64,000 bases of DNA, from positions 434,001 to 498,000 of the forward strand of contig NZ_CP107921.1 of the NCBI RefSeq assembly GCF_036014215.1, written 5' to 3'. Below, in pieces: positions 1 through 64,000 of the stretch. Source of the stretch: Streptomyces sp. NBC_00440 (GTDB lineage: Bacteria; Actinomycetota; Actinomycetes; Streptomycetales; Streptomycetaceae). The notes under the pieces were generated by a model. The model did no database searches. It was not told the DNA's origin and worked only from the letters and a program-made list of their open reading frames with translations. Numbering within the stretch: the first letter of the stretch is position 1; the number at the start of each line of letters is the position of its first letter. A program made the translations under genes and the position numbers.

Positions 1-1141
1 GGTCGAGCCGCAGGCCGGGCAGACGGCGCAGCAGAGCGGGGTAGGCGAGCTGGAGCTCGACGCGGGCGAGGTTCTGGCCGAGGCACTGGTGGGGGCCCGA
101 GCCGAACGCGAGGTGCCTGCGGGCCTGCCGGTCGATGTCGAGCCGGCCGGGCTCCTCGAAGACCTCCGGGTCGCGGTTGGCGACATCGGTGGCGCAGATG
201 ACCGCTTCACCGGCCCTGATGAGCTGCCCGCCGACCTCGATGTCCTCGGTGGCGACGCGGCGCCGCCCCAGGTGGGTGATGGACAGATACCGCAGCAGTT
301 CCTCGACCGCGCCCGCGACCCGCTGGGGGCTGCCGTCGCGCACGGCGGCCAGCTGTTCGGGGTTCTGGAGCAGCGCGCAGGTACCGAGGGCGATCATGTT
401 GGCCGTGGTCTCGTGCCCGGCCACCAGCAGCAGCCGCGCCTGTTTGGCGCATTCGTCACGGGTGCTGATCCCGGTGACCAGATAGTCCGCGGCGAGCCGG
501 CTGAGCAGGTCGTCGCCGGGGTGCTCCGCCTTCTTCTGCACCAGGTCGCCCAGGTAGTCGACCAGTTCCTGCGAAGCGTCCAGGGCGTCCTGCGCGCTGC
601 TGCGGGTGTCGACGATGACGGCGCTCGCCCGCTGGAAGAACCCGTGGTCCTCGTACGGGACGCCGAGCAGCTCGCAGATGACCAGTGAGGGCAGCGGCAG
701 CGCGAAGGACGTGACCAGGTCGGCGGGCGGCCCGGTCTTCTCCATGTCGTCCAGCAGTTCGCCGATGATGCGTTCTATGCGCTCCCGCAGCGCCTGGGTC
801 CGTTTGATGGTGAAGTCACCGGTGAACCGCTTGCGCTGCTCGTTGTGTTCCGGTTCGTCCATCGTGATGAACGTGCGGTTGTGGGCGCGGGTCGCCTCGC
901 TGCCCGCGCTGAAGCTCGGGTAGGCGGGCCGCCTGTTGTCGGCGCTGATGCGCTCGTCGCGCAGCAGCGCCACCTGGTCGGCGTGCCGGGTGACGTACCA
1001 GGCCGTGGCGCCGTTCCAGAGTGTGACCTTGGAGATCGGCTCCGAGCTGAGCAGCCCGGCCATCTCCGGCGGCGGGTCGAAGGGGCATCCGGCGGCGCGG
1101 CGGGTGGTGTACGCGGGTGATGCGGTGGGGACCTCGGTCAT
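1..1141 (-). CDS. Cytochrome P450, CYP105-like (C-terminus off the window)
   Basis: Heme monooxygenase that would oxidise a small organic substrate with electrons from a ferredoxin. The frame runs from ATG at 1141 to the left edge, 380 codons, so some 20-30 C-terminal residues are missing compared with the usual 400. Visible landmarks are the I-helix AGHETT at residues 241-246, the K-helix ExxR (E280-R283) and the heme loop FGSGPHQCLGQ with axial Cys353. The N-terminus lacks a membrane anchor, as in soluble bacterial class I P450s. The ferredoxin gene lies 52 nt upstream on the same strand and is its likely electron donor. Subfamily (CYP105) is an impression from the heme loop and pairing, not a search result; the substrate cannot be read. 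Confidence 0.95.
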   Translation of the reverse strand, partial: MTEVPTASPAYTTRRAAGCPFDPPPEMAGLLSSEPISKVTLWNGATAWYVTRHADQVALLRDERISADNRRPAYPSFSAGSEATRAHNRTFITMDEPEHNEQRKRFTGDFTIKRTQALRERIERIIGELLDDMEKTGPPADLVTSFALPLPSLVICELLGVPYEDHGFFQRASAVIVDTRSSAQDALDASQELVDYLGDLVQKKAEHPGDDLLSRLAADYLVTGISTRDECAKQARLLLVAGHETTANMIALGTCALLQNPEQLAAVRDGSPQRVAGAVEELLRYLSITHLGRRRVATEDIEVGGQLIRAGEAVICATDVANRDPEVFEEPGRLDIDRQARRHLAFGSGPHQCLGQNLARVELQLAYPALLRRLPGLRLD

Positions 1142-1193
1142 CGTCGTCCTTCCACAGTGGGGTGTGAGGTGTTCCGGGAGCCGGGCCGTCCGG

Positions 1194-1385
1194 TCAGGAC
1201 AGGGTGATGGCGGCGGCCGGGCAGATCTGCGCGGCCTCCCGCACTGCGGCGTGCTGTTCGGCGGGCGGGCTGCTGTTCAGTACGACGACGATCCCGTCCT
1301 CGTCCCGCTGGTCGAACACGTCGGGGGCGGCGAGTACGCACTGGCCCGCAGCACAGCACTTGTCGGTGTCCACGGTGATCTGCAC
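1194..1385 (-). CDS. 3Fe-4S ferredoxin, P450 redox partner
   Basis: Small acidic ferredoxin of 63 residues. The pattern C10-x5-C16 followed by C55-P fits a 3Fe-4S cluster; an extra Cys11 is adjacent to the first ligand. This size and cysteine pattern are typical of Streptomyces ferredoxins encoded next to CYP105-type P450s. It is the first gene of the fdx-P450 pair and its ATG is preceded by a GGAGGAAC-like ribosome site. The promoter must lie in 1386-1611, shared with the divergent MarR gene, where a perfect 7-bp-arm palindrome sits 31 nt before the start. Confidence 0.93.
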   Translation of the reverse strand: MQITVDTDKCCAAGQCVLAAPDVFDQRDEDGIVVVLNSSPPAEQHAAVREAAQICPAAAITLS

Positions 1386-1415
1386 GTCGTTCCTCCAGCA
1401 CTAGGGGATGGGCGC

Positions 1416-1434
1416 GTTACTTAACAAAAGTAAC
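1416..1434. promoter_or_regulatory. Palindrome between ferredoxin and MarR genes, candidate MarR operator
   Basis: GTTACTT-aacaa-AAGTAAC, two perfect 7-bp arms around a 5-nt centre in an otherwise GC-rich intergenic region. Its size and AT-rich character fit the 16-20 bp palindromes bound by MarR dimers, and it lies between the divergent ferredoxin-P450 and MarR genes. The assignment to this MarR protein is inference. Confidence 0.55.
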
Positions 1435-1611
1435 TTCCCATCGCGGACGGTAGTACTCCGTTCACCTCCCGGGGAACCCCCGGTCCATGCATGGGGCATC
1501 TTTCTGGCCACTTCCCGGACCGGCCACCGGGACAGCCCGGACGCACCATCGGTCCCGGTCAGTCCGTGCGAGTGGGGAGCCGGAACATGCGGCGTACGGG
1601 ATCATCGTGGC

Positions 1612-2100
1612 GTGGCCCATCCCGAACCCGGCGGCTCCGCCGCCCAAGACCTCTACAGATCACTCGCCGACCTCGCCTACACCATGGCCGGGAACCGTGC
1701 GCACATGCGGCTCCGCGTCCAGGCGGAAGTCGCGGTCGACCGCGCCTCCCTCGCCCTGCTGCGTACCCTCACAGCGGCGCCGTCCCCGCTGCGGATGGGC
1801 GAGATCGCGCAGGCCCTGCTGGTGCAGGCGCCCCATGTCACCCGGGAGATCCGCAGCCTGGAGGAGCGCGGCCTGGTGCGCACGGTCCGGGAACCGGGCG
1901 ACCACCGGGCCCGCCGTATCGCCGTCACCGAGGAGGGCCGTGAGGTCGTGGAACGCGCCGAGGAGGCCGGCCGGCGCTGGCTCGACGACGCCCTGGAGGG
2001 TTTCGCCCCGCACGAGCTGATCACGGCGGCCGCGGTGATCAGCCGTGTCGTCGAGGCGTACCGCAACCCCGGAGCAGAGGCTCCTGCGCAGAATCCCTGA
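1612..2100 (+). CDS. MarR-family transcriptional regulator
   Basis: Winged-helix repressor of about 162 residues when started at the GTG at 1612. Longer in-frame starts exist back to 1408 but would run through the divergent promoter and palindrome, so the GTG is preferred. The core reads as a MarR fold: N-terminal dimerisation helix, a recognition segment around VQAPHVTREIRSLEERGLV, then the wing with D-H-R-A-R-R before I-A-V-T. MarR proteins typically sense phenolic or lipophilic ligands and repress divergent genes; here the neighbour is the ferredoxin-P450 pair. No effector can be inferred from sequence. Confidence 0.9.
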   Translation: MAHPEPGGSAAQDLYRSLADLAYTMAGNRAHMRLRVQAEVAVDRASLALLRTLTAAPSPLRMGEIAQALLVQAPHVTREIRSLEERGLVRTVREPGDHRARRIAVTEEGREVVERAEEAGRRWLDDALEGFAPHELITAAAVISRVVEAYRNPGAEAPAQNP

Positions 2101-2285
2101 GCACAGCCGGGAGCCGCGCGGCCCCGGGCGGCGCGGACGAATGGCGCGATTACGGGGTCTCGCCCACTCCCCCCGCACCGCGCCCCCTCGCCCCCTCGCC
2201 CCGGGTGCACGCAGTACGCCCCCGGCGTCCGTGACGTCGAGGGCGTACGCGTATACGGACCGGTGGGGGTCCCGTGGCAGGGCGG

Positions 2286-3623
2286 TCAGGCGCTCTGCCA
2301 GAGCCGGGTCATCACCCGTACACCGAACCGCAGTCCTTCGAGCGGCACCCGCTCGTCCACTCCGTGGAAGAGCCGCCCGTAATTCAGGTCGTGCGGGAGC
2401 TTGAGCCCCTTGAAGCCGAAGCACCGGATGCCCAGGTGGGTGAAGGCCTTGGCGTCCGTACCGCCCGGATTGCAGTACGGCACCGGGTGGCCGTCCGGGT
2501 CCTCGGCGCGCACCGCGTCGCACATCGCGTCCACCAGCGGGCCGTCGAACGTGGTCTCCATCGCGAGGTCGTGGTTGACCCACTCCCGGCTGACCGAGGG
2601 CAGCAGCAGGGAGTCGATGGTGTCGATCAGCTCCTGCTCGTGGCCGGGCAGGAAGCGGCCGTCGACCCGGGCCGTGGCCCGGCCGGGGATGACGTTCGTC
2701 TGGTAGCCGGCCTGGAACATGGTGGGGTTCGCGGAGTTGCGGAGCACCACCTGCATGAAGTCCGAGACCGGGCCGAGCCGGGCGAGACTGCCCTCGATGT
2801 CGTCCTCGTCGAACTCGACCCCGTACAGCCGGGCGGCCTCGGCGAGCAGGGCCCGCACCGGCTCGATGAGGCGGATGGGGAAGGTCTGGCGCCCGATGCG
2901 GGTGAGCGACTCGGCGAGATCGGTGACGGCGTTCTCGTCGTTGGGCGACGAGCCGTGACCGGCCCGGCCGGTGGCGGTCAGCTCCATCCAGGCCATCCCG
3001 CGCTGGGCGTTCTCGATCGGGTAGAGCCTGCGGGTGTCGTCGATGGCGAAGGAGAATCCGCCGCCTTCGCCGATCGCCTCGGTGACCCCGTCGAACAGCT
3101 CGGGCCGGTTCTCGACGAGCCAGTGGCCGCCGAACCTGCCGCCCGCCTCCTCGTCCGCGAGGAAGGCCAGGACCAGGTCCCTGGAGGGTCGGGTGCCGGT
3201 CCGGGCGAAGTGGCGGGCGGTGGCCAGCATGACGGCCACCGTGTCCTTCATGTCGATGGCGCCGCGGCCCCAGAGGTAGCCGTCGCGGATCTCTCCGGAG
3301 AACGGCGGCACCTGCCACTCGGAGGCGTCCGCCGGTACGACGTCGAGGTGGCCGTGGACCATCAGCGCACCGCGCTCACGGTCCGCGCCCTCGATACGGG
3401 CGATGACGCTGGCCCGTCCTGGCGCGCTCTCGATCAGCTCGGACTCGATACCGGCCTCGGCCAGCCTGGCCACGACCCAGTCGGCGCAGGCGCGTTCATT
3501 GCTGATGGGGTTGGAGGTGTCGAAGCGGATCAGTTCGGCACAGAGGTCGACCACTTCGCGCTGTGCCTCTTCGGAGGCGGGGACCAGTCCGGACGCGTTC
3601 GTGTCGGGGTCAGGGGTGTTCAT
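2286..3623 (-). CDS. M20-family metallopeptidase / amidohydrolase
   Basis: Di-zinc hydrolase of 445 residues in the ArgE/DapE/carboxypeptidase family. Metal-site landmarks are H92 in HGHLD, D124 in GAIDMKD, and E158/E159 in ADEEAGG, with a GHGSSP segment in the lid domain. It is the last gene of a three-gene operon; its ATG overlaps the permease stop by 4 nt (ATGA at 3620-3623), so the two are translationally coupled. The context (DUF1177, NCS1 permease, IclR, PepE) suggests hydrolysis of an imported amide, acylated amino acid or peptide-like compound. Exact substrate unknown; a longer antisense-compatible frame continuing upstream to 4883 is not coding because it crosses the permease gene. 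Confidence 0.93.
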   Translation of the reverse strand: MNTPDPDTNASGLVPASEEAQREVVDLCAELIRFDTSNPISNERACADWVVARLAEAGIESELIESAPGRASVIARIEGADRERGALMVHGHLDVVPADASEWQVPPFSGEIRDGYLWGRGAIDMKDTVAVMLATARHFARTGTRPSRDLVLAFLADEEAGGRFGGHWLVENRPELFDGVTEAIGEGGGFSFAIDDTRRLYPIENAQRGMAWMELTATGRAGHGSSPNDENAVTDLAESLTRIGRQTFPIRLIEPVRALLAEAARLYGVEFDEDDIEGSLARLGPVSDFMQVVLRNSANPTMFQAGYQTNVIPGRATARVDGRFLPGHEQELIDTIDSLLLPSVSREWVNHDLAMETTFDGPLVDAMCDAVRAEDPDGHPVPYCNPGGTDAKAFTHLGIRCFGFKGLKLPHDLNYGRLFHGVDERVPLEGLRFGVRVMTRLWQSA

Positions 3624-4996
3624 GCCGCTCCCACGGGGGTGTTGTTGTCGGCGACGGGGAGGTCCGGGGAGGCCTCCACCGCCGATGTGCCGTACGGCTT
3701 GATCCAGCCCAGCAGGCCGAGCGCCGCGTACAGCACGAATGCGGTGATCAGGGAGTTCAGCGCGGGGATGCCGCCGTCGTAGAACTTGCCGACGCAGAAC
3801 GCCGCGATCCAGATGACCAGGGACATCGGGACCCAGGTGGGCGAGGTGGCCGGCAGGGTCTGCGCCTCGCGGGTCTCGTCCAGTGGCTTGCGCATCCTCC
3901 GGACGATCCAGTACTCGGCCACGATGATCCCGCCGATCGGCGGGATGGCGACGCCCAGCAGGGACAGGAAGTCCGTGAAGTGGGTCATGATGCCGACCGC
4001 CGACAGCAGGGTGCCCGCGAGCCCCAGCACGATGGTGACCGCGCCGCGGTGCAGACGCTTGCCGAAGACGACCTGGAAGAAGTTGACGACGCCGAGCGAG
4101 GAGCCGTACAGGTTCCAGTCGTTGACCTTGGCGGTGGACATCAGCACCACGACCACGCCGACCGCGCCCGAGGTGCTCAGCACGATCTGCGAGACCTGGT
4201 TGCTCTTGACGAGGTGGCCGAGCAGTACGCCCGTCATCCCGACGATGTACTCGGAGAGGATCATCGACGAAGCGCTCTGCAGAAAGACGTGCGAGCCCTT
4301 CTTGTTGAAGCGGGTCATCTCCGGCGCGACGATCGCACCCGTCATGAAGCCGCCCGCGATGGCGGTGGCGGCCACCGCCAGCGATATGTGCTGGGCCGGC
4401 GCCGGCGAGTGGACCAGGTCCATGAAGGAGTGCTTGGTCAGGGTCGAGATGACCGACCAGGCGACCAGCGCGAAGAACAGCGGCGTGACGATCTTGGCGA
4501 AGACGGCCATGTACTTGAAGCCGAAGATGACCAGCAGCGTGACGGCCAGCCCGGCCAGCACGCACCACATCCAGGAGGGGCCGCCGACCAGCGAGGAGAC
4601 GCTGTCCCCGAAGATCGTGTTCTGTACGCCGAACCAGCCCACCAGGCTGACCGCGATGACGAAGCTGACCAGCGCCGAACCGTTGCGGCCGAAGCCGACC
4701 CAGCGGGTGAGCAGCGGGGTCGCGAGACCTTCGCGCATTCCGGCCAGGCCGATGGCGAAGATCACGATCTCCAGGGTCACCGCGCCGAGCGTGAAGGCGA
4801 GGAACGCCTGGCCGAACGTCATGCCGACACCGATGGTGGCGCCGAGCGTGAACTGGGAGATGGACCCCGACTGGGCCAGCCACTGGAGCAGCATGCTGCC
4901 GAAGCCGAAGCGCTTGTCGCGCGGGACGCGGGACAGTGCGTAGTCGTCGCTGCCGATGCCCGTGGTGGCTTCGTCAGCGGGTGGTGAAGTTGCCAT
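3620..4996 (-). CDS. NCS1-family (purine-cytosine/allantoin type) permease
   Basis: Secondary transporter of 458 residues with about 12 hydrophobic segments, in the nucleobase-cation symporter-1 family related to CodB. Typical features are the N-terminal RVPRDKRFGFGSMLL stretch leading into the first helix, the glycine-rich helix near residues 50-60 and the C-terminal PPIGGIIVAEYWIVRR motif, which is characteristic of cytosine-permease-like members. NCS1 proteins import nucleobases, hydantoins, allantoin or related amides with sodium or protons. Its start directly abuts the DUF1177 stop (4997) and its stop overlaps the M20 gene, so all three form one operon. Confidence 0.93.
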   Translation of the reverse strand: MATSPPADEATTGIGSDDYALSRVPRDKRFGFGSMLLQWLAQSGSISQFTLGATIGVGMTFGQAFLAFTLGAVTLEIVIFAIGLAGMREGLATPLLTRWVGFGRNGSALVSFVIAVSLVGWFGVQNTIFGDSVSSLVGGPSWMWCVLAGLAVTLLVIFGFKYMAVFAKIVTPLFFALVAWSVISTLTKHSFMDLVHSPAPAQHISLAVAATAIAGGFMTGAIVAPEMTRFNKKGSHVFLQSASSMILSEYIVGMTGVLLGHLVKSNQVSQIVLSTSGAVGVVVVLMSTAKVNDWNLYGSSLGVVNFFQVVFGKRLHRGAVTIVLGLAGTLLSAVGIMTHFTDFLSLLGVAIPPIGGIIVAEYWIVRRMRKPLDETREAQTLPATSPTWVPMSLVIWIAAFCVGKFYDGGIPALNSLITAFVLYAALGLLGWIKPYGTSAVEASPDLPVADNNTPVGAA

Positions 4997-5950
4997 TCAT
5001 GACTCCCTGGGCTGGCGGCCGAGGGTCTGCAGGTGCGACAGCGACCCATAGCGGTTGACGAGGTTGTCGAACTCCACCGTGTCGTGGAAGTCGAGTTGCC
5101 CGGCGGCGTAGACCTTGGCGGTCTCGACGGCGAAGCGGGCGGCGGAAGCGATGTCCGTCTCGTGGCTCGCGCCCGTCTGGCAACCGGGCACCGCGGCAGC
5201 CGACGTGATGGCGAGGCCGACGACCGGAGCGGCGGTCGCCGTGGCGGGCTGCAGAATCGAATTGATGTGGTGTGCCCCATTACCGTACGGAGTGATGTCC
5301 TGTGTCGTCACGGGGTATGTGACCAACGGCTCACCCGTCACGACGGCGAGCAGCTCACCGAGCTGCTCGCTCACCCGCAGCACCCAGCCCTCCTTGACGG
5401 TGGGCGACAGGGCGAGGCCCTTGTGGTTGATGATGCGGTTGCCCTTGGTGGTGTCGATGGAGAGCACCGCCTCCATCTCGTCCGTGACCTCGTGGCGGTT
5501 CATGGTGGCGATGTCCACCGGCGAGCCCATGAACGGCACCGGGTCGTGCGGTTCGGTGGGCGCGTCCGGGCAGATGTGGGTGGCGACGATCACGTCACCG
5601 GGCAGGACATCGCCGCGGCGGCGCATATCGAGCAGCTTGGCGGCCGTGGCCAGCGCGGCGGCGGCTCCGTCGGCGTCCGAGACGAGTCCCGTCACCTCCG
5701 GCCGGGCGCCCACTCCCCCGAGCCGGCCGACCACACCGAGGGTGCGGGCCGTACCGCCCGAGGACCGGCCGTGGCTGCCCGGGATGCGGATCTGTACGAA
5801 GTCGGTGGAGCCGCGCTCACCGGCCACCGTGGTGATCCCGGCGCCCGACCCCTCGGGACCCGCTACCGCGTCGAGGTACTCGACGACGCGCTTTCCGTCG
5901 GCCGCGGGATCGTCCAGCAGATCCACGATGTCCAGGACGTACTTCAACAT
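4997..5950 (-). CDS. DUF1177-family protein
   Basis: 317-residue cytoplasmic protein matching the DUF1177 pattern I know from family descriptions; its function is not established. Conserved-looking parts include VSDADGAAAALA, the HICPDAPTEPHDPVPFMGSPVD segment, which has potential metal ligands (H, C, D, E, H, D), and DTTKGNR. No signal peptide or membrane helix is visible. It is the first gene of the operon with the NCS1 permease and M20 peptidase, and is divergent from the IclR regulator across a 122-nt intergenic region. The context makes it a candidate catabolic enzyme for the transported compound; I do not assign a reaction. Confidence 0.88.
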   Translation of the reverse strand: MLKYVLDIVDLLDDPAADGKRVVEYLDAVAGPEGSGAGITTVAGERGSTDFVQIRIPGSHGRSSGGTARTLGVVGRLGGVGARPEVTGLVSDADGAAAALATAAKLLDMRRRGDVLPGDVIVATHICPDAPTEPHDPVPFMGSPVDIATMNRHEVTDEMEAVLSIDTTKGNRIINHKGLALSPTVKEGWVLRVSEQLGELLAVVTGEPLVTYPVTTQDITPYGNGAHHINSILQPATATAAPVVGLAITSAAAVPGCQTGASHETDIASAARFAVETAKVYAAGQLDFHDTVEFDNLVNRYGSLSHLQTLGRQPRES

Positions 5951-6022
5951 GAGGGGCCTTTCTCGCTGCGTCGCACCCGCTGAGTTCCGGGGGTGCTGAC
6001 AGCAGATTCGGGATCCGATAGC

Positions 6023-6034
6023 GTTGAGCGCAAC
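6023..6034. promoter_or_regulatory. Small palindrome in the DUF1177/IclR intergenic region
   Basis: GTTGAGCGCAAC reads as a palindrome at 10 of 12 positions and sits 39 nt before the IclR start, between divergent genes. IclR proteins commonly bind short palindromes of this size. Short enough to occur by chance, so low confidence. Confidence 0.3.
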
Positions 6035-6072
6035 TGTTTCCCTCTATTTGCAATTCGGGTCTGGATGGTGAG

Positions 6073-6891
6073 ATGACGATGGCCGAGATCGACCTGGACC
6101 GTCGCAAGCCCGCGGGCGCGCTGCAGACCGTCGACCGGGCGCTGCTCGTCCTGCTGGCCTTCGAGCGGACCCGGCCCGACTGGGGGGTGACCGAGGTGGC
6201 GGCCGAATTCGGCTGGGACACCTCCGTCGCCCAGCGCCTGCTGTCGACGCTGGCCGGCCGCGGCTTCCTGGTCTCCGACCCGGCGACCAGGCGCTACCGC
6301 ATCGGCCCCGCCGTGCTGCGGCTGAGCCGGCAGTGGGAGCGCTCGGGCTCCCTCGAACTGCTGGCGGGGCCGGTGCTGGAAGAGCTGTGCCACACCACCG
6401 GTGACACCGTGCTCTTCTGCCTGCCGGACAGCTTCCATATGCGCTGTGTGGCGGCCGAGGAGGGCGAAGCGGGACCGTTGCGGTACTACCCGCTGGTCGG
6501 CGAGCTGTATCCGGCGCACGCGGGCGCCACCAGCAAGTCGTACTACGCGTTCCTGCCGGACGACCAGCGCCACCGGCTCTTCCGCGCCCGCCCGATGGCC
6601 CGCTTCACCGACCGCACCGTCACCGACGCCGACCTCCTGGAGGAGGAGTTCCGGCGCATCCGTGCCCAGGGATACGCCTGGACGGTCGGCGAATACGACA
6701 ACGGGATCGCCACGCTCGCCGTCCCGGTGTTCCTCGGCCGGGAGCCGTACGGCAGTCTCAGCCTGGGCGGCGCCGAGCAGCGCTTCGCCGACGGCCCCGA
6801 GCCCCGCCTCGACAGTCTCAGAAAGGCCGCCCAGCTCCTGGAGAAGCGGCTCACCCACCCGCCCCAGCGCACCCGGCGCCCACGCGCCTGA
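6073..6891 (+). CDS. IclR-family transcriptional regulator
   Basis: 272-residue regulator with an N-terminal winged helix-turn-helix (about residues 15-75, including VTEVAAEFGWDTSVAQRLLSTL and the wing FLVSDPATRRYRIG) followed by the IclR effector-binding GAF-like domain (SKSYYAFLPDDQ, EYDNGIATLAVPVF). It is divergent from the DUF1177-permease-peptidase operon and is followed 73 nt later by the pepE gene on its own strand, so it probably controls both directions. Two in-frame ATGs (6073 and 6079) are possible starts. Family membership is clear; ligand unknown. Confidence 0.95.
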   Translation: MTMAEIDLDRRKPAGALQTVDRALLVLLAFERTRPDWGVTEVAAEFGWDTSVAQRLLSTLAGRGFLVSDPATRRYRIGPAVLRLSRQWERSGSLELLAGPVLEELCHTTGDTVLFCLPDSFHMRCVAAEEGEAGPLRYYPLVGELYPAHAGATSKSYYAFLPDDQRHRLFRARPMARFTDRTVTDADLLEEEFRRIRAQGYAWTVGEYDNGIATLAVPVFLGREPYGSLSLGGAEQRFADGPEPRLDSLRKAAQLLEKRLTHPPQRTRRPRA

Positions 6892-6964
6892 CCCCCTCCC
6901 CCCTCCCTCCGGAGAGAACCGAACCTCCCCCGGAACACTGCCCCTTCACTGAAAGAGCGCCACC

Positions 6965-7693
6965 GTGAATCTCCTGCTGCTGTCCAACTCCACCCAGTAC
7001 GGACGCGGTTACCTGGAACACGCCCTGGACACCGTCACCGGCTTCCTGCCGCAGGGCGCCAGGCTCGCCTTCGTCCCCTATGCCCTGGCCGACCACGACA
7101 CGTACACGGCACGGGTGCGCGGCGCGCTGGAACCGGCCGGGATCTCCGTGCGCGGTGTCCACGAGAACAGCGACCCGCTGGCCGAACTGGCCGCAGCGGA
7201 CGCCGTGTTCATCGGCGGCGGGAACTCCTTCCGCCTGCTGAGCGCCCTGTACCGTACGGGTCTGCGCGAGGCGGTACGCGACGCCGTGCGCGGCGGGCTC
7301 CCCTATATGGGTGCCAGCGCGGGCACCAACATGGCCGCGCCCACGCTCCGTACCTCCAACGACATGCCCATCGTGCAGCCGCCGTCCTTCGACGCGCTCG
7401 GCCTTGTGCCCTTCCAGATCAACCCGCACTACCTCGACCCGGACCCGGGCAGCACGCACAAGGGCGAGACGCGCGCCGAGCGTCTGACGGAGTTCCTGGA
7501 GGAGAACGACGTGCCCGTGCTGGGGCTGCGCGAGGGCAGCTGGCTGCGGGTGGACGGAGCGGTGGCCACGCTCGCCGGGGAACGCCCCGGTGTCCTGTTC
7601 ACCCGGGGTGCGCCCGCCCGGGAGCTGCCGGTGGACAGCGATGTCTCCGGGCTGCTCGGCACCGAGCCGCGGTTCGACTCACCGGCGGCGTGA
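6965..7693 (+). CDS. pepE: Peptidase S51, dipeptidase E (alpha-aspartyl dipeptidase)
   Basis: 242-residue cytoplasmic serine peptidase of family S51, which cleaves Asp-X dipeptides. Nucleophile Ser118 sits in the nucleophile elbow GASAGTN, with D133 and H155 (NPHYLD) at the positions expected for the rest of the catalytic site of Salmonella PepE. Start is a GTG at 6965 after a GAGAG-type site. It follows the IclR gene on the same strand and therefore probably belongs to the same regulon as the M20 peptidase; two peptidases and one importer in one regulon suggest catabolism of a peptide-like or N-acyl amino acid substrate. The hairpin at 7714-7764 would end the transcript. Confidence 0.93.
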   Translation: MNLLLLSNSTQYGRGYLEHALDTVTGFLPQGARLAFVPYALADHDTYTARVRGALEPAGISVRGVHENSDPLAELAAADAVFIGGGNSFRLLSALYRTGLREAVRDAVRGGLPYMGASAGTNMAAPTLRTSNDMPIVQPPSFDALGLVPFQINPHYLDPDPGSTHKGETRAERLTEFLEENDVPVLGLREGSWLRVDGAVATLAGERPGVLFTRGAPARELPVDSDVSGLLGTEPRFDSPAA

Positions 7694-7713
7694 GAGACAC
7701 CACACGCTGAAGC

Positions 7714-7764
7714 GGCGGCGGGGCTCGGCACCGGCCGCCCGGCCGCAGACCGCGCCCCGCCGCC
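7714..7764 (+). terminator. Hairpin terminator after pepE
   Basis: GGCGGCGGGGC (7714-7724) pairs perfectly with GCCCCGCCGCC (7754-7764) around a 29-nt GC-rich loop, 20 nt after the pepE stop. No U-tract, as is common in Streptomyces. Confidence 0.6.
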
Positions 7765-7832
7765 CCCGGTACCACCCGCCGTTCAGCCGGAAGTCACCCG
7801 CTGCCCATGATTTGGCTCCCCCCAGGGCACCG

Positions 7833-7848
7833 TCTACAGTCCTGTAGA
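7833..7848. promoter_or_regulatory. BlaI-type operator before the PAP2 phosphatase gene
   Basis: TCTACAGTCCTGTAGA, arms of 7 bp with TACA/TGTA half-sites separated by 4 nt. It lies 75 nt before the PAP2 start and is almost identical to the element at 31230-31247 before the response regulator gene. TACA/TGTA inverted repeats are the recognition element of the BlaI/MecI/CopY family. The downstream arm merges into TAGATA, a possible -10, so binding would block transcription. Confidence 0.6.
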
Positions 7849-7922
7849 TACATGTCAGACCGTGGATGCCGCACGTCTCCCGCGGAGCGGGCAGCCCCGA
7901 CCGAGCTGAGAGTTCCCGCCTG

Positions 7923-8570
7923 ATGACTGCTGTCTCCCCGATGCCGCTGGCCTTCAACGGCTCTCACATCGACGGTTCGCTGTTCACCACCGTCACGGAC
8001 TTCGCACGTGACACCCGGTGGCTGAACGCGCCGCTGGAATCGTGGACCAACATCGGTCTGGGCGTGTTCGCGATCCTCATGATCGTCGGGTGGTGGCAGG
8101 CCCGGCGCCGCGACAGCGCGTCGATGGCTCTCGCCCTGGCCGTGCCGGTGAGCGTCGTGGTCGCCTTCGCCGCGGCCGAGGTGGTCAAGAAGCTCGTGTC
8201 GGAGGTGCGGCCCTGCCGCTCGATGCCGCACGCGTTCATCGTCGAGACCTGCCCGGCCCCGTCCGACTTCGCTTTCCCCAGCGGTCACACCACGACGGCA
8301 GCGGCGACCGTCGCCGCCCTCTACCTGCTGAACCGGAAGCTGTGCGCCATCGCCGCCCTTTTCGCGCTCTTCGAGGGCTTCACCCGCGTCTACGTCGGCG
8401 CGCACTACCCCCACGACGTCCTCGGCTCGGCCCTCCTCGCCCTGCCCATCGCATTCCTGACCAGCCTGGCCCTGCGCCGCCTGGCCACCCCGCTGGTCGA
8501 GCGGCTGCGTACCGGAGTCCTGGCTCCCGTCCTGACGGCGGGACCGGCCGGCGCCCACGCGGCCGGCTGA
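7923..8570 (+). CDS. PAP2-family membrane phosphatase
   Basis: 215-residue integral membrane phosphatase of the type-2 phosphatidic acid phosphatase family, with about six hydrophobic segments. All three catalytic motifs are present: K90-x5-RP (R96), PSGHT at 119-123 and R155-x5-H161 with the following HD. Such enzymes dephosphorylate lipid phosphates such as undecaprenyl pyrophosphate or phosphatidic acid at the outer membrane face. The ATG at 7923 is chosen because the N-terminal extension to 7866 is unlike the family. A BlaI-like operator precedes the gene, tying it to the envelope gene set at 27-32 kb. Confidence 0.92.
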   Translation: MTAVSPMPLAFNGSHIDGSLFTTVTDFARDTRWLNAPLESWTNIGLGVFAILMIVGWWQARRRDSASMALALAVPVSVVVAFAAAEVVKKLVSEVRPCRSMPHAFIVETCPAPSDFAFPSGHTTTAAATVAALYLLNRKLCAIAALFALFEGFTRVYVGAHYPHDVLGSALLALPIAFLTSLALRRLATPLVERLRTGVLAPVLTAGPAGAHAAG

Positions 8571-8620
8571 CACACCGGCCCACTGGCACACCGCCCGGCG
8601 ACCGTCCGCGTGCGGCGCCC

Positions 8621-8995
8621 TCAGCCCCAGAACGCCTGGGCCAGTGAGGCGCCCGCGAACGCCGCGCCCAGCCCCGCCACCACGCTCGCCGTGACGTTCA
8701 CCGCGGCGAAGAAGCGGGCCCCGTCCTGCGCCAGGCGCAGCGTCTCGTACGAGAACGTCGAGTACGTCGACAACGCCCCGCAGAGCCCCGTCCCGATCAG
8801 CAGCTGCACCTGGGACGACGCGGCCCCGGCGGCAACCGCGCCGGTGACAAGGCCCAGGACCAGGCAGGCGGAGACGTTGACGGCGAAGGTCCCCCAGGGG
8901 AAGACGGTGTCGTGCGACGCCTGGACCCTGCGGTCGGCGAGATAGCGCAGCGGGGCGCCGACGGCCGCCCCCACGATCACGAGCAGCCAGTTCAA
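8621..8995 (-). CDS. crcB: Fluoride channel CrcB (first paralogue)
   Basis: 124-residue membrane protein with four hydrophobic helices, family CrcB/Fluc. Landmarks are the arginine near GAPLRYLAD, GTFAVNVSA and the FSTYS-like helix break GALSTYSTFSYE that lines the fluoride pore. Fluc channels are dual-topology dimers; Streptomyces often encodes two non-identical subunits side by side, as here, which suggests a heterodimer. The start appears to be TTG at 8995 with AGGAGG just upstream. The gene is downstream of the larger crcB copy and a 34-codon frame on the same strand. Confidence 0.92.
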   Translation of the reverse strand: MNWLLVIVGAAVGAPLRYLADRRVQASHDTVFPWGTFAVNVSACLVLGLVTGAVAAGAASSQVQLLIGTGLCGALSTYSTFSYETLRLAQDGARFFAAVNVTASVVAGLGAAFAGASLAQAFWG

Positions 8996-9096
8996 CGTTC
9001 CTCCTCGCAGCTGGTTCGGCAGGCGCTCGCACCGGCGCCCGCGCTCCCCTGGGTGCCGGCGTCCGCACGGATGTCCGCGGTCACGGGCCCGGTCAT
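8992..9096 (-). CDS. 34-codon ORF between the two crcB genes
   Basis: A short frame whose ATG overlaps the stop of the upstream crcB gene (ATGA, 9093-9096) and whose TGA overlaps the TTG start of the next. The peptide is hydrophilic, has two Cys near its end and is not recognised. It may only carry ribosomes across the gap and so couple translation of the two channel subunits; it could equally be chance, since such short frames are common at this GC content. Confidence 0.3.
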
Positions 9097-9593
9097 GAGC
9101 GCCTCCCTGCGACGAAGCGGCGGGTCAGGGACGCCGTGGCCCAGACGGCCGCCAGCGCCGAGAGCAGCGTGAGCGCCAGATACGCGAGCGCGGTGCGGGC
9201 GTGTCCGCCGTTGACGAGCCCCTGGATGTCCACGGTGTACGTGGAGAAGGTGGTGAAGCCGCCCAGGACCCCGGTGCCGAAGAAGGGGCGTACGAGCCGG
9301 TGGACCGACCGGGCCTCGGCGATGAGTACCATGAACACCCCGATGACCGCGCAGCCCGCGGTGTTGACCACCAACGTCGTCCAGGGAAAGGCCCCGCCGG
9401 CCGTGGGCCACAGGAGCCCGGCGCCGTACCGTGAGGACGCCCCGGCGATGCCGCCGAGTGACACCGCCGTCACGACAGGCCACTGCGCGATCGGCTGCCC
9501 AGCGGCCGGTCCACGCTGCACGGGGACGGGGAGGCCCGCGTCGGGGCCGGAACTGACGGGGTCGTCCTTCATCGGGACGGGGGCCTCTGCCAC
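9093..9593 (-). CDS. crcB: Fluoride channel CrcB (second paralogue)
   Basis: 166-residue CrcB/Fluc protein with a 35-residue hydrophilic N-terminal extension before four membrane helices. Pore motifs are clear: [24 protein letters not shown] (the conserved N-x-x-G) and the [12 protein letters not shown] helix break with the phenylalanine box. It is the first gene of the crcB pair. CrcB proteins protect cells by letting cytoplasmic fluoride leak out. The two copies share only the family core, which fits two subunits of a heteromeric channel rather than a recent duplication. Confidence 0.93.
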
Positions 9594-9822
9594 GTGGTTC
9601 TCCTACTCGGCGGTCACCGCGCGCACCGGGGCGCGCACCATCGCAAGTAGGGACCGTTGGCGGCACGATCGCCGCAGTTCGGGTACGGCGGGCCCCACCG
9701 CCGCGCGTGAGGCCACCGGCCCCTCGCTCCTCCGGATCATACCGTGCGGCCCCTGGCCCGCTCCAGGCGCCGGCGGCCCGTGGTGGCGGCCCCCGTGGTG
9801 CGGAACACCGTGTCGGCTGCAA

Positions 9823-9857
9823 GCCTCGGACACCACGACCCTCGATCGTTCCGAGGC
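9823..9857. other. crcB/dedA intergenic region with hairpin
   Basis: The 332-nt gap 9594-9925 separates the divergent crcB and dedA genes and must hold both promoters. The one clear structure is GCCTCGGA (9823-9830) pairing with TCCGAGGC (9850-9857), about 70 nt before the dedA start. I looked for a fluoride riboswitch on the crcB side and did not find its full conserved core. No ORF in the gap looks real. Confidence 0.35.
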
Positions 9858-9925
9858 CGTGAGCACGCGTCGGATCCGGGACCATGAGCACCGCACCACG
9901 AGCGCGACGGCAGGGAGGAGACCCG

Positions 9926-10636
9926 GTGGGCACGATCACCGACTGGCTGTCCGGGCTGTCGGGCGCCGCTGTCTACGCCGTCGTCGCCGGTCTGGTTTTC
10001 TGCGAGGACGCGCTGTTCTTCGGCTTCGTCATCCCCGGCGAGAGCGCTGCCGTGATCGGAGGCGTACTCGCCGCACGGCACCAGGTGTCCATCTACTGGC
10101 TCGCCCTCATCGTGGTGGCAGCGGCCGTCGCCGGAGACTCCGTCGGATATGAGATCGGCCGCAGATTCGGGCCGCGGCTGCTGGCGGCGCGGTCGCTGCG
10201 CCGCCACCGGAACAGCATCGAGTCCGCCCGGGACCTGATCCGCCGCAGGGGGCCGGTGGCCGTCTTCCTGGGCCGGTTCGTGGCGTTCTTCCGGGCTGTC
10301 ATGCCGGCGCTCGCCGGTGCATCGGGCATGCCCTACCGCACCTTCCTCCTCTTCAACGCGCTGGGCGGCCTCGTCTGGGGTGTCGGCTTCACCTTGATCG
10401 GTTACGCCGCGGGCAACGCGTACAGCAGCATCGAGCACTTCGTCGGCCGGGGCGCCGCCCTGGTGTTCGTGGCGCTGGTCGTCGTCGTGCTGGTGGTCAG
10501 GCACGTCCGGCGGCGCCGCAGGGACAGCGAGAACGGCGATGCCGCCGCCGGCGACGAGCACGTCGGCGGTGGCACGTCCGGGGAGCCGGAGGACGGCGGC
10601 GCCGACAGCGACGGCACCGCGCGCCACGACGACTGA
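9926..10636 (+). CDS. DedA-family (SNARE-associated) membrane protein
   Basis: 236-residue polytopic membrane protein of the DedA/VTT family, implicated in lipid carrier (undecaprenyl phosphate) flipping and membrane homeostasis. Typical segments are ED-LFFGFVIPGESA near the N-terminus, the re-entrant GD-S-GYEIGRRFG and the FLGRFVAFFRAVMPALAGASGM motif with its conserved arginines. A strongly hydrophilic, acidic, glycine-rich tail of about 45 residues follows the last helix. Start is GTG 9926 with GGGAGGAG at 9913-9920; an upstream in-frame ATG at 9884 lacks such a site. Confidence 0.93.
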   Translation: MGTITDWLSGLSGAAVYAVVAGLVFCEDALFFGFVIPGESAAVIGGVLAARHQVSIYWLALIVVAAAVAGDSVGYEIGRRFGPRLLAARSLRRHRNSIESARDLIRRRGPVAVFLGRFVAFFRAVMPALAGASGMPYRTFLLFNALGGLVWGVGFTLIGYAAGNAYSSIEHFVGRGAALVFVALVVVVLVVRHVRRRRRDSENGDAAAGDEHVGGGTSGEPEDGGADSDGTARHDD

Positions 10637-10654
10637 GCACCCGGGGCCGGCGTC

Positions 10655-12064
10655 CTACGGCGCCGGGGGAACGCGCAGCGCCAGTACCGCGATGTCGTCG
10701 AAGTGGCCGTCCGTGAGCCGTACCAGCAGTTCGTCGCAGAAGGTCTGGAGCGGCTCGCCGGCCAGGCTCGCCGTGTGCTGCCGCAGCCTGGTGAATCCCC
10801 GGTCGATGTCCTCGCCGGGGCGTTCGATGAGCCCGTCCGTGTACAGCAGCAGGGTGGAGCCCGGTTCCAGTACGGCCAGCGCGTCCTCCCGCTCGATGGC
10901 GGGATCCACTCCGAGGACCGGGGCCAGCCCCTCCTCCAGCAGTCTGCTGCTGCCCGTGGGGCTGGTCAGCACGGGGGGCGGGTGCCCGGCGTTGGTCCAG
11001 TGCACGAACCACGGCCCGGTCGGGGGCGTGTAGACGCGTGCGATGGCGCCCGTGACCAGTTCGGTGTTGCTCAGCCCCTGCATGACATTGTCCAGACGGC
11101 GCATCACCCCTGCGGGCGAGTCTCCGCTGTCGTACGCGAGTGACCGCAGCATGTTGCGCAGCTGCCCCATTCCCACGGCGGCGGTGAGATCGTGTCCGAC
11201 GACGTCACCGATGGCCAGCATGGTCGAGCCGTCGCAGAGCCTGAAGGCGTCGAACCAGTCACCACCGACTTCAGCCCCCTCCCGGGCCGGCACATACCGG
11301 GCCGCGAGTTCCAGGTGCTCGATTCCCGACAGATCGGGCAGAAGCGAGAGCTGCAACTGCTCAGCCGTACGCAGCTGGATCGCGTACAGCCGGGCGTTCT
11401 CGACGGCGAGCCCGGCCCGGTGCCCCAGGTCGGCCACGAGGGAGATCTCCTCCTCCCCGAACGGCTCGGTGGAGCCGGTACGGACGAGGCTGAGGGCGCC
11501 GAACACCTCCCGGCGCACCTGGAGCGGCATGATCAGCACCGTCCTGGCTTCGAGGGCACGGTAGAGCTCCAGCTGCGCGGACTGGAGGGAGCCGGCCGCC
11601 GCGTGCGCTCCGAAGTCCGTCACCGTCACCGGTCCGGCTCCGCGCAGCACCCGGGCCAGCGGTGCGGAGAACTCGTCGGACCAGGGCAGGCTCTCCGGCG
11701 CCGGTGGCAGCTCCCGTGCCGGGTCGCGGTGCACGGCGGCCAGCCGCCGCACCCCGCCGTCCTCGACCAGATCCACCACACACGCGTCGGCCACCTGAGG
11801 GACGATCAGCCGTGCCAGCCGGTTGAGCGCCTCGTCCGCGTCGAGAACACTCGACAGGGCGGTACTGGCATCAGCGAGCAGCCGCAGGCGGGCGGTCGCC
11901 CGCTCCAGATCCTGTCTGACCGCCGCGAGCCGGTCCTCCGCGTCGTCTGTGGCCACACCGCAAGTCTGCACGAGACGCACCGCACCACCACCTGGACGGC
12001 ACCGGACCGCCTCCGGCTGCCCGTACCCGGTCACCCGCCGCGGTACGCGGACGGCGTCCGACAC
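10655..12064 (-). CDS. GAF domain-containing PP2C (SpoIIE-type) protein phosphatase
   Basis: Up to 469 residues: an N-terminal helical segment, a GAF domain (about 60-215) and a C-terminal PPM/SpoIIE phosphatase domain (about 230-468). Metal-binding signatures are GGDWFDAF, GDVVGHDL, TNAGHPPP, YTDGLIE and FDDIAVLAL. Such phosphatases act on phosphorylated anti-anti-sigma factors in Streptomyces partner-switching networks. No kinase, STAS or sigma gene is adjacent, so targets are elsewhere. The start is uncertain: GTG 12064 gives the full length, GTG 11956 removes an unconserved 36-residue leader. The gene converges with dedA. Confidence 0.93.
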   Translation of the reverse strand: MSDAVRVPRRVTGYGQPEAVRCRPGGGAVRLVQTCGVATDDAEDRLAAVRQDLERATARLRLLADASTALSSVLDADEALNRLARLIVPQVADACVVDLVEDGGVRRLAAVHRDPARELPPAPESLPWSDEFSAPLARVLRGAGPVTVTDFGAHAAAGSLQSAQLELYRALEARTVLIMPLQVRREVFGALSLVRTGSTEPFGEEEISLVADLGHRAGLAVENARLYAIQLRTAEQLQLSLLPDLSGIEHLELAARYVPAREGAEVGGDWFDAFRLCDGSTMLAIGDVVGHDLTAAVGMGQLRNMLRSLAYDSGDSPAGVMRRLDNVMQGLSNTELVTGAIARVYTPPTGPWFVHWTNAGHPPPVLTSPTGSSRLLEEGLAPVLGVDPAIEREDALAVLEPGSTLLLYTDGLIERPGEDIDRGFTRLRQHTASLAGEPLQTFCDELLVRLTDGHFDDIAVLALRVPPAP

Positions 12065-12079
12065 CCCCGGTGCGCGCCG

Positions 12080-12892
12080 TCACCAGCTGATCGTCGGGTT
12101 GGAGTTCGCGTCCCACTGGTTGAGGATGCCGTCCCAGTCGTGCATCTGACCGGTGGTGAAATCGGCGAGCGGGGGCTGCGGGTCCCAGGGGTTCTGCTGG
12201 TGGACCGGCTGGTGCTGGGCGGGGTGGTACCACTGCTGGGACGGTGCGGCGGCAGCCGCCTCGGCACCGGAGCGGCGGTGGCGCCCGGAGCGGTCGGCGG
12301 GAGGCTGCGGGGCGTACGCGAGACGGCCCTGGGTCTCCAGAAAGCGCGCCCTGGCGACCAGGTGGGCCAGATCGAGACCGAGCTCGTTCGCCAGTACGGA
12401 GAGATCGACCCCGGTACTCCAGGCACCGACCAGCACGGCGTCCACGGCTGGCGACGCGACGGGCTCATGGAGCGGCTCCTCGGGAACGGGAGCGGCTCCG
12501 GGGACCTGCGCGGGGCGCGGCCCCGGGATGGTCGTGTGGAATGGCTGAGCGACGTCCGGTTCCGGCTGCAGCTGAACGCTGTCCGCGCAGTCCATCGGAG
12601 ACGGCTCGGGGAGCTGCTCGGCCGTGTGCTCCGCCAGAAGCGCCTGTGCCACCGCCCGGGCGTCGTCCTTGCCCACAGTGCGCCGGGCGAGGCGCACTTC
12701 ACGCTCGGGGAGCCCCAGCAGCCCCGCGACGGTCCCGTCGCTCCCCAGCGTCACCGCGAACGCGGCAAGCGTCCGCGTACGCACCGCGTGCCCTTCGTCC
12801 AGCGCGCCCTGCGCACGGCGCACCTCTTCGTCATTCGCGCAGAACGCCTGTGCCAGGACGGCATGACGCTCCCACAGCTCCCTGGGATCCAT
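12080..12892 (-). CDS. Unknown protein with two HTH-like segments
   Basis: Not recognised. About 270 residues from ATG 12892 (an in-frame ATG at 12964 would overlap the operator region). Residues 1-90 are helical and basic with an HTH-like stretch, GLLGLPEREVRLARRTV; the middle is Pro/Glu/Gln-rich; residues around 150-200 contain a second HTH-like stretch (DLSVLANELGLDLAHLVARARFL); the tail is rich in Gln, His, Trp and Asn. There is no signal peptide or membrane helix. It is divergent from another unknown gene at 13024 across a 131-nt relatively AT-rich region holding a 13-nt palindrome, which may be its own site if it binds DNA. Confidence 0.75.
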   Translation of the reverse strand: MDPRELWERHAVLAQAFCANDEEVRRAQGALDEGHAVRTRTLAAFAVTLGSDGTVAGLLGLPEREVRLARRTVGKDDARAVAQALLAEHTAEQLPEPSPMDCADSVQLQPEPDVAQPFHTTIPGPRPAQVPGAAPVPEEPLHEPVASPAVDAVLVGAWSTGVDLSVLANELGLDLAHLVARARFLETQGRLAYAPQPPADRSGRHRRSGAEAAAAAPSQQWYHPAQHQPVHQQNPWDPQPPLADFTTGQMHDWDGILNQWDANSNPTISW

Positions 12893-12920
12893 GCCCGCAC
12901 CAACGCCGCATTGCCCGTTT

Positions 12921-12933
12921 TGAAGCGACTTCA
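12921..12933. promoter_or_regulatory. Palindrome in the divergent promoter of two unknown genes
   Basis: TGAAG-cga-CTTCA, perfect 5-bp arms, in the AT-richer region between 12892 (-) and 13024 (+). Position suits an operator controlling both genes. No known consensus is assigned. Confidence 0.35.
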
Positions 12934-13023
12934 CAATGAATTGCACCGCAAAAGGTGAAATCACAGTTTATCGTTCTGTCGCGTTCGGAGTTACCCCGGC
13001 GGGCGGCGGTCGTTACCCCCGTC

Positions 13024-13389
13024 ATGAACGCACGCGCGCCCGCTACCACCACGGCCAGAGGCTCAGGGGTCTTCATTCCGCCCCCCGCACAGGCCCAGCG
13101 GGTACCCCCGCCGCAGCTGATGGCGCCCCAAGTCCCTCCCCCGCCACCGGGCAGGCATTCGAGGGCGCACGCATTCGGGCGATTGGAGGCACGGACTCCG
13201 CTGTACTCCGAGCTGGCCGCCCAGTGGACGGCACGCGGCGCCACGGTGCCGGGTGTGCCCGACCCCGAGTGGCAGCGCCTGGTCTCCTACGAAGCCCTCC
13301 TCGTCGAAGTCGAGTCCGTCCTCAGGGACCTGCGCCCGCACCGGGCGGAGACACGGCTCCTGTCCGGCCGGACGGCAGCCGGTACCTGA
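13024..13389 (+). CDS. Unknown small protein, proline-rich N-terminus
   Basis: Not recognised. 121 residues from ATG 13024; a longer start at 12955 would cover the palindrome and overlap the divergent gene. The first 50 residues are Pro/Ala/Thr-rich and probably disordered (runs of PPPP). The C-terminal 55 residues look folded and mostly helical, with many Glu/Arg and a conserved-looking VPDPEWQRLVSYEALLVEVE stretch. No signal peptide, cysteine or membrane segment. It ends before a long perfect hairpin at 13416-13451. The pairing with the HTH-like protein suggests shared control. Confidence 0.65.
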   Translation: MNARAPATTTARGSGVFIPPPAQAQRVPPPQLMAPQVPPPPPGRHSRAHAFGRLEARTPLYSELAAQWTARGATVPGVPDPEWQRLVSYEALLVEVESVLRDLRPHRAETRLLSGRTAAGT

Positions 13390-13415
13390 CGGGAGCGCAC
13401 AGCTGCCCGCCGGCG

Positions 13416-13451
13416 CTGTTCCGGGCCCTCCTCAAGGAGAGCCCGGAACAG
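13416..13451. terminator. Long bidirectional hairpin terminator
   Basis: CTGTTCCGGGC (13416-13426) pairs perfectly with GCCCGGAACAG (13441-13451); the loop itself contains a CTCC/GGAG stem. It lies between the convergent unknown gene (ending 13389) and DUF305 gene (ending 13499) and can serve both. Confidence 0.8.
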
Positions 13452-13498
13452 GGTTACGAGGGACTGACTACGGCGTACCGATCACTCAGCGGCGCAGC

Positions 13499-14149
13499 TC
13501 AGAGCCGGTCGAGGATCTTGTGCATCTTGTCGACCTCAGCCTGCTGGTTCTTCACCACGGCAACGGCGAGCTTCTTGGCCGCGGGGTTGCGGCCGTTCTT
13601 CTGCTCGTCCTCGGCCATGGTGATCGCGCCCTTGTGGTGCCCGATCATCATCTCGGTGAACCTCTTGTCGAAGTCCTTGCCCTTGGCGGCCTTGAGTCCG
13701 GTCATGTCCTTGCCGGACATCATGCCGGGCATGGACGCGCCGCTGCCGTGGCTCATGCCCGGCATGCTGTGGTCCATGGACGGGGAAGCGGACTTGCCCC
13801 ATGACGCCAGCCAGCCCTGCATCGTGCTGATCTCTGGGCCCTGAGCCTTCTCGATGTCCGCGGCCAGGGTCTTGATCTCCTGGTCGGAGGCCCGGCCGTC
13901 GGCCAGTTTCGCCATGGACACGGCCTGCTGGTGGTGCGGGATCATCATCTGCGCGAACGTCACGTCCGCTTGGTCGAAGTCCCCCGACGCGGAGGCGGAG
14001 GCGGAGTGGCTGCTTCCGTGGTGCGTTGCGGGCGCGGACGTGTGCTTGTCGCCGGAGCCGCAGGCCGCGAGCCCGAGAGCGAGAACGGCGACGACACCGG
14101 TGGCCACGACGGCGCGACGGTGCACGGAGGGGTACGGGAGAACAGACAT
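13499..14149 (-). CDS. DUF305 lipoprotein, probable copper-associated
   Basis: 216-residue secreted lipoprotein: basic N-terminus, hydrophobic segment and lipobox LAAC, then a His/Ser-rich linker and a DUF305 domain. The family signature occurs twice, as FAQMMIPHHQQAV and FTEMMIGHHKGAI, with a Met-rich insert (MDHSMPGMSHGS, MPGMMSG) between them. Paired His and Met-rich runs suit Cu(I)/Cu(II) binding, and DUF305 proteins are repeatedly found in copper gene sets. ATG 14149 with GGAAAGACC upstream is preferred over the longer frame. It follows the DUF6153-like gene on the same strand, 98 nt downstream. Confidence 0.92.
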   Translation of the reverse strand: MSVLPYPSVHRRAVVATGVVAVLALGLAACGSGDKHTSAPATHHGSSHSASASASGDFDQADVTFAQMMIPHHQQAVSMAKLADGRASDQEIKTLAADIEKAQGPEISTMQGWLASWGKSASPSMDHSMPGMSHGSGASMPGMMSGKDMTGLKAAKGKDFDKRFTEMMIGHHKGAITMAEDEQKNGRNPAAKKLAVAVVKNQQAEVDKMHKILDRL

Positions 14150-14247
14150 GTCAGGTCTTTCCGGATGGGCGCGCCCCATGGCGCGCGGGTGAGCGGGAAC
14201 CCGTGCCGGACGTCCTGGCCGTTTCGGCCGGGTCCGGCGCGGTCCTG

Positions 14248-14775
14248 TCACGCCCGCGCGACACACACCTGCAGCAGCAGACTTCGCCCGCTTCTCGGCG
14301 ACCCTCTTCGCCCGGTCCGGCCCGGGGGCAGCGGCCGGCCACGCGACGGCCGGAAGGCCAGGAGCGCGAGGACGGCGAGACCACCGAGGCCGGCCGGCCC
14401 GAACAGGGTGCGATCACGTGCCGGGGTCGACACACAGACCGCCCCGTGCGCTCCCGGCACGGTCCCGGCCCGGAACGCGGGCCCGGGATGAGCGGTGACC
14501 GGGTGGCCGGCTGCGGACGCCGGCACGGAATCACCGTGGGCGTGGGGCATCGTCACGGCGTCCGCCCCGCGGGGCATCGAAGCGTTCATCCCGCCGGGCA
14601 TCGCGGTGTCCGTACCGCCGGACATCGCAGCGTTCATGGAGAGGGAGGGGAGGGAGCCGTGACAACCGCCGGCCGCGGAGGCTGGAGCGCCATGCATGAG
14701 GAACAGGCCGAACAGCACCGCGCACACCGCGGCCAGTCGGGCCGTGGCCCGTCCGCGTGCCGCTCCGCTGCTCAC
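14248..14775 (-). CDS. DUF6153-like secreted/membrane protein
   Basis: About 175 residues from GTG 14775: a signal-anchor helix (AAVCAVLFGLFLMHGAPASA), a Met/His/Gly-rich extracytoplasmic stretch with repeated MPGGMNASM-like units, and a C-terminal hydrophobic helix followed by a basic tail. This layout is that of the small DUF6153 proteins that accompany DUF305 genes in Streptomyces; the family call is from memory. The Met/His-rich segment suggests metal binding. A CsoR-like box lies 68 nt upstream (14843-14859), so copper induction is likely. Longer GTG/ATG starts up to 15045 would span that box and are disfavoured. Confidence 0.75.
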   Translation of the reverse strand: MSSGAARGRATARLAAVCAVLFGLFLMHGAPASAAGGCHGSLPSLSMNAAMSGGTDTAMPGGMNASMPRGADAVTMPHAHGDSVPASAAGHPVTAHPGPAFRAGTVPGAHGAVCVSTPARDRTLFGPAGLGGLAVLALLAFRPSRGRPLPPGRTGRRGSPRSGRSLLLQVCVARA

Positions 14776-14842
14776 CCGCGTCCCCGTCCTGTGCCCTGTG
14801 CCCGTGCGTCTTCCGGCATTCCGGCTGCCGCCCGGCCCGACG

Positions 14843-14859
14843 ATACCCCGGCCTGGTAT
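14843..14859. promoter_or_regulatory. CsoR-like copper box upstream of the DUF6153/DUF305 genes
   Basis: ATACCCCGGCCTGGTAT, with GATACC/GGTATC arms. It matches the box before copZ (16117-16133) at 12 of 17 positions, with identical outer arms. C-rich/G-rich inverted repeats flanked by ATA/TAT are the known CsoR operator type. Confidence 0.55.
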
Positions 14860-15046
14860 CCCGCACCCGGCCGGGTCCCGCCACCGGGTGCCCGGCGAGC
14901 GATGCGGCGGCCGTCCTTCCGGGCCCCTCGGACCGCGTGCCGGCGCGGCCGGTAACGACACTGGTAACCGACATCGATGCAGCCTTTGCACCAATGGCCC
15001 GTACTGAGGTTCACTGCCCGTCTCCGACCGCACAGGGGGCAGCACC

Positions 15047-16057
15047 GTGAGCAGCCACGATCACGACCATCCGAGCTCGGGTGACCATGGGCACAGCCAC
15101 GGCGTGGCCCAGGACGCGGACCGCCGCTGGCTGGGCGCGGCCCTCACCCTGATCCTCGCCTTCATGGCCGGGGAAGTCGTCGTCGGGCTGGCATCGCACT
15201 CACTGGCCCTGCTCTCCGACGCGGCCCACATGCTCACCGACGCCGCATCCATCGTCCTGGCGCTGGTCGCGATGCGGCTGGCCGCGCGTCCCGCCAGGGG
15301 CGGCTACACCTTCGGCCTCAAACGCGCCGAGATCCTCTCCGCCCAGGCCAACGGCATCACCCTGCTCGTACTCGCCGCGTGGCTGGCCTACGAAGCCGTG
15401 CGACGCCTGATCGACCCTCCCCCGGTCAGCGGCGGACCGGTCCTGGTCACCGCGCTCGTCGGGGTCGCCATCAACCTCCTGGCCGCCTGGTGCATCTCCA
15501 GGGCCAACCGCACCAGTCTCAATGTCGAGGGCGCCTACCAGCACATCCTCACCGACCTGTACGGCTTCATCGCCACCGCCGTCGCCGGTGCGGTCGTGCT
15601 GACCACCGGGTTCGCCAGGGCCGACGCGATCGCCACCCTGGTCGTGGTTGTGCTCATGCTCCGCGCCGGTATCGGCCTCGCCCGGGCCTCGGGCCGTATC
15701 TTCCTCGAAGCCGCACCCGCGGGCACCGACCCCGATGCGCTCGGCGACCAACTCGCGGCCCAGGAAGGCGTCGTGGAGGTCCACGATCTGCATGTCTGGC
15801 AGATCAGCTCCGAGCAGACCGCCCTGTCCGCGCATGTGCTGGTCATCCCCGCCGGCGACTGCCACGCCGTGCGCAGGGACCTCGAACGCCTCCTCGCGGA
15901 CCAGTGGGCGATCACCCACACCACCCTCCAGGTCGACCACGCCCACACGGCCGCAGCCGGGCAGGGCCTCACCATCGGCTCCGCCCCTCCGCCCGCCGGC
16001 GCGCACTGCGAGGACGCTCACGGCCCCACACACCACGCGGGTCCGCACGACCACTGA
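15047..16057 (+). CDS. CDF-family heavy-metal exporter (CzcD-like)
   Basis: 336-residue cation diffusion facilitator: a His-rich N-terminus (HDHDHPSSGDHGHSH), six membrane helices, and a cytoplasmic ferredoxin-like domain from about residue 215 with VHDLHVWQI. Transport-site residues are visible in helix II (SDAAHMLTD) and helix V (HILTDLYGF), the HD-HD type associated with Zn/Co/Cd antiport. The C-terminus is again His-rich. GTG start at 15047. It precedes copZ-copA but a hairpin (16059-16080) separates them, so it may be a distinct unit responding to zinc or to copper. Confidence 0.95.
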   Translation: MSSHDHDHPSSGDHGHSHGVAQDADRRWLGAALTLILAFMAGEVVVGLASHSLALLSDAAHMLTDAASIVLALVAMRLAARPARGGYTFGLKRAEILSAQANGITLLVLAAWLAYEAVRRLIDPPPVSGGPVLVTALVGVAINLLAAWCISRANRTSLNVEGAYQHILTDLYGFIATAVAGAVVLTTGFARADAIATLVVVVLMLRAGIGLARASGRIFLEAAPAGTDPDALGDQLAAQEGVVEVHDLHVWQISSEQTALSAHVLVIPAGDCHAVRRDLERLLADQWAITHTTLQVDHAHTAAAGQGLTIGSAPPPAGAHCEDAHGPTHHAGPHDH

Positions 16058-16058
16058 T

Positions 16059-16080
16059 CCCCCGGAGGCAACGCCGGGGG
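16059..16080 (+). terminator. Hairpin after the CDF gene
   Basis: CCCCCGG (16059-16065) pairs with CCGGGGG (16074-16080) around an 8-nt loop, beginning next to the CDF stop codon and before the CsoR-like box. Confidence 0.55.
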
Positions 16081-16116
16081 CGCAACGCTCAGCAGGATGG
16101 GCCGACAAGCGAGGGA

Positions 16117-16133
16117 ATACCCCCCTTGGGTAT
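16117..16133 (+). promoter_or_regulatory. CsoR-like operator of copZ-copA
   Basis: ATACCCCCCTTGGGTAT, arms ATACCC/GGGTAT around 5 nt, 80 nt before copZ. This is the classic position and shape of a CsoR operator, whose repressor releases DNA on Cu(I) binding. No csoR gene is in the window. Confidence 0.75.
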
Positions 16134-16212
16134 GGTGTTCCCACTGTCGGGAAGACAGGAAAACCCTGTTCCGCCCGACTGCTCCACACACAGCGATCAT
16201 AAGGACGATGCG

Positions 16213-16479
16213 ATGACCTCCCAGGCAGACTCCCGCTCCGGCGCCGCAGCCGACGTCATGGGCAGCCCCGTCACCACCACGTACCAGGTGTCGGGCATGA
16301 CCTGCGGCCACTGCGAAGGAGCGGTGTCCGAGGAGATCTCGGCGATCGACGGTGTCACCTCGGTCAAGGCGGTCGCCTCCACCGGCCAGGTCACGGTCAT
16401 CTCCTCCGCGGCACTGGATGACGGAGCCGTCCGCGCAGCGGTCGACGAGGCGGGCTACGAGCTCGCCGGCCGTCTCTGA
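16213..16479 (+). CDS. copZ: Copper chaperone CopZ (HMA domain)
   Basis: 88-residue single heavy-metal-associated domain with the Cu(I)-binding loop GMTCGHC and the expected beta-alpha-beta-beta-alpha-beta length, preceded by an 18-residue flexible N-terminus. It would bind cytosolic Cu(I) and hand it to the adjacent P1B-type ATPase. ATG 16213 follows AAGGACG; CsoR-like box 80 nt upstream and copA 111 nt downstream support a copper-inducible operon. Confidence 0.95.
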   Translation: MTSQADSRSGAAADVMGSPVTTTYQVSGMTCGHCEGAVSEEISAIDGVTSVKAVASTGQVTVISSAALDDGAVRAAVDEAGYELAGRL

Positions 16480-16590
16480 CGTTCCCTCCCGCCCGGGGCC
16501 GCTCCGCCCCGGGCCGCGGATCCCACGCCGGTACGCACCGCCCCGCTCATACGGAAGCCGTACGTACCGGCCTCCCCCAGGAGACACGCA

Positions 16591-18852
<2,262 letters not shown>

Positions 18853-18880
18853 CCCCGGCCGCACGGCGGCCTCTCCCGGA

Positions 18881-18900
18881 GCCGGGCGTCGGCGCCCGGC
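18881..18900 (+). terminator. Hairpin after copA
   Basis: GCCGGGCG-TCGG-CGCCCGGC, a perfect 8-bp stem with a 4-nt loop, 29 nt after the copA stop. No U-tract. Confidence 0.65.
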
Positions 18901-19017
18901 GCTAGGGGACCGGCTCACCGTGTCGGACAGCTGATCCGGCTTCCCACTGTCCGGTTGCCCCCTCGTCAGGCAAGCTGTCCATGCCGCTGATATGTCCCAG
19001 CTCACCAAGGAGCCGTC

Positions 19018-19632
19018 ATGTCCGAGACCTTCCACCTTGATCCGGCGAAGACCGCACTTGTCCTGATCGAGTACCAGAACGACTTCACCAGCGAGGGCGG
19101 GGCACTCAACGGCGCCGTGGCCGGAGTGATGGAGAAGACCGGAATGCTCGCGAACACCGTGGCCCTGGCCGGAGCCGCGCGCGCCGCGGGCGTCACCATC
19201 ATGCACGCGCCCATCACCTTCGCCCCCGGCTACGGCGAACTGTCCCGGCACCCGTACGGCATCCTCAAGGGGGTCGTGGAGGGCTCGGCCTTCGTCAAGG
19301 GCACCTGGGGCGCGGCAATCGTGGACGACCTCGCCCCGGCCGAAGGTGACATCGTGATCGAGGGCAAGCGCGGCCTCGACACCTTCGCGAGCACGAACCT
19401 CGACTTCATCCTGCGGAACAAGGGAATCGACACGATCGTCCTCGGAGGCTTCCTCACCAACTGCTGCGTCGAGTCAACGATGCGCACCGGGTACGAGAAC
19501 GGCTTCCGGGTCATCACGCTGCCCGACTGCGTTGCCGCCACTTCCCAGGAGGAGCACGAGAACGCGATCACCTACGACTACCCCATGTTCTCCATGCCCA
19601 TGACGTCGGCCGAAGTCATCGCCGGCCTCTGA
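19018..19632 (+). CDS. Isochorismatase-like cysteine hydrolase
   Basis: 204-residue hydrolase of the isochorismatase superfamily (nicotinamidase/ureidoacrylate-type). The catalytic triad is visible: Asp in IEYQNDF, Lys in IEGKRGLD, and Cys in FLTNCCVESTMRTG. Members cleave C-N or C-O bonds in small amides or enol ethers; the specific substrate cannot be read. ATG 19018 follows CAAGGAG. Its last codons overlap the 3' end of a truncated, oppositely oriented MerR gene, which looks like a rearrangement junction. Confidence 0.92.
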   Translation: MSETFHLDPAKTALVLIEYQNDFTSEGGALNGAVAGVMEKTGMLANTVALAGAARAAGVTIMHAPITFAPGYGELSRHPYGILKGVVEGSAFVKGTWGAAIVDDLAPAEGDIVIEGKRGLDTFASTNLDFILRNKGIDTIVLGGFLTNCCVESTMRTGYENGFRVITLPDCVAATSQEEHENAITYDYPMFSMPMTSAEVIAGL

Positions 19633-19819
19633 CGGTACGCAGCGGGGGGCGGAGCGCGCGGAGGCGCTGGATCAGCCGGAGCCGGGACAGCGCGTCCGCG
19701 GTGTACCTGCGGTGGCCGCCTCGGCTGCGTCCGCTCTCGGGCAGCAGCCCGATGTCGGAGTAGTAGCGGATGGTCTTCACCGGCAGCCCGGTGCGCGCGG
19801 CCGGCTCGCCGATGCCCAC
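19616..19819 (-). pseudogene. Truncated MerR-family regulator
   Basis: 67 residues from GTG 19819 (after GGAGAG). The winged helix-turn-helix is intact (GLPVKTIRYYSDIGLLPES, GGHRRYTADALSRL), but the frame ends shortly after the first post-wing helix; the dimerisation coiled coil and any effector domain of a normal 120-residue or longer MerR protein are absent. The stop lies inside the last codons of the convergent isochorismatase gene. It is divergent from the glycosyltransferase gene that it may once have controlled. Confidence 0.7.
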
Positions 19820-19946
19820 CGTGTTCTCTCCATGTATGCCGTGCCTCACAGCTGGCTGAACCTCCACCACGCAGGAGCCGTTGGCGTCCACGGCGACCGC
19901 CGCCGTCCGGGCGCCCGGGGCAGCGCTTGCCGAGAAGGATCATCAC

Positions 19947-21164
19947 ATGCGGATACTGATCGTCACCGCCGGTTCGCGTGGGGACGTCGCACCGTTCACG
20001 GGCCTGGGGCAGCGTCTGCTGGACGCCGGGCATCAAGCCGCCGTAGCCGCGCACCTGCCCTTCGCAGGACTCGTAGCCGAGTGCGGCCTCGACCACCGAC
20101 TTCTGCCGGGGGATCCGCAGGAGTTGATCCGCGCCCGCGCTCTGGCGACGTCACCGGAGGAGGCGCGGGCGGTGACCTCGGCGTTCTTGGACCGGCTGGC
20201 AGATGGGGTGGTGGCGGCCGTGGCGGAGGGCACCGACCTGGTGCTCACCGCGTTCGGCCCCGCATCACTCAGCCAGGCTGCCGGGGAGGCGTTTGCCATC
20301 CCCGTCGTCGGTACCTATCTCGCGCCGGCCGTTGCCACGAGGGAATTCCCGCTGCCCGGCGTGCCGGGCGCCGACGACTTGGGGCCGGACGTCAACCTCG
20401 CCACGGGCCGGGCGTTGCTGGCGCAGGCCGGAACGCTCCAGGAAGGGGTCCTGACGAGGCTGCGCACCCGGCTCGGGCTGCCCGTCGCCGAGGGGCCGTC
20501 GGGGGCAGGAAAGATCCGGCAGGTCCTCCACGGCTTCAGCCCACGGGTGGTACCGCGCCCGGCGGACTGGCCGTCCGAGGTCGACGTGACGGGTTACTGG
20601 TGGCCTGCCCGGCCGCGAGGTTGGCGGCCGCCGGCCGAACTGGTCGACTTCCTCCAAGCCGGTCCGCCCCCGGTGTTCATCGGGTTCGGCAGCATGGCAC
20701 CGGGCCAGGGGGAACGCTTGGGCGAGCTGGTGGCGGCGGCAGTGGCTCGGGCGGGGGTGCGCGCGGTGGTGCAGGCGGGGTGGGCCGGCCTGAGCGCGGT
20801 CGGCGATGACGTCCTGGCGATCGGTGACCTCCCGCACGACTGGTTGTTCCCTCGCACGGCCGCCGTCGTCCACCACGCCGGGGCGGGCACCACAGCGGCC
20901 GGACTGCGCGCCGGGGTGCCCGCCGTGCCGGTACCTGCCATGGCCGACCAGCCGTTCTGGGCAGCCCGGCTGCACCGGCTCGGAGTCGCCCCGCGACCGC
21001 TGCCGTTCCACGAGCTCACCGCCGAAGCCCTCGCCGGGGCGATCACAGCCTGCATGGCCGATCCGGCCCACCGGCAACGAGCGGTCGAACTCGCGCGCCG
21101 TATCGCCACGGAGGACGGCACCGCCGCGGTGCTGGCCCGCATCGGCGTCGCGTCCGACGGATGA
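19947..21164 (+). CDS. Family 1 glycosyltransferase (MGT/UGT type)
   Basis: 405-residue GT-B fold glycosyltransferase. The N-terminal domain starts with MRILIVTAGSRGDVAPFTGLG and the C-terminal nucleotide-sugar domain carries FIGFGSMAP and the signature HHAGAGTTAAGLRAGVPAVPVP followed by DQPFWA. These features resemble enzymes that glycosylate sterols, macrolides or other lipophilic aglycones. ATG 19947 follows GAGAAGGA; the longer frame to 19881 lacks support. It is divergent from the MerR remnant. Acceptor unknown. Confidence 0.92.
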   Translation: MRILIVTAGSRGDVAPFTGLGQRLLDAGHQAAVAAHLPFAGLVAECGLDHRLLPGDPQELIRARALATSPEEARAVTSAFLDRLADGVVAAVAEGTDLVLTAFGPASLSQAAGEAFAIPVVGTYLAPAVATREFPLPGVPGADDLGPDVNLATGRALLAQAGTLQEGVLTRLRTRLGLPVAEGPSGAGKIRQVLHGFSPRVVPRPADWPSEVDVTGYWWPARPRGWRPPAELVDFLQAGPPPVFIGFGSMAPGQGERLGELVAAAVARAGVRAVVQAGWAGLSAVGDDVLAIGDLPHDWLFPRTAAVVHHAGAGTTAAGLRAGVPAVPVPAMADQPFWAARLHRLGVAPRPLPFHELTAEALAGAITACMADPAHRQRAVELARRIATEDGTAAVLARIGVASDG

Positions 21165-21650
21165 AACCGAGAACGCCCTCACAGGCATCCCCATCGCCCG
21201 CCGCGGAGTACTGCACGGCTCCGGCCCCGGAGTTCACCGATGGTCGTCGAGGGCTCGATCGCCAGGTTCCACGGCTTCCGCGTCTCCGCATCCGCCGAGA
21301 GCGACACGACGACATCCGCGAAGTCTCCTCGGCCGTACCACCTGCCTCATCACCCACCACCACGTCCAACGCCTTTGCCAGGGCCTCTCATAGGCGGATC
21401 AGCCTTCTTGCATTCCACCGGCATCGACCGTTTGGCAATGTCTCCAGCGACAATCCACCGAGAAAGAGAAGGCTGAACGGGATGGCCGCTGAATGGCGGA
21501 ACGCCTGACTCTGACCGGGCCGGTCGATAGGCAACCCGCACCTCGCTCCCTACCCTGTGAGCGAATCGGCGAGGCCAGAATGGGGCAGGCCGCCTTTTCT
21601 GACTCGCGCCGGGAATTCCATGCAGTGGACATCACCATCGGAGAGCACGC
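21165..21650. other. Gene-poor gap with no clear content
   Basis: 486 nt between the glycosyltransferase stop and the Cdh-like gene. Several short frames exist but none has a convincing domain, and base composition is more even than in flanking genes. It may be degraded sequence. The right end must hold the promoter of the Cdh-like gene. Confidence 0.4.
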
Positions 21651-22574
21651 ATGAATGACGACAAGACTTCGAACGACCTGCCTCGGCGTCGGTTCGTGGC
21701 GTTCTCCGGCCTTATCGGTGCGGCGACGCTCCTGACCGGCGTGGAAGCGGCGGCCGGACGCACCGCTTCGGCAGCCTCCCCGATGCACGCGGACCCCGCC
21801 CCCGACACGTGCCCCACTCCACCTCCCGGCGGCACCCCGACCTGCCCCCCTGCTCAGCTCCAGCCCCTCTGCGGAAGCCCTTCCGACAACGATCCGCTGT
21901 GGCGGGACGTCCAGTACTGCACGCAGGGCAAACCCCTGCCCCCCGGGCAGTTCCCTCCCGACTGCCTGAAGGTGACCTCGGACTACGTCGTACTGCACGG
22001 CAGGCCGTCGAGCCAGCACAACTTTCTCCTGACCCCCAGTTGCAGGATCACCGGTATCGAATGCCCGTTCATCGAGACCTCTGGCGCGCCGAATTACTGG
22101 AACGACGCATGGGAGAACGCCCGGAGCGGAGGGAGCGTCCCCGTGCAGTATCCCAATATCGGCTTGGGGATCAACTCGCAGAGCGCCCGGTTCCTCGACC
22201 AGTTGCACATTCACATGGCCGGCGTCCGGGCGAGCACGCAACGGCGGCTGCAGCAACTGGAGATGACGGGACGCATGGCCACCAACCCCGCGCAATGGGC
22301 CGCCGTGAAGTACCAGGTACCGGTCACGGGCTCGGACGGGACGGGGGACCGTACGTACCGGGCCCTCAGGCTGCCCAGTCTCGGGGTGAATCTCTTCGCG
22401 CAGTTGCAACAGTACGTGGTGAAGCCGAACGGGCTGAGCATGGCGAACCAGACACTGATCGTGGTGCCGAAGATGACGGCTACGGGATTCGCCGGGGCTT
22501 TCTACGTCCTCAACAGCGACTCTTCGCTCCACGACGGCACGAATACATGTGACCACCTGCTCGTGTACAGCTGA
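21651..22574 (+). CDS. CDP-diacylglycerol pyrophosphatase-like protein (Cdh/HIT-like), Tat-exported
   Basis: 307-residue exported protein. The N-terminus has a twin-arginine-type signal (PRRRFVAFSG followed by a hydrophobic stretch and ASA), then a Pro/Cys-rich linker with several cysteines. The core matches the Cdh family: NDAWENAR, IGLGINSQSARFLDQLHIHMAG with a HIT-like His-x-His motif, and the RALRLPS and LIVVPKM strands. Cdh cleaves CDP-diacylglycerol to phosphatidate and CMP in enterobacteria; secreted relatives may act as general nucleotide-linked pyrophosphatases. ATG 21651 is preceded by GGAGAG. The neighbours are a gap and an IS remnant, so context is uninformative. Confidence 0.85.
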   Translation: MNDDKTSNDLPRRRFVAFSGLIGAATLLTGVEAAAGRTASAASPMHADPAPDTCPTPPPGGTPTCPPAQLQPLCGSPSDNDPLWRDVQYCTQGKPLPPGQFPPDCLKVTSDYVVLHGRPSSQHNFLLTPSCRITGIECPFIETSGAPNYWNDAWENARSGGSVPVQYPNIGLGINSQSARFLDQLHIHMAGVRASTQRRLQQLEMTGRMATNPAQWAAVKYQVPVTGSDGTGDRTYRALRLPSLGVNLFAQLQQYVVKPNGLSMANQTLIVVPKMTATGFAGAFYVLNSDSSLHDGTNTCDHLLVYS

Positions 22575-22579
22575 GCCCT

Positions 22580-22715
22580 CTGCCGGTTCCCGCCGATGAG
22601 CGTGACGGCGAGCGGGGTCCCTTGGCGGTCGACGATCAGGTGATGCTCGGAGCCGGGGCGGCGCGGTCGGCGGGTGAGGGGCCGCCCGCTCCCACAGATC
22701 GTCAGGAACAAGATC
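22580..22715 (-). pseudogene. IS5-type transposase remnant
   Basis: Two pieces of a DDE transposase survive in different frames on the minus strand. The upstream piece reads LVPDDLWERAAP, an N-terminal transposase motif; the downstream piece reads RPGSEHHLIVDRQGTPLAVT and LIGGNRQ, the stretch just past the first catalytic Asp region in IS5-family enzymes. Most of the middle and all of the C-terminus are deleted and no inverted repeats are evident. Confidence 0.75.
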
Positions 22716-22872
22716 AGCACGCACTCCGGACGCCCTGCCGACCAAGATCATCGAGCACGAGACCCGCAGCTGAACTCGTTCCGAAACGATCAGGTAAAGC
22801 GGCTCCGGTTCAGGTTGGGTGATCCGTGCACTGTGAATGACGGCTGCACTCCCGGTGTGTCGCGTCCGGCGC

Positions 22873-23643
22873 TCATCCGGCGCGGGCCACGAGCAGCGGC
22901 TGGAAGAAGCCTGTCTCCTGGGGCAGTCGCCACCCGACGTCGACAAACCCGGCCTCGGCTGCGAGGGCGGCCAGCCGGTCCCGGCCAAGCGCCCAGTAGG
23001 TGGTCCGGCGGACCTGGACTCGCCATTCTCCCCCTGCCGGGATGAGCTGGAAGTGTTCCAAGTCGTAGTGTTCGCCGTCGTCGTGCCAGTGCCAGAGCTG
23101 GAAGGTGACCGTTCGCTCGTCGCCGGCGCCGCCGGTGTTCCGGTGGACCTGTGGCGGCGTGGAAGCAGGGCGGTCGCGCAGCAGGTCGTCGTAGGAGCGC
23201 GTGCTCACCAGCAGGCGACCGGCAGGACACAGTACGCGGCGCATCTCGGCGAGAGCGGCGTGCACATCCTGCTCCGTCAGCAGGTGAGGCAGTGAGTTGT
23301 CGGCGCAGACGACGGCGTCGAACCGGCCGTCGGGGAACGGGAGGCGTCGCATGTCGGCGGCGGCCGTGCGCAGACTCAGGTTCCGCCGGCCGGCCTCACG
23401 GGCAGCGCGGGCGGCGGCGCGGGGACTGAGGTCGGTCCCGGTGACGCGGTGCCCGCGCAGCGCCAGGCCGATGGCCTGCGTGCCGATGCCGCAGGAGCAG
23501 TCGAGCACCGTAGCGCGATCCGGGCCGATCAGGACATCCAGAGCCTCCCCCTGCCGGCGGACGCTTGTGTCCCAGTCCGAGTAGATCAGGTGGTAGTCGT
23601 CAGCGAGATCGTCGTAGAAGTGCGCCACAGGCATCTCAGGCAT
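22873..23643 (-). CDS. Class I SAM-dependent methyltransferase
   Basis: 256-residue Rossmann-fold methyltransferase. Motif I is VLDCSCGIGTQAIGLA with GHRVTGTDLS closing strand 2; the acidic motif IV region is FDAVVCADNSLPHL. The substrate-binding C-terminal half is rich in Trp/His (LWHWHDDGEHYDLEHF). The type is similar to small-molecule or glycine-N-methyltransferase-like enzymes; the acceptor is not evident. Divergent from the ECF41 module across 203 nt. The gene ends next to the transposase remnant. Confidence 0.92.
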   Translation of the reverse strand: MPEMPVAHFYDDLADDYHLIYSDWDTSVRRQGEALDVLIGPDRATVLDCSCGIGTQAIGLALRGHRVTGTDLSPRAAARAAREAGRRNLSLRTAAADMRRLPFPDGRFDAVVCADNSLPHLLTEQDVHAALAEMRRVLCPAGRLLVSTRSYDDLLRDRPASTPPQVHRNTGGAGDERTVTFQLWHWHDDGEHYDLEHFQLIPAGGEWRVQVRRTTYWALGRDRLAALAAEAGFVDVGWRLPQETGFFQPLLVARAG

Positions 23644-23771
23644 GGCCCGAGACTACTGATGCGCCGGAGACGATGATCACCACTGTGCTCGATGGACATG
23701 GGGCTCTGTGCCCAAGGGAGAAGGAGGCGCGGACGTGGACGGGCCAGGGGGCATGCGGGGGCGACGGTGGC

Positions 23772-23798
23772 TGTCACACGCGGGGGCCGGGCGGTGTC
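23772..23798 (+). promoter_or_regulatory. ECF41-type promoter of the CMD-sigma operon
   Basis: TGTCACA (23772-23778), 16 nt, then TGTC (23795-23798). Published ECF41 promoters have TGTCACA at -35 and CGTC at -10 with similar spacing, so this is a match with one change in the -10. It lies about 50 nt before the CMD gene, indicating autoregulation by the sigma factor encoded next. Confidence 0.7.
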
Positions 23799-23846
23799 TT
23801 CATGCCTAACAGCCCCACAAGGGGCGCATATCGAGGAGAGAACAGC

Positions 23847-24425
23847 ATGACGCTGCGTCTGCCGAAGACCGAGCTCCCCGCCGACCTCAAGGAGAACATG
23901 ATCAAGCAGTTGGGCGTCGTGCCCGAGAATGTCGAGGTGCTGTGGCACAGCCCCCGAGCGGCCCAGGACAACCTGGAGTTCGGAGCCAAGGTGGGGGCGT
24001 GGGATGCGGTCGCCCCGGGCCTGAAATCGTTCGCGCACATGGCCGTCGCTTCGCAGGTCGGCTGCAGTTGGTGCCTGGACGTCGGCTATTTCCAGGCACA
24101 GAACGAGAAGCTGGACCTGGCCAGGGCGAGCCAGGTGCCGCGGTGGCGGGAGGCGGACGTGTTCACTGCGCTGGAGCGCGACGTCATGGGGTACGCCGAG
24201 GCGATGACCAACACTCCGCCGACGGTCACCGACGAGCAGTACGCCGCCCTTCTTGAGCGGCTCGGGCTGCCGGCCATGGTGGAGCTCACCGCGTTCATCG
24301 CCTACGTCAACCTGGCGACCAGGGCCAACGTGGCGAACGGGGTCACCTCGCAGGGCTTCTCCGACGCCTGCGAGATCCCGCTGGCCAACCGCCCGGCGAC
24401 GTCCCGCGTCGGGTCCACGGCATGA
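23847..24425 (+). CDS. Carboxymuconolactone decarboxylase / AhpD-like protein
   Basis: 192-residue protein with the CMD/AhpD-like fold. The redox pair is C73-S-W-C76 in VGCSWCLDVG, with the following helix typical of alkylhydroperoxidase-like members; such proteins act as peroxidases or disulfide reductants. ATG 23847 follows GAGGAGAG. Its stop overlaps the sigma-factor start by 4 nt (ATGA), so both are made together. CMD proteins are the commonest neighbours and presumed targets of ECF41 sigma factors. An ECF41-like promoter precedes the gene. Confidence 0.93.
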   Translation: MTLRLPKTELPADLKENMIKQLGVVPENVEVLWHSPRAAQDNLEFGAKVGAWDAVAPGLKSFAHMAVASQVGCSWCLDVGYFQAQNEKLDLARASQVPRWREADVFTALERDVMGYAEAMTNTPPTVTDEQYAALLERLGLPAMVELTAFIAYVNLATRANVANGVTSQGFSDACEIPLANRPATSRVGSTA

Positions 24426-25282
24426 CCGTGGACCCGTGCGTCGCCCACCGCAGCCTGCTGTTCACCGTCGCCTACGAGATGCTCGGCTCCGCGGCCGACG
24501 CGGAGGACGTACTGCAGGAGACCTGGCTGAGGTGGGCCGAAGTCGACCGGTCGCAGGTCCAGGACCCGCGGGCGTACCTCGTCCGGGCCGTCACCCGGCA
24601 GGCGCTCAACCGCATACGCACACTCTCCCGCCGCCGCGAGGACTATGTGGGCGAGTGGCTGCCGGAGCCCCTGCTGACCCACCCCGACGTCGCCGACGAC
24701 GTTGAACTCGCGGAAAGCGTCTCCATCGCGATGCTGACCGTCCTGGAAACGCTCGGCCCCACCGAGCGGGCCGTGTTCGTGCTCCGCGAAGTCTTCGACG
24801 TCCCGTACGAGGAGGTCGCCGAGGCCGTGGGCAAGACCCCTGCCGCGGTTCGGCAGATCGCCCGGCGGGCCCGGAGCCACATCGCCGCTCGGCAGTCACG
24901 CGTCAGCGTGAGCCGGTCGGAGCACAAGGCCGTGGTGGCCCGGTTCGTCACCGCGCTGCACACCGGGCGCATCCAGGACCTGATGGAGATCATGGCGCCG
25001 GACGTGGTCCTCATCGCGGACGGCGGCGGGCTGTCCGGCGCCGCACTGGCCCCCATCCACGGGGCCGACCTCGTGGCGACGATGCTCGCCGGCACCGACC
25101 GGACCGCCTCGGAGACCACGGCGGTGTGGCTCAACGGCGCCTCGGCGATCCGGATCGAATCCGACAGCGGGCGGGCCGCGGTCAGTCTCGTGGTCGAGAA
25201 CGGGCGCATCACCCGGATCTACGCGACGTCCAACCCGGAGAAGCTGACGCGACTCGATGAACCGGCCGACCTCACCAGGTAG
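24422..25282 (+). CDS. ECF41-group RNA polymerase sigma factor (SigJ-like)
   Basis: 286-residue ECF sigma factor: region 2 (AYEMLGSAADAEDVLQETWLRW), region 4 (LGPTERAVFVLREVFDVPYEEVAEAVG) and a C-terminal SnoaL/NTF2-like extension instead of a separate anti-sigma factor. The ECF41 hallmarks are present: YVGEWLPEP between the sigma domains and the extension motif ADGGGLSGAALAPIHG. In this group the extension acts as a built-in regulator. Translation is coupled to the CMD gene, and the promoter at 23772 fits its known recognition sequence. A decayed SDR gene follows; oxidoreductases are usual ECF41 partners. Confidence 0.95.
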   Translation: MTVDPCVAHRSLLFTVAYEMLGSAADAEDVLQETWLRWAEVDRSQVQDPRAYLVRAVTRQALNRIRTLSRRREDYVGEWLPEPLLTHPDVADDVELAESVSIAMLTVLETLGPTERAVFVLREVFDVPYEEVAEAVGKTPAAVRQIARRARSHIAARQSRVSVSRSEHKAVVARFVTALHTGRIQDLMEIMAPDVVLIADGGGLSGAALAPIHGADLVATMLAGTDRTASETTAVWLNGASAIRIESDSGRAAVSLVVENGRITRIYATSNPEKLTRLDEPADLTR

Positions 25283-25392
25283 ACCGTGGCGCGGGTGTTG
25301 CGGGCATGGCGTACCCGGAACACCCGCGCCGGCTCCGTTGTCCTCCGGGACGCTGCCGATGTCCCGCACCCCACTTGTCACTTGGTTCGCCG

Positions 25393-25548
25393 TTCGTCAA
25401 CGGCTCGCTCGCCATCGGTGCCGGAATGCCTGACCGGATCCCGTGGCGGGCGGACTACGTCGAGCCGGTCCGCTTCCTGCTGTCGCCCGCCGCGTCCTTC
25501 ATCACTGGCCAGACCCTCGTCATCGACGGCGGCTCAATCCGGCACTGA
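25393..25548 (+). pseudogene. C-terminal fragment of an SDR oxidoreductase
   Basis: The last 50 or so codons of a short-chain dehydrogenase are recognisable: GAGMPDRIPWRADYVEPVRF, then SPAASFITGQTLVIDGGS at the usual C-terminal end. The Rossmann half and catalytic YxxxK are missing. It lies just after the ECF41 sigma gene and runs into the end of the convergent TetR gene (15-nt overlap). Confidence 0.7.
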
Positions 25549-26139
25549 CACCTCCCGGACACCCGAAGAAGTGTGCCGGGCACGGCTGCTTCCTGCGCTC
25601 GTCAGAATCGCGCTCGCGACAACCTCGAAGAGGCGGTCGGCACGTGGTGCGAGCGAGGGCTGGTCGCCGAGCCAAGCGAGCATGGCGATCAGCGCGAACA
25701 AATCGGCGCCATCGATATCGCTCCGCGCCATGCCCGCGGCCTGGGCCCGGGTGAGGAGCCGCGCACCGGCTGCGCGCAGGGTGACGCACGAAGCGTGGAG
25801 TGCGGATTCGGTGTCCTCGATGGCGGCTGCCATCAGCACGGTCACGCCCCGGTACTCGGTTGTCCAGGCGACGCAGTCGCGCAGCCACGAGACGAGAGCG
25901 TCCTCGGGCGAGTTCGACGTCTCGAACTCGCCTGCCCTTGTTGTCAGTTCGTCGAAGCTCGTGCGGAGCAGGGCATCGAGCAGCGCCTCGCGCGTCGGGA
26001 AGTGCCGCAGCAGCGTCGCGAGCCCGACATCGGCCCTGCGCGCGATGTCGCGCAGTGATACGTCGACGCCTTGCTCGGTGATGGCGGTGCCCGCTACTTC
26101 GAGCAGGTGGTCGCGGTTCTTCCTGGCATCGGCCCGCAT
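25534..26139 (-). CDS. TetR-family transcriptional regulator
   Basis: 201-residue repressor with an N-terminal HTH (residues 10-57: VSLRDIARRADVGLATLLRHFPTREALL) and an all-helical ligand-binding domain. It is divergent from the quinone oxidoreductase gene; the 111-nt region between holds three copies of a CGGATCAGTGG element, which are its probable operators. TetR-oxidoreductase pairs of this kind usually respond to quinones or other electrophiles. ATG 26139. Its 3' end overlaps the SDR fragment. Confidence 0.95.
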   Translation of the reverse strand: MRADARKNRDHLLEVAGTAITEQGVDVSLRDIARRADVGLATLLRHFPTREALLDALLRTSFDELTTRAGEFETSNSPEDALVSWLRDCVAWTTEYRGVTVLMAAAIEDTESALHASCVTLRAAGARLLTRAQAAGMARSDIDGADLFALIAMLAWLGDQPSLAPRADRLFEVVASAILTSAGSSRARHTSSGVREVSVPD

Positions 26140-26154
26140 CTGTCCCTCTTGACT

Positions 26155-26217
26155 ATCCGGATCAGTGGTCCATATATTCGGATCAGTGGTTCACTTATGT
26201 GGACCGCTGATCCGAAT
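26155..26217. promoter_or_regulatory. Triple operator between the TetR and oxidoreductase genes
   Basis: Three 19-nt copies of one element: 26155-26173 and 26176-26194 as direct repeats, and 26199-26217 inverted. The last two, ATTCGGATCAGTGGTTCAC and GTGGACCGCTGATCCGAAT, form an inverted repeat with 2 mismatches around TTAT. Placement fits autoregulation plus control of the oxidoreductase. Confidence 0.75.
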
Positions 26218-26250
26218 AAGCCTACCCCGCAGCACGGACAGGAGAAGACG

Positions 26251-27267
26251 ATGCCGACACGCACGATGAGGGCGATCCGGCTCCATGAGCACGGCGGCCC
26301 CGAGGTCCTGCGTTACGACGAGGTGCCGATTCCCGAGCCGGGGCCGGGCGAGGTGCTGGTTCGTGTGCACGCGGTCGGCGTCAATCCTCCGGACTGGTAC
26401 CTGCGCGACGGGCTGACCAACCTGCCACCCGAGACGAGGCCGAAGTTCGACTTGCCGGTGATCCCGGGAACGGACCTGTCGGGCGTCGTCGAGGCTGTCG
26501 GCGCGGACGCGGACGGCCTCTCCGTCGGCGACGAGGTCTTCGGTCTTCTGCGCTTCCCCAGCTTCGACGGCCGCACATACGCCGAGTACGTGACCGCGCC
26601 CGCGTCGGACCTCGCACGCAAGCCGGCCGGCATTGATCATGTGCATGCTGCCGGGGTGCCCATGGCCGGGCTGACGGCGTGGCAGTTCCTGATCGAGCTC
26701 GGACACGATCACCCCTCGCCCTTCCAGGCGGCTCAGCATCGCCCGATGGCGCTCGACGCCGGCACGACGGCGCTCATCAACGGCGCCGCGGGCGGCGTGG
26801 GGCACTTCGCCGTACAGCTGGCGAAATGGAAGGGTGCACATGTCATCGCGGTGGCGTCGGGCGCGCATGAATCGTTCCTGCGCGAGCTGGGCGCCGACCG
26901 GTTCATCGACTACACCAAGAGGCGGCCCGAGGAACTCGTGCACGGCGTCGATCTCGTTCTCGACACCGTCGGTGGTCGCGAGAGCAGCCGCTTCCTGCGC
27001 ACGCTCAGGCGCGGTGGCGCCCTGTACCCGGTGTTCTTCGGCGAATACGACGACGGAGAGACCGCGAAGCTGGGCGTCACGGTCTCGGGCACCCAGGTCC
27101 GCTCGAACGGCGCGCAACTCGCCGACCTGGGAGGCCTGCTCGACGCGGGCACGGTCCGCGTCGCGATCGACAGCACGTTCGCGCTCGCGGACGCCCGGGC
27201 AGCGCACGAACGCGCCGCCCGGGGACACATCCAGGGCAAGATCGTACTCACGGTCGCTCAGGAATGA
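26251..27267 (+). CDS. Zinc-independent MDR oxidoreductase (quinone reductase-like)
   Basis: 338-residue medium-chain dehydrogenase/reductase of the quinone oxidoreductase (zeta-crystallin) type. It has the N-terminal GroES-like domain (GGPEVLRYDEVPIPEPGPGE) and the NADPH-binding INGAAGGVGHFAVQLAK motif; structural-zinc cysteines are absent. Typical reaction is NADPH-dependent reduction of quinones or activated alkenes. ATG 26251 follows AGGAGAAG. The divergent TetR gene and triple operator indicate substrate-inducible expression. Confidence 0.93.
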   Translation: MPTRTMRAIRLHEHGGPEVLRYDEVPIPEPGPGEVLVRVHAVGVNPPDWYLRDGLTNLPPETRPKFDLPVIPGTDLSGVVEAVGADADGLSVGDEVFGLLRFPSFDGRTYAEYVTAPASDLARKPAGIDHVHAAGVPMAGLTAWQFLIELGHDHPSPFQAAQHRPMALDAGTTALINGAAGGVGHFAVQLAKWKGAHVIAVASGAHESFLRELGADRFIDYTKRRPEELVHGVDLVLDTVGGRESSRFLRTLRRGGALYPVFFGEYDDGETAKLGVTVSGTQVRSNGAQLADLGGLLDAGTVRVAIDSTFALADARAAHERAARGHIQGKIVLTVAQE

Positions 27268-27317
27268 GCCGTTCCCCTCCACACGTCCGGCGCCCGGCCG
27301 GGTTGGGCAGGGGCTGT

Positions 27318-28238
27318 TCAGCGGGCCTGCGTGGTGGTGTGGGAGGACGTAGCACTGTCGAACAGCTGGTCCATGTCGTGGGCGGCCAGGGCAAGGCTGG
27401 CGCAGCACACCATCATCAAGGCCGGGAACACCATGGCCAGACCTCGGCGGAAGGGTGTGGGCGCGGCGAGCAGGGCTCGTACGCGTTGGGGCACCGGTCC
27501 GCCGGTGGCCGCGAGTGCTGGTTGCGGGGTGCGCTTGGTGGCGAGCGCTGCCCGCGCGACAGCGCGGGCGACGAGGCCGCGGTCGGCTACGACGGTGCCC
27601 GCTTCTTCGTCGGCCCAGCGTTCCAGTGCGAACGCACCCGCTCGGGCAAGGGGGCGCAGGAGTGGGTTGACTGCTGCCGCGAGTTGGAGGACGAGCAGGA
27701 ACAGATGGTGGCGGCGGTGGAGATGGGCGCGTTCGTGGGCCAGCAGGGCGCGCCGTTCATCGGGGGTGAGTGCTTGCAGCATGCCGGATGAGACCACGAT
27801 CCGGCCCGGAGTTCCGGGCAGGGCGAAGGCCGTGGGCACAGGGTCTTCGAGCACGGCCAGGTCTCCGGCGGCGGGAAGGTCCCGGCAGTCGCGCCGGGTG
27901 TCGACAAGGACCCTCACCCGGCGCCAGGCCGTCACGGTCAGGGTGACCGCACAGATGAGTACACCCAGTGTGCAAGCGGCGGCGACAGGCCGGCTGATGG
28001 GGGTGTCGGTGGCGAGCAGGCGGGGAGACCAGCGCCCCTCCTCGGCCACCTCCGGGTCCTGGCCGACCAGGGTGAAACCCGCCATCGCCAGTACTGTCAC
28101 CCACGCGCCGGCGGCTGTCACGGCGGCGGAGGCGAGCGTCCAGGCTGCCGTCCGTGGTGGCAGCCTCCGGGCGGCCCACGGCGCGGTCAGCGTGAGAATC
28201 AGGCTGACCAGCAGCGGTGTACACAGACTGATCCACAC
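27318..28238 (-). CDS. M56-family membrane metallopeptidase (BlaR1/MecR1-like)
   Basis: 306-residue membrane zinc peptidase with three N-terminal hydrophobic segments, the zinc motif LLAHERAHL (HExxH) at about residue 187 and downstream E-R-W-A-D-E-E-A as the third-ligand region, then a final membrane helix. There is no extracellular penicillin-binding domain, unlike staphylococcal BlaR1, so the signal sensed is unknown. The GTG start lies 3 nt after the BlaI stop. M56 peptidases inactivate the partner BlaI repressor by proteolysis, giving a two-gene induction switch. Confidence 0.93.
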   Translation of the reverse strand: MWISLCTPLLVSLILTLTAPWAARRLPPRTAAWTLASAAVTAAGAWVTVLAMAGFTLVGQDPEVAEEGRWSPRLLATDTPISRPVAAACTLGVLICAVTLTVTAWRRVRVLVDTRRDCRDLPAAGDLAVLEDPVPTAFALPGTPGRIVVSSGMLQALTPDERRALLAHERAHLHRRHHLFLLVLQLAAAVNPLLRPLARAGAFALERWADEEAGTVVADRGLVARAVARAALATKRTPQPALAATGGPVPQRVRALLAAPTPFRRGLAMVFPALMMVCCASLALAAHDMDQLFDSATSSHTTTQAR

Positions 28239-28241
28239 CGT

Positions 28242-28634
28242 CTAGTCCTCCGCTGGTCCGTGCAGCAGCTGCTCCAGCAGTTGCTCGTCCTCGGCCGGAA
28301 GCTCGGAGACGAACCGGGCGAGGACGGCAGCCCGGTCTCCACCACGGTCCAGCAGGTCGCGCATTCCTGCCGCGGTGTGCCCGGCCTTGTCCTGGACCGG
28401 TGAGTACAGGTAGCTGCGGCCGGAGCGCTCACGGGTCACCAGGCGTTTGTCGTGCAGCCTGGTCAGGATCGTCAGGACGGTCGTGTAAGCGGGGTCACCG
28501 GCCACCTGTTCACGTACCGTGCTCGCGCCCACCGGCCTTCCCGCCGCCCACAGGGCCGCCAGGACTTCGCTCTCCAGTTCGCCGGGCGCCCGTCGGCCTG
28601 CCCCCGCAGCGCCCTGCCCGCTCACGCTTCCCAC
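28242..28634 (-). CDS. BlaI/MecI-family repressor
   Basis: 130-residue winged-helix repressor. The signature region is LESEVLAALWAAGRPVGASTVREQ and the wing PAYTTVLTILTRLHDKRLVTRERSGRSYLYSP; the C-terminal helices form the dimer and the protease-sensitive region. It precedes the M56 peptidase gene by 3 nt in one operon. A TACA/TGTA element at 28741-28755, about 107 nt upstream, is the likely autoregulatory site, and related elements appear at 31.0-31.25 kb and 7.83 kb. Start taken as GTG 28634. Confidence 0.95.
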   Translation of the reverse strand: MGSVSGQGAAGAGRRAPGELESEVLAALWAAGRPVGASTVREQVAGDPAYTTVLTILTRLHDKRLVTRERSGRSYLYSPVQDKAGHTAAGMRDLLDRGGDRAAVLARFVSELPAEDEQLLEQLLHGPAED

Positions 28635-28733
28635 CGTTGTTCACCACCCCTTGTCGTCGGCACCCCGCGACCCACCACCGGACCTGGTCGTCGGCCTCGG
28701 TCGTTGACTGACATGACGGAGTGCACGGAGCAC

Positions 28734-29516
28734 TCAAGGTACTACACCCTGTAGAAAGGACCGCGCGGGTGCTCCCTGCTCCAGCGGGCTCGTACAGGTG
28801 TGATCGCGAAGCGGTCCGACCCTCAGACCGCCTTCTCGGCAGGTGTCGAGGATGCGGGGCAGCGCACCGAGGGTGTTGCGCCAGGATCCGGTGGCGGAGG
28901 TGCAGTCGGAGTCATGCAGCAGGATGGTGGCTCCGCCGCGCAGATCGCGGGCGACAGTGTCGTAGACGGAATCCGGTGTCGCCCGGGCACGCCAGTCCTC
29001 GCCCCAGGCGCTCCACAGGACCGGCGTCAGGCCGAGACGGCGGCATGCCAGGTATGTGCCGGTGGTCATGACGCCGTAGGGGGGCCGGAACAGACGGGGC
29101 AGGGTGCCGGTGAGGCCGCCGATCGTGTCGCGGGCACGGGCCAGATCGTCGTACGTGGCCCGGGGGCCCCGCAACAGCAGCGGGCGGTGGGCCCAGCCGT
29201 GGACCGCGATCTCGTGCCCGGCGCCGTGCATGGCTTTCACCAGCCGGGGTGAGCGCACCGCCATGGAGCCGAGCAGGAAGAACGTCGCGCACAACTCCCG
29301 GGTTTCCAGCAGACGCAGGAAATGCGGGGTGGAGAGGTGGTCGGGGCCGTCGTCGAAGGTGAGCGCGACGTGGCCGGATCGCCCTCGGCCGGAGAGGCGG
29401 GGCATGAGCCGGTTGCGCAGCGGCCCGAAGGTGGAGATGACCGGCGCGGCGTGCAGGGCGGCGAGCGCGGGCAGCGTCACGGCTCCGGCGCGCAGGAGGG
29501 TTCGGGCCGTGGTCAT
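28734..29516 (-). CDS. Polysaccharide deacetylase (NodB domain)
   Basis: 260-residue carbohydrate esterase 4 protein. The NodB catalytic motifs are TFDDGPD (T53-F-D-D-G-P) and the zinc-ligand H106-G-W-A-H110, followed by RPPYG and a LLHDSD motif. The N-terminal hydrophobic segment (residues 5-30) is a likely signal or anchor, so it would de-N-acetylate a cell-surface glycan or glycolipid. Its start overlaps the upstream glycosyltransferase stop by 4 nt (ATGA). The BlaI operator of the next gene overlaps its last codons. Confidence 0.93.
   Translation of the reverse strand: MTTARTLLRAGAVTLPALAALHAAPVISTFGPLRNRLMPRLSGRGRSGHVALTFDDGPDHLSTPHFLRLLETRELCATFFLLGSMAVRSPRLVKAMHGAGHEIAVHGWAHRPLLLRGPRATYDDLARARDTIGGLTGTLPRLFRPPYGVMTTGTYLACRRLGLTPVLWSAWGEDWRARATPDSVYDTVARDLRGGATILLHDSDCTSATGSWRNTLGALPRILDTCREGGLRVGPLRDHTCTSPLEQGAPARSFLQGVVP
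28741..28755. promoter_or_regulatory. BlaI operator upstream of blaI-M56
   Basis: ACTACA-CCC-TGTAGA, TACA/TGTA half-sites with a 3-nt spacer, 107 nt before the BlaI start and overlapping the end of the deacetylase gene. Same half-sites and spacing as the elements at 31012 and 31136. Confidence 0.65.
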
Positions 29517-30868
29517 CGTTCGTGTCCGTCCAGGAATCGGGTGAGTGCGCCCAGGTGCGCCGGGGAGTCGCCGTATGCCTCGGCCATCGGGGCGCCGACG
29601 CCGAGCAGCACGGTGGCCGCGACCGCAGCGGTCACGACCGGGACTCCGAGGCGTACGCGTCGGCCGGGACGTCGGACCATGGAGCTCTCCGCCCTGTCCC
29701 GAAGGGGAACTGCGCCCTTCGCCACGGCGGCCACGGCTTGCACCGGGCCGTCGCCGGGGCGGAACAACTGCAGCCCCCGGGCGCGCTGTTGGTGGCCGAG
29801 GGAGCCGTGGAGCAGTTCGTCGAGTACCGGCTTGAGGGAGGCTGGATCCTGGATCCAGGTGGCGAGACCGGCCTCCTGGAGTGCGGCGGCGTTGGTCTGT
29901 CCGTGACCGGGTATGCAGCGGTAGCTCGCGACCGGCAGGCCGCTGGCGAATGCCTCCAGCGAGGTGAGGCCGCCCGCGTTCTGCACCAGGACGTCAGCGG
30001 CGGACATGAGGTCCGGCATGTCATCCACCCAGCCGTACACATGCTCGACACCGGCCTTGCGGAGGCGTTCGGCCAGGGCCTCGTTCCTGCCGCACACCAC
30101 GACGGGCACCGCGGAACCGCTCTCCTGGATCTCGGCGGCCACCTGCTCCACAGGACCCACCCCCCAGGAACCGGCGACCAGCAGCGCGAGTGGGGACCGT
30201 TCGGGGAGAGCGAAGCGGACGCGTGCCGCACGCCGTTCCTCGACGGTGGCGGGGGTGAATCGGGCGGCAGCCACCGGGCCGGTCACCGTGACCCCGGCGG
30301 CACCCTGGACGTGAGCCTGTCCGGCCGGTATCGCGTGTACGGCGAGGTGTACGTCGACACCGGACGCGACCCACAGGGAGTGGACGGAGAAGTCGGTGAG
30401 GTAGGTGATGGCGGGCACCCCGAGAAGCCCTCGCGAGCGCATCGCGCCGAGCACTTGACCGGCTCCGGGGTAGGTCGAGACGACCGCGCGAGTATCGGGG
30501 GTGATGGCCCGCAGGGTACGGCGCTCCGCGCTACGGAACAGGGAGCGGACCAGGAGCCCCGGGCGCCCGGTGCGTTCGGTGGCGGCGTAGATCCGCTGAT
30601 ATCCCGTGGGCGCCCAGGTGAGCAGCCGGTGGTATCCGCCGGACAGCAGCCTCCCCAGCCGGGCGGGCAGCAGATCGAGGAAGTCATGCCGATCCACAAG
30701 AATCCCGGCGGCCTGGAGGCCTCGCGCCAGTTCGTCGGCCGCGCCGTCATGCCCCGCGCCCACACTCGCCGAAATGATCACGACCCGAGGGGCGGACGGC
30801 GTCCGCGGCCGGACGTCGGACGACGGCGGGGGAGCCCACGCCTTCGCAGGATTGCCACGGTGGGGCAC
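29513..30868 (-). CDS. MGDG-synthase-like glycosyltransferase with C-terminal membrane helix
   Basis: 451-residue GT-B glycosyltransferase of the MGDG synthase/UgtP type (family GT28). The N-terminal domain carries the acceptor-side motif SASVGAGHDGAA (about residues 33-44) and the C-terminal donor domain contains YGWVDDMPDLMSAAD and VQNAGGLTSLEAFASGLP. Such enzymes transfer a sugar to a lipid such as diacylglycerol. Unusually, a single hydrophobic helix (about 410-430) follows the catalytic domains. The gene is translationally coupled to the polysaccharide deacetylase, suggesting that the transferred sugar (perhaps GlcNAc) is then deacetylated. GTG start at 30868. Confidence 0.9.
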   Translation of the reverse strand: MPHRGNPAKAWAPPPSSDVRPRTPSAPRVVIISASVGAGHDGAADELARGLQAAGILVDRHDFLDLLPARLGRLLSGGYHRLLTWAPTGYQRIYAATERTGRPGLLVRSLFRSAERRTLRAITPDTRAVVSTYPGAGQVLGAMRSRGLLGVPAITYLTDFSVHSLWVASGVDVHLAVHAIPAGQAHVQGAAGVTVTGPVAAARFTPATVEERRAARVRFALPERSPLALLVAGSWGVGPVEQVAAEIQESGSAVPVVVCGRNEALAERLRKAGVEHVYGWVDDMPDLMSAADVLVQNAGGLTSLEAFASGLPVASYRCIPGHGQTNAAALQEAGLATWIQDPASLKPVLDELLHGSLGHQQRARGLQLFRPGDGPVQAVAAVAKGAVPLRDRAESSMVRRPGRRVRLGVPVVTAAVAATVLLGVGAPMAEAYGDSPAHLGALTRFLDGHER

Positions 30869-31011
30869 AGCCGATCAGCCTCCATGCTGGAAAGGGCGCG
30901 AAAGGGAATTGCCTCGGTCGCATCGGCGAGCCGCGGTTAAAGGCGTGCGAGGACGGCGCCGCCCGGAACGGTCTGCTTGCTCGGGCCGGAGCGGGGGCCG
31001 CCGCCGAAACT

Positions 31012-31026
31012 ACTACATGATGTAGA
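31012..31026. promoter_or_regulatory. BlaI-type operator, glycosyltransferase side
   Basis: ACTACA-TGA-TGTAGA, 3-nt spacer, 144 nt before the glycosyltransferase start. Nearly identical to the element at 31135 and to the blaI operator. Confidence 0.65.
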
Positions 31027-31134
31027 ACTATGGGAACGTACATCGCGACGAGCCCCGAACCCCCGGCGGCAGCCGCAACCACACGTGTGCACATGTCGGC
31101 ACAGGCGTCGACACGCGGCATGCACGCAGGAAAC

Positions 31135-31150
31135 TACTACACGATGTAGA
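31135..31150. promoter_or_regulatory. BlaI-type operator, central copy
   Basis: TACTACA-CGA-TGTAGA, 3-nt spacer, 124 nt from the previous copy. Could act on either divergent promoter or allow looping. Confidence 0.65.
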
Positions 31151-31229
31151 GGCGCGACGGAGGAGGCACCCCAGGGGGCCCGCCGGGCATTTCACAGCAG
31201 GCACCCCGGAATCCCCACTTCCAGCTATC

Positions 31230-31247
31230 GTCTACAGTCATGTAGAC
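31230..31247. promoter_or_regulatory. BlaI-type operator, response-regulator side
   Basis: GTCTACAGTCATGTAGAC, 7-bp arms with a 4-nt spacer, 161 nt before the response regulator start. Nearly identical to the element before the PAP2 gene at 7833. Confidence 0.65.
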
Positions 31248-31407
31248 AATGGGTTCAGGTGTCAGGTGGAGTCACTCCGGTCCGGTCTGCTTCCCCTCGC
31301 ACGATCCGGCGCCCGAGCACGCCTCTCGCCCCGCACCGGTCCCCACCTCATCCGCCGGCCGACGGCCCAGCCGCTCCATCGAGAACCGCAGAAAGGAGAC
31401 CCGAGCC

Positions 31408-32073
31408 GTGCAGCAGCAGAGGATCCTGGTCGTCGAGGACGATCACGCCTTGCGGGACGTCCTGCGGCGCGGCCTGCGCGACGAGGGCTTCGAGACGGTC
31501 TCCGCACCTGACGGCGCGAGCGCCCTGCGGCTGGCGACAGCCGACATCGACGGGGTGGTGCTGGACGTGGGACTGCCCGATGCCGACGGACGGGATGTGT
31601 GCCAGGCACTGCGGGCGAACGGTTTCCTCTCCCCCGTCGTCTTCCTGACCGCCCATCACCGGCTCACCGACCGGCTGACCGGATTCTCGGCGGGCGGCGA
31701 CGACTACCTGCCGAAACCGTTCCATCTCGCCGAGCTCGCCGCCAGGTTGCGGGCCGCACTCAAGCGGACCGGACCACCCTCCCCCACCGCGACGGGCGAC
31801 CTGGTCCTGGACGCCGTCCGGCACTCGATGACGGTCCGGGGCACCTCAGCCGGGCTGACCCCGACGGAGTTCCGACTGCTGGCCGCACTCATGGCAGCGG
31901 CGGGGGCGATCGTCCGCAGGCGCGAGCTGATCAGGGCGGGCTGGCCGGAGGGCGCCCAGGTCAGTGACAACACCCTGGACCAGTACCTCACCCGGCTGCG
32001 CCGGAAGCTCCGCGACGCGGGCAGCGAGCTGACGATCAGCACCGCGCGCGGTGTCGGTCACCGCCTCTCATGA
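31408..32073 (+). CDS. OmpR-family response regulator
   Basis: 221-residue two-component regulator: receiver domain with acidic pocket VVEDD, phospho-acceptor D53 (VLDVGLPD) and the KPF lysine, then a winged-helix trans_reg_C domain (LTPTEFRLLAALM and the C-terminal RGVGHRLS). GTG 31408 is chosen because AAAGGAG ends 9 nt before it; the longer frame from ATG 31249 begins directly beside the BlaI element. The stop overlaps the kinase start (ATGA). Confidence 0.95.
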   Translation: MQQQRILVVEDDHALRDVLRRGLRDEGFETVSAPDGASALRLATADIDGVVLDVGLPDADGRDVCQALRANGFLSPVVFLTAHHRLTDRLTGFSAGGDDYLPKPFHLAELAARLRAALKRTGPPSPTATGDLVLDAVRHSMTVRGTSAGLTPTEFRLLAALMAAAGAIVRRRELIRAGWPEGAQVSDNTLDQYLTRLRRKLRDAGSELTISTARGVGHRLS

Positions 32074-33440
32074 CAGCCCGTCCGACCTGCTGGTGGCCAC
32101 GCACCCTGCGCGGCCGGCTCTCCCTGGTCGCGGTGGCCACCGCCCTGTTGCTGATGGCGATCCTCACTGTCGTCTTCAATACGATCGTCCAGCAGCGCCT
32201 CCAGCACCAGGCCGACGACCATCTGCGCACCCGGGCCACCGCTGTCGCCACGACGGTCGACACGGTTGGCGGCTCCGTAAGAGTGCTGGAATCGCCGAAC
32301 GACACACTGCTGGACGACAACGTGTGGATCTACGCGGGCGGGCTCCTGCTCGAACATCCGCCGAACAGCTCCGATGTGCAGCCCCTCACCCGCGCCGCAG
32401 ACACCCTCGCCGGACACGGCGGGCAGGGCTGCACCACCCTGCACACCGGCAGAACGGTCCGGCTGTGTGCCGTGGCCGTCCCGACGACCGACGGCGCCGC
32501 ACCTCGCGCAGTCGTGGTCACCGCACTGGACCTCGCGCCCTACCTCAGCTCCGCCGACACCATGCTCTTCGCGTCCATCGCACTGGACATCACCATGCTG
32601 GCCTGCACCTACGCCCTCACCCGACTGGCAGTGGGGCGGGCACTGCGCCCGGTGCACACCATGACGGACCAGGCCACCCGATGGAGTGCCGCCGACTCCG
32701 ACGAACGCTTCCGCGGCAGAGCGGGTCCGACCGAACTCACCCAACTGGGCAGCTCGTTGGACGCGCTCCTGGACCGCATACGGGCGGTGCTGCGACACGA
32801 GCAGCAGCTGACCAAGGAGCTGTCGCACGAGCTGCGCAATCCACTGGCCAGGATCGTCGCCGAACTCGACTGGTTGCAGGCCCGTCCCCGTTCGGCGCAG
32901 GACACCCGCACCTGCCACCTGGCCGTCGCCGACGCCGCGCAGTCCATGCAGGCGATCTGCGAGACCCTGCTGGACGACGCGCGCGCGGGCGCTCGCAGCA
33001 CACCCGGCACCGCCGTCGTGCTGCCGGTGCTGAACCGGCTGGCCGAGGGCCCGAATGGCCCCCGCACTCCGGGGCTCACCGTCGTGGGTGGAGACCCGGA
33101 AGTATCTGCCGGGGTCTCCCCCGCGTTGCTCGAACGCATCGTCGGCCCGCTCCTCGACAACGGTCTGCGCCATGCCGAATCGGGCGTCAGCCTGCACGCT
33201 TCCCGCCTGCCGGACGGCGTACGGATCGAGGTCACCGATGACGGGCCCGGCGTGCCGGAGCCGTTCGTGCCGTACCTGTTCCACCCCGGGCGGCGCGCTG
33301 CCCCCGACGACGAGCACACCGGAGCGGGCCTCGGCCTGTCGCTCGCGCGACGCCTGGCCCGCTCCGCGGGTGGTGATGTGCGTTACGACGAACTGCACAC
33401 CACCGGTGCACGGTTCGTGGTCAGTCTGCCGACCGGATGA
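32070..33440 (+). CDS. Sensor histidine kinase
   Basis: 456-residue membrane kinase: two membrane helices (about residues 17-42 and 167-190) flank an extracytoplasmic sensor loop of about 125 residues with two Cys. A HAMP segment follows, then HisKA with H253 in ELSHELRNPL and HATPase_c with N-box (PLLDNGLRHA), DDGPGVP and GAGLGLSLA. It is the partner of the OmpR regulator encoded immediately upstream, with overlapping start. Signal unknown; the setting with BlaI-type operators and envelope enzymes suggests a cell-surface cue. The last 20 nt overlap the convergent COG4705 gene. Confidence 0.95.
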   Translation: MTARPTCWWPRTLRGRLSLVAVATALLLMAILTVVFNTIVQQRLQHQADDHLRTRATAVATTVDTVGGSVRVLESPNDTLLDDNVWIYAGGLLLEHPPNSSDVQPLTRAADTLAGHGGQGCTTLHTGRTVRLCAVAVPTTDGAAPRAVVVTALDLAPYLSSADTMLFASIALDITMLACTYALTRLAVGRALRPVHTMTDQATRWSAADSDERFRGRAGPTELTQLGSSLDALLDRIRAVLRHEQQLTKELSHELRNPLARIVAELDWLQARPRSAQDTRTCHLAVADAAQSMQAICETLLDDARAGARSTPGTAVVLPVLNRLAEGPNGPRTPGLTVVGGDPEVSAGVSPALLERIVGPLLDNGLRHAESGVSLHASRLPDGVRIEVTDDGPGVPEPFVPYLFHPGRRAAPDDEHTGAGLGLSLARRLARSAGGDVRYDELHTTGARFVVSLPTG

Positions 33441-34236
33441 GCTCCCTGGGCTCCGTCGCATCCCGTCGCGCGACGGTCAGATACACGACCAGTCCCAGGA
33501 TCACCGCCAGGAACAACACACTGGTCACCACGGTTCCCAGGCCGAGCCCGCCGTCGCCGGTCGGCTGCGAGAGGTAGTCACCCATGGATGCTCCCAGCGG
33601 GCGCGTGAGCACATAGGCGATCCAGAAACTCCATACGGCGTTCAGGCCCATCGCGAAGTGCGCCACCCCGATCGCGGCGATGGCCAGCGCGAACAGCACC
33701 GCGGACACCCAGTAGCCCAGGGCCAGTTGCTCGGCGACGAGGTCACCGGCGGCCGTGCCCAGCGCGAAGGTGAACAGCACAGCAAGCCAGTAGTAGACCT
33801 CCCGGCTCACCGTGTCGATGTTGTGGATGGAGAGCGTCCGCTCGGCCCTGAACCAGGCGACGAACACCACCGCGAGCACCACGGCGAACACAGCGGTGGT
33901 GTCCTGCAGCGGCACTCCCACGTTGTCGGTCAGATTGTCGCTGATCAGGGTTCCGACCACACTGATCAGCACCACAGCCAGCCAGTAGATCCCCGGCCGG
34001 TAGGCGGTGCAGCGAAACTGCACGACCAGGGCCACCACCAGCAACACACTCATCACGAGCGAGGTACCGGTCAGCCCCAGCCCCAGCTGGGAATTGAGAT
34101 AGTCGGCCCCGGTCTCGCCGACCGTCGTGCAGAGCACTTTGATCACCCAGAAGTAGACGGTGACCTCGGGAACCTTGTTCCAGCGCAGACCGTGACCACG
34201 AGCTGCGCCGGGCCTGCTGTACGTATCGGATGTCAT
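33421..34236 (-). CDS. COG4705-type multi-pass membrane protein
   Basis: 271-residue integral membrane protein of the uncharacterised COG4705 type. It consists of repeats in which a helix starts with a V-P-E-V-T-V-Y-F-W-like motif and ends in G-E-T-G-A-D-Y (first copy) or G-T-A-A-G-D-L (third copy), so internal duplication is evident: VYFWVIKVLCTTVGETGADY, YWLAVVLISVVGTLISD, YYWLAVLFTFALGTAAGD. Roughly eight to nine helices. Function unknown. It converges on the histidine kinase with a 20-nt coding overlap and is often described beside two-component genes. ATG 34236 assumed; ATG 34269 is possible. Confidence 0.85.
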   Translation of the reverse strand: MTSDTYSRPGAARGHGLRWNKVPEVTVYFWVIKVLCTTVGETGADYLNSQLGLGLTGTSLVMSVLLVVALVVQFRCTAYRPGIYWLAVVLISVVGTLISDNLTDNVGVPLQDTTAVFAVVLAVVFVAWFRAERTLSIHNIDTVSREVYYWLAVLFTFALGTAAGDLVAEQLALGYWVSAVLFALAIAAIGVAHFAMGLNAVWSFWIAYVLTRPLGASMGDYLSQPTGDGGLGLGTVVTSVLFLAVILGLVVYLTVARRDATEPRELIRSAD

Positions 34237-34307
34237 GACGCCAGACCGTGCCATCAGGAACCTGAACACATCCTGAGCGCTGCGCCCTGGCCCTCATATG
34301 CCGGGCG

Positions 34308-35156
34308 TCATAGCGCAGGAGCCGTGCCCCGAAGATTGCGGTTCAACAGCTCGATGGACTGAACGACACCGATGCCGTGCTCGTCCTCGGCGGCAGGCAG
34401 TCGCCCGTCCGCGGCCCGGAGGCCGGCCAGCGCTCTGTCCATCGCCTCGTGCGCGGCGAACAGGCAGGGCGTGCTGTAGATCGCCACGTCGACACCGACT
34501 TCGCCCAGCTCGGGCAGGGAAAGCCGCGGGGAGCGGCCTCCCGCGATCTGGTTGAACAGCAGGGGTTTGTCGCCGATGCTTTCCCGGATGCGCCGGATCG
34601 CCGCAACATCGCGCACCCCGTCGACCAGCACCACGTCCGCGTCGGTGGCCGCCAGCGCCTTGGCCCGCCTCAGGATCTCGTCCTCGTCGGTGGCATCCGT
34701 CCGCGCCACCACCAGCAAATCGGTCCGGCAGGCCAGCACACGCTCCAGCTTGTCGAGGTACTCGTCGAGCGGCAGGATCTGCTTCCCGGCCACGTGTCCG
34801 CACCGGCGGGGGCGCTTCTGGTCCTCCAGGATCACACCCGATGCGCCGACACGCTCCAGACGCCGCACGACGTGGCAGGCCACTTCCGGATCGCCGTAGC
34901 CGTCATCGACATCCACCAGCAGATGATGGGCCGGAAAGGCTCCGCGGAGCCGCTCCACGAAGGCCAGCATGTCCGGCCAGGCGATGAACCCGATGTCCGG
35001 CAGCCCGTAGTGAGATGCCGCGAAGCCGAAGCCCGACACGAACATCCCGTCGTAGTGCGAGGCCGCGATCGAGGCCGAGTACATGTCGTACACGCCGATC
35101 AAGGGCGTCGTTCCCGCCGCACCGATCGCATCGCGCAGCGCGTTTCCGTGACGCAT
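34308..35156 (-). CDS. Isocitrate lyase/PEP mutase superfamily protein
   Basis: 282-residue TIM-barrel enzyme of the PEP mutase/2-methylisocitrate lyase superfamily. Landmarks: DMYSASIA, the acidic metal site VDVDDGYGD, the active-site loop EDQKRPRRCGHVAGK with Cys as in lyases, and VVARTDA. The CGH loop favours a lyase (C-C bond cleavage of an alpha-hydroxy or 2-methyl isocitrate-like acid) or phosphonopyruvate hydrolase over the mutase. ATG 35156 follows GGAGATGG. No phosphonate genes are adjacent, so the pathway is open. Confidence 0.85.
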   Translation of the reverse strand: MRHGNALRDAIGAAGTTPLIGVYDMYSASIAASHYDGMFVSGFGFAASHYGLPDIGFIAWPDMLAFVERLRGAFPAHHLLVDVDDGYGDPEVACHVVRRLERVGASGVILEDQKRPRRCGHVAGKQILPLDEYLDKLERVLACRTDLLVVARTDATDEDEILRRAKALAATDADVVLVDGVRDVAAIRRIRESIGDKPLLFNQIAGGRSPRLSLPELGEVGVDVAIYSTPCLFAAHEAMDRALAGLRAADGRLPAAEDEHGIGVVQSIELLNRNLRGTAPAL

Positions 35157-35505
35157 CAATCCATCTCCCTTACCGGAGGTCGCCCAGTTCCGCGCTGTCC
35201 AACAACGCCCGTCCCACACGGGTCACGCCGGGGACGAACGTGTTCAGACTGCGTTCAGGAAGGCGCGGGCGAGACCGGCCCGACCGGACCGGTCCTCCGG
35301 GCACCGCACCACGCGGTCCACCGCGCCGTACATCGGCTTGTGCTCCGGTGTCCCGCTCGCACCCGACACCCGCTGGTTGTCCTCCACACTCCCCCGCCTG
35401 ACGACTATGCTGATAAAAATCCAGGACCAACAACTAGCGGCACCTTGCCCGACCAGGGAAAAGACAGCTCAGCGGCCTACCCGCCTGCGTCACTGGAGGA
35501 CACCA
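35157..35505. other. Divergent intergenic region before dhaK
   Basis: 349 nt between the lyase gene (-) and dhaK (+). It should contain both promoters. The dhaK side is locally AT-rich around 35405-35440 (a TATGCT and ATAAAAAT stretch), where a -10 could lie, but no confident -35/-10 pair or operator is visible. No credible ORF. Confidence 0.35.
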
Positions 35506-36498
35506 ATGAACATGCTGATCAATGTCCCGGAAACGGTGGTCGCGGACGCCCTGCGAGGCATGGCGGCCGCGCATCCGGAGCTGTCCGTCGATGTCGAGAA
35601 CCGGGTGGTCGTACGGGGCGACGCACCCGTGGCCGGGAAGGTCGCGCTGGTCTCGGGCGGCGGGTCGGGGCACGAGCCGCTGCACGGCGGGTTCGTCGGG
35701 CGCGGGATGCTCTCCGCCGCCTGCCCCGGCGAGGTGTTCACCTCTCCGGTGCCCGATCAGATGGTGCGGGCCGCAGCAGCCGTCGACAGCGGTGAAGGCG
35801 TGCTGTTCATCGTGAAGAACTACACGGGCGACGTGCTCAACTTCGACATGGCGGCCGAGCTCGCGGAGGACGAAGGCGTACGGGTCGCCAAGGTGCTGGT
35901 CAACGATGACGTGGCGGTGAGCGACAGCACCTTCACCGCCGGCCGGCGCGGCACCGGGGCCACTCTCTTCGTGGAGAAACTGGCGGGGGCCGCGGCCGAC
36001 GAGGGCGCGTCGCTGGAGCGGGTCGAGGCCGTCGCCCGGAAGGTATGTGCCAGTGCGCGGTCCTTCGGGGTGGCTCTGAGCGCCTGCAGTACGCCCGCCA
36101 AGGGCGGCCCCACCTTCGATCTTCCGTCCGGGCAGCTGGAGTTGGGCGTCGGGATCCACGGCGAGCCGGGGCGTGAGCGGCGCGCGATGATGACCTCGCG
36201 GGAGATCGCGGACTACGCGGTGGACGCCGTCCTGGAGGATCTGCGGCCGGACCTTCCGGTCATCGCTCTGGTGAACGGCGCCGGGGCGACTCCCCTGCTG
36301 GAGCTGTACGGCTTCAACGCCGAGGTGCACCGGGTACTGGCCGAGCGTGGCGTGACCGTCGCCCGTACCCTCGTGGGGAACTATGTGACCTCACTCGACA
36401 TGGCAGGCTGCTCGGTGACGCTCTGCCAGGTGGACGAGGAGCTGCTGCGGTTGTGGGACGCGCCGGTGAGCACCGCCGCGCTGCGCTGGGGCTGCTGA
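35506..36498 (+). CDS. dhaK: Dihydroxyacetone kinase subunit DhaK
   Basis: 330-residue substrate-binding subunit of PTS-type dihydroxyacetone kinase. The covalent hemiaminal histidine is H218 in GVGIHGEPG, and the substrate pocket residues are in GGGSGHEPLHGG (H56). It binds dihydroxyacetone, which DhaL phosphorylates to DHAP for glycolysis. ATG 35506 follows GGAGG at 35495-35499. First gene of dhaK-dhaL-dhaM. Confidence 0.97.
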   Translation: MNMLINVPETVVADALRGMAAAHPELSVDVENRVVVRGDAPVAGKVALVSGGGSGHEPLHGGFVGRGMLSAACPGEVFTSPVPDQMVRAAAAVDSGEGVLFIVKNYTGDVLNFDMAAELAEDEGVRVAKVLVNDDVAVSDSTFTAGRRGTGATLFVEKLAGAAADEGASLERVEAVARKVCASARSFGVALSACSTPAKGGPTFDLPSGQLELGVGIHGEPGRERRAMMTSREIADYAVDAVLEDLRPDLPVIALVNGAGATPLLELYGFNAEVHRVLAERGVTVARTLVGNYVTSLDMAGCSVTLCQVDEELLRLWDAPVSTAALRWGC

Positions 36499-36531
36499 CC
36501 GTCCCGTGCACCGACTCACCAAGGAGGACCT

Positions 36532-37128
36532 GTGCTCGACGCCGAATTCTTCCGCCGCTGGATGGCCGGGACGGCCGCGGCCGTCGACAGGGAGGCGGAC
36601 CGGCTGACCGAACTCGACTCGGCCATCGGCGACGCCGACCACGGCAGCAATCTGCGGCGCGGGTTCGCCGCCGTGCAGGACGCGCTGGAGAAGGAGGCCC
36701 CGCAGACTCCGGGCGCGATCCTCACTCTGGCCGGCCGGCAGCTCATCTCCACCGTCGGCGGGGCGTCCGGACCGCTGTACGGGACGCTGCTGCGCCGTAC
36801 CGGCAAGACGCTCGGCGACTCCCCCTCCGTCGACCGGGAGCAGTTGTCCGCTGCGCTGAAGGCCGGGACCGAGGCGGTGGGCCGGCTCGGTGGCGCGGCC
36901 TCGGGCGACAAGACGATGCTGGATGCGCTGCTGCCCGCTGCCGACGCGCTCGGGGAGTCCTTCGCCGCGGCGGCGAAGGCGGCGGGTGACGGTGCTCTCG
37001 CGACCGTACCGATGCTGGCGCGCAAGGGCCGGGCGAGCTATCTCGGCGAGCGCAGCATCGGGCACCAGGATCCGGGGGCGACGTCTTCGGCACTGCTGTT
37101 CGGCGCCCTGGCTGAGGCCGCCGCATGA
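36532..37128 (+). CDS. dhaL: Dihydroxyacetone kinase subunit DhaL
   Basis: 198-residue ADP-binding subunit. Mg-ADP ligands D29, D34 and D36 are in ELDSAIGDADHGSN, and GGASGPLYGT forms the nucleotide cap. DhaL keeps ADP as a tightly bound cofactor, rephosphorylated by DhaM and used to phosphorylate dihydroxyacetone on DhaK. GTG 36532 follows AAGGAGG. The stop overlaps the dhaM start (ATGA). Confidence 0.97.
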   Translation: MLDAEFFRRWMAGTAAAVDREADRLTELDSAIGDADHGSNLRRGFAAVQDALEKEAPQTPGAILTLAGRQLISTVGGASGPLYGTLLRRTGKTLGDSPSVDREQLSAALKAGTEAVGRLGGAASGDKTMLDALLPAADALGESFAAAAKAAGDGALATVPMLARKGRASYLGERSIGHQDPGATSSALLFGALAEAAA

Positions 37129-37529
37129 GCGCCCTGGTCGGGATCGTCCTGGTGTCCCACAGTGCGCCGGTCGCGGCGGCTGTTGCCGAGCTGGCGACCG
37201 GTCTGGCGGGCGGGGCGACAACCGCTCCGGTCGCCGCCGCGGGCGGAACTCCGGACGGCGGCCTCGGTACCAGTTCGGAGCTGATCTCGGCGGCAGCCGC
37301 GGCAGTGGACCGGGGTGCCGGTGTGGCGGTCCTCGTGGATCTCGGCAGCGCGGTACTGACCGTGAAGACGCTGCTGGCCGAGGGCGACGAACTCCCGGAC
37401 GGCACAAGGCTGGTGGACGCGCCGTTCCTGGAGGGTTCGGTGGCGGCCATGGTCACCGCCTCTGCGGGGGGAGACCTGGACGCGGTGGAGGCCGCGGCCG
37501 TGGAGGCGTACGACTACCGCAAGGTGTGA
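37125..37529 (+). CDS. dhaM: PTS-dependent dihydroxyacetone kinase phosphotransferase subunit DhaM
   Basis: 134-residue single-domain EIIA-mannose-type protein. Active-site H12 lies in VLVSHSAPVA; the second strand region is GGTPDGGLGTSSELI. It carries phosphate from HPr to DhaL-bound ADP. Only the EIIA domain is present, without the fused HPr/EI domains of E. coli DhaM, so general PTS enzymes must supply phosphate. The strong hairpin at 37648-37677 follows. Confidence 0.95.
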   Translation: MSALVGIVLVSHSAPVAAAVAELATGLAGGATTAPVAAAGGTPDGGLGTSSELISAAAAAVDRGAGVAVLVDLGSAVLTVKTLLAEGDELPDGTRLVDAPFLEGSVAAMVTASAGGDLDAVEAAAVEAYDYRKV

Positions 37530-37647
37530 GGGCATCCGGCTCTCCTGAACCGACAGATCCTGCACGTCAATGGCGGCGCCATGCTGAGCCGGTAGGGCAG
37601 TAGGGCATGTCCTCCGGAACGGGACGCCGAAGCCCCCGCACACAGAA

Positions 37648-37677
37648 CTGCCGGCGCTCACACGGAGGCGCCGGCAG
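37648..37677. terminator. Bidirectional hairpin terminator
   Basis: CTGCCGGCGC (37648-37657) pairs perfectly with GCGCCGGCAG (37668-37677), 10-nt loop. It separates the convergent dhaM and LAETG-protein genes. Confidence 0.8.
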
Positions 37678-37687
37678 TCGTGGTGGT

Positions 37688-38314
37688 TCAGTTCTCGCTG
37701 CTGCGGCGCTTGCGTGCGGCGAACATGATGCCGCCACCGGCGAGGATGACCACGGCAGCCGCACCCGCGATGAGCGGCGTGGCGCTGGAGGAACCGGTCT
37801 CGGCCAGGTCCGACGGCGCACTGGCGCTCGGCGACGGCGCGGGGGCCGCCGCTGCCGGGCTGCTGGGCGCGGAGCTCGGGGACTTGCTCGGGGCGGGGGC
37901 CGCGGAGCTCGGGGCCCCCGTCGGGGTCTGCGTGACGGGCGGCGCCGTGGGGGGCGGCGTGGCGCAGACCGGTGCCGTCTTCGTGTCGTCCTTCGAGAAC
38001 TGGTCCCCGTCGCCGGCCTTCACGACCAGGTGCACGGTGAGCGGCTTGGTGTGCTCACCCAGCGGCAGGGTCTTGTTGACCGACGAGCCGAACTTCTCCG
38101 TGGGGAGGATGTCCTTCCCGTCCACGCTGACGGTCACGGTGTTGGTGACGCCGGGGTTGTACGCCGTGAGGTCAAGGGTGACCTCGGAGCACGAAACGCT
38201 CCACGTCGGAGTGTGCGCCTGAGCCGGGACAGCACACAGACCGACGCCGACCACACTCGCCGCTGCGGCTATGAAAGCCCCCCGGAGCCGCCACGATCTA
38301 TTGGAAACGGTCAC
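37688..38314 (-). CDS. LAETG-anchored (sortase) cell-wall protein
   Basis: 208-residue surface protein: signal peptide ending near VPAQA, an extracellular domain of about 90 residues with two Cys, a long Pro/Ala/Ser/Thr wall-spanning stretch, then the sorting signal LAETG, a hydrophobic helix and a basic tail (ARKRRSS). LAxTG is the motif used by class E sortases of Streptomyces. GTG 38314 is chosen because GGAGG lies 5 nt before it. No sortase gene is in the window. Ligand or role unknown. Confidence 0.92.
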   Translation of the reverse strand: MTVSNRSWRLRGAFIAAAASVVGVGLCAVPAQAHTPTWSVSCSEVTLDLTAYNPGVTNTVTVSVDGKDILPTEKFGSSVNKTLPLGEHTKPLTVHLVVKAGDGDQFSKDDTKTAPVCATPPPTAPPVTQTPTGAPSSAAPAPSKSPSSAPSSPAAAAPAPSPSASAPSDLAETGSSSATPLIAGAAAVVILAGGGIMFAARKRRSSEN

Positions 38315-38629
38315 AGAATCCTCCACACATGCTGCGCCGCCCGTTTGGCGGTGCGCGCGCAGGGTACCGCCCCCGCGCCACCGGTCGCACAGGCGCCCCG
38401 GGCTTCACTCCCGTAACCAATCACCGTGGATCACCGGTCAGTTGGCGTACGGGGTCCCGGCCCCTGTCGCCCTGGTGAATTCCGGGGGTCCGGTCCGGAC
38501 GGATCGTCAAGCCCTCCCGGCACGCTCTCCTTTCAGTTCTCGAACACGCAACTCGGACACATATCCCTTTTCACTTCCATGCGTTCAGGCATGAATTCAC
38601 CTTTACCCGGAGTGGTACATACCAAGGCC
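38315..38629. other. Intergenic region before the GH16 gene
   Basis: Left part of a 475-nt gap between the divergent LAETG and GH16 genes. No convincing ORF or RNA seen in this portion; it becomes less GC-rich toward the right, where a promoter and operator are annotated separately. Confidence 0.4.
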
Positions 38630-38658
38630 TTGACAGCGGGTTGGTTCACTTCTTAAAT
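38630..38658 (+). promoter_or_regulatory. Vegetative-type promoter of the GH16 gene
   Basis: TTGACA (38630-38635), 17-nt spacer, TTAAAT (38653-38658): a near-consensus housekeeping promoter, rare in Streptomyces, 130 nt before the GH16 start. Confidence 0.65.
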
Positions 38659-38671
38659 CTCGAAGTGAACC
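38643..38671 (+). promoter_or_regulatory. Inverted repeat over the GH16 promoter, candidate operator
   Basis: GGTTCACTT (38643-38651) and AAGTGAACC (38663-38671), perfect 9-bp arms separated by 11 nt. It spans the promoter spacer and the -10, so a bound dimer would block RNA polymerase. Cognate regulator not identified in the window. Confidence 0.6.
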
Positions 38672-38789
38672 GCGCACCCCCCACCCCGGCCGCCGCGCTC
38701 CCCCGGGCGGCCTTGTTGCGCATGTCTGTCATATCCATGTCATACATGCCCGTTCAGTGCACCTGATCCGTGCACCGGAAGGGAGAACC

Positions 38790-39698
38790 ATGGCCTCCAC
38801 ACGCCTGACCCGGCGGCTCCTCGTCGCCACCGCTTCAGCCCTGCTCCTCGCCCCGGTCGTCGCGTCCACCGCGAGCGCCGACAACCCCTCCTCCACCGCC
38901 GGCCGTCCGGCAGTGAAGGCGGCCGGCGGAGCCTTCTCCGACACCTTCGACGGTCCGGCGGGCTCCGCCGTCGACGGCAGCAAGTGGCAGACGGAGACCG
39001 GCGACAACGTCGACAACCACGAACGCGAGTACTACACCCCGGGCAACGCCAACGCCGCGCTCGACGGCCAGGGCCATCTGGTCATCACGGCACGCAAGGA
39101 GAATCCGAACAACTACCAGTGCTGGTACGGCTCGTGCGAGTACACATCGGCACGGCTGAACACCTCGGGCAAGTTCTCGGCCGCGTACGGCCATGTCGAG
39201 GCCCGGATGAAGATCCCCAAGGGGCAGGGCATGTGGCCCGCGTTCTGGATGCTGGGTGACGACATCGGACAGGTCGGCTGGCCCAACTCCGGTGAGATCG
39301 ATGTGATGGAGAACGTCGGCTTCGAACCGTCGACCGTCCATGGCACCATCCACGGCCCGGGCTACTCCGGCTCGGCCGGCATCGGCGCCCCCTATTCACT
39401 CCCGGGCGGGCAGGCGTTCTCCGACGACTTCCACACGTTCGCCGTCGACTGGGCGCCCGACTCCATCAAGTGGTCCGTGGACGGGAACGTCTACCAGACC
39501 CGTACGCCCGCCGACGTGGGCGGAAACCAGTGGGTGTTCAACAAGCCCTTCTTCCTGATCCTCAACCTGGCCGTCGGCGGATACTGGCCGGGCGACCCGG
39601 ACGGCAGCACCGCCTTCCCGCAGCAGCTGGTCGTCGACGACGTGCAGGTCACCACCAGCAACACCGCACCAGCGGCCGGGACAGCCCGGCAGCACTGA
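38790..39698 (+). CDS. Secreted GH16 endo-beta-1,3-glucanase-like enzyme
   Basis: 302-residue secreted glycoside hydrolase: Sec signal peptide (basic start, hydrophobic core, cleavage near ASTASA at residue 30) and one GH16 jelly-roll domain. The catalytic motif is GEIDVMENVG, with nucleophile E169, D171 and acid/base E174. GH16 members of this type cut beta-1,3- or mixed beta-glucans. No carbohydrate-binding module is appended. ATG 38790 follows GGGAG. A strong promoter overlapped by an inverted repeat indicates regulated expression. Confidence 0.95.
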   Translation: MASTRLTRRLLVATASALLLAPVVASTASADNPSSTAGRPAVKAAGGAFSDTFDGPAGSAVDGSKWQTETGDNVDNHEREYYTPGNANAALDGQGHLVITARKENPNNYQCWYGSCEYTSARLNTSGKFSAAYGHVEARMKIPKGQGMWPAFWMLGDDIGQVGWPNSGEIDVMENVGFEPSTVHGTIHGPGYSGSAGIGAPYSLPGGQAFSDDFHTFAVDWAPDSIKWSVDGNVYQTRTPADVGGNQWVFNKPFFLILNLAVGGYWPGDPDGSTAFPQQLVVDDVQVTTSNTAPAAGTARQH

Positions 39699-39771
39699 GA
39701 CACGGCTGCGTTCGGACACGGCGGCACCAGCACACCAACAGCACGGCGACTTGCCCGCATTGAGACACCCG

Positions 39772-39807
39772 CGGGGGCGGATCCGCGAGACTGCGCGGGT
39801 CCGCCCC
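39772..39807. terminator. Long hairpin terminator between convergent genes
   Basis: GGGGGCGGATCCGCG (39772-39786) pairs with CGCGGGTCCGCCCCC (39793-39807), 15 bp with one T-G pair and a 6-nt loop. It can end both the GH16 and the glutaminase transcripts. Confidence 0.85.
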
Positions 39808-39846
39808 CGATCGGCTCGTCCGGCGCCGGCAGCGGCCCTGAGTTCC

Positions 39847-41169
39847 TCAGCCCGCCCCGGGACGAGGGTCGTTCGCGCTCCCGGCGGACCGCCCCCGCTC
39901 GCACCAGGCGACGGCCTCCTCACGGGACGGGAACCGCCGCCAGGGCGTCAGTCTCGCTCCGCCCGGCGCGCGCGGATCGACCACGACGGCCACCCGGTGT
40001 CCCTCCCCCTCCAGCCGGGCCAGCGCGGAGGCCACGACCGAGGCGCCCGAGGGTTCCACGCTGGTGACGTCGAGCAGGTCGAGCACCACCCAGCCGCCGG
40101 ACTCCGGGACCACATCGGACAGCCCGTGCAGCAGCCGTTCGGCCGCGGTGAAGTCCAGGGCGCCCTGTGCGGCCACCAGCCCCGTCCGCGTCCCGTGGTC
40201 CGCCTCGGTGATGGTGGGGGCGGACAGCGTGGGGTGGCGCATCATATGCAGCCCGAACCGCTCGGACAGCTCCCGCAGCGCCTCGATACCGCGCACCGGA
40301 GTGCCGGTGGCGTCGAGGGGCGGACTGTGTACGGCGACCCCGAACCGGGCCGGGCTCACCGCGATGAGCCCGCCGGACACCCCGCTCTTCGCGGGCAGAC
40401 CCACCCGCAGCAGCCACGCACCGGACGCGTCGTACATCCCGCAGGACGCCATCACCGCGAGGACCTGGCAGGCGACGGTCTCGGACACCACCGTCTCGCC
40501 GGTCACCGGGTTGACGCCCCCGTTGCCCAGGGTCGCCGCCATCACCGCGAGGTCGCCGGTGGTGACCCGTACCGCGCACTGTCTGAAGTAGGTGTCCACG
40601 ACCGAGGGCGGACCGGGCAGTGCCCCGAGGCTGCTCATCAGATACGCGAGCGCGCGGTTGCGGTCACCGGTTTCCGCCTCGGAGGCGTGCACGGTCTCGT
40701 CGACGTCCAGCCGGCGGCCGGCGAAGCGGCTCAGACAGTCCAGGATGCGCTCGAAGCGCTCCGCGTCGGTGGGCCCCGGCACCAGGGCGGTGGTGGCGAT
40801 GGCCCCCGCGTTGATCATCGCGTTGTCCGGCCGACCCGTGTCCGGCTCCAGGCTGATGGCGCTGAAACCCTCGCCGCTCGGCTCAGTACCCACCCACCGG
40901 GTCACCTCGTCGAGGCCGAGCAGCGAGAGGACGAGCGCGTACACGAACGGCTTCGACACCGACTGGATGGTGAACGGCAGTTCCGCGTCGCCCGCCCGGT
41001 ACCGGTGTCCGTACATGCTCACCAGCGAGAGCCCGAAGGTGTCCGGGTCCGCGAGCGCCAGCTGCGGGATGTAGGTGGCGACCGCGCCGTCCCGCAGTGC
41101 GCCGAGCCGGTCGTGGAGCTCCGCAAGGGATTCCGTCACCACGTCGAGTACGGGGCTGTCCTTCGCCAT
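39847..41169 (-). CDS. glsA: Glutaminase with C-terminal STAS domain
   Basis: 440-residue serine-dependent glutaminase (L-glutamine to glutamate and ammonia). The beta-lactamase-like catalytic pair is S70-V-S-K73 in FTIQSVSKPF; further conserved segments are NAGAIATT, GDRNRALAY and LPAKSGVSGGL. After the ~310-residue catalytic domain a STAS domain (about 335-425) contains VVLDLLDVTSVEPSGASV. STAS domains bind nucleotides or mediate partner-switching, so the fusion may place glutaminase under regulatory control. ATG 41169. Monocistronic by position. Confidence 0.93.
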   Translation of the reverse strand: MAKDSPVLDVVTESLAELHDRLGALRDGAVATYIPQLALADPDTFGLSLVSMYGHRYRAGDAELPFTIQSVSKPFVYALVLSLLGLDEVTRWVGTEPSGEGFSAISLEPDTGRPDNAMINAGAIATTALVPGPTDAERFERILDCLSRFAGRRLDVDETVHASEAETGDRNRALAYLMSSLGALPGPPSVVDTYFRQCAVRVTTGDLAVMAATLGNGGVNPVTGETVVSETVACQVLAVMASCGMYDASGAWLLRVGLPAKSGVSGGLIAVSPARFGVAVHSPPLDATGTPVRGIEALRELSERFGLHMMRHPTLSAPTITEADHGTRTGLVAAQGALDFTAAERLLHGLSDVVPESGGWVVLDLLDVTSVEPSGASVVASALARLEGEGHRVAVVVDPRAPGGARLTPWRRFPSREEAVAWCERGRSAGSANDPRPGAG

Positions 41170-41266
41170 TCGTCATGCTAATCACGGATGTGGGCGGGCC
41201 GCGTCCGGATGCAGCCGTGCGGCGGCTGGTGGATCGTGAAGGGGCACCAGCACCAGAAAGGGAGTC

Positions 41267-42406
41267 ATGGAAACCAACGCTCTGACGCCTGCGGTCCTGC
41301 AGAGCCTGCGCAAGAAGCAGCCCCGTCCGGTGGTGTCCGTGAGTATGCCGACGCACCGGCGCGAGCCGGACAACGCCCAGGACGCGGTACGGCTGCGCAA
41401 TCTCGTGACCGAGGCGGGCCACCGGATCGACACCTGGACCGACGACTCCGGCGAACCACTGCCGAGGGAGGTGCGGGCCGGGCTCAGGGCCCAGCTCGAC
41501 CGGGCGCACGCGGACGTCGACCTGCGGTACTCCCTGGACGGGCTGGTGATCTTCGCGAGTGCCGACGCGTACCAGAGCTGGGTACTGCCGCGAGCGGTTC
41601 CGGAGCGCGTGGTGATCAGCGACAGCTATCTCACCAGGAACCTGGTCGCCGCGCGGGCCCGGGCCACCCCGTACTGGGTGCTCGTCGTGGCCGCGACCCG
41701 TGCCACGCTCTGGCACGGGTCGCAGGGGACGGTGCGCGAGCACACGGGCAACAGCTTCCCGGTCACCCCCGACGAGCTGCAGACCGATGTGCAGCGCGAG
41801 GAACGCATCGGCGACGTGGCCAGTACGTTCCAGGACGAGGAGACCCGGCGGTTCCTCCGTGACGTGGACAGCGCGCTCGCCGCGGTCCTCGCCGCGACCC
41901 CCCGCCCGCTCTACGTGGTGGGCCTGGCCCCCGCGCTGAGTCTCCTGGAGGACGTGGGGACCGCCACCCGGCACGCGGTGGCCAAGGTCCTCACCGGCGG
42001 GCTGGTGAACGGCCCGGCACCCGCGCTGTACAGGGAGCTGGAGCCGAGCCTGCGCGCATTCCGCGAGCAGACGGCCGAACGGACGGCGGACCGGCTGAAC
42101 GCCGCGCGCGGCAGGCGGACCTTCGCCGCGGGCCTCGACGAGGTGTGGGAGTCGGTACGGGAGGGCCGCGTCGCCCTGGTGGCGGTCGAGGAGAACTTCC
42201 AGCGGACCGTACGGGTGAAGGAGGGCCACCTGATCCCGGTCGATCCGGAGGAAACGGGGGCGCCCGCTTCCAACGGCGAGGCCGTCCGTGAGGACATCGT
42301 CGACGAGCTCGTGGAGCTGGCCCTCGACACCGGGGCCGAGGTCGTCTTCCTCCCCGACGGGACGCTCGCCGACCACGACCGCATCGCGGCCGACCTGCGC
42401 TACTGA
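41267..42406 (+). CDS. baeRF-family protein (bacterial release-factor-like)
   Basis: 379-residue cytoplasmic protein resembling the bacterial archaeo-eukaryotic release factor (eRF1-like) families described computationally, probably family 3/7. Layout: alpha/beta N-terminal domain (VSVSMPTHRREPDNAQDAVRLRNL), a central domain with WVLVVAATRATLWHG and GNSFPVTPDELQ, and a C-terminal L7Ae-like domain (VWESVREGRVALVAVEEN, EVVFLPDGTLADHD). A role in ribosome rescue or stress translation has been proposed for the group but not shown. ATG 41267 follows AAAGGGAG. A 20-bp tandem duplication begins at the stop codon. Confidence 0.8.
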   Translation: METNALTPAVLQSLRKKQPRPVVSVSMPTHRREPDNAQDAVRLRNLVTEAGHRIDTWTDDSGEPLPREVRAGLRAQLDRAHADVDLRYSLDGLVIFASADAYQSWVLPRAVPERVVISDSYLTRNLVAARARATPYWVLVVAATRATLWHGSQGTVREHTGNSFPVTPDELQTDVQREERIGDVASTFQDEETRRFLRDVDSALAAVLAATPRPLYVVGLAPALSLLEDVGTATRHAVAKVLTGGLVNGPAPALYRELEPSLRAFREQTAERTADRLNAARGRRTFAAGLDEVWESVREGRVALVAVEENFQRTVRVKEGHLIPVDPEETGAPASNGEAVREDIVDELVELALDTGAEVVFLPDGTLADHDRIAADLRY

Positions 42407-42435
42407 CCGCGTGGCGGCGCTACTGACCGCGTGGC
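42396..42435. repeat. 20-bp tandem duplication at the baeRF stop codon
   Basis: GCGCTACTGACCGCGTGGC occurs at 42397-42415 and again at 42417-42435, period 20. The first copy contains the last two codons and stop of the upstream gene. A degenerate third GCGCTAC unit follows at about 42453 and again at 42472. Confidence 0.7.
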
Positions 42436-42464
42436 TGCGGTCCGCGCTACAGGCCCTGTCCGCG

Positions 42465-42968
42465 CTACTGGCCCGGCGGCCGGCCGCCTTCGGCCGCCGC
42501 CGGGTCACCGACGACGTGCACGGCGGCCTCCTCAGCGGATGACGCGCCGCCGTCGATGCCCACGTCCTCCGCGAGCATGTCCTTCTCGGCCTCCTCGTGC
42601 GCCCCTTCGTCCGGGGCGACCAGTCGGCCCGACCGGCCGTCGCCCACCTCATCGTCCAGCGGCTCCCCGTCGCTGTCGGACGTGTCGCCGATGCCGTCGC
42701 CGCCCGATGCGCGGAGCAGCGCCGGGTCGGGCACCTCCTCGGCCAGGCGCTGGTCCAGCGTCTCGCCCGCCTCCTGCTCACCCTGGGTGGTTCCCGCGTG
42801 GTAGACGCCCAGCGGCCGTTCCGGCGGGGACCAGCCCTCGTCGTACGGATCGGAGGCACGGCCGTTGAGTGTGTCCTCGCGGTCGAGAATGCCCGAGTCC
42901 TCGGTGACTTCACTGCCGTCCGGCTGGTAGACGTCGTCACCCCTGGCGTCGTCCGCTCCCATCGCCAC
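42465..42968 (-). CDS. DUF5709-family protein
   Basis: About 167 residues, very acidic and Gly/Asp/Glu-rich, almost certainly largely disordered. It contains the DUF5709 core: GDDVYQPDGSEVTEDSGILDREDTL followed by YDEGWSPPERPLGV and TLDQRLAEEVPDP. The family is common in actinomycetes and uncharacterised. GTG 42968 follows GGAGGAG by 7 nt and is preferred over ATG 42962 and longer frames. No membrane or catalytic motif. The gene is divergent from the Rho paralogue. Confidence 0.85.
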   Translation of the reverse strand: MAMGADDARGDDVYQPDGSEVTEDSGILDREDTLNGRASDPYDEGWSPPERPLGVYHAGTTQGEQEAGETLDQRLAEEVPDPALLRASGGDGIGDTSDSDGEPLDDEVGDGRSGRLVAPDEGAHEEAEKDMLAEDVGIDGGASSAEEAAVHVVGDPAAAEGGRPPGQ

Positions 42969-43397
42969 GGTGTGCTCCTCCGTCCGTCCCTCGGTGCGTC
43001 CGTTCATGCCTCCGGGCCGCTCGCCCGGCAGGACCTGCCTTCCTTCCAGCGTGCTCGCATATCCGTGCCACGACAACGCCGCAGGTCCCGGACGGCCCAG
43101 CGGGGGCCGCAGCCGTACCGGCCGATACGGGCCGGCGGCGCGGTGCGGGATATGTGGTACGGTGCGATCAGCACTTGTGTACGCCCCTCGATGGGCGCCG
43201 GTGCCAGTTATCGCATTTACCGCGTATCGCGTTCTCTTGCTGCTGCGCCTTTCTTCTCATGATCGGCGATCCGGCTCACAAGCACCACCTCTCCCGGCCC
43301 GGGCTCTTCCGCCCGTCGCACGGGGCGTGCCGACACCGCCCCCGCCGGGTCTCTCCTCCGCATGCCCCGAGACGGCATGCCCGCGAAAGGACTCGCC
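42969..43397. other. Divergent region before the rho-like gene, with possible leader ORF
   Basis: 429 nt between DUF5709 (-) and rho-like (+). Contains a possible 23-codon leader ORF at 43191-43262 in an AT-richer stretch; otherwise no ORF or clear terminator is supported. The distance leaves room for a long rho leader RNA. Confidence 0.4.
43191..43262 (+). CDS. Possible 23-codon leader peptide upstream of the rho-like gene
   Basis: ATG 43191 to TGA 43260-43262, encoding a basic, hydrophobic 23-mer with two Tyr and ending PFFS. It lies 136 nt before the rho-like start in a leader that is locally AT-richer than its surroundings. E. coli rho has a translated leader involved in autoregulation, so a similar role is conceivable. 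No strong ribosome site is visible; may be chance. Confidence 0.2.
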   Translation: MGAGASYRIYRVSRSLAAAPFFS

Positions 43398-44546
43398 ATG
43401 ACCACCACACTCGAACGCCCTCCTGTCCAGCAGGATCTGTCCGTCGCCGCCTCCGGCGTCCTCGATGTCACCGGCCGGGGGCACGGCCTGCTGCGCACCC
43501 ACGCCGGGCCGGGCTCCCGCCCGTCGCCCGACGATGTCCAGGTGACGGCCGCTCAGATTCGCCAGTTCGGCCTGCGTGCAGGCGACTTCGTCGAAGGAAC
43601 CTGTGCACGGCCCGGCGCCCCGGCCCGGGTCGACCGGGTCAACGGCCGCCCGCCCGAGGCCCTTCGGGGCCGCCGGCACTTCCGCGACCTGACACCTCTG
43701 CACCCGCGTGAGCGGCTGCGCCTCGAAACGCCGGGCGGCGCCGCGGCGACCCGCCTCATCGACCTGATAGCCCCGATCGGCAAGGGGCAGCGCGGCCTGA
43801 TCGTCGCGCCGCCCAGGACCGGTAAGACCGTGCTGCTCCAGCAGCTCGCGGCCGCCGTCGCGGCCAATCACCCGGAGTGCCATCTGATGGTGGTGCTGCT
43901 CGACGAACGCCCCGAGGAGGTCACCGACATGCGCCGCTCCGTACGGGGCGACGTCCTCGCGTCGACCTTCGACAGGCCGGCGAAGGAGCACATCGCACTC
44001 GCCGACCTCGCGGTGGAGCGTGCCAAGCGCCTGGTCGAACAGGGCGAGGACGTCGTCATCCTGCTCGACTCCCTGACCCGGCTCTGCCGGGCGCACAACA
44101 ACACGGCCGCATCGGGCGGCCGGACCCTGTCGGGCGGTGTCGACGCCGCGGCGGTGCAGGGCCCCAAGCGGCTCTTCGGCGCCGCGCGCCTCGCCGAGGA
44201 GGGCGGATCGCTGACCATCCTCGCCACTGCACTGGTCGACACCGGCTCCCGCGCCGACGACTACTTCTTCGAAGAGCTGAAGAGCACCGGCAACATGGAG
44301 CTCCGGCTGGACCGCGCGCTGGCCGACAAGCGCGTCTTCCCGGCCGTCGACATCACACCTTCGGGCACCCGGCACGAGGAACTGCTCCTCGCCGAGGGCG
44401 AGTTGGCCGTCGTGCGGGGGCTGCGCCGGGCGCTGCGCTCCAGGGACGGGCAGACGACGCTGGAAGCGCTGCTCGACAAGATCCGGCACACGCCGGACAA
44501 CGCCGCTTTCCTGCGCCAGATCCACCGCACGGTCCCCGGCGCCTGA
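43398..44546 (+). CDS. Short paralogue of transcription termination factor Rho
   Basis: 382-residue Rho-type RNA helicase. It has the cold-shock-like RNA-binding domain (GVLDVTGRGHGLLR, VQVTAAQIRQFGLRAGDFVEG), Walker A APPRTGKT at 137-144, Walker B D224 in VVILLDSLTRL, the Q-loop region (SGGVDAAAVQGPKRLFGAARLAEEGGSLT) and the R-loop GSRADDYFFEELKSTGNMEL. It is shorter than E. coli Rho (419) and far shorter than the 600-plus-residue housekeeping Rho of actinomycetes, lacking the N-terminal helical and insert regions. So it is probably a second, specialised Rho. ATG 43398 follows GAAAGGA. It converges with pgm. Confidence 0.93.
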   Translation: MTTTLERPPVQQDLSVAASGVLDVTGRGHGLLRTHAGPGSRPSPDDVQVTAAQIRQFGLRAGDFVEGTCARPGAPARVDRVNGRPPEALRGRRHFRDLTPLHPRERLRLETPGGAAATRLIDLIAPIGKGQRGLIVAPPRTGKTVLLQQLAAAVAANHPECHLMVVLLDERPEEVTDMRRSVRGDVLASTFDRPAKEHIALADLAVERAKRLVEQGEDVVILLDSLTRLCRAHNNTAASGGRTLSGGVDAAAVQGPKRLFGAARLAEEGGSLTILATALVDTGSRADDYFFEELKSTGNMELRLDRALADKRVFPAVDITPSGTRHEELLLAEGELAVVRGLRRALRSRDGQTTLEALLDKIRHTPDNAAFLRQIHRTVPGA

Positions 44547-44578
44547 TCTCCCGGCGCACGGGCCCCCGCCGCGGAGCC

Positions 44579-46219
44579 TCAGCCGGCCAGGGCCGCCGAG
44601 ACGACAGCCTTCGCCTCCTCCTGGACCTGCCCGAGATGGCCGGCCCCCAGGAAGGACTCGGCATAGATCTTGTAGACGTCCTCGGTACCCGACGGCCTGG
44701 CCGCGAACCAGGCGTTCTCCGTGGTCACCTTGATGCCGCCGATGGCCGCGCCGTTGCCGGGTGCCTCGGTGAGCACCGCCGTGACCCGCTCCCCCGCCAG
44801 GGTGTCCGCGGTGATCTGCCCGGGCGAGAGCCTGGCGAGCACCGCCTTCTCCGTACGGTCGGCAGGGGCGTCGATCCTGGCGTAGGCGGGCGCGCCGAAG
44901 CGCTCGGTGAGCGCCGTGTAGTGCTCGGACGGGGTCTTCCCGGTGACCGCGAGGATCTCGGAAGCGAGCAGGGCCAGGATGATGCCGTCCTTGTCGGTGG
45001 TCCACACCGACCCGTCGCGGCGCAGGAACGACGCTCCCGCCGACTCCTCGCCGCCGAAGCCCAGCGAACCGTCCACCAGGCCGTCCACGAACCACTTGAA
45101 CCCGACCGGAACTTCGACCAGTTCGCGGCCCAGGCCGGCCGCCACCCGGTCGATCATCCCCGACGAGACCAGCGTCTTGCCGATGGCCGCGCCCGCGGGC
45201 CACCGCTCCCGGTGGGTGAACAGGTACGAGATCGCGGCGGCCAGATAGTGGTTGGGGTTCATCAGCCCGGCGTCCGGGGTGACGATGCCGTGCCGGTCGG
45301 CGTCGGCATCGTTGCCGGTGGCGATCCGGTACTCGTCACACCGCTCGATCAGCGACGCCATCGCGTACGGCGAAGAGCAGTCCATCCGGATCTTCCCGTC
45401 CCAGTCCAGGGTCATGAACCGCCAGGTCGGGTCGGCGAGCGGATTGACCACCGTCAGGTCGATGCGGTGCTGTTCGGCGATCCGGCCCCAGTACGCGACG
45501 GATGCCCCGCCCAGCGGGTCGGCGCCGATCCGCAGGCCGGCGGCGCGCACGGCGTCCAGGTCCAGCACGGCGGGCAGGTCGCTCACATACGTACCGAGGA
45601 AGTCGTAGCGCCCGGTCGTGGAGGCGGCCAGCGCGCGGGTGTACGGCAGCCGGCGTACGTCCTTGAGACCGGCGGCGATGATCTCGTTGGCCCGGTCCTG
45701 GATCCAGCCGGTCGCGTCGGATCCGGCCGGGCCGCCGCTCGGCGGGTTGTACTTGAACCCGCCGTCGGCGGGCGGGTTGTGCGAGGGGGTGACCACCACA
45801 CCGTCGGCGAGCCCCGAGGTCCGGCCGCGGTTGTACGTGAGGATGGCGTGCGAGACGGCCGGGGTCGGGGTGTAGCCGTCGGCCGAGTCGACAAGCAGGG
45901 TCACCTCGTTGGCCGCGAACACCTCGACGGCGGTGACCCGGGCCGGTTCGGACAGCGCATGGGTGTCGGCGCCGAGGAAGAGCGGACCGTCGGTCCCCTG
46001 CTGTGCGCGGTACTCGCAGATCGCCTGACTGGTGGCGGCGATGTGGTCCTCGTTGAACGCGGTGGCGAAGGACGAGCCACGGTGCCCCGAGGTGCCGAAC
46101 GCCACGCGCTGGGCGGGCTCGTCGGGGTCCGGGTGCAGCGCGTAGTACGAGGTCACCAGCCGGGCGACATCGGTGAGGTCCTCCGGTCGCGCCGGCTGCC
46201 CCGCTCGTTCGTGCGCCAT
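44579..46219 (-). CDS. pgm: Phosphoglucomutase (alpha-D-glucose 1,6-bisphosphate type)
   Basis: 546-residue phosphohexomutase, the usual length for bacterial Pgm. Active-site phosphoserine S146 in [14 protein letters not shown]; metal loop with DADADRHG; sugar loop GFGGEESAG; phosphate loop [11 protein letters not shown] near the C-terminus. It interconverts glucose 1- and 6-phosphate in glycogen and cell-wall sugar metabolism. ATG 46219 follows GGAGTGGG and is preferred to the in-frame ATG 46237. Downstream of the chitinase gene on the same strand but separated by a strong hairpin. Confidence 0.97.
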
Positions 46220-46314
46220 CTGCCCACTCCTCCACATCGGTCGTCGGAATCAGTTTGTCAGCTCATCCTCACGGGTCTGCGGCGTGTTCGGCGGATGCCC
46301 CGCCGTACGGCGGC

Positions 46315-46365
46315 GGGCCCGGCCGGTGACGGGCGCGGTATCCGCCTCGGCCACCGGCCGGGCCC
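46315..46365 (-). terminator. Hairpin terminator after the chitinase gene
   Basis: GGGCCCGGCCGGTG (46315-46328) pairs perfectly with CACCGGCCGGGCCC (46352-46365), 14 bp, 23-nt loop, starting 24 nt past the chitinase stop on the minus strand and isolating pgm. Confidence 0.75.
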
Positions 46366-46388
46366 GGGGCGGCTCGGCTCAGGTCATC

Positions 46389-47468
46389 TCATCTCAGCGG
46401 AACGCCGTCGCTCCCCCGCGCGCTGCCAGCGCCGGAGAAGGGGGCGAAGGTGTGGCTGAAGTACCACGTGTCCTGTGCGATACCGGAGCAGGTGTCGGAG
46501 CCACCCGTCCCGGGGCATCCGCCGTTGTCGCGCTGCAGCGCCCAGAACGAGAGGGTGCTGAGCCCCTTGGTGGTGGCCCAGTCGTAGACGGAGGCCGCGT
46601 CGGCCGTGGTGAACGTCTCGGCGGCCCCGAAGTCGTCGATGCCCGGCATCTCGGTGACGCCGATCATCCCCCAGAGCTGCGCCTCGGTCTTCGACGGGTA
46701 CAGCGAGGCGAGCTGCTTCTCCAGACCGCTGGTCGCGGTCCGGGTGTCGTCCGCCATGTTGTGGGTGGCGTTGTCGTAGTAGTCGAACGTCATGAGGTTG
46801 ACGACGTCGACCTTGGCACCGTAGGTGTTCGCGCTCTTCAACACGGCGAGCCCGCTGCTCGCGAGGCCGCTCGTGGTGGTGGGCAGCGTGTAGGAGACCT
46901 GCACCGGGCGGCCGTTGGCCGCCGCCCAGTCCTGCACCTTCTTGATCGCCTGGTTGCGGCGGTCGATGCCCGCCTTGTTGGTCAGCGAGTTGTCCTCGAC
47001 GTCCATGTCGAGACGCGAGACGTCATAGGTCGTGATGACCTTCTCGTACGCCGCGGCGATGGAGTCCACACTGGTGCAGCTGTCGGCGATCTCGGTGCCG
47101 CCGTCGTCCGCCGCGTACCCGCCGAAGGACGGGATCACGTCGCCGCCGCGCGAGCGCATCGTCGTGATGTCCGCTCCGTACACGGACGAGGACACCGGCC
47201 GGCCCGTGTCGCCGTTCCAGTAGGGCGTGCAGGAACCCTGCGCGTCGGACTGGAGGAAGGCCATGGTCAGGTACTTGGCGCCGGACTGCTGCGAGAGGTC
47301 CGCGAGGCTGTCGCCGTTGTACGCCTCGAAGTACGGGGCGAAGACGTGCGCGGGCAGGGGGGTCGCGGCCGCGTGCGCCGCGCCGCTTCCGGTCAGGACC
47401 ATCCCGGCGGAGGCCGCGGCGGTCGCCAGGGTGGTCAGCAGGGCGCGAACGGATCTCATCAGTCTCAT
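46389..47468 (-). CDS. Secreted GH18 chitinase-like protein
   Basis: 359-residue secreted protein: signal peptide ending near AHAAA (residue 35) and a GH18 TIM barrel. The catalytic signature is SRLDMDVED, i.e. D-x-D-x-E with D154, D156 and proton donor E158; the first Asp of the classic DGxDxDxE is replaced by Ser. The opening FAPYFEAYNGDSLADLS is typical of a Streptomyces GH18 subgroup annotated as chitinase. Two DasR-type (dre) sites precede it, so it is probably induced through GlcNAc signalling, which supports a chitin-related role. ATG 47468 follows GGGAGCC. Confidence 0.9.
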   Translation of the reverse strand: MRLMRSVRALLTTLATAAASAGMVLTGSGAAHAAATPLPAHVFAPYFEAYNGDSLADLSQQSGAKYLTMAFLQSDAQGSCTPYWNGDTGRPVSSSVYGADITTMRSRGGDVIPSFGGYAADDGGTEIADSCTSVDSIAAAYEKVITTYDVSRLDMDVEDNSLTNKAGIDRRNQAIKKVQDWAAANGRPVQVSYTLPTTTSGLASSGLAVLKSANTYGAKVDVVNLMTFDYYDNATHNMADDTRTATSGLEKQLASLYPSKTEAQLWGMIGVTEMPGIDDFGAAETFTTADAASVYDWATTKGLSTLSFWALQRDNGGCPGTGGSDTCSGIAQDTWYFSHTFAPFSGAGSARGSDGVPLR

Positions 47469-47513
47469 GGGGGCTCCCAGTGGGGTGGGACAACAGGCGG
47501 ACCGGGCCCCATG

Positions 47514-47529
47514 ATTGGTCTGGACCATC
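47514..47529. promoter_or_regulatory. DasR responsive element (dre) 1
   Basis: ATTGGTCTGGACCATC, core TGGTCTGGACCA, against the DasR consensus ACTGGTCTAGACCACT. 46 nt before the chitinase start. Confidence 0.8.
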
Positions 47530-47539
47530 ATGACGTCAA

Positions 47540-47555
47540 GGGTCCAGACCAGTTC
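47540..47555. promoter_or_regulatory. DasR responsive element (dre) 2
   Basis: GGGTCCAGACCAGTTC; its reverse strand GAACTGGTCTGGACCC matches the dre core TGGTCTGGACC. One and a bit helical turns (26 nt) from dre 1. Confidence 0.75.
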
Positions 47556-47635
47556 GTTCCTGAGTGTTTGCCCTGTACCCCCCCCTACTGGAGAGTGGAG
47601 TTGATGATGTGTCAGGTCGCTACGGCGCGCCCCGG

Positions 47636-48403
47636 TCACATCCGCCGGGCCACCACGAGGCGCCAGCGCGGGCTGCCGTCCGGCCTCCGGCCGAACTCCT
47701 CCAGCGGCAGCAGCTCCACCGAGAATCCGGCCCGGGTCAGATCGTCCCGCACCGCGCCCAGCGGGAACGTCCGGTAGTACATGACGAACCGCGGCCGCCA
47801 CACCAGATTCCGCACCCGCATCACCGAGTCGAAGCCGAGCAGCGTCCAGTACAGCGGGTCACGGAAGGACTGCGGCGCCCCGATGGGGAAGGCGAAGACT
47901 CCGCCGGGCCGCAGCGCCCGGTGGACCCCGGCAAACAGGCCGGGGCGTTCAGCGGGCAGGAAGTGGCCGAAAGCGCCGAAACTCACGGCCAGGTCGAAGG
48001 CGCTCCGGAACGGCAGGTCCCGGGCGTCGGCGCGTACCCACTCGGCCACCGGTACGGCGGCACCCGCCTCCGCCCGGCGGGCGGCGGCCAGCATCCCGGC
48101 GCTGAAGTCCACCCCGGTGACGCGCTCCGTGCAGAGCGAGCGCAGCACCTGGGTGCCCGCTCCCGTCCCGCAGCAGACATCGAGCCCCGCCCCGAACGGG
48201 CCGAGCGGGCGCAGTGCGCCGCCGACCGCGTCCAGGACGCGGTCGGGCGTACGGAACGGGGTCTGGTCGAACTTCGGTGCCAGCAGGTCGTAACCCCGCT
48301 CGATCGAGGAGAGCGCCTGCACGGTCAGCTCCCGGAGGGTCGGACCCTGCGGGGCGAACGGCCGCCGCAGGCCCGAGAGCGCGGCCCTGACCCGGGAAGC
48401 CAT
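47636..48403 (-). CDS. Class I SAM-dependent methyltransferase
   Basis: 255-residue methyltransferase of the ubiE-like group: motif I GLDVCCGTGAGTQVL, then VTGVDFSAGML and DLPFRSAFDLAVSFGAFGHFLP. C-terminal cap region ends in WRLVVARRM. Acceptor unknown. Its ATG overlaps the stop of the RpiR regulator gene by 1 nt (TGATG), so the two are coupled, though a functional link is not obvious. It ends just before the chitinase dre region. Confidence 0.92.
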   Translation of the reverse strand: MASRVRAALSGLRRPFAPQGPTLRELTVQALSSIERGYDLLAPKFDQTPFRTPDRVLDAVGGALRPLGPFGAGLDVCCGTGAGTQVLRSLCTERVTGVDFSAGMLAAARRAEAGAAVPVAEWVRADARDLPFRSAFDLAVSFGAFGHFLPAERPGLFAGVHRALRPGGVFAFPIGAPQSFRDPLYWTLLGFDSVMRVRNLVWRPRFVMYYRTFPLGAVRDDLTRAGFSVELLPLEEFGRRPDGSPRWRLVVARRM

Positions 48404-49323
48404 CAGCTGCCCCCTTCCGGCTGGAGCCCTGCCTGCCGGGCCACCGCCTCGCTGTGCGCGAGATGGCTGCGTCCCGCCTCGCCCAGCTGTCCGAGCACCC
48501 CAGCGAGGACCGTCTCCACCGTGGCCAGCGTCGGCACCAGGCTGTCGTACGGAGAGGGGGCGGCCACCTGGCTCGGCAGGACGACATCGGCGACGTTGGT
48601 CACCGGGGAGAGCCAGGTGTCGGTGAAGAGCACGATCTTGCTGCCGCGCCGCCGTGCCATCTCACCGATGACGCTCTTGTCCGGTTCGTAGCGGCGGTAG
48701 TCGAAGACGACGAGGACGTCCTGTTTGCCGAGTCCAGCGAGCACGGCGGTCCGCTCCACGTCACGGTCGGGCAGGAGCACCACATCGTCGCGCAGCTGCA
48801 TCAGGTGCAGAGCCAGGTACTGGGCCAGCAGATGCGTGAACCGGCCGCCGACGAGGACGACACGGTGCTTGGGATGGCTGAGCAGACCGACCGCGGCCCG
48901 CAGGTCGTGCGGCGGCAGTTCGCGCAGCGTACGGGCCACCGCCGCGCTGAACACGTCCTGTTCCCGTTCGCCCTCTCCCTGCTCCTCCTCCTGTTCCCGC
49001 GCTCCCTCGTCCGGTGCGTCGCCCGGCTGCGGGAGGAGCGGACCACTGCCGTATCCGCGCGTGCTGTACAGCTCCAGCGGCGAGGCGCTGCGTTCCTCCA
49101 GCTCGTCGCGGAGCGCTGCCTGGAAGCCGGGGAACCCCTTGTATCCGAGCCTGTTGACGAAGCGGATCACGGTGGGGGCGCTCACCCCGGCCCGTTCGGC
49201 GAGTGTGGCCACGGTCTCGAAGCCCGCCGACGGGTAGCCCGCGAGGAGTACCCGGGCCACCTTGCGCTCGGCGGGACTCAGGTCGCCGAGTCTGTGCCGG
49301 ATCTCTTCGGCAAGTGAGGACAT
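48403..49323 (-). CDS. MurR/RpiR-family transcriptional regulator
   Basis: 306-residue regulator: N-terminal HTH_6 domain (PAERKVARVLLAGYPSAGF, VSAPTVIRFVNRLGYKGFPGF) and C-terminal SIS domain (VVLVGGRFTHLLAQYL, VLVVFDYRRYEPD, IVLFTDTWLSPVTN). Between them residues 87-122 form an acidic Glu/Gln/Gly-rich insert that family members do not usually have. SIS domains bind phospho-sugars or related ligands. It follows the peptidase gene of the ABC operon on the same strand (102-nt gap) and may control that operon; a long inverted repeat lies before the binding-protein gene. ATG 49323 assumed. Confidence 0.92.
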   Translation of the reverse strand: MSSLAEEIRHRLGDLSPAERKVARVLLAGYPSAGFETVATLAERAGVSAPTVIRFVNRLGYKGFPGFQAALRDELEERSASPLELYSTRGYGSGPLLPQPGDAPDEGAREQEEEQGEGEREQDVFSAAVARTLRELPPHDLRAAVGLLSHPKHRVVLVGGRFTHLLAQYLALHLMQLRDDVVLLPDRDVERTAVLAGLGKQDVLVVFDYRRYEPDKSVIGEMARRRGSKIVLFTDTWLSPVTNVADVVLPSQVAAPSPYDSLVPTLATVETVLAGVLGQLGEAGRSHLAHSEAVARQAGLQPEGGS

Positions 49324-49425
49324 GGACCACGCCACCTTTCAGAGGCTTCAGATTACGCAGGCGGGCCGCTCCCCGTGACATCGCGTGGGCGGGCCGCCCG
49401 CCGGCGGCCCGCTCCGCGAGGCCGG

Positions 49426-50670
49426 TCAGCCGCTCCGCGCGTCCCCGAGCGCCACGATCAGGGCACCCAGCAGGGCGGTCCTGACGGGCACCGTGCTGAC
49501 GTCGAGCCACTCGTCCGGGCTGTGATCGCCACCGCCGACCGGGCCGAGACCGTCGAGGACGGGTACTCCGGTTCCGGCGATGGTGTTGGCGTCACCGACA
49601 CCGCCGGTGGCAGCGGCTCCCAGACCGATTCCCAGAGCCTCCGCCGCCTCCCGCGCCTGTCCGAGCATGACGCGGGCCCGCGCGGTGTCCTCCATCGGCG
49701 GACAGCTGTCGGTCTGCCGTACGGTCGCGGTGGTGCCCGGCACGGACAGCCGGGCAGCGGCGGCTGCGACCGCCTCCTTCGCACACCGGATGCCCTCGGC
49801 GGTCGACGACCGTATCTCCACGTGCAACTCGGCTTCGGGACAGACGATGTTGATACGGCTGCCCGCCCTGACCATCCCCACATTGACGGTCACGTCGCTC
49901 CAGCGTCCGTTCAGCCGCTGGCAGTCGATGAGAAGGTGCGCGGCGGCCAGCGCGGCGTTCGCGCCGCGTTCCGGTTCGATACCGGCGTGGGCCGCCCGCC
50001 CTGTGACGGTGACGAGGAGGTCCACCACACCCTTGCGGGCGATGACCAGGTCACCGTTCTCCCGCGCGCACTCCAGGCCGAGACCGTAGTCGATGCCCGC
50101 ACAGAGCGAGGCCGTCACGGGCCGGCTTGCCGGGGAACCGATCTCCTCGTCGGGGGTGGCGAGGAAGACGATCTCGGCGAAATCCAGCATCCGCCGGTGC
50201 ACCAGGAGTTCGACCGCGGCGAGACCGGCCAGCAGGCCGCCCTTGTCGTCGCTGCATCCGGGGCCGCGGGCGAATCCGTCGTCCACGGCGAAGGGCCGCT
50301 CCGCCGCGGTTCCTTCCTCGAAGACGGTGTCCATGTGCCCGGCCAGCAGGATGCGCCGCCCGCCCTCTTCCACCGGGAGGCGGCCGTGCAGTCGTCCCAC
50401 AACCAGATCACCGCACTCCGGACCGGGGCGGTCAGCGCCATGGGCGCGGTCGACGGTGACCGGTATCCGGTCCGTCTCGAATCCCATGGCCGCCAGCCGG
50501 CGAACGGTCCAGGTCGCGACCCGGTTGACTCCCGCGGGGGTGTAGGAGCCGGAGTCGATCGACACGAGGTGTGCCAGATCGGCCAGGTACCGGTCCTGAC
50601 GGGCGACGGCGTCGGGCAGCAGGAGGGAAGCGGCGTGGGCAGCCGTGCCGTGCTGCCGTACGCGGGCCAT
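49426..50670 (-). CDS. M20-family carboxypeptidase (CPG2-like)
   Basis: 414-residue di-zinc peptidase resembling Pseudomonas carboxypeptidase G2/ArgE. Metal ligands: H112 in AGHMDTV, D141 in GPGCSDDKGG, E175/E176 in TPDEEIGSP, and a C-terminal His in GGGDHSPDEW. The lid domain contains GRAAHAGIEPERGANAA. Likely releases an amino acid from an N-acyl or peptide substrate in the cytoplasm. It is the last gene of the ABC-importer operon; the junction with the ATPase is TGATG (a GTG 3 nt upstream is also possible). Substrate is presumably what the importer brings in. Confidence 0.93.
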   Translation of the reverse strand: MARVRQHGTAAHAASLLLPDAVARQDRYLADLAHLVSIDSGSYTPAGVNRVATWTVRRLAAMGFETDRIPVTVDRAHGADRPGPECGDLVVGRLHGRLPVEEGGRRILLAGHMDTVFEEGTAAERPFAVDDGFARGPGCSDDKGGLLAGLAAVELLVHRRMLDFAEIVFLATPDEEIGSPASRPVTASLCAGIDYGLGLECARENGDLVIARKGVVDLLVTVTGRAAHAGIEPERGANAALAAAHLLIDCQRLNGRWSDVTVNVGMVRAGSRINIVCPEAELHVEIRSSTAEGIRCAKEAVAAAAARLSVPGTTATVRQTDSCPPMEDTARARVMLGQAREAAEALGIGLGAAATGGVGDANTIAGTGVPVLDGLGPVGGGDHSPDEWLDVSTVPVRTALLGALIVALGDARSG

Positions 50671-51440
50671 CACAGGACCTTCGAAAGGAAGGCGCGGGTG
50701 CGCTCGTGCCGGGGCTCGCCGAGCACCTGCCGCGGATCTCCCGACTCGACCACGACCCCGCCGTCCATGAAGACGGCGGTGTCGGCGACTTCCCGGGCGA
50801 AACCGATCTCGTGGGTGACGACGATCATCGTCATGCCGTCCGCCGCGAGTTGACGCATGACGTCGAGTACATCGCCGACCAGTTCGGGATCCAGTGCCGA
50901 CGTGGGCTCGTCGAAGAGCATCAGTTCCGGCCGCATCGCCAGCGCCCTGGCGATCGCCACACGCTGCTGCTGCCCACCCGAGAGCCGGGAGGGATAGCAG
51001 TCGGCGCGGTCGGCGAGGCCGACCCGGTCGAGGAGGCGCAGCGCATCGGTGTGCGCCGCGGCCCTCGGGACGCCGGCCACTCTCACGGGGGCCTCCATCA
51101 CGTTCTGCACCGCCGTCATGTGCGGGAAGAGATTGAACCTCTGGAAGACCATCCCGATATGCCGCCGCCTGAGGGCGACTTCACGCTCCCTCAGTTCGTG
51201 CAGCCTGCTGCCCTGTTGGCGATAGCCCACCGGGGCTCCGTCGACGGTCAGTGTGCCGGCGTCGAGCTTCTCCAGGTGGTTGATGCAGCGCAGGAAGGTC
51301 GACTTCCCCGAACCGGAGGGGCCCAGCAGACAGCAGACCTGGCCGCGTTCCACGGTGAGGTCGATGCCCCGCAGCACGGCGGCCTTCCCGAAACTCTTGC
51401 GTACGCCGTCGGCGTGCACCATCGGTGTTACCACAGTCAT
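50670..51440 (-). CDS. Polar amino-acid ABC transporter ATP-binding protein
   Basis: 256-residue ATPase of the GlnQ/HisP type. Walker [11 protein letters not shown]-loop [11 protein letters not shown] (signature of the polar amino-acid class), LSGGQQQRV signature, Walker [15 protein letters not shown] and H-loop VTHE. It energises uptake with the permease and binding protein encoded upstream. Start overlaps the permease stop (ATGA). Confidence 0.96.
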
Positions 51441-52423
51441 CGCTCCATGTCCGGTTCGTCGGGTCGGGGGCCGGGCCGGGCGATGCGCAGGAAGGCGCCC
51501 GTCACCAGGCGCTTCACGGGACCGGCGGCCGGTACCGTCGCGCCGCGGCCGTACCGTCGCTCCAGCCAGGCCTGCGGCAGGCTGAGCGCGGTGACCAGGA
51601 TCAGGTACCAGATGGCTGCGACCACGAGCATCGGCATGACCTGGTAGTTCTGGGCGTACACGTCCTGGATGTTGGACATCAGGTCGTGCGCCGAGATCAC
51701 GGAGACCAGAGCGGTCATCTTGAGCATGTTGATCGTCTCGTTGCCCAGTGGCGGAATGATCACTCGCATGGCCTGGGGCAGCACGATGCGCCGGGTGGTC
51801 AGGGCGGGCCCCATCCCCAGCGAGTGGGCTGCCTCGGCCTGCCCCGGATCGACGGACTGGATGCCGGCCCGGACGATCTCGCTGATGTACGCGGCCTCGT
51901 TCAGCCCCAGGGCCAGCAGCGCCGCCACCGCCGGGGTGAGCAGTGAGTTGGTGTCCGCCCTGAGGAAGGTGATGTGGGTGTACGGGACGCCGATCAGTAC
52001 GTGGTGGTAGAGCGCGCCCGCGTATCCCCAGAAGATGATCTGGACCAGGAGGGGGGTACTCCGGAAGAACCAGACGAACGAGGTCGACAGGGTGCTCAGG
52101 ACCGGGTTGTGCGACAGGCGGAGCACGGCCACGAGGACACCGAGGCCGAGGCCGAGCGCCATGGCGGCAGCCGTGAGCCAGAGTGTGGTGGCCAGACCGC
52201 GGAAGACCAGGCCGTTGAAGACGTAGCGTCCGACGACGGGCCAGTGCAGGTTGCTGTTTCCGGCCAGCGAACCGATCAGTCCGGCGAGAGCGACGGCCGC
52301 GACCGCGGCGGCGATCCAGCGGCCCCAGTGGCGGACCGGTACGACGGTGAGGCTCTGCGGCACGGGCGGTGCCACGGTCGTGGCGCTGCCCTGCGTGGCT
52401 CCCGAGGGTGTGGTGGCATGCAT
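51437..52423 (-). CDS. Polar amino-acid ABC transporter permease
   Basis: 328-residue permease of the HisM/GlnP family with a cytoplasmic N-terminal tail of about 30 residues and five to six helices. The EAA loop is [30 protein letters not shown], and [12 protein letters not shown] is the usual family N-terminal motif. Single permease gene, so a homodimer is expected. Lies between the binding protein (1-nt gap) and ATPase (4-nt overlap). Confidence 0.95.
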
Positions 52424-52424
52424 A

Positions 52425-53381
52425 TCAGGACACCGCCGGGTTGCTGGTCGCGTCCTTCACGGCGATGGAGGCTGCACCGTACTTCGCGCAGATCTTCCTG
52501 AGTGTGCCGTCGCCGATCAGTTCCCGCAGGGCCTTCCGGATCGCGCCGGTCAGCCGGGGAAGCCGTTGGGTGACGCCGATGCCGTTGGGGGTGGCGTCGT
52601 AACCCGCGCCGTGCGCCGGGTCCTTGACGAGTGCGAAGGTGTGGCCCCCGTCGGCGGTCCGCGCCGTCCACCCGGCCGCGGGTTCCGTCAGCAGATCGGC
52701 GGCGACCTTCCCGGAGCGCAGGGCGAGTTGCGCGTCGGAGTCCTTGGGGAAGCTCTGGATCGCGATGGGGGCCCTGCCGATATGGGCACACGCGGACTGA
52801 TGCGCCTTGAGCACGTCCAGTTGGTGGGCCGCGGCCTCCACACCCACCTTTCTGCCGCAGAGGTCGTCCAGGCGGGCGATCCTGTGCGGGTTTCCCCTGG
52901 TGACGAGAATCCCGGAGCCGGAAACGGAGTAGTCCACGAAGTCGAGGACCCGCCGGCGCGCCTCGCTGTCGGTCATCGCCGACATCACCACATCGAACTT
53001 GCCCGCCTGGATGGCGGGCACGATGCCGTCGAACTTCTGTGGTGTGAAGGCGAATCGCACGCCGAGTTTGGCGCCGATTGCCTGCCCGAGGTCGTAGTCG
53101 ATGCCGGTGAGCGCGGGCTCGCCGTCGGTCACGAACATGACGAACGGCGCGTACGGCGCGTCGGTGGCGACCCGGACCGTTCCGGAGGACCTGACCGGCT
53201 CGGGCAGAGCGGCGTGCAGTGCCGCGTCGCGCGTCACATGCACACCGGCGATGTTCGCGGTGGCCGGCTGGGCCGCTCCCCCGCTGTCCGTGTGCTCTCC
53301 GCACGCGGACAGCGAGATGGCCGACGAAATGGACAGTGCGGTTGCCGCTGCTGCGCGACGGAATGAGCGGGTGTGCAACAC
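52425..53381 (-). CDS. Amino-acid ABC transporter substrate-binding lipoprotein
   Basis: 318-residue lipoprotein (lipobox LSAC at residues 24-27) with a family 3 solute-binding fold: VRVATDAPYAPFVM, GIDYDLGQAIGAKLGVRFAFTP and DVVMSAMTDSEARRR, then the hinge VTRGNPHRIARLDDLCGRKVGV. It captures a polar amino acid or derivative outside the membrane. GTG 53381 follows GGGAGGCATCT. First gene of the operon; the AT-rich inverted repeat at 53450-53484 lies 70 nt upstream. Confidence 0.95.
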   Translation of the reverse strand: MLHTRSFRRAAAATALSISSAISLSACGEHTDSGGAAQPATANIAGVHVTRDAALHAALPEPVRSSGTVRVATDAPYAPFVMFVTDGEPALTGIDYDLGQAIGAKLGVRFAFTPQKFDGIVPAIQAGKFDVVMSAMTDSEARRRVLDFVDYSVSGSGILVTRGNPHRIARLDDLCGRKVGVEAAAHQLDVLKAHQSACAHIGRAPIAIQSFPKDSDAQLALRSGKVAADLLTEPAAGWTARTADGGHTFALVKDPAHGAGYDATPNGIGVTQRLPRLTGAIRKALRELIGDGTLRKICAKYGAASIAVKDATSNPAVS

Positions 53382-53449
53382 AGATGCCTCCCACGGATGT
53401 CCCGTGCGGTGGGTTCACCGCCGGATGGCATCTGGCACGTTACACACTC

Positions 53450-53484
53450 ATGTAATTATTGCTCTACTGTAATTTCTATTACAT
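53450..53484. promoter_or_regulatory. AT-rich inverted repeats before the amino-acid ABC operon
   Basis: ATGTAAT (53450-53456), a second TGTAAT (53468-53473) and ATTACAT (53478-53484) in a strikingly AT-rich stretch. Candidate operator, perhaps of the RpiR protein, and probably the promoter region. It touches the 3' end of the LacI gene. Confidence 0.5.
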
Positions 53485-54570
53485 CCCGGTAACGGGCTCA
53501 CGTCGCGCCACCCGGCCGGACCGTCCGCTGCGTACCGGTGCGGTGGACTCCCGCACCACCAGGCGCGGCCGGATCAGCAGGGACCGGCCGGCCGCGGGCG
53601 CGGATTCGATGCAGGCCCGCAGCTGCTGGAAGGTCTCGGCCGCCATCTCCGGCAGCGGCTGGCGCACGGTGGTCAGCGGCGGTTCGAAGAGGTCGGCGAG
53701 CAAAATGTCGTCGAAGCCGACCACCGAGACGTCCTGCCCCGCCCTGTGCCCCGCGTCCTTGGCGCCCCGGCAGATCCCGATCGCACACATGTCGTTGATG
53801 GCGACGAACGCGGTGGGCGGCCGGTCCCCGGTCAGCAGCTCCCGCGCGGCGTTCCGGCCCAGCTCGGCCGCGTCCTTGTCACCGAACTCCGTGGTGACCG
53901 CGCCCGGCCAGACCACCGCGTCCCGCGGGTCGAGCCCTGCCGCCTCCAGCGCGGCGTGGAACCCGCGCAGCCGCTCCCGGCGGTTGACGCTGTGCACGGA
54001 ACCGGAGACGAACGCCAGCCTGCGGTGGCCGAGTTCGATCAGATGACGGGTGGCCAGCTCGGCACCCATGGCGTTGTCCACGCTGATGCTGGCCAGCGAC
54101 GGCGGGTCGCCGGCCTGCGCGGTGCGGTCGAAGGCGACCATCTTCAGCCCGCGGCTGAGCAGCGGGGTGACGTGGTCGAGCGTGGGCAGCGAGGAGCAGA
54201 GGACGACCCCGCTCACCCCGTCGGCCAGCAGTTCCTCGCCGTACTTCAGCTCGCGGGCCGGATCGCGCTCGCTGTTGCAGAGCAGCACGTGGTAGCCCTC
54301 GGCGAGCGCGATGGCCTCCAACTCCCGGGCGAGCGAACCCCAGAAGGGGTTGGCCACGGACGGCACGATGAGGCCGATGACCTTGATCCGGCCGGTGCGC
54401 AGCATCCGGGCCGCCCTGTTGGGCCGGTAGCTGAGCTGCTCGATCGCCTGCTCGACCCGGGCGAGCGTGGCCGCCTGCATCCGGTCCGTACGCCCATTGA
54501 GGACGTTGGAGACCGTACTTGCGGAGACCCCCGCGGCCTCCGCGACCTGATGGATCGTTACCTGGCTCAT
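53479..54570 (-). CDS. LacI-family transcriptional regulator
   Basis: 363-residue repressor: HTH at residues 1-50 (VTIHQVAEAAGVSASTVSNVLNGR, hinge YRPNRAARMLRTGR) and a periplasmic-binding-like sugar domain (IGLIVPSVANPFWGSLARELE, FVAINDMCAIG, SVVGFDDI). It is divergent from the polysaccharide-utilisation operon at 54819 and should repress it until a sugar signal appears. ATG 54570 with GGAGGTGGC is preferred over the longer frame to 54729. Confidence 0.95.
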   Translation of the reverse strand: MSQVTIHQVAEAAGVSASTVSNVLNGRTDRMQAATLARVEQAIEQLSYRPNRAARMLRTGRIKVIGLIVPSVANPFWGSLARELEAIALAEGYHVLLCNSERDPARELKYGEELLADGVSGVVLCSSLPTLDHVTPLLSRGLKMVAFDRTAQAGDPPSLASISVDNAMGAELATRHLIELGHRRLAFVSGSVHSVNRRERLRGFHAALEAAGLDPRDAVVWPGAVTTEFGDKDAAELGRNAARELLTGDRPPTAFVAINDMCAIGICRGAKDAGHRAGQDVSVVGFDDILLADLFEPPLTTVRQPLPEMAAETFQQLRACIESAPAAGRSLLIRPRLVVRESTAPVRSGRSGRVARREPVTGM

Positions 54571-54603
54571 GCCACCTCCGGTTCGGACCGCACTAGCGAG
54601 ATT

Positions 54604-54619
54604 AGTGTACCGATTTACT
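54604..54619. promoter_or_regulatory. LacI-type operator 1
   Basis: AGTGTACCGATTTACT, a central-CG imperfect palindrome (outer AGT/ACT), 34 nt before the LacI start: placed for autoregulation. Shares CGATTTAC with the second site. Confidence 0.5.
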
Positions 54620-54677
54620 GAACTCTCTTCACCGATACATCCGTTAACTTCTCCGAAAAATTCTTGCGTACCAGCTG

Positions 54678-54707
54678 TTGACGTCGTTCCAGAGGCGTTC
54701 CTAGTCT
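54678..54707 (+). promoter_or_regulatory. Promoter of the polysaccharide-utilisation operon
   Basis: TTGACG (54678-54683), 18 nt, TAGTCT (54702-54707), 112 nt before the binding-protein gene. The second LacI-type operator starts 2 nt after the -10. Confidence 0.5.
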
Positions 54708-54708
54708 C

Positions 54709-54724
54709 AGTGCATCGATTTACA
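54709..54724. promoter_or_regulatory. LacI-type operator 2
   Basis: AGTGCATCGATTTACA, centred on TCGA, at the predicted transcription start of the operon. Shares 12 of 16 positions with the site at 54604. Confidence 0.55.
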
Positions 54725-54818
54725 AGCACATCTCAGCCATCCGCTTGGGTGCTACGCACATCCGCTTGGTGCCACGCACTGGATCGATCCACCACCTTCA
54801 CCTCAAAAGGGGTGCCCC

Positions 54819-56084
54819 ATGGAACTCAGCAGACGGTCGATGCTCACAGCCATCGGCGCGGGGACCGCCGTCGCCCTCACCGGTTGCGGCGCCGGCACCA
54901 CAGCGGCGGGCTCGGCCAACGGTCCCGCCGAGGGCGAGATCACTCTCCTCACCCCGATCTACGAAGGCTCCGACGGCAAACAGCTGCTGGAGCAGAAGAT
55001 CCTGGGCGGGTTCCGCAAGAAGTACCCGCACGTCAAGGTCAACGTGGACTACACCACGTACACCCAGCTCAACGAGAAGATCACCACCGGCCTCGCGGGC
55101 GGACTGCTGGCGGACGTCCTGATGATGGGCGTCGGCTGGATCCCACCGTTCGCCGCCAAGAAGGCGATCGCCCCGCTGCCCGAGAAGCTGGCCACCGCAC
55201 ACGACTACGAGAAGCGGGTGCTTGAGCCGTCCCGCTACGACGGGAAGCTGTACGCGCTGCCGGTCGTCCTCGACACCCGGATCGTCGTCTACCGCAAGGA
55301 TCACTTCGCCGCGGCAGGCATCAGGAAGACACCCGCGAACTGGGCGGAACTGCGGGCGGTGGCCAAGCAGTTGACGAAGCAGGGCCGGATCGGCTTCGAC
55401 CCGTTCTCCATCGAGCTGCGGCAGTGCTGGGAGACCTTCCTCTACGCCAACGGCGGCTCGCTGTTCAGCGCCGACGGCAAGGAGCCACGGTTCACCGACG
55501 CACGCGGGGTCGGGGCCCTCCAGTTCTTCAAGGACCTGATCGCCGACGGTTCGGTGGACTACACGAAGAAGACCGCCGAGGGCTCCCCGTCGAACGTCCA
55601 GACCGGCAAGGCGTCGATGATGATGACGAGCAGCGCCCTCTGGAAGCAGCTCGAAACGCAGAACCCCGAGCTCATCAAGGACGACAAGGTCGGCGCGTTC
55701 GTCCTCGCCAACCGGAAACCCGCGATGCTCCAGGGTGGCACCCTCGTCACCCAGTCGGCGAGCTCCAAGCAGCCCGCCGCGGCCCGTGCCCTGGTCGAGT
55801 ACCTCGCCACGCCCGCGTCCATCCTCGGCGCCGCCGAACAGCGCGGCTCGGTCCCCGGACTCAGCGATCTCAACAACACCGGCTACGTCAAGCAGAACAA
55901 GTTCGTCGACATCTCCCTCCGGAACATGAGCGCCGCCTGCTCCGAGGGCGGCACCGCGGCCTGGATGGAGATCCGCGAAAAGATCAAGCCGACGCTGGAA
56001 CCCGCCATCGTGGGCGGCCAGTCCGCGAAGGACGCCATCGCGGAACTCGGCCGGCTCGCCGAAGCCGCCATCGGCCGGATGTGA
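54819..56084 (+). CDS. Sugar ABC transporter substrate-binding lipoprotein
   Basis: 421-residue family 1 extracellular solute-binding protein. The N-terminus combines an RR motif (SRRSMLTAIG) with lipobox LTGC, so it may be a Tat-exported lipoprotein. The mature part has the expected E-I-T-L-L-T-P start, NWAELRAVAKQLTKQG and the Trp/Tyr-rich cleft. It would capture oligosaccharides released by the lyases in this locus. Followed by two permease genes; no ATPase gene is in the operon. Confidence 0.95.
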   Translation: MELSRRSMLTAIGAGTAVALTGCGAGTTAAGSANGPAEGEITLLTPIYEGSDGKQLLEQKILGGFRKKYPHVKVNVDYTTYTQLNEKITTGLAGGLLADVLMMGVGWIPPFAAKKAIAPLPEKLATAHDYEKRVLEPSRYDGKLYALPVVLDTRIVVYRKDHFAAAGIRKTPANWAELRAVAKQLTKQGRIGFDPFSIELRQCWETFLYANGGSLFSADGKEPRFTDARGVGALQFFKDLIADGSVDYTKKTAEGSPSNVQTGKASMMMTSSALWKQLETQNPELIKDDKVGAFVLANRKPAMLQGGTLVTQSASSKQPAAARALVEYLATPASILGAAEQRGSVPGLSDLNNTGYVKQNKFVDISLRNMSAACSEGGTAAWMEIREKIKPTLEPAIVGGQSAKDAIAELGRLAEAAIGRM

Positions 56085-56096
56085 GGACCCGTCACT

Positions 56097-57062
56097 GTGG
56101 GAGCACCATCCGTACTCAAGGCCCGGCCCGCCCGGCCGCCCTCCCCTCCCGGCAACACCACCCCCGTACGCACCCGTCGCACCCCGGCGGGCCCCGGCCG
56201 CAGACGCCGCCGCGCCGGAATGCTGATGGTGGCGCCCGCGCTGCTGCACGCCTCGCTCTGGATCGGTCTGCCGGTACTCGCCTCGGTGGTGCTGGCCTTC
56301 ACCAAGTACGACGTGCTGACCGCGCCGCGCTTCGTGGGCCTGGACAACTTCCGGGAGATGCTGGGCGACGAGGTCTTCCGCAAGTCCATTGCCAACACGG
56401 TCGTCTACACCTTCTTCACCGTGCCGTTCGGCATGGTGCTGGGGCTGCTGCTGGCCCTGGCCCTGCACACCGGGCTCAAGGCGCGCGGTCTGTTCCGCAC
56501 TGCGGTCTTCCTGCCGCAGGTGACGGCGACCGTCGCCATCGCCCTGGTCTGGCTGTGGATCTACAACCCGGGAAACGGCCTGTTCAACACGCTGCTCTCG
56601 TTCGCCGGGATCAGCGGCCCGGCCTGGCTGTCGTCGACGTCCTGGGCGATGCCCTCGGTCATCCTCGTTGGCATCTGGCAGGGCATCGGCATGAAGATGC
56701 TGATCTATCTGGCCGCGCTGCAGACCCTGCCGAAGGAGCTGTACGAGGCGGCTTCGGTGGACGGCGCCTCCAGGACGCGGCAGTTCTTCTCGATCACCCT
56801 GCCGCTGCTCAAACCCGCGACGTTCTTCGTCCTCATCACCTCGATGATCAACGCGTTCCAGTCCTTCGACCAGATCTACATCCTCACCGACGGCGGCCCC
56901 GCCAACAGCACCACGATGATGACGTACGAGATCTACAAGTCCGCCTTCCGGGAGTTCCGCGTCGGATACGCCTGCGCGCAGTCGCTGGTGCTCTTCGTCC
57001 TGCTGATGGGTTTCACCCTGGTCAACCGGCGGATCATGGGAGGCACCCGTGGCCACAGCTGA
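56097..57062 (+). CDS. Sugar ABC transporter permease (MalF-type)
   Basis: 321-residue membrane permease with a basic Pro/Arg-rich N-terminus, six helices and the EAA loop ELYEAASVDGASRTRQFFSITLPLL. GTG 56097. Overlaps the next permease gene by 14 nt. With it, forms the channel of a CUT1-type importer. Confidence 0.95.
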   Translation: MGAPSVLKARPARPPSPPGNTTPVRTRRTPAGPGRRRRRAGMLMVAPALLHASLWIGLPVLASVVLAFTKYDVLTAPRFVGLDNFREMLGDEVFRKSIANTVVYTFFTVPFGMVLGLLLALALHTGLKARGLFRTAVFLPQVTATVAIALVWLWIYNPGNGLFNTLLSFAGISGPAWLSSTSWAMPSVILVGIWQGIGMKMLIYLAALQTLPKELYEAASVDGASRTRQFFSITLPLLKPATFFVLITSMINAFQSFDQIYILTDGGPANSTTMMTYEIYKSAFREFRVGYACAQSLVLFVLLMGFTLVNRRIMGGTRGHS

Positions 57063-58002
57063 ACTCCGCAAGCAGGGGCCCGGCCGCAAGCAGGGGCCCA
57101 ACCGTGAGTCGAGCCCCGGCCGTGAGCCGAGGCCCGACCGCGCGCCGGTGGCCCCCGGCCGGGTGGCCCTCCATGTGACGCTGGCCGTGGTCTCCCTGCT
57201 GATGGTGGTGCCGTTCGTCTGGATGGTGCTCACCTCCCTGAAGACCCCGGTGGAGATCGCCTCGACCCACACCGAACTCCTGCCGCAGCACTGGCGGTTC
57301 AGCAACTACGCGGAGGCGCTGAAGGCCGCGCCGTTCGCCACGTACGCCCGGAACAGCTTCGTCATCGCCATCAGCCATACACTGATCAACGTGGTGGTGG
57401 CCTCGATGGCCGGGTACTCGCTGGCCCGCATCAGGTTCCGCGGAAGCGAGGTCATCTTCTACCTCTTCGTCGCCGCGCTGATGATCCCGACGTACACCAA
57501 GGTGCTGCCCGAGTTCCTGATCGTCCGCTTCATGCCACTGGCCGGCGGGAACGACCTCTTCGGCCAGGGCGGCAGCGGCTGGCTGGACACCTGGTGGGCG
57601 CTGATCGTGCCCGGCGCCGTCACCCCGTTCGCGGTCTTCCTCTTCCGCCAGTTCTATCTCGATCTGCCGGTCGAGCTGGAGGAGGCGGCCAGACTCGACG
57701 GGCTCGGCGAGTTCCGGATCTACGCCCGCATCATGACACCGCAGGTCAAGCCGGCGCTCACCACCGTCGCGCTGCTCACCTTCGAGGCTTCGTGGAACAA
57801 CTTCCTCTGGCCGCTGCTGGTGACCCGCAGCGACAACCTGCGGGTGATCCAGGTGGGGCTCTCCGTCTTCAAGACCGAGAACGGCACCCAGTGGCAGTAC
57901 CTGATGGCCGGCACCACCCTGGCCACTCTCCCCATGGTCGTCCTCTTCCTCATCGGCCAGCGCTATTTCGTGCAGGGCTTCGCAACCGCCGGTCTCAAGT
58001 GA
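57049..58002 (+). CDS. Sugar ABC transporter permease (MalG-type)
   Basis: 317-residue permease: a hydrophilic N-terminus containing short repeats of KQGP and GREP, six helices, and the EAA loop ELEEAARLDGLGEFRIYARIMTPQ. GTG 57049 inside the end of the preceding gene. The absence of a cognate ATPase gene implies use of a shared multi-sugar ATPase such as MsiK, known for Streptomyces CUT1 systems. Confidence 0.95.
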   Translation: MATAELRKQGPGRKQGPNRESSPGREPRPDRAPVAPGRVALHVTLAVVSLLMVVPFVWMVLTSLKTPVEIASTHTELLPQHWRFSNYAEALKAAPFATYARNSFVIAISHTLINVVVASMAGYSLARIRFRGSEVIFYLFVAALMIPTYTKVLPEFLIVRFMPLAGGNDLFGQGGSGWLDTWWALIVPGAVTPFAVFLFRQFYLDLPVELEEAARLDGLGEFRIYARIMTPQVKPALTTVALLTFEASWNNFLWPLLVTRSDNLRVIQVGLSVFKTENGTQWQYLMAGTTLATLPMVVLFLIGQRYFVQGFATAGLK

Positions 58003-58026
58003 CCGGCTCCAGAAAGGGCTTCACCC

Positions 58027-58791
58027 ATGTCTGCTGATCTCAACGGCTCCCGCGCACTGGTGACGGGAGCCGGCCACGGCATCGGCCGGGCCATCGCCGT
58101 CGCCCTGGCCGACGCGGGCGCCGATGTCGCCGTGCACTACCGCTCGTCCGCCGACGAGGCCGCGCAGACCGTCTCCGCGGTCGAGGCGCTGGGCCGCCGG
58201 GCCAAGGCGTTCCACGCCGACGTGACCGTCAGCCGGGACGTGGACCGGCTGGTGGAGGAGGCCACCGGGTTCCTCGGCGGCCTCGACATCCTGGTCTGCA
58301 ACGCGGGCCATCTGATCGGCCGCGCGAAGATCTCCGAGATGACCGACGCCCACTTCGAACAGGTCGTATCCGCCAATCTCACGTCGATGTTCCGCACCTG
58401 CCGCGCCGCGCTGCCGTACCTCGCGCGGTCGTCCGCCGGCCGCATCATCACGATGTCGTCGCTCGCCGCGCACAACGGCGGCGGCCCCGGCTCGGTGGCG
58501 TACGCGGCGGCGAAGGCGGGCGTACGCGGCTTCACCAAGGGGCTGGCGAAGGAGGTCGCGGCGGACGGGATCACCGTGAACGCCGTCGCACCCGGCTTCA
58601 TCAAGGGCACCGCCTTCCACGGCACGTTCACCGCACCCGCCGCGCAGCAGGCCATGGAGGCGGGCATCCCGGTCGGCCGGGCCGGTACCCCCGAGGACGT
58701 CGGTGCGGCCGTGGTGCATCTGGCGTCCCCCGCATCCGGCTTCCTCACCGCCACCACGGTGGACATCGACGGTGGCGTATGGCCCCGCTGA
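58027..58791 (+). CDS. SDR-family dehydrogenase
   Basis: 254-residue classical short-chain dehydrogenase: TGAGHGIGRAIA cofactor motif, CNAGH, catalytic Ser in TMSSLAAHNG and Y-x3-K in VAYAAAKAG, and a C-terminal TVDIDGGVWP. In a uronide-lyase locus it may act like KduD or a DEH reductase on keto-deoxy-uronate products, but substrate is inferred only from neighbours. The last 13 nt overlap the next gene. Confidence 0.94.
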   Translation: MSADLNGSRALVTGAGHGIGRAIAVALADAGADVAVHYRSSADEAAQTVSAVEALGRRAKAFHADVTVSRDVDRLVEEATGFLGGLDILVCNAGHLIGRAKISEMTDAHFEQVVSANLTSMFRTCRAALPYLARSSAGRIITMSSLAAHNGGGPGSVAYAAAKAGVRGFTKGLAKEVAADGITVNAVAPGFIKGTAFHGTFTAPAAQQAMEAGIPVGRAGTPEDVGAAVVHLASPASGFLTATTVDIDGGVWPR

Positions 58792-60566
58792 AGCGGATCG
58801 CCCGCGAGCGCGGCGGCTGGTGGCACGCGTACGTCTGCCCGGCCCACGGGGTGGAGCTCGACCACGGTGATCTGCTCAGCGGGGTGTTCCCCGACGAGGG
58901 CGCGCGCTGCGCGCACGGCTGCCGGGTGGACGACGAGAACGTACGCGGGGCCTGGCTGGTGCTCTCGCACCAGGCATGGGCCAGGCGGCTGCGGCTGCTC
59001 GCGCACCGGGGCGAGCGTGCCGAGGCCGTCGCCCGGCTGACCGAGTACGCGCAGCTCTACGCGGAGCTCGCGGACCGCCGGCACGGGGAGGCGCAGGACT
59101 GGATGCTGCGCGGCCGGCTCTTCCACCAGGCGCTCACCGACGCCATCTGGGCGGTGAACATCGGCCACGCGGTGAGCACGCTCGCCGAGCGCGGCACCGG
59201 TGACCTGGCCCCGCTGCTGCCGCTGCTGGACGCCCTGGAGCAGGCCGCTCTCGACGCCCGTGGGGTGCTGACCGGGCAGGGGCTCCTGGCGTCCAACTAC
59301 ACCGCCTGGCTGAACGCGGCGGGCTCGGCGGCCGGCCGCGCGTCGGCCGCGGTGCGCGGCCAGGAGTGGGACGGTGCGAAGCAGTGGCTGGAGGGCGAGC
59401 ACGGCCTGTACGAGCATCTGCGGGCCGCGGTCGCCGACGACGGCTGGGAGTGGGAGGGCAGCACCTACTACCACGGCTTCGTGCTGCGGGCCGCGCTGCT
59501 CGCCCTGCGTTCGGCCGATCCGGCGGCAGTCCCGGCCGATGTCCTGGACGTACTGGCCGAAATGGCGGATGTGCTGGCGGCCGTCGCGACACCGGGCGGG
59601 ATCCTGCCCGCCCTGCACGACGGTCCGTATCTGCGCGGCCCGCTCGCCCTGGAGTGGCTGGAACTGGTCGCGCTGGCACAGCAGTTGGTGCCGTCCACCG
59701 GGCTCGACGCGGTCGCGGACCGGGCCAGGCAGGAGCTGGGGGACGGCGACGACGGGCTCGACCGGGAGCTGGCCGGCTGGTTCGCGGGACCCGCTCTGCC
59801 ACAGCGCCCGGCACCCGGCGCGGTCACCGTGTTCCCGGCGACCGGGTACGCGGTGCTGCGTGGGGCGGGGATCCACGCCGTACTGGACTTCGGCCCGCAC
59901 GGAGGCTCGCACGGTCACCGCGACAAGTTGTCGCTCTATCTGTACGGCGACACCACGCCGTGGCAACCGGATCCGGGTCAAGTCCCCTACGCACACGCGG
60001 AGTTCCGGGATCTGTACGCGTCGTCCGACGCGCACCCGGCGTTCCGCGCGGACGGCGCGGAACAGGCCGAGTGCGCGGGATTCCTGCTCGGCTCGGACAG
60101 CTCATCGGTCACGGCCGGGGTGAGCGGGGCGTACGAAGAGGTGCGCGCGGTCCGGCGGATCGCCCTCGGCAGCAGCTATCTGGTGGACCTGCTGACGGTG
60201 GACGCCGAGAGCGCCCACCGGTTCACCGCGCAGCTGCGTCCCGGGACCGGACTGGACGTCCTGGTCCGGGCCACCGGCCCGGTGCGGACCACCTGGCACG
60301 GCGACGAGACGCTGCACGGCCTGCACACCCACACCGCGGGGGTCCCGGTACGCCCGCTGACCGTGCCGGGCCCGGGTCCTGCCGACGATCCGCAGCGCGT
60401 GCGCACCCGGGTCGACTTCACGGCCGCGGCGCCGCACGTCACCTTCGCGTCGGTGTATCAAGCGGCCGGCGCGGGCCCGGCCGTCACCGTCGTACGGCTG
60501 GACGGTGACGTGCTGACGGTCGGGCTGGCCGACGGCTCGACCGCGCTGTTCCGGACGGAGGACTGA
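58779..60566 (+). CDS. Heparinase II/III-like protein, putative polysaccharide/oligouronide lyase
   Basis: 595-residue protein. The N-terminal half is an alpha/alpha toroid (NYTAWLNAAG, WEGSTYYHGFVLRAALLA); the C-terminal half is beta-rich and starts with the heparinase II/III core ILDFGPHGGSHGHRDKLSLYLYG-like sequence (here VLDFGPHGGSHGHRDK). The Tyr-Tyr-His and Gly-His-His-rich positions are those used by such lyases for beta-elimination. No signal peptide, so it probably acts on imported oligosaccharides. The ATG lies inside the SDR gene end, and the stop is 2 nt before the next gene. Family number within PL12/15/17/21 not determined. Confidence 0.88.
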   Translation: MAPLKRIARERGGWWHAYVCPAHGVELDHGDLLSGVFPDEGARCAHGCRVDDENVRGAWLVLSHQAWARRLRLLAHRGERAEAVARLTEYAQLYAELADRRHGEAQDWMLRGRLFHQALTDAIWAVNIGHAVSTLAERGTGDLAPLLPLLDALEQAALDARGVLTGQGLLASNYTAWLNAAGSAAGRASAAVRGQEWDGAKQWLEGEHGLYEHLRAAVADDGWEWEGSTYYHGFVLRAALLALRSADPAAVPADVLDVLAEMADVLAAVATPGGILPALHDGPYLRGPLALEWLELVALAQQLVPSTGLDAVADRARQELGDGDDGLDRELAGWFAGPALPQRPAPGAVTVFPATGYAVLRGAGIHAVLDFGPHGGSHGHRDKLSLYLYGDTTPWQPDPGQVPYAHAEFRDLYASSDAHPAFRADGAEQAECAGFLLGSDSSSVTAGVSGAYEEVRAVRRIALGSSYLVDLLTVDAESAHRFTAQLRPGTGLDVLVRATGPVRTTWHGDETLHGLHTHTAGVPVRPLTVPGPGPADDPQRVRTRVDFTAAAPHVTFASVYQAAGAGPAVTVVRLDGDVLTVGLADGSTALFRTED

Positions 60567-60568
60567 CC

Positions 60569-62542
60569 GTGCTGCTCTCCGCGACCCCGCCACCGGGCCC
60601 GCGTCCCGCTCAGGAGCTCCGGCTGTACGAGGAGGCCGCCCGCCTCCGTGGGCTGACCCCGCCCGCCGGCCATCCGGCGGCCAGCATCACCTGGCTCGGT
60701 CCCGCCGCCTCCAACCCGGCGCTGGCGTACCGGACGGGCGGTGACTCCGCGCACCTCGCGGAGAGCCGCCGCTGGATCGAGGCCGCGGTACGGCTGCCGC
60801 ACTGGGGCAGGGCCCATATGCCGGACCACGATCTGGACGCGGGCTGGCTGCTGCACCATCTCTCCCTGGCGTACCGCTGGATCGGGGACGAGCTGCCCGG
60901 CGCCACGAGCGCGCTGCTGCGGTACAAACTGCTCCTCCAGGGGCGCCGGCTGTACGAGTTCGCGGTGGCGTCCGAGGGCCGCTGGTGGTCGTCGTCGTAC
61001 TGGCAGAACCACAACTGGATCTGCTACGCGGGACTCGCCACCGCGGGGTATGTGCTGGGCAAGCAGGAGTGGACCGACCGGGCCAGGGACAATCTCGGCC
61101 GGGTTCTCGACCTGCTGCCCGATGACGGTTCGCACGCCGAGGGCGTCGTCTACTGGCGCTACGGGGTGCCCTGGCTCGCCATGCATCTGGACCTGCTCCA
61201 GGAGGCGGAAGGCACCGACTGGTGGGACCGCGGCGGATTCCTCCCCCGCACCTTCCACTACCGGCTGCACCAGACCGCGCCGGGGTTCGCACTCAACGTG
61301 GACCACGGCGACTGCCACGACCGGCGCAGCGGGCACAGCGCCGGGCTCTACTACCGGCTCGCCGCGCAGTACGGCATCGCCGAGGCGCAGTGGATGGGGA
61401 ATCTGGCTTCGGGCGAGCTGCTGCGCGCGGAGGCCGCGGAGAGCGGAGTCCGGCCCGGCATCCTCCCGGAGGCGTATCTGGAGTACCTCTGGTACGACCC
61501 GTCGGTCCCGGCCCGCAGGCCCACCGGGACGCGGGCGTTCTTCCCGGATCTGGGGCTGCTCACCGCCCGTACCGGCTGGGACGCCAACGACACCCTGGTG
61601 TCGTTCAAGGCGAGTCCCGGCGGTGGCCACAAGGCGTGGGAGACCTCGGAGAAGCACCGGGCCGAACAGGGCTGGGAGACGCTGAACCAGGGTCACCACC
61701 ACCCCGATTCGGGCTCCTTCGTGCTGGTCTCGCAGGGTGCTTTCCTCGCGGTCGACGAGGGCTACAGCAACCGCAAGCGGGCCGCGCACCACAATCTGCT
61801 GCTGGTCGACGGCCAGGGGTACGCGGACGAGGACCGCTACCACGTCTACGCGGGCATCCCCCATGAACGGCAGGCCAGGCAGCGCGATGTGCTGCTGGCC
61901 GGGGGCTGGGCGCACGCCACGGCGGAGATCGCCGCGATGTACGGTCCGGCGCTCGGGGTGCGCAGGCTCGACCGCACTCTGGTGTTCACGCCGGCGGGCC
62001 GGCTGGTGCTGCTCGACCTGGCCGAGGCGGACACCGGCCGGGAGTGGTCGTTCCTGCTCCAGACCGATGCGCCCACCGAGGAGCTGCCGGACGGCACCCG
62101 GCTGATCCGGTCGGGTGAAGCGACCGCCCACGTACGGCAGTTCGTGCCGGAGGGCGCCGTGTGGGCCTCGGAGGTGACGGAGGTCGAGGCGAACCCGACG
62201 TCCAGTACCCCGGACCTGAAACTCACCCGCACCCTGCACACGCTGCGCTCCACCACCGCGCGTACCGCGTCGGCACTGTTCCTCACCGCGGTCGAGCCCG
62301 GTGCGGTGGGCACGGCCCGCGCCCTGGAGTGCGCGGCAGGCGAGGGCATGGCCTTCGGCGGTGAGCGGGTGCTCCTCTCCCCCGCCGCTCACCGGATCCG
62401 GACGGCCGGGGTCACCGCCGACGCGGCGGCCGTGCTCCTCGCCGACAGTGCGGCGCCGTACGTGGTGGCGGCCCGGCGGCTCGAACTGGACGGCCGGGTG
62501 TTGCTCGACGCGGCCGAGCCGTACACCGGGAAGGTCGGCTGA
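60569..62542 (+). CDS. Second heparinase II/III-like protein
   Basis: 657-residue protein, GTG 60569. The toroid domain contains WSSSYWQNHNWICYAGLA and DDGSHAEGVVYWRYGVPWL; the C-terminal beta domain contains LNQGHHHPDSGSFVLVSQG and DEGYSNRKRAAHHNLLLVDGQGY, a His-rich catalytic/metal region typical of the family. It has no signal peptide. Only distantly similar to the preceding heparinase-like protein, so the two probably act on different linkages or sizes of the same polymer. Followed 2 nt later by the YesL-like gene. Confidence 0.87.
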   Translation: MLLSATPPPGPRPAQELRLYEEAARLRGLTPPAGHPAASITWLGPAASNPALAYRTGGDSAHLAESRRWIEAAVRLPHWGRAHMPDHDLDAGWLLHHLSLAYRWIGDELPGATSALLRYKLLLQGRRLYEFAVASEGRWWSSSYWQNHNWICYAGLATAGYVLGKQEWTDRARDNLGRVLDLLPDDGSHAEGVVYWRYGVPWLAMHLDLLQEAEGTDWWDRGGFLPRTFHYRLHQTAPGFALNVDHGDCHDRRSGHSAGLYYRLAAQYGIAEAQWMGNLASGELLRAEAAESGVRPGILPEAYLEYLWYDPSVPARRPTGTRAFFPDLGLLTARTGWDANDTLVSFKASPGGGHKAWETSEKHRAEQGWETLNQGHHHPDSGSFVLVSQGAFLAVDEGYSNRKRAAHHNLLLVDGQGYADEDRYHVYAGIPHERQARQRDVLLAGGWAHATAEIAAMYGPALGVRRLDRTLVFTPAGRLVLLDLAEADTGREWSFLLQTDAPTEELPDGTRLIRSGEATAHVRQFVPEGAVWASEVTEVEANPTSSTPDLKLTRTLHTLRSTTARTASALFLTAVEPGAVGTARALECAAGEGMAFGGERVLLSPAAHRIRTAGVTADAAAVLLADSAAPYVVAARRLELDGRVLLDAAEPYTGKVG

Positions 62543-62544
62543 CC

Positions 62545-63180
62545 ATGGATCGGACCCTCTCACCAAGCTGGCCGACGCTGCTGCGCCGGCTGGAGTTCGT
62601 CGCGTACCCGGCGGCGGCCGGGGCGGCGTTCGCGGTGCTCTCGCTCGGTGTGGTGACCTGGCTGCCCGCGCTGGCCGCGATGGCACACGCACTCCAGCGG
62701 TGGCGGGTGGACGGCGACAGCCGGTGCTTCGTCCACACATTCACGGCGTTCCCCCGGTACTGGCGGTCCCTGTGGCGGCACGGGCTGGTGTCCACCGCTG
62801 CCGCCGGTGTGCTCGCCGCCAACATCGTTCATCTGCTGGGCCGTTCGGATCCCTGGACGTTCGTGGTGCTGGCCGCGCAGGTGGGTATCGCGGCCGCCGC
62901 GGTCATCCACCATGTGGCACTCGCCGCCGAGGCGGGCCGGGACCCGGACGGTTCGGCCGGCGCCTGGACCCGGAACGCGCTCGCGCTCGGCTTCGGCTCG
63001 GCGGGCCGTGGCACCGCGCTGCTCGGCGCGGTGGTCTCGGCGGCACTCCTCTCTCTCGTCGTACCGCTGGGACCGCTGCTGCTGGGCCCCAGCATTCCGG
63101 TACTGCTCGCCCTCTCCTTCGGCGACAGTCCGTCCCCGATCCACACCGCCTTCACCCGGAGTAAGGGGCCAGCGTGCTGA
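62545..63180 (+). CDS. DUF624 (YesL-like) membrane protein
   Basis: 211-residue membrane protein with about five helices and the N-terminal pattern of the YesL/DUF624 family (RLEFVAYPAAAGAAFAVLSLGVVTWLPALAAM, then F-T-A-F-P-R-Y-W). The family is of unknown function but is a recurrent member of ABC-importer plus lyase operons, for example the Bacillus rhamnogalacturonan (yes/yte) genes. Its stop overlaps the PL8 gene start by 7 nt, indicating coupled expression. Confidence 0.85.
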   Translation: MDRTLSPSWPTLLRRLEFVAYPAAAGAAFAVLSLGVVTWLPALAAMAHALQRWRVDGDSRCFVHTFTAFPRYWRSLWRHGLVSTAAAGVLAANIVHLLGRSDPWTFVVLAAQVGIAAAAVIHHVALAAEAGRDPDGSAGAWTRNALALGFGSAGRGTALLGAVVSAALLSLVVPLGPLLLGPSIPVLLALSFGDSPSPIHTAFTRSKGPAC

Positions 63181-64000
63181 ACCGCAGAGACCACTCACAC
63201 CACAGAGATCCCGGGCGACGTGCCGACGCTCCGCCCGGAGCGACCAGCCGTCGTACCGTCCTGGCCGGAGCGGCGGCGGTCGGCGCGGCCGCGGTGCTGC
63301 CCGTCGCCCTGGGCGCGGGCCCGGCGCGGGCCGCGACGGACGGCGCCGCCGCGCTGCGGGAGCGCTGGCACACCCTGCTCACCGGCGGCCCCGACCTGGA
63401 CCAGGGTGACCAGCGGATCGCGGCGGCCGTCGAACGGGCCGGGCAGGCGGGGGCCACCGCGGCGAAGGGGCTCGACCCCACCCGGACCGACGGTCTCTTC
63501 CCCGACCTGACCGGCACGACGCTCTCCAACCAGGTCACGACGGCGTTCAAGCGGCTCGCCACGGCCGCGACCGCCTGGGCGGTCCCCGGAACCCCGCAGT
63601 ACGGCGACGCCGCGCTCCGCGATCTGCTGCTGGCCGGGGTCGACTGGATGCTGACGAACCGGTACGGAGCTGCCCACCCCCGGTACGACAACGACTGGGA
63701 CTGGGAGATCGGCTCGGCGCTCGCCCTCAACGACGCGTCGGTGCTCCTGCACGACGCGCTCGGCGCCGACCGGCTGGCCCGGATCACCGAAGCGGTGCGG
63801 CACTACACCCCGGATCCGAACCTCTGGCGGGCCGACCGGCAGATCGCGACCGGCGCCAACCGGGTCTGGATCTCCACCGTGGTCGCCGTCAACGCCGTGC
63901 TGCGGGACGACGGCGACGACCTGGTGCGAGTACGCGACGCCCTGTCGGACGTCGAGGGTTCGGGCGCCAACAGCGTGCTCGCCTTCAATGACGTGAGCGC
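63174..64000 (+). CDS. Polysaccharide lyase family 8 enzyme (C-terminus off the window)
   Basis: First 275 residues, from GTG 63174, of a secreted lyase that continues past the right edge (family length about 750-800). A Tat-type signal is present (SRRTVLAGAAAVGAAAV, cleavage near ARA at about residue 52). The toroid domain has the PL8 motif NDWDWEIGSALALND and ATGANRVWISTV. PL8 enzymes cleave hyaluronan, chondroitin or xanthan by beta-elimination. The catalytic Asn/His/Tyr cluster lies beyond the visible part or at its end, so specificity cannot be judged. It would be the extracellular depolymerase of this locus. Confidence 0.88.
   Translation, partial: MLNRRDHSHHRDPGRRADAPPGATSRRTVLAGAAAVGAAAVLPVALGAGPARAATDGAAALRERWHTLLTGGPDLDQGDQRIAAAVERAGQAGATAAKGLDPTRTDGLFPDLTGTTLSNQVTTAFKRLATAATAWAVPGTPQYGDAALRDLLLAGVDWMLTNRYGAAHPRYDNDWDWEIGSALALNDASVLLHDALGADRLARITEAVRHYTPDPNLWRADRQIATGANRVWISTVVAVNAVLRDDGDDLVRVRDALSDVEGSGANSVLAFNDVS

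Follow-up and report, generated by a model that had tools for sequence, protein, structure and literature searches.

The 64-kb stretch of DNA analysed here (the window) holds an island in which a blaI repressor gene, a glycosyltransferase–deacetylase operon, and a two-component system all lie beside short TACA/TGTA inverted repeats, raising the question of whether one repressor governs them all. The first-pass annotation had assigned all four of the island's sites to the BlaI encoded there. We consider it likely that two paralogous BlaI–protease systems meet at this locus instead, with BlaI-A acting on the glycosyltransferase, deacetylase, blaI, and protease genes, and BlaI-B on the two-component system.

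The BlaI-A repressor and its partner protease

The island encodes a repressor and, directly beside it, a membrane protease:

28242–28634, minus strand: blaI-A repressor gene, clade A (PF03965, 85.6 bits, cut-off 22.6; clade from trees)
27318–28238, minus strand: membrane zinc protease gene, BlaR1-like without the sensor domain (PF01435, PF05569, and hydrophobic segments)

The protease (306 aa) has the motif HERAH at position 168 and five hydrophobic segments. It scores 55 bits against PF01435 (M48; cut-off 20.3) and 22.5 bits against PF05569 (M56; cut-off 31), and the same outcome, M48 above and M56 below the cut-off, was obtained for all six protease homologues. Only these two families matched at E 0.001, and an extracellular penicillin-binding sensor domain was not found. 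The earlier pairing of a BlaI repressor with a membrane peptidase gene is supported by the PF03965 match and by HERAH in a multi-span protein; the M56 label is right as to a zinc-protease gene but not as to the family that passes its cut-off. A protease relative occurs within about 2 kb of 17/17 clade-A blaI genes.

Candidate operators in the window

With spacers of 0 to 8 nt allowed, CTACA/TGTAG gives exactly five dyads in the window, four of them at 28.7–31.3 kb, which agrees with the five repeats annotated earlier, whose coordinates were correct to a few bases. Three dyads have a 3-nt spacer (28742, 31013, and 31137) and two a 4-nt spacer (7834 and 31232); GTC/GAC flanks are complete at the 31232 dyad and nearly so at the 7834 dyad. 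The shorter pattern TACA-N(0-6)-TGTA occurs at six places in the 64 kb (7835, 28743, 31014, 31138, 31233, and 53441, the last with a spacer of 6 nt), compared with a mean of 0.18 and a maximum of 2 in 100 dinucleotide shuffles. Two classes of candidate operator are distinguished:

28742–28754: candidate class A operator upstream of blaI-A, 3-nt spacer; the edge carries −10-like TACCTT, towards blaI
31013–31025: candidate class A operator (3-nt spacer); −10-like TAGTTT towards the glycosyltransferase gene; conserved in relatives
31137–31149: another copy of the candidate class A operator, again with a 3-nt spacer; orientation as at 31013
31230–31247: candidate class B operator, GTCTACA-N4-TGTAGAC; −10-like TACAGT inside, towards the response regulator gene; BlaI-B by clade association
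7832–7849: second candidate class B operator in the window, with one mismatch in the 18-mer; before a PAP2 gene

The site previously placed before blaI at 28741 is correctly positioned, but it overlaps the deacetylase ORF at the latter's 3′ end, the stop codon lying at 28734–28736. Inspection by eye showed no canonical −35 boxes near the −10-like elements, and the −10 reading of the dyads is therefore tentative.

The whole-genome motif scan suggested earlier yielded ten places with CTACA-N(2-4)-TGTAG in 8.68 Mb, four of them within the island's 2.5 kb; the reversed control pattern was commoner (23 places). With two mismatches allowed, own-genome counts likewise did not exceed the control (10 vs. 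12; 4/3 vs. 10/6). We therefore rejected genome-wide site number as proof: because reversed patterns are as common or commoner, the number of sites alone proves nothing, and the argument is carried by clustering, promoter position, and conservation. Three further sites were placed outside both regulons: C2:130348 on a plasmid (3-nt spacer), C1:1237090 (2-nt spacer; a neighbouring gene looks TetR-like by eye), and C1:4320154, which falls within a coding frame. Class B may also include C1:6781198, which has two mismatches to the 18-mer and precedes a membrane-protein gene for which Pfam gave no family above cut-off.

Spacer length follows the BlaI clade

Upstream regions were compared for 130 distinct blaI genes, leaving out identical BlaI core sequences and genes with less than 250 bases upstream; the loci came from among the matches listed (80 by place), some of them via sites or neighbours, so that clade frequencies do not reflect a random sample. 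Among these matches, exact upstream dyads have a spacer of 3 nt in 11 genes and of 4 nt in 54, and neither exact dyads with any other spacer (0 to 8) nor the exact reversed control were found before the 130 genes. One-mismatch dyads occur also with spacers of 0, 1, and 6 nt (5, 10, and 8 genes), and CTACA-N2-TGTAG was not found before any of the 130 genes within one mismatch.

Within one mismatch, and again among the matches listed, clade A (the window type) has the 3-nt dyad in 12/17 genes, the 4-nt dyad in one, and no dyad in four; clade B has the 4-nt dyad in 37/42 and the 3-nt dyad in 0/42; and a third clade, E, has them in 40/62 and 0/62, respectively. Only part of these dyads are exact (3-nt in 10/17 for A; 4-nt in 19/42 for B and 33/62 for E). 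Six of the 42 clade-B loci had been fetched via a class B site, and the remainder retain the 4-nt dyad in 31/36. The clade-A gene scored as 4-nt (L056) has one-mismatch 3-nt dyads too, and five further distinct A-like genes, at one mismatch, comprise two with a 3-nt dyad (L214 and L220), one with a 4-nt dyad (L221), and two with none (L211 and L212). The 17 members of clade A were initially picked by hand on a first tree, where the clade formed an unresolved fork; in a larger tree, with 10 further genes and another added set, A, B, and E are single branches (SH-aLRT 96, 98, and 99), and, of the original 130 genes, the clade-A branch takes exactly the same 17. Clade-B genes have DedA within about 2 kb in 20/42, the protease in 36/42, and the glycosyltransferase in 0/42.

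We rejected the grouping of all TACA/TGTA sites into a single class, as the spacer follows the blaI clade. A position-83 rule failed by eye on a small clade with CCCTACA-N3-TGTAGGG. Clades A and B differ in the presumed recognition helix at Y47/R47 and L51/T51, which is a lead only.

The glycosyltransferase–deacetylase operon

29513–30868, minus strand: glycosyltransferase of the UgtP/MGDG synthase kind (NCBIfam, PDB, C-terminal hydrophobic segment)
28734–29516, minus strand: NodB-type polysaccharide deacetylase (PF01522, 102 bits, cut-off 23.1)

The best NCBIfam model for the glycosyltransferase is diglucosyl diacylglycerol synthase, below cut-off (NF010135, 104.6 vs. 500 bits), and its PDB matches are processive diacylglycerol glucosyltransferase (2.9e-16) and MGDG synthase 1 (7.2e-12); PDB relatives of the deacetylase include peptidoglycan and chitin deacetylases. 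Judged from their sequences, these presumed targets of BlaI-A look like glycolipid-modifying enzymes.

The deacetylase gene adjoins the glycosyltransferase gene in 16/16 loci, and a 3-nt dyad (≤1 mismatch) lies ≤450 bp upstream of the latter in 12/16, so that the link between dyads and operon proposed by the first-pass annotation is conserved. As for conservation of the whole island, this dyad and operon are retained in most loci, but the attached two-component system is not: among the 16 loci, it also stands beside the glycosyltransferase only in L015, whose island is nearly identical to that of the window and is not independent of it. Three glycosyltransferase operons with a class A site (L018, L019, and L028) have no blaI within 3 kb, and their genomes hold a clade-A BlaI; four operons without a class A site (L017, L023, L026, and L027) are in genomes in which no clade-A BlaI was found. 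The class A 18-mer occurs in four genomes, all with BlaI-A, which was found in 7/121 (hypergeometric p 4e-6, shared ancestry ignored). The glycosyltransferase is near (about 2 kb) 13/17 clade-A blaI genes, 10 of these 13 loci being the window or fetched through it; in the BlaI-fetched clade-A loci L053–L058, it is within 2 kb in 3/6 and within 3.3 kb (by position) in the other three.

Class B sites and the two-component system

31408–32073, plus strand: OmpR-type response regulator (PF00072, PF00486; relatives in DedA/PAP2-linked loci)
32070–33440, plus strand: sensor histidine kinase (PF00512, PF02518, PF00672)
33421–34269, minus strand: DUF347 membrane protein (PF03988, 211.9 bits), convergent with the kinase gene, likewise in several relatives
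7923–8570, plus strand: PAP2-family phosphatase behind the 7832 operator, ATG at 7923 (PF01569, 67.3 bits, scored on the longer reading L001:1533-2237)

The genome encodes a second BlaI–protease pair (BlaI-B) at C1:7149.9 kb, 6.7 Mb from the island. No dyad was found before this blaI-B gene, and its specificity is therefore taken from its clade. Outside this genome, 15 of 16 class B 18-mers were fetched as site-centred loci (G045:C14:160330 was left out), and all 15 (14 distinct loci) flank UppP, DedA, PAP2, or DUF347 genes; the 18-mer also occurs between divergent blaI-B and DedA genes. Beyond the genus, it was present in 5/296 genomes drawn from the class, representing 2/114 genera.

BlaI-B is encoded in 14/14 genomes with the class B 18-mer, compared with 41/121 overall (hypergeometric p 5e-8, shared ancestry ignored). 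All 7/7 BlaI-A genomes also hold BlaI-B, and so co-occurrence cannot always separate the two. Close relatives of the response regulator (64% identity or more) occur in 24/121 genomes, of which 24/24 hold a clade-B BlaI. Because both the 4-nt GTC/GAC site and the regulator relatives go with clade B, the two-component system is likely regulated by a BlaI other than that of the window, perhaps via a different signal. The earlier proposal of BlaI control over this system thus stands as likely, but with BlaI-B rather than the window's BlaI as the controller.

Alternative explanations

Under the single-repressor reading, one BlaI (28242–28634) would tolerate 3- and 4-nt spacers, occupy all four dyads, and control the glycolipid operon and two-component system together. 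Half-sites are equal, the four sites lie inside 2.5 kb, and, with no more than some 80 bp separating 31137 (3-nt) from 31232 (4-nt), cross-talk between repressors may occur there. Moreover, in G084, G033, and L028 a clade-A blaI is transcribed divergently from a more distant response regulator–kinase pair (about 51% identity), with one-mismatch 3-nt dyads between the divergent genes in G033 and only weaker ones, by eye, in G084 and L028; upstream of one distant pair of this kind (L110), exact dyads of both spacers, 3-nt and 4-nt, are present. Against this, the spacer is clade-specific, the 31232 dyad combines a 4-nt spacer with the second clade's GTCTACA/TGTAGAC flanks, BlaI-A is absent from 12/14 genomes with class B sites, and a 3-nt dyad (≤1 mismatch) lies within 600 bp of the close response regulator relatives in 0/26 other loci, a scan that misses promoters of longer operons. 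We regard the reading as unlikely, and the original single-repressor inference as probably wrong.

OmpR-type regulators often autoregulate, and the 31230 dyad precedes the response regulator gene; that it is this regulator's own site is nevertheless very improbable, given that the identical 18-mer lies in the divergent blaI-B/DedA intergenic region and upstream of DedA, PAP2, UppP, and DUF347 genes, and that 7/14 genomes with the 18-mer (G003, G023, G029, G038, G045, G064, and G078) lack a regulator match at E 1e-45. Own-genome counts at the level of the reversed control would suit promoter or chance features bound by no repressor, a reading made scarcely credible by dyads kept before the same gene families across species and by spacers tied to blaI clade, with no exact dyad of other spacer before the 130 blaI genes.

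Proposed regulation by two paralogous systems

Sites and spacers are associated with BlaI clades and with gene sets; from these we infer binding, repression, cleavage, and signal for the two paralogous systems. BlaI-A would bind CTACA-N3-TGTAG at the −10 regions of the glycosyltransferase–deacetylase operon (31013 and 31137), repressing it, and would repress its own blaI–protease pair via 28742. BlaI-B would bind GTCTACA-N4-TGTAGAC and repress the response regulator–kinase pair through 31230; its other targets would be the PAP2 gene at 7.9 kb and, around 6.97 Mb, transcription units with DedA–PAP2 and with DUF347. Cleavage of each BlaI by its partner membrane zinc protease would relieve repression, and protease-relieved envelope control, as first annotated, is plausible. 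Since class B sites precede genes of undecaprenyl-phosphate recycling (DedA, PAP2, and UppP) and BlaI-A targets resemble glycolipid-modifying enzymes, stress on the envelope or lipid carrier is a more probable signal than beta-lactams as such; one system probably serves a membrane glycolipid and the other the recycling of the cell-wall lipid carrier.

A broader proposition, which we advance tentatively, is that Streptomyces BlaI–protease pairs lacking a beta-lactam sensor are envelope or lipid-carrier stress switches kept apart by a spacer-and-flank code in operators that are otherwise the same, and that in this strain two of the codes have come together between divergent promoters, where they would couple a second sensor to two proteolytic switches. 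In such a code, the 3-nt spacer would denote the glycolipid operon, GTC-4-nt-GAC undecaprenyl-phosphate recycling plus the two-component system, and AAT-4-nt-GAA a terD-linked set. If true, the spacer rule would predict from sequence alone which BlaI paralogue controls which promoter, and would provide a natural set for the study of how paralogous repressors avoid cross-talk, as well as a direct and testable approach to the sensing of lipid-carrier attack in Streptomyces.

Comparison with known systems

Beta-lactam resistance is the context in which BlaI-type switches are mainly known. The sensor-less switches described here appear tied to lipid-carrier recycling genes (UppP, DedA, and PAP2) and to a likely glycolipid pathway, and no beta-lactamase gene was recognised in the island, nor a beta-lactamase or PBP gene among the site neighbours seen. 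Among the open-access titles listed (at most 20 per query, out of 145 and 36 matches in two of them), none describes operators of this type, or a link to DedA or PAP2, for a BlaI from Streptomyces. The glycosyltransferase resembles processive diacylglycerol glucosyltransferase UgtP and MGDG synthase in sequence, but it is far below the equivalog cut-off, has a C-terminal hydrophobic segment, and neighbours a deacetylase.

CopY/TcrY copper repressors also belong to the PF03965 family, but the blaI-A product scores only 31.6 bits against TIGR02698 (cut-off 121.95). At C1:7613.8 kb, a separate BlaI-family paralogue (L014) adjoins a gene that, by eye, encodes a P-type ATPase. An actinobacterial counterpart is BlaI of Mycobacterium tuberculosis (Rv1846c), with Rv1845c: a PDB comparison of the blaI-A product at E 0.001 gave a single relative, 2g9w; its entry reads 'conserved hypothetical protein', and we take it to be Rv1846c. 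The M. tuberculosis BlaI operator was reportedly the subject of a paper by Sala in 2009, and its regulon is not known to share genes with the island.

A parallel in arrangement is with BlaI/MecI–BlaR1/MecR1 of staphylococci and bacilli, in which a PF03965 repressor is likewise encoded beside a HEXXH membrane zinc protease and dyads with TACA/TGTA half-sites lie at both own and target promoters. In contrast to those systems, the protease here lacks the penicillin-binding sensor domain and passes the cut-off for M48 rather than M56, and the operators have a spacer of 3 or 4 nt in place of the 2 nt of the known TACA-N2-TGTA operator.

Two Spacer Classes of Dyads at the Gene Island

We replace the single BlaI repressor, which the first-pass annotation had proposed for all four dyads at 28.7–31.3 kb, with two parallel BlaI–protease systems that have different predicted operator spacers and would meet in one divergent promoter region: the 3-nt sites go with the window's own repressor, BlaI-A, whereas the 4-nt sites and the regulator pair go with BlaI-B (L011, C1:7149.9 kb), a second BlaI encoded 6.7 Mb away in the same genome. 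The gene island, of which locus L015 is a near-copy, comprises:

27318–28238, minus strand: membrane zinc protease
28242–28634, minus strand: BlaI-family repressor (BlaI-A)
28734–29516, minus strand: NodB-type deacetylase
29513–30868, minus strand: glycosyltransferase
31408–33440, divergent from the minus-strand genes: OmpR-type response regulator and histidine kinase
behind the histidine kinase, convergent: DUF347 gene

All five dyads previously claimed for the window are present. CTACA and TGTAG are separated by 3 nt at 28742, 31013, and 31137 (class A, CTACA-N3-TGTAG), and by 4 nt at 31232 and 7834 (the spacing of the class B 18-mer, GTCTACA-N4-TGTAGAC); a scan of the window for exact dyads with spacers of 0–8 nt yielded no other spacing. 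Across the whole 8.68-Mb Streptomyces genome, the exact 3-nt form occurs outside the window only on the second contig (0.28 Mb), and the exact 4-nt form at three further places, listed here with a near-match to the 18-mer:

C1:6965.5 kb: exact 4-nt dyad, upstream of a DUF347 gene
C1:6781.2 kb: exact 4-nt dyad, upstream of a membrane-protein gene
C1:4320.2 kb: exact 4-nt dyad, within a coding frame
C1:6967.8 kb: class B 18-mer with one mismatch, upstream of a DedA-PAP2 unit

A separate inverted repeat, TTTCTACAGCTGTAGAAA, adjoins a TetR-like gene (by eye) in L006:1420–1590 and is likely an operator unrelated to the dyads.

Class A Sites and BlaI-A

Relatives of the glycosyltransferase were found at 16 loci (L015 among them), and in all 16 the deacetylase follows the glycosyltransferase. 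A 3-nt dyad lies within 450 bp upstream of the glycosyltransferase at 12 of these loci (11 exact, one with one mismatch), and L017, one of the four without it, has a one-mismatch 4-nt dyad within the same distance. Exact 3-nt dyads number 15 in 227 kb, of which one precedes blaI and 14 lie in the upstream region of the glycosyltransferase, some being common to this gene and a divergent blaI or PAP2 gene. BlaI at 58–100% identity is encoded within 3 kb of the operon at 9/16 loci; L018, L019, and L028 have a class A site and no blaI within 3 kb, and their genomes hold a BlaI of clade A in the blaI tree. For the loci with no class A site (L017, L023, L026, and L027), no clade-A BlaI was found in the genomes, which gave a few 38–39% identity matches outside the tree. 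Class A sites, as predicted operators, go with BlaI-A and the glycosyltransferase.

Class B Sites and BlaI-B

The class B 18-mer occurs in 14 of 121 genomes of the genus, across which a reversed control pattern gave one match, in the window's own genome. The 15 class B sites fetched from other genomes (14 distinct loci) are flanked by DedA, PAP2, UppP, or DUF347 genes, and several lie between divergent blaI and DedA; UppP, PAP2, and DedA have roles in the recycling of undecaprenyl phosphate. The site-linked blaI genes and L011 form one clade, clade B (42 rows with SH-aLRT 96 in the first tree, and SH-aLRT 98 in the larger tree), inside which all ten of the most borderline matches fell when fetched. 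BlaI-B is present in 41/121 genomes, and in 14/14 with the 18-mer; L011 is adjoined by a protease of the same kind as the window's (46% identity). The predicted class B operators go with another BlaI than BlaI-A. Outside the genus, the sole 18-mer found among 296 genomes of the class is in L207 (G267:C4:1851936).

Spacer Length and blaI Clade

For 130 distinct blaI genes, which are not a random sample, the exact dyads upstream have a spacer of 3 nt in 11 cases and 4 nt in 54; no other spacer of 0–8 nt gave an exact dyad, nor did the reversed control, and allowing one mismatch adds spacers of 0, 1, or 6 nt for a few genes. With up to one mismatch, clade A has 12 3-nt dyads, one 4-nt dyad, and four genes with none; clade B has 37 4-nt and five with none; and clade E has 40 4-nt and 22 with none. 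Exact dyads alone give 10 3-nt and one 4-nt among 17 in clade A, and 4-nt in 19/42 of clade B and 33/62 of clade E. L056 and L221 are counter-examples to the 3-nt spacer within clade A, which was unresolved in the first tree and forms one branch (96) in the larger tree.

Clade E (L062:1453–2634, L073, L180, and others) is a third BlaI–protease clade, with a TerD-like gene (by eye) near 25/62 and upstream dyads often resembling AATCTACA-N4-TGTAGAAG. A small further clade has CCCTACA-N3-TGTAGGG-like dyads (L136, L189, L167, L177, L231, and L238); in L136 and L189 its BlaI adjoins a large gene that by eye resembles a membrane glycosyltransferase, and such a gene also lies downstream of a class A 18-mer in genome G084 (L048). 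The window's own genome has two more BlaI-family genes, L013 (C1:4619.5 kb), adjoining an Lsr2-like gene, and L014 (C1:7613.8 kb), adjoining genes for a P-type ATPase and a protease (neighbors named by eye); a dyad was sought upstream of both and is absent.

Two-Component System

The response regulator has relatives at 64% identity or more at 27 loci, its own included. DedA or PAP2 is within 1.5 kb at 17 of these, and at a further seven, including the window's, a 4-nt dyad (up to one mismatch) lies no more than 600 bp away; of the remaining three, one is near DUF347 only and two have neither DedA/PAP2, 4-nt dyad, nor DUF347. A 3-nt dyad within 600 bp is confined to the window's own locus. Clade-B BlaI is encoded within 10 kb on the same contig at 17/27 loci, and BlaI-B is present in 24/24 genomes holding such a regulator, six of which also have BlaI-A. 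From these neighbors, dyads, and co-occurrence, we assign the response regulator–kinase pair to the predicted BlaI-B gene set; a local rearrangement apparently placed it next to the glycosyltransferase island.

In three relatives (L028:756–1926, L111, and L056), clade-A blaI is paired divergently with a more distant regulator–kinase pair (~51% identity); the intergenic region carries one-mismatch 3-nt dyads in L056 and weaker ones, by eye, in L028 and L111. Two-component systems therefore seem to be wired to BlaI repressors of both clades.

Putative Promoters and Proposed Mechanism

Among 20 aligned class A sites, oriented toward the glycosyltransferase (one toward blaI), TGTAG-TAGNTT occurs in six, including 31013 and 31137, and TGTAG-TA(A/C)CTT in two more; TAGAGT is at the dyad edge in four sites of divergent layout. 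All three hexamers may be read as −10-like. Among 19 aligned class B sites, oriented toward the target gene, CTACAGT occurs in 14, giving a −10-like TACAGT. Tandem 4-nt dyads 19 bp apart lie between divergent blaI-B and DedA in L036 (1503 and 1522) and likewise in L039: in L036 the embedded TACAGT elements run in opposite directions, that of the second copy toward blaI, and in L039 the DedA-facing copy alone carries one. No clear −35 was seen, which makes these promoter assignments tentative.

A repressor bound at the dyad would cover the −10, and the partner protease would relieve repression, by analogy with BlaR1 (PMC9834060, PMC7593790). Unlike BlaR1, the window's protease has no sensor domain; it scores above the Pfam cut-off for M48 and below it for M56, as do 6/6 homologues scanned. 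Of greater interest is the wider group of candidate spacer-coded, apparently beta-lactam-independent BlaI systems.
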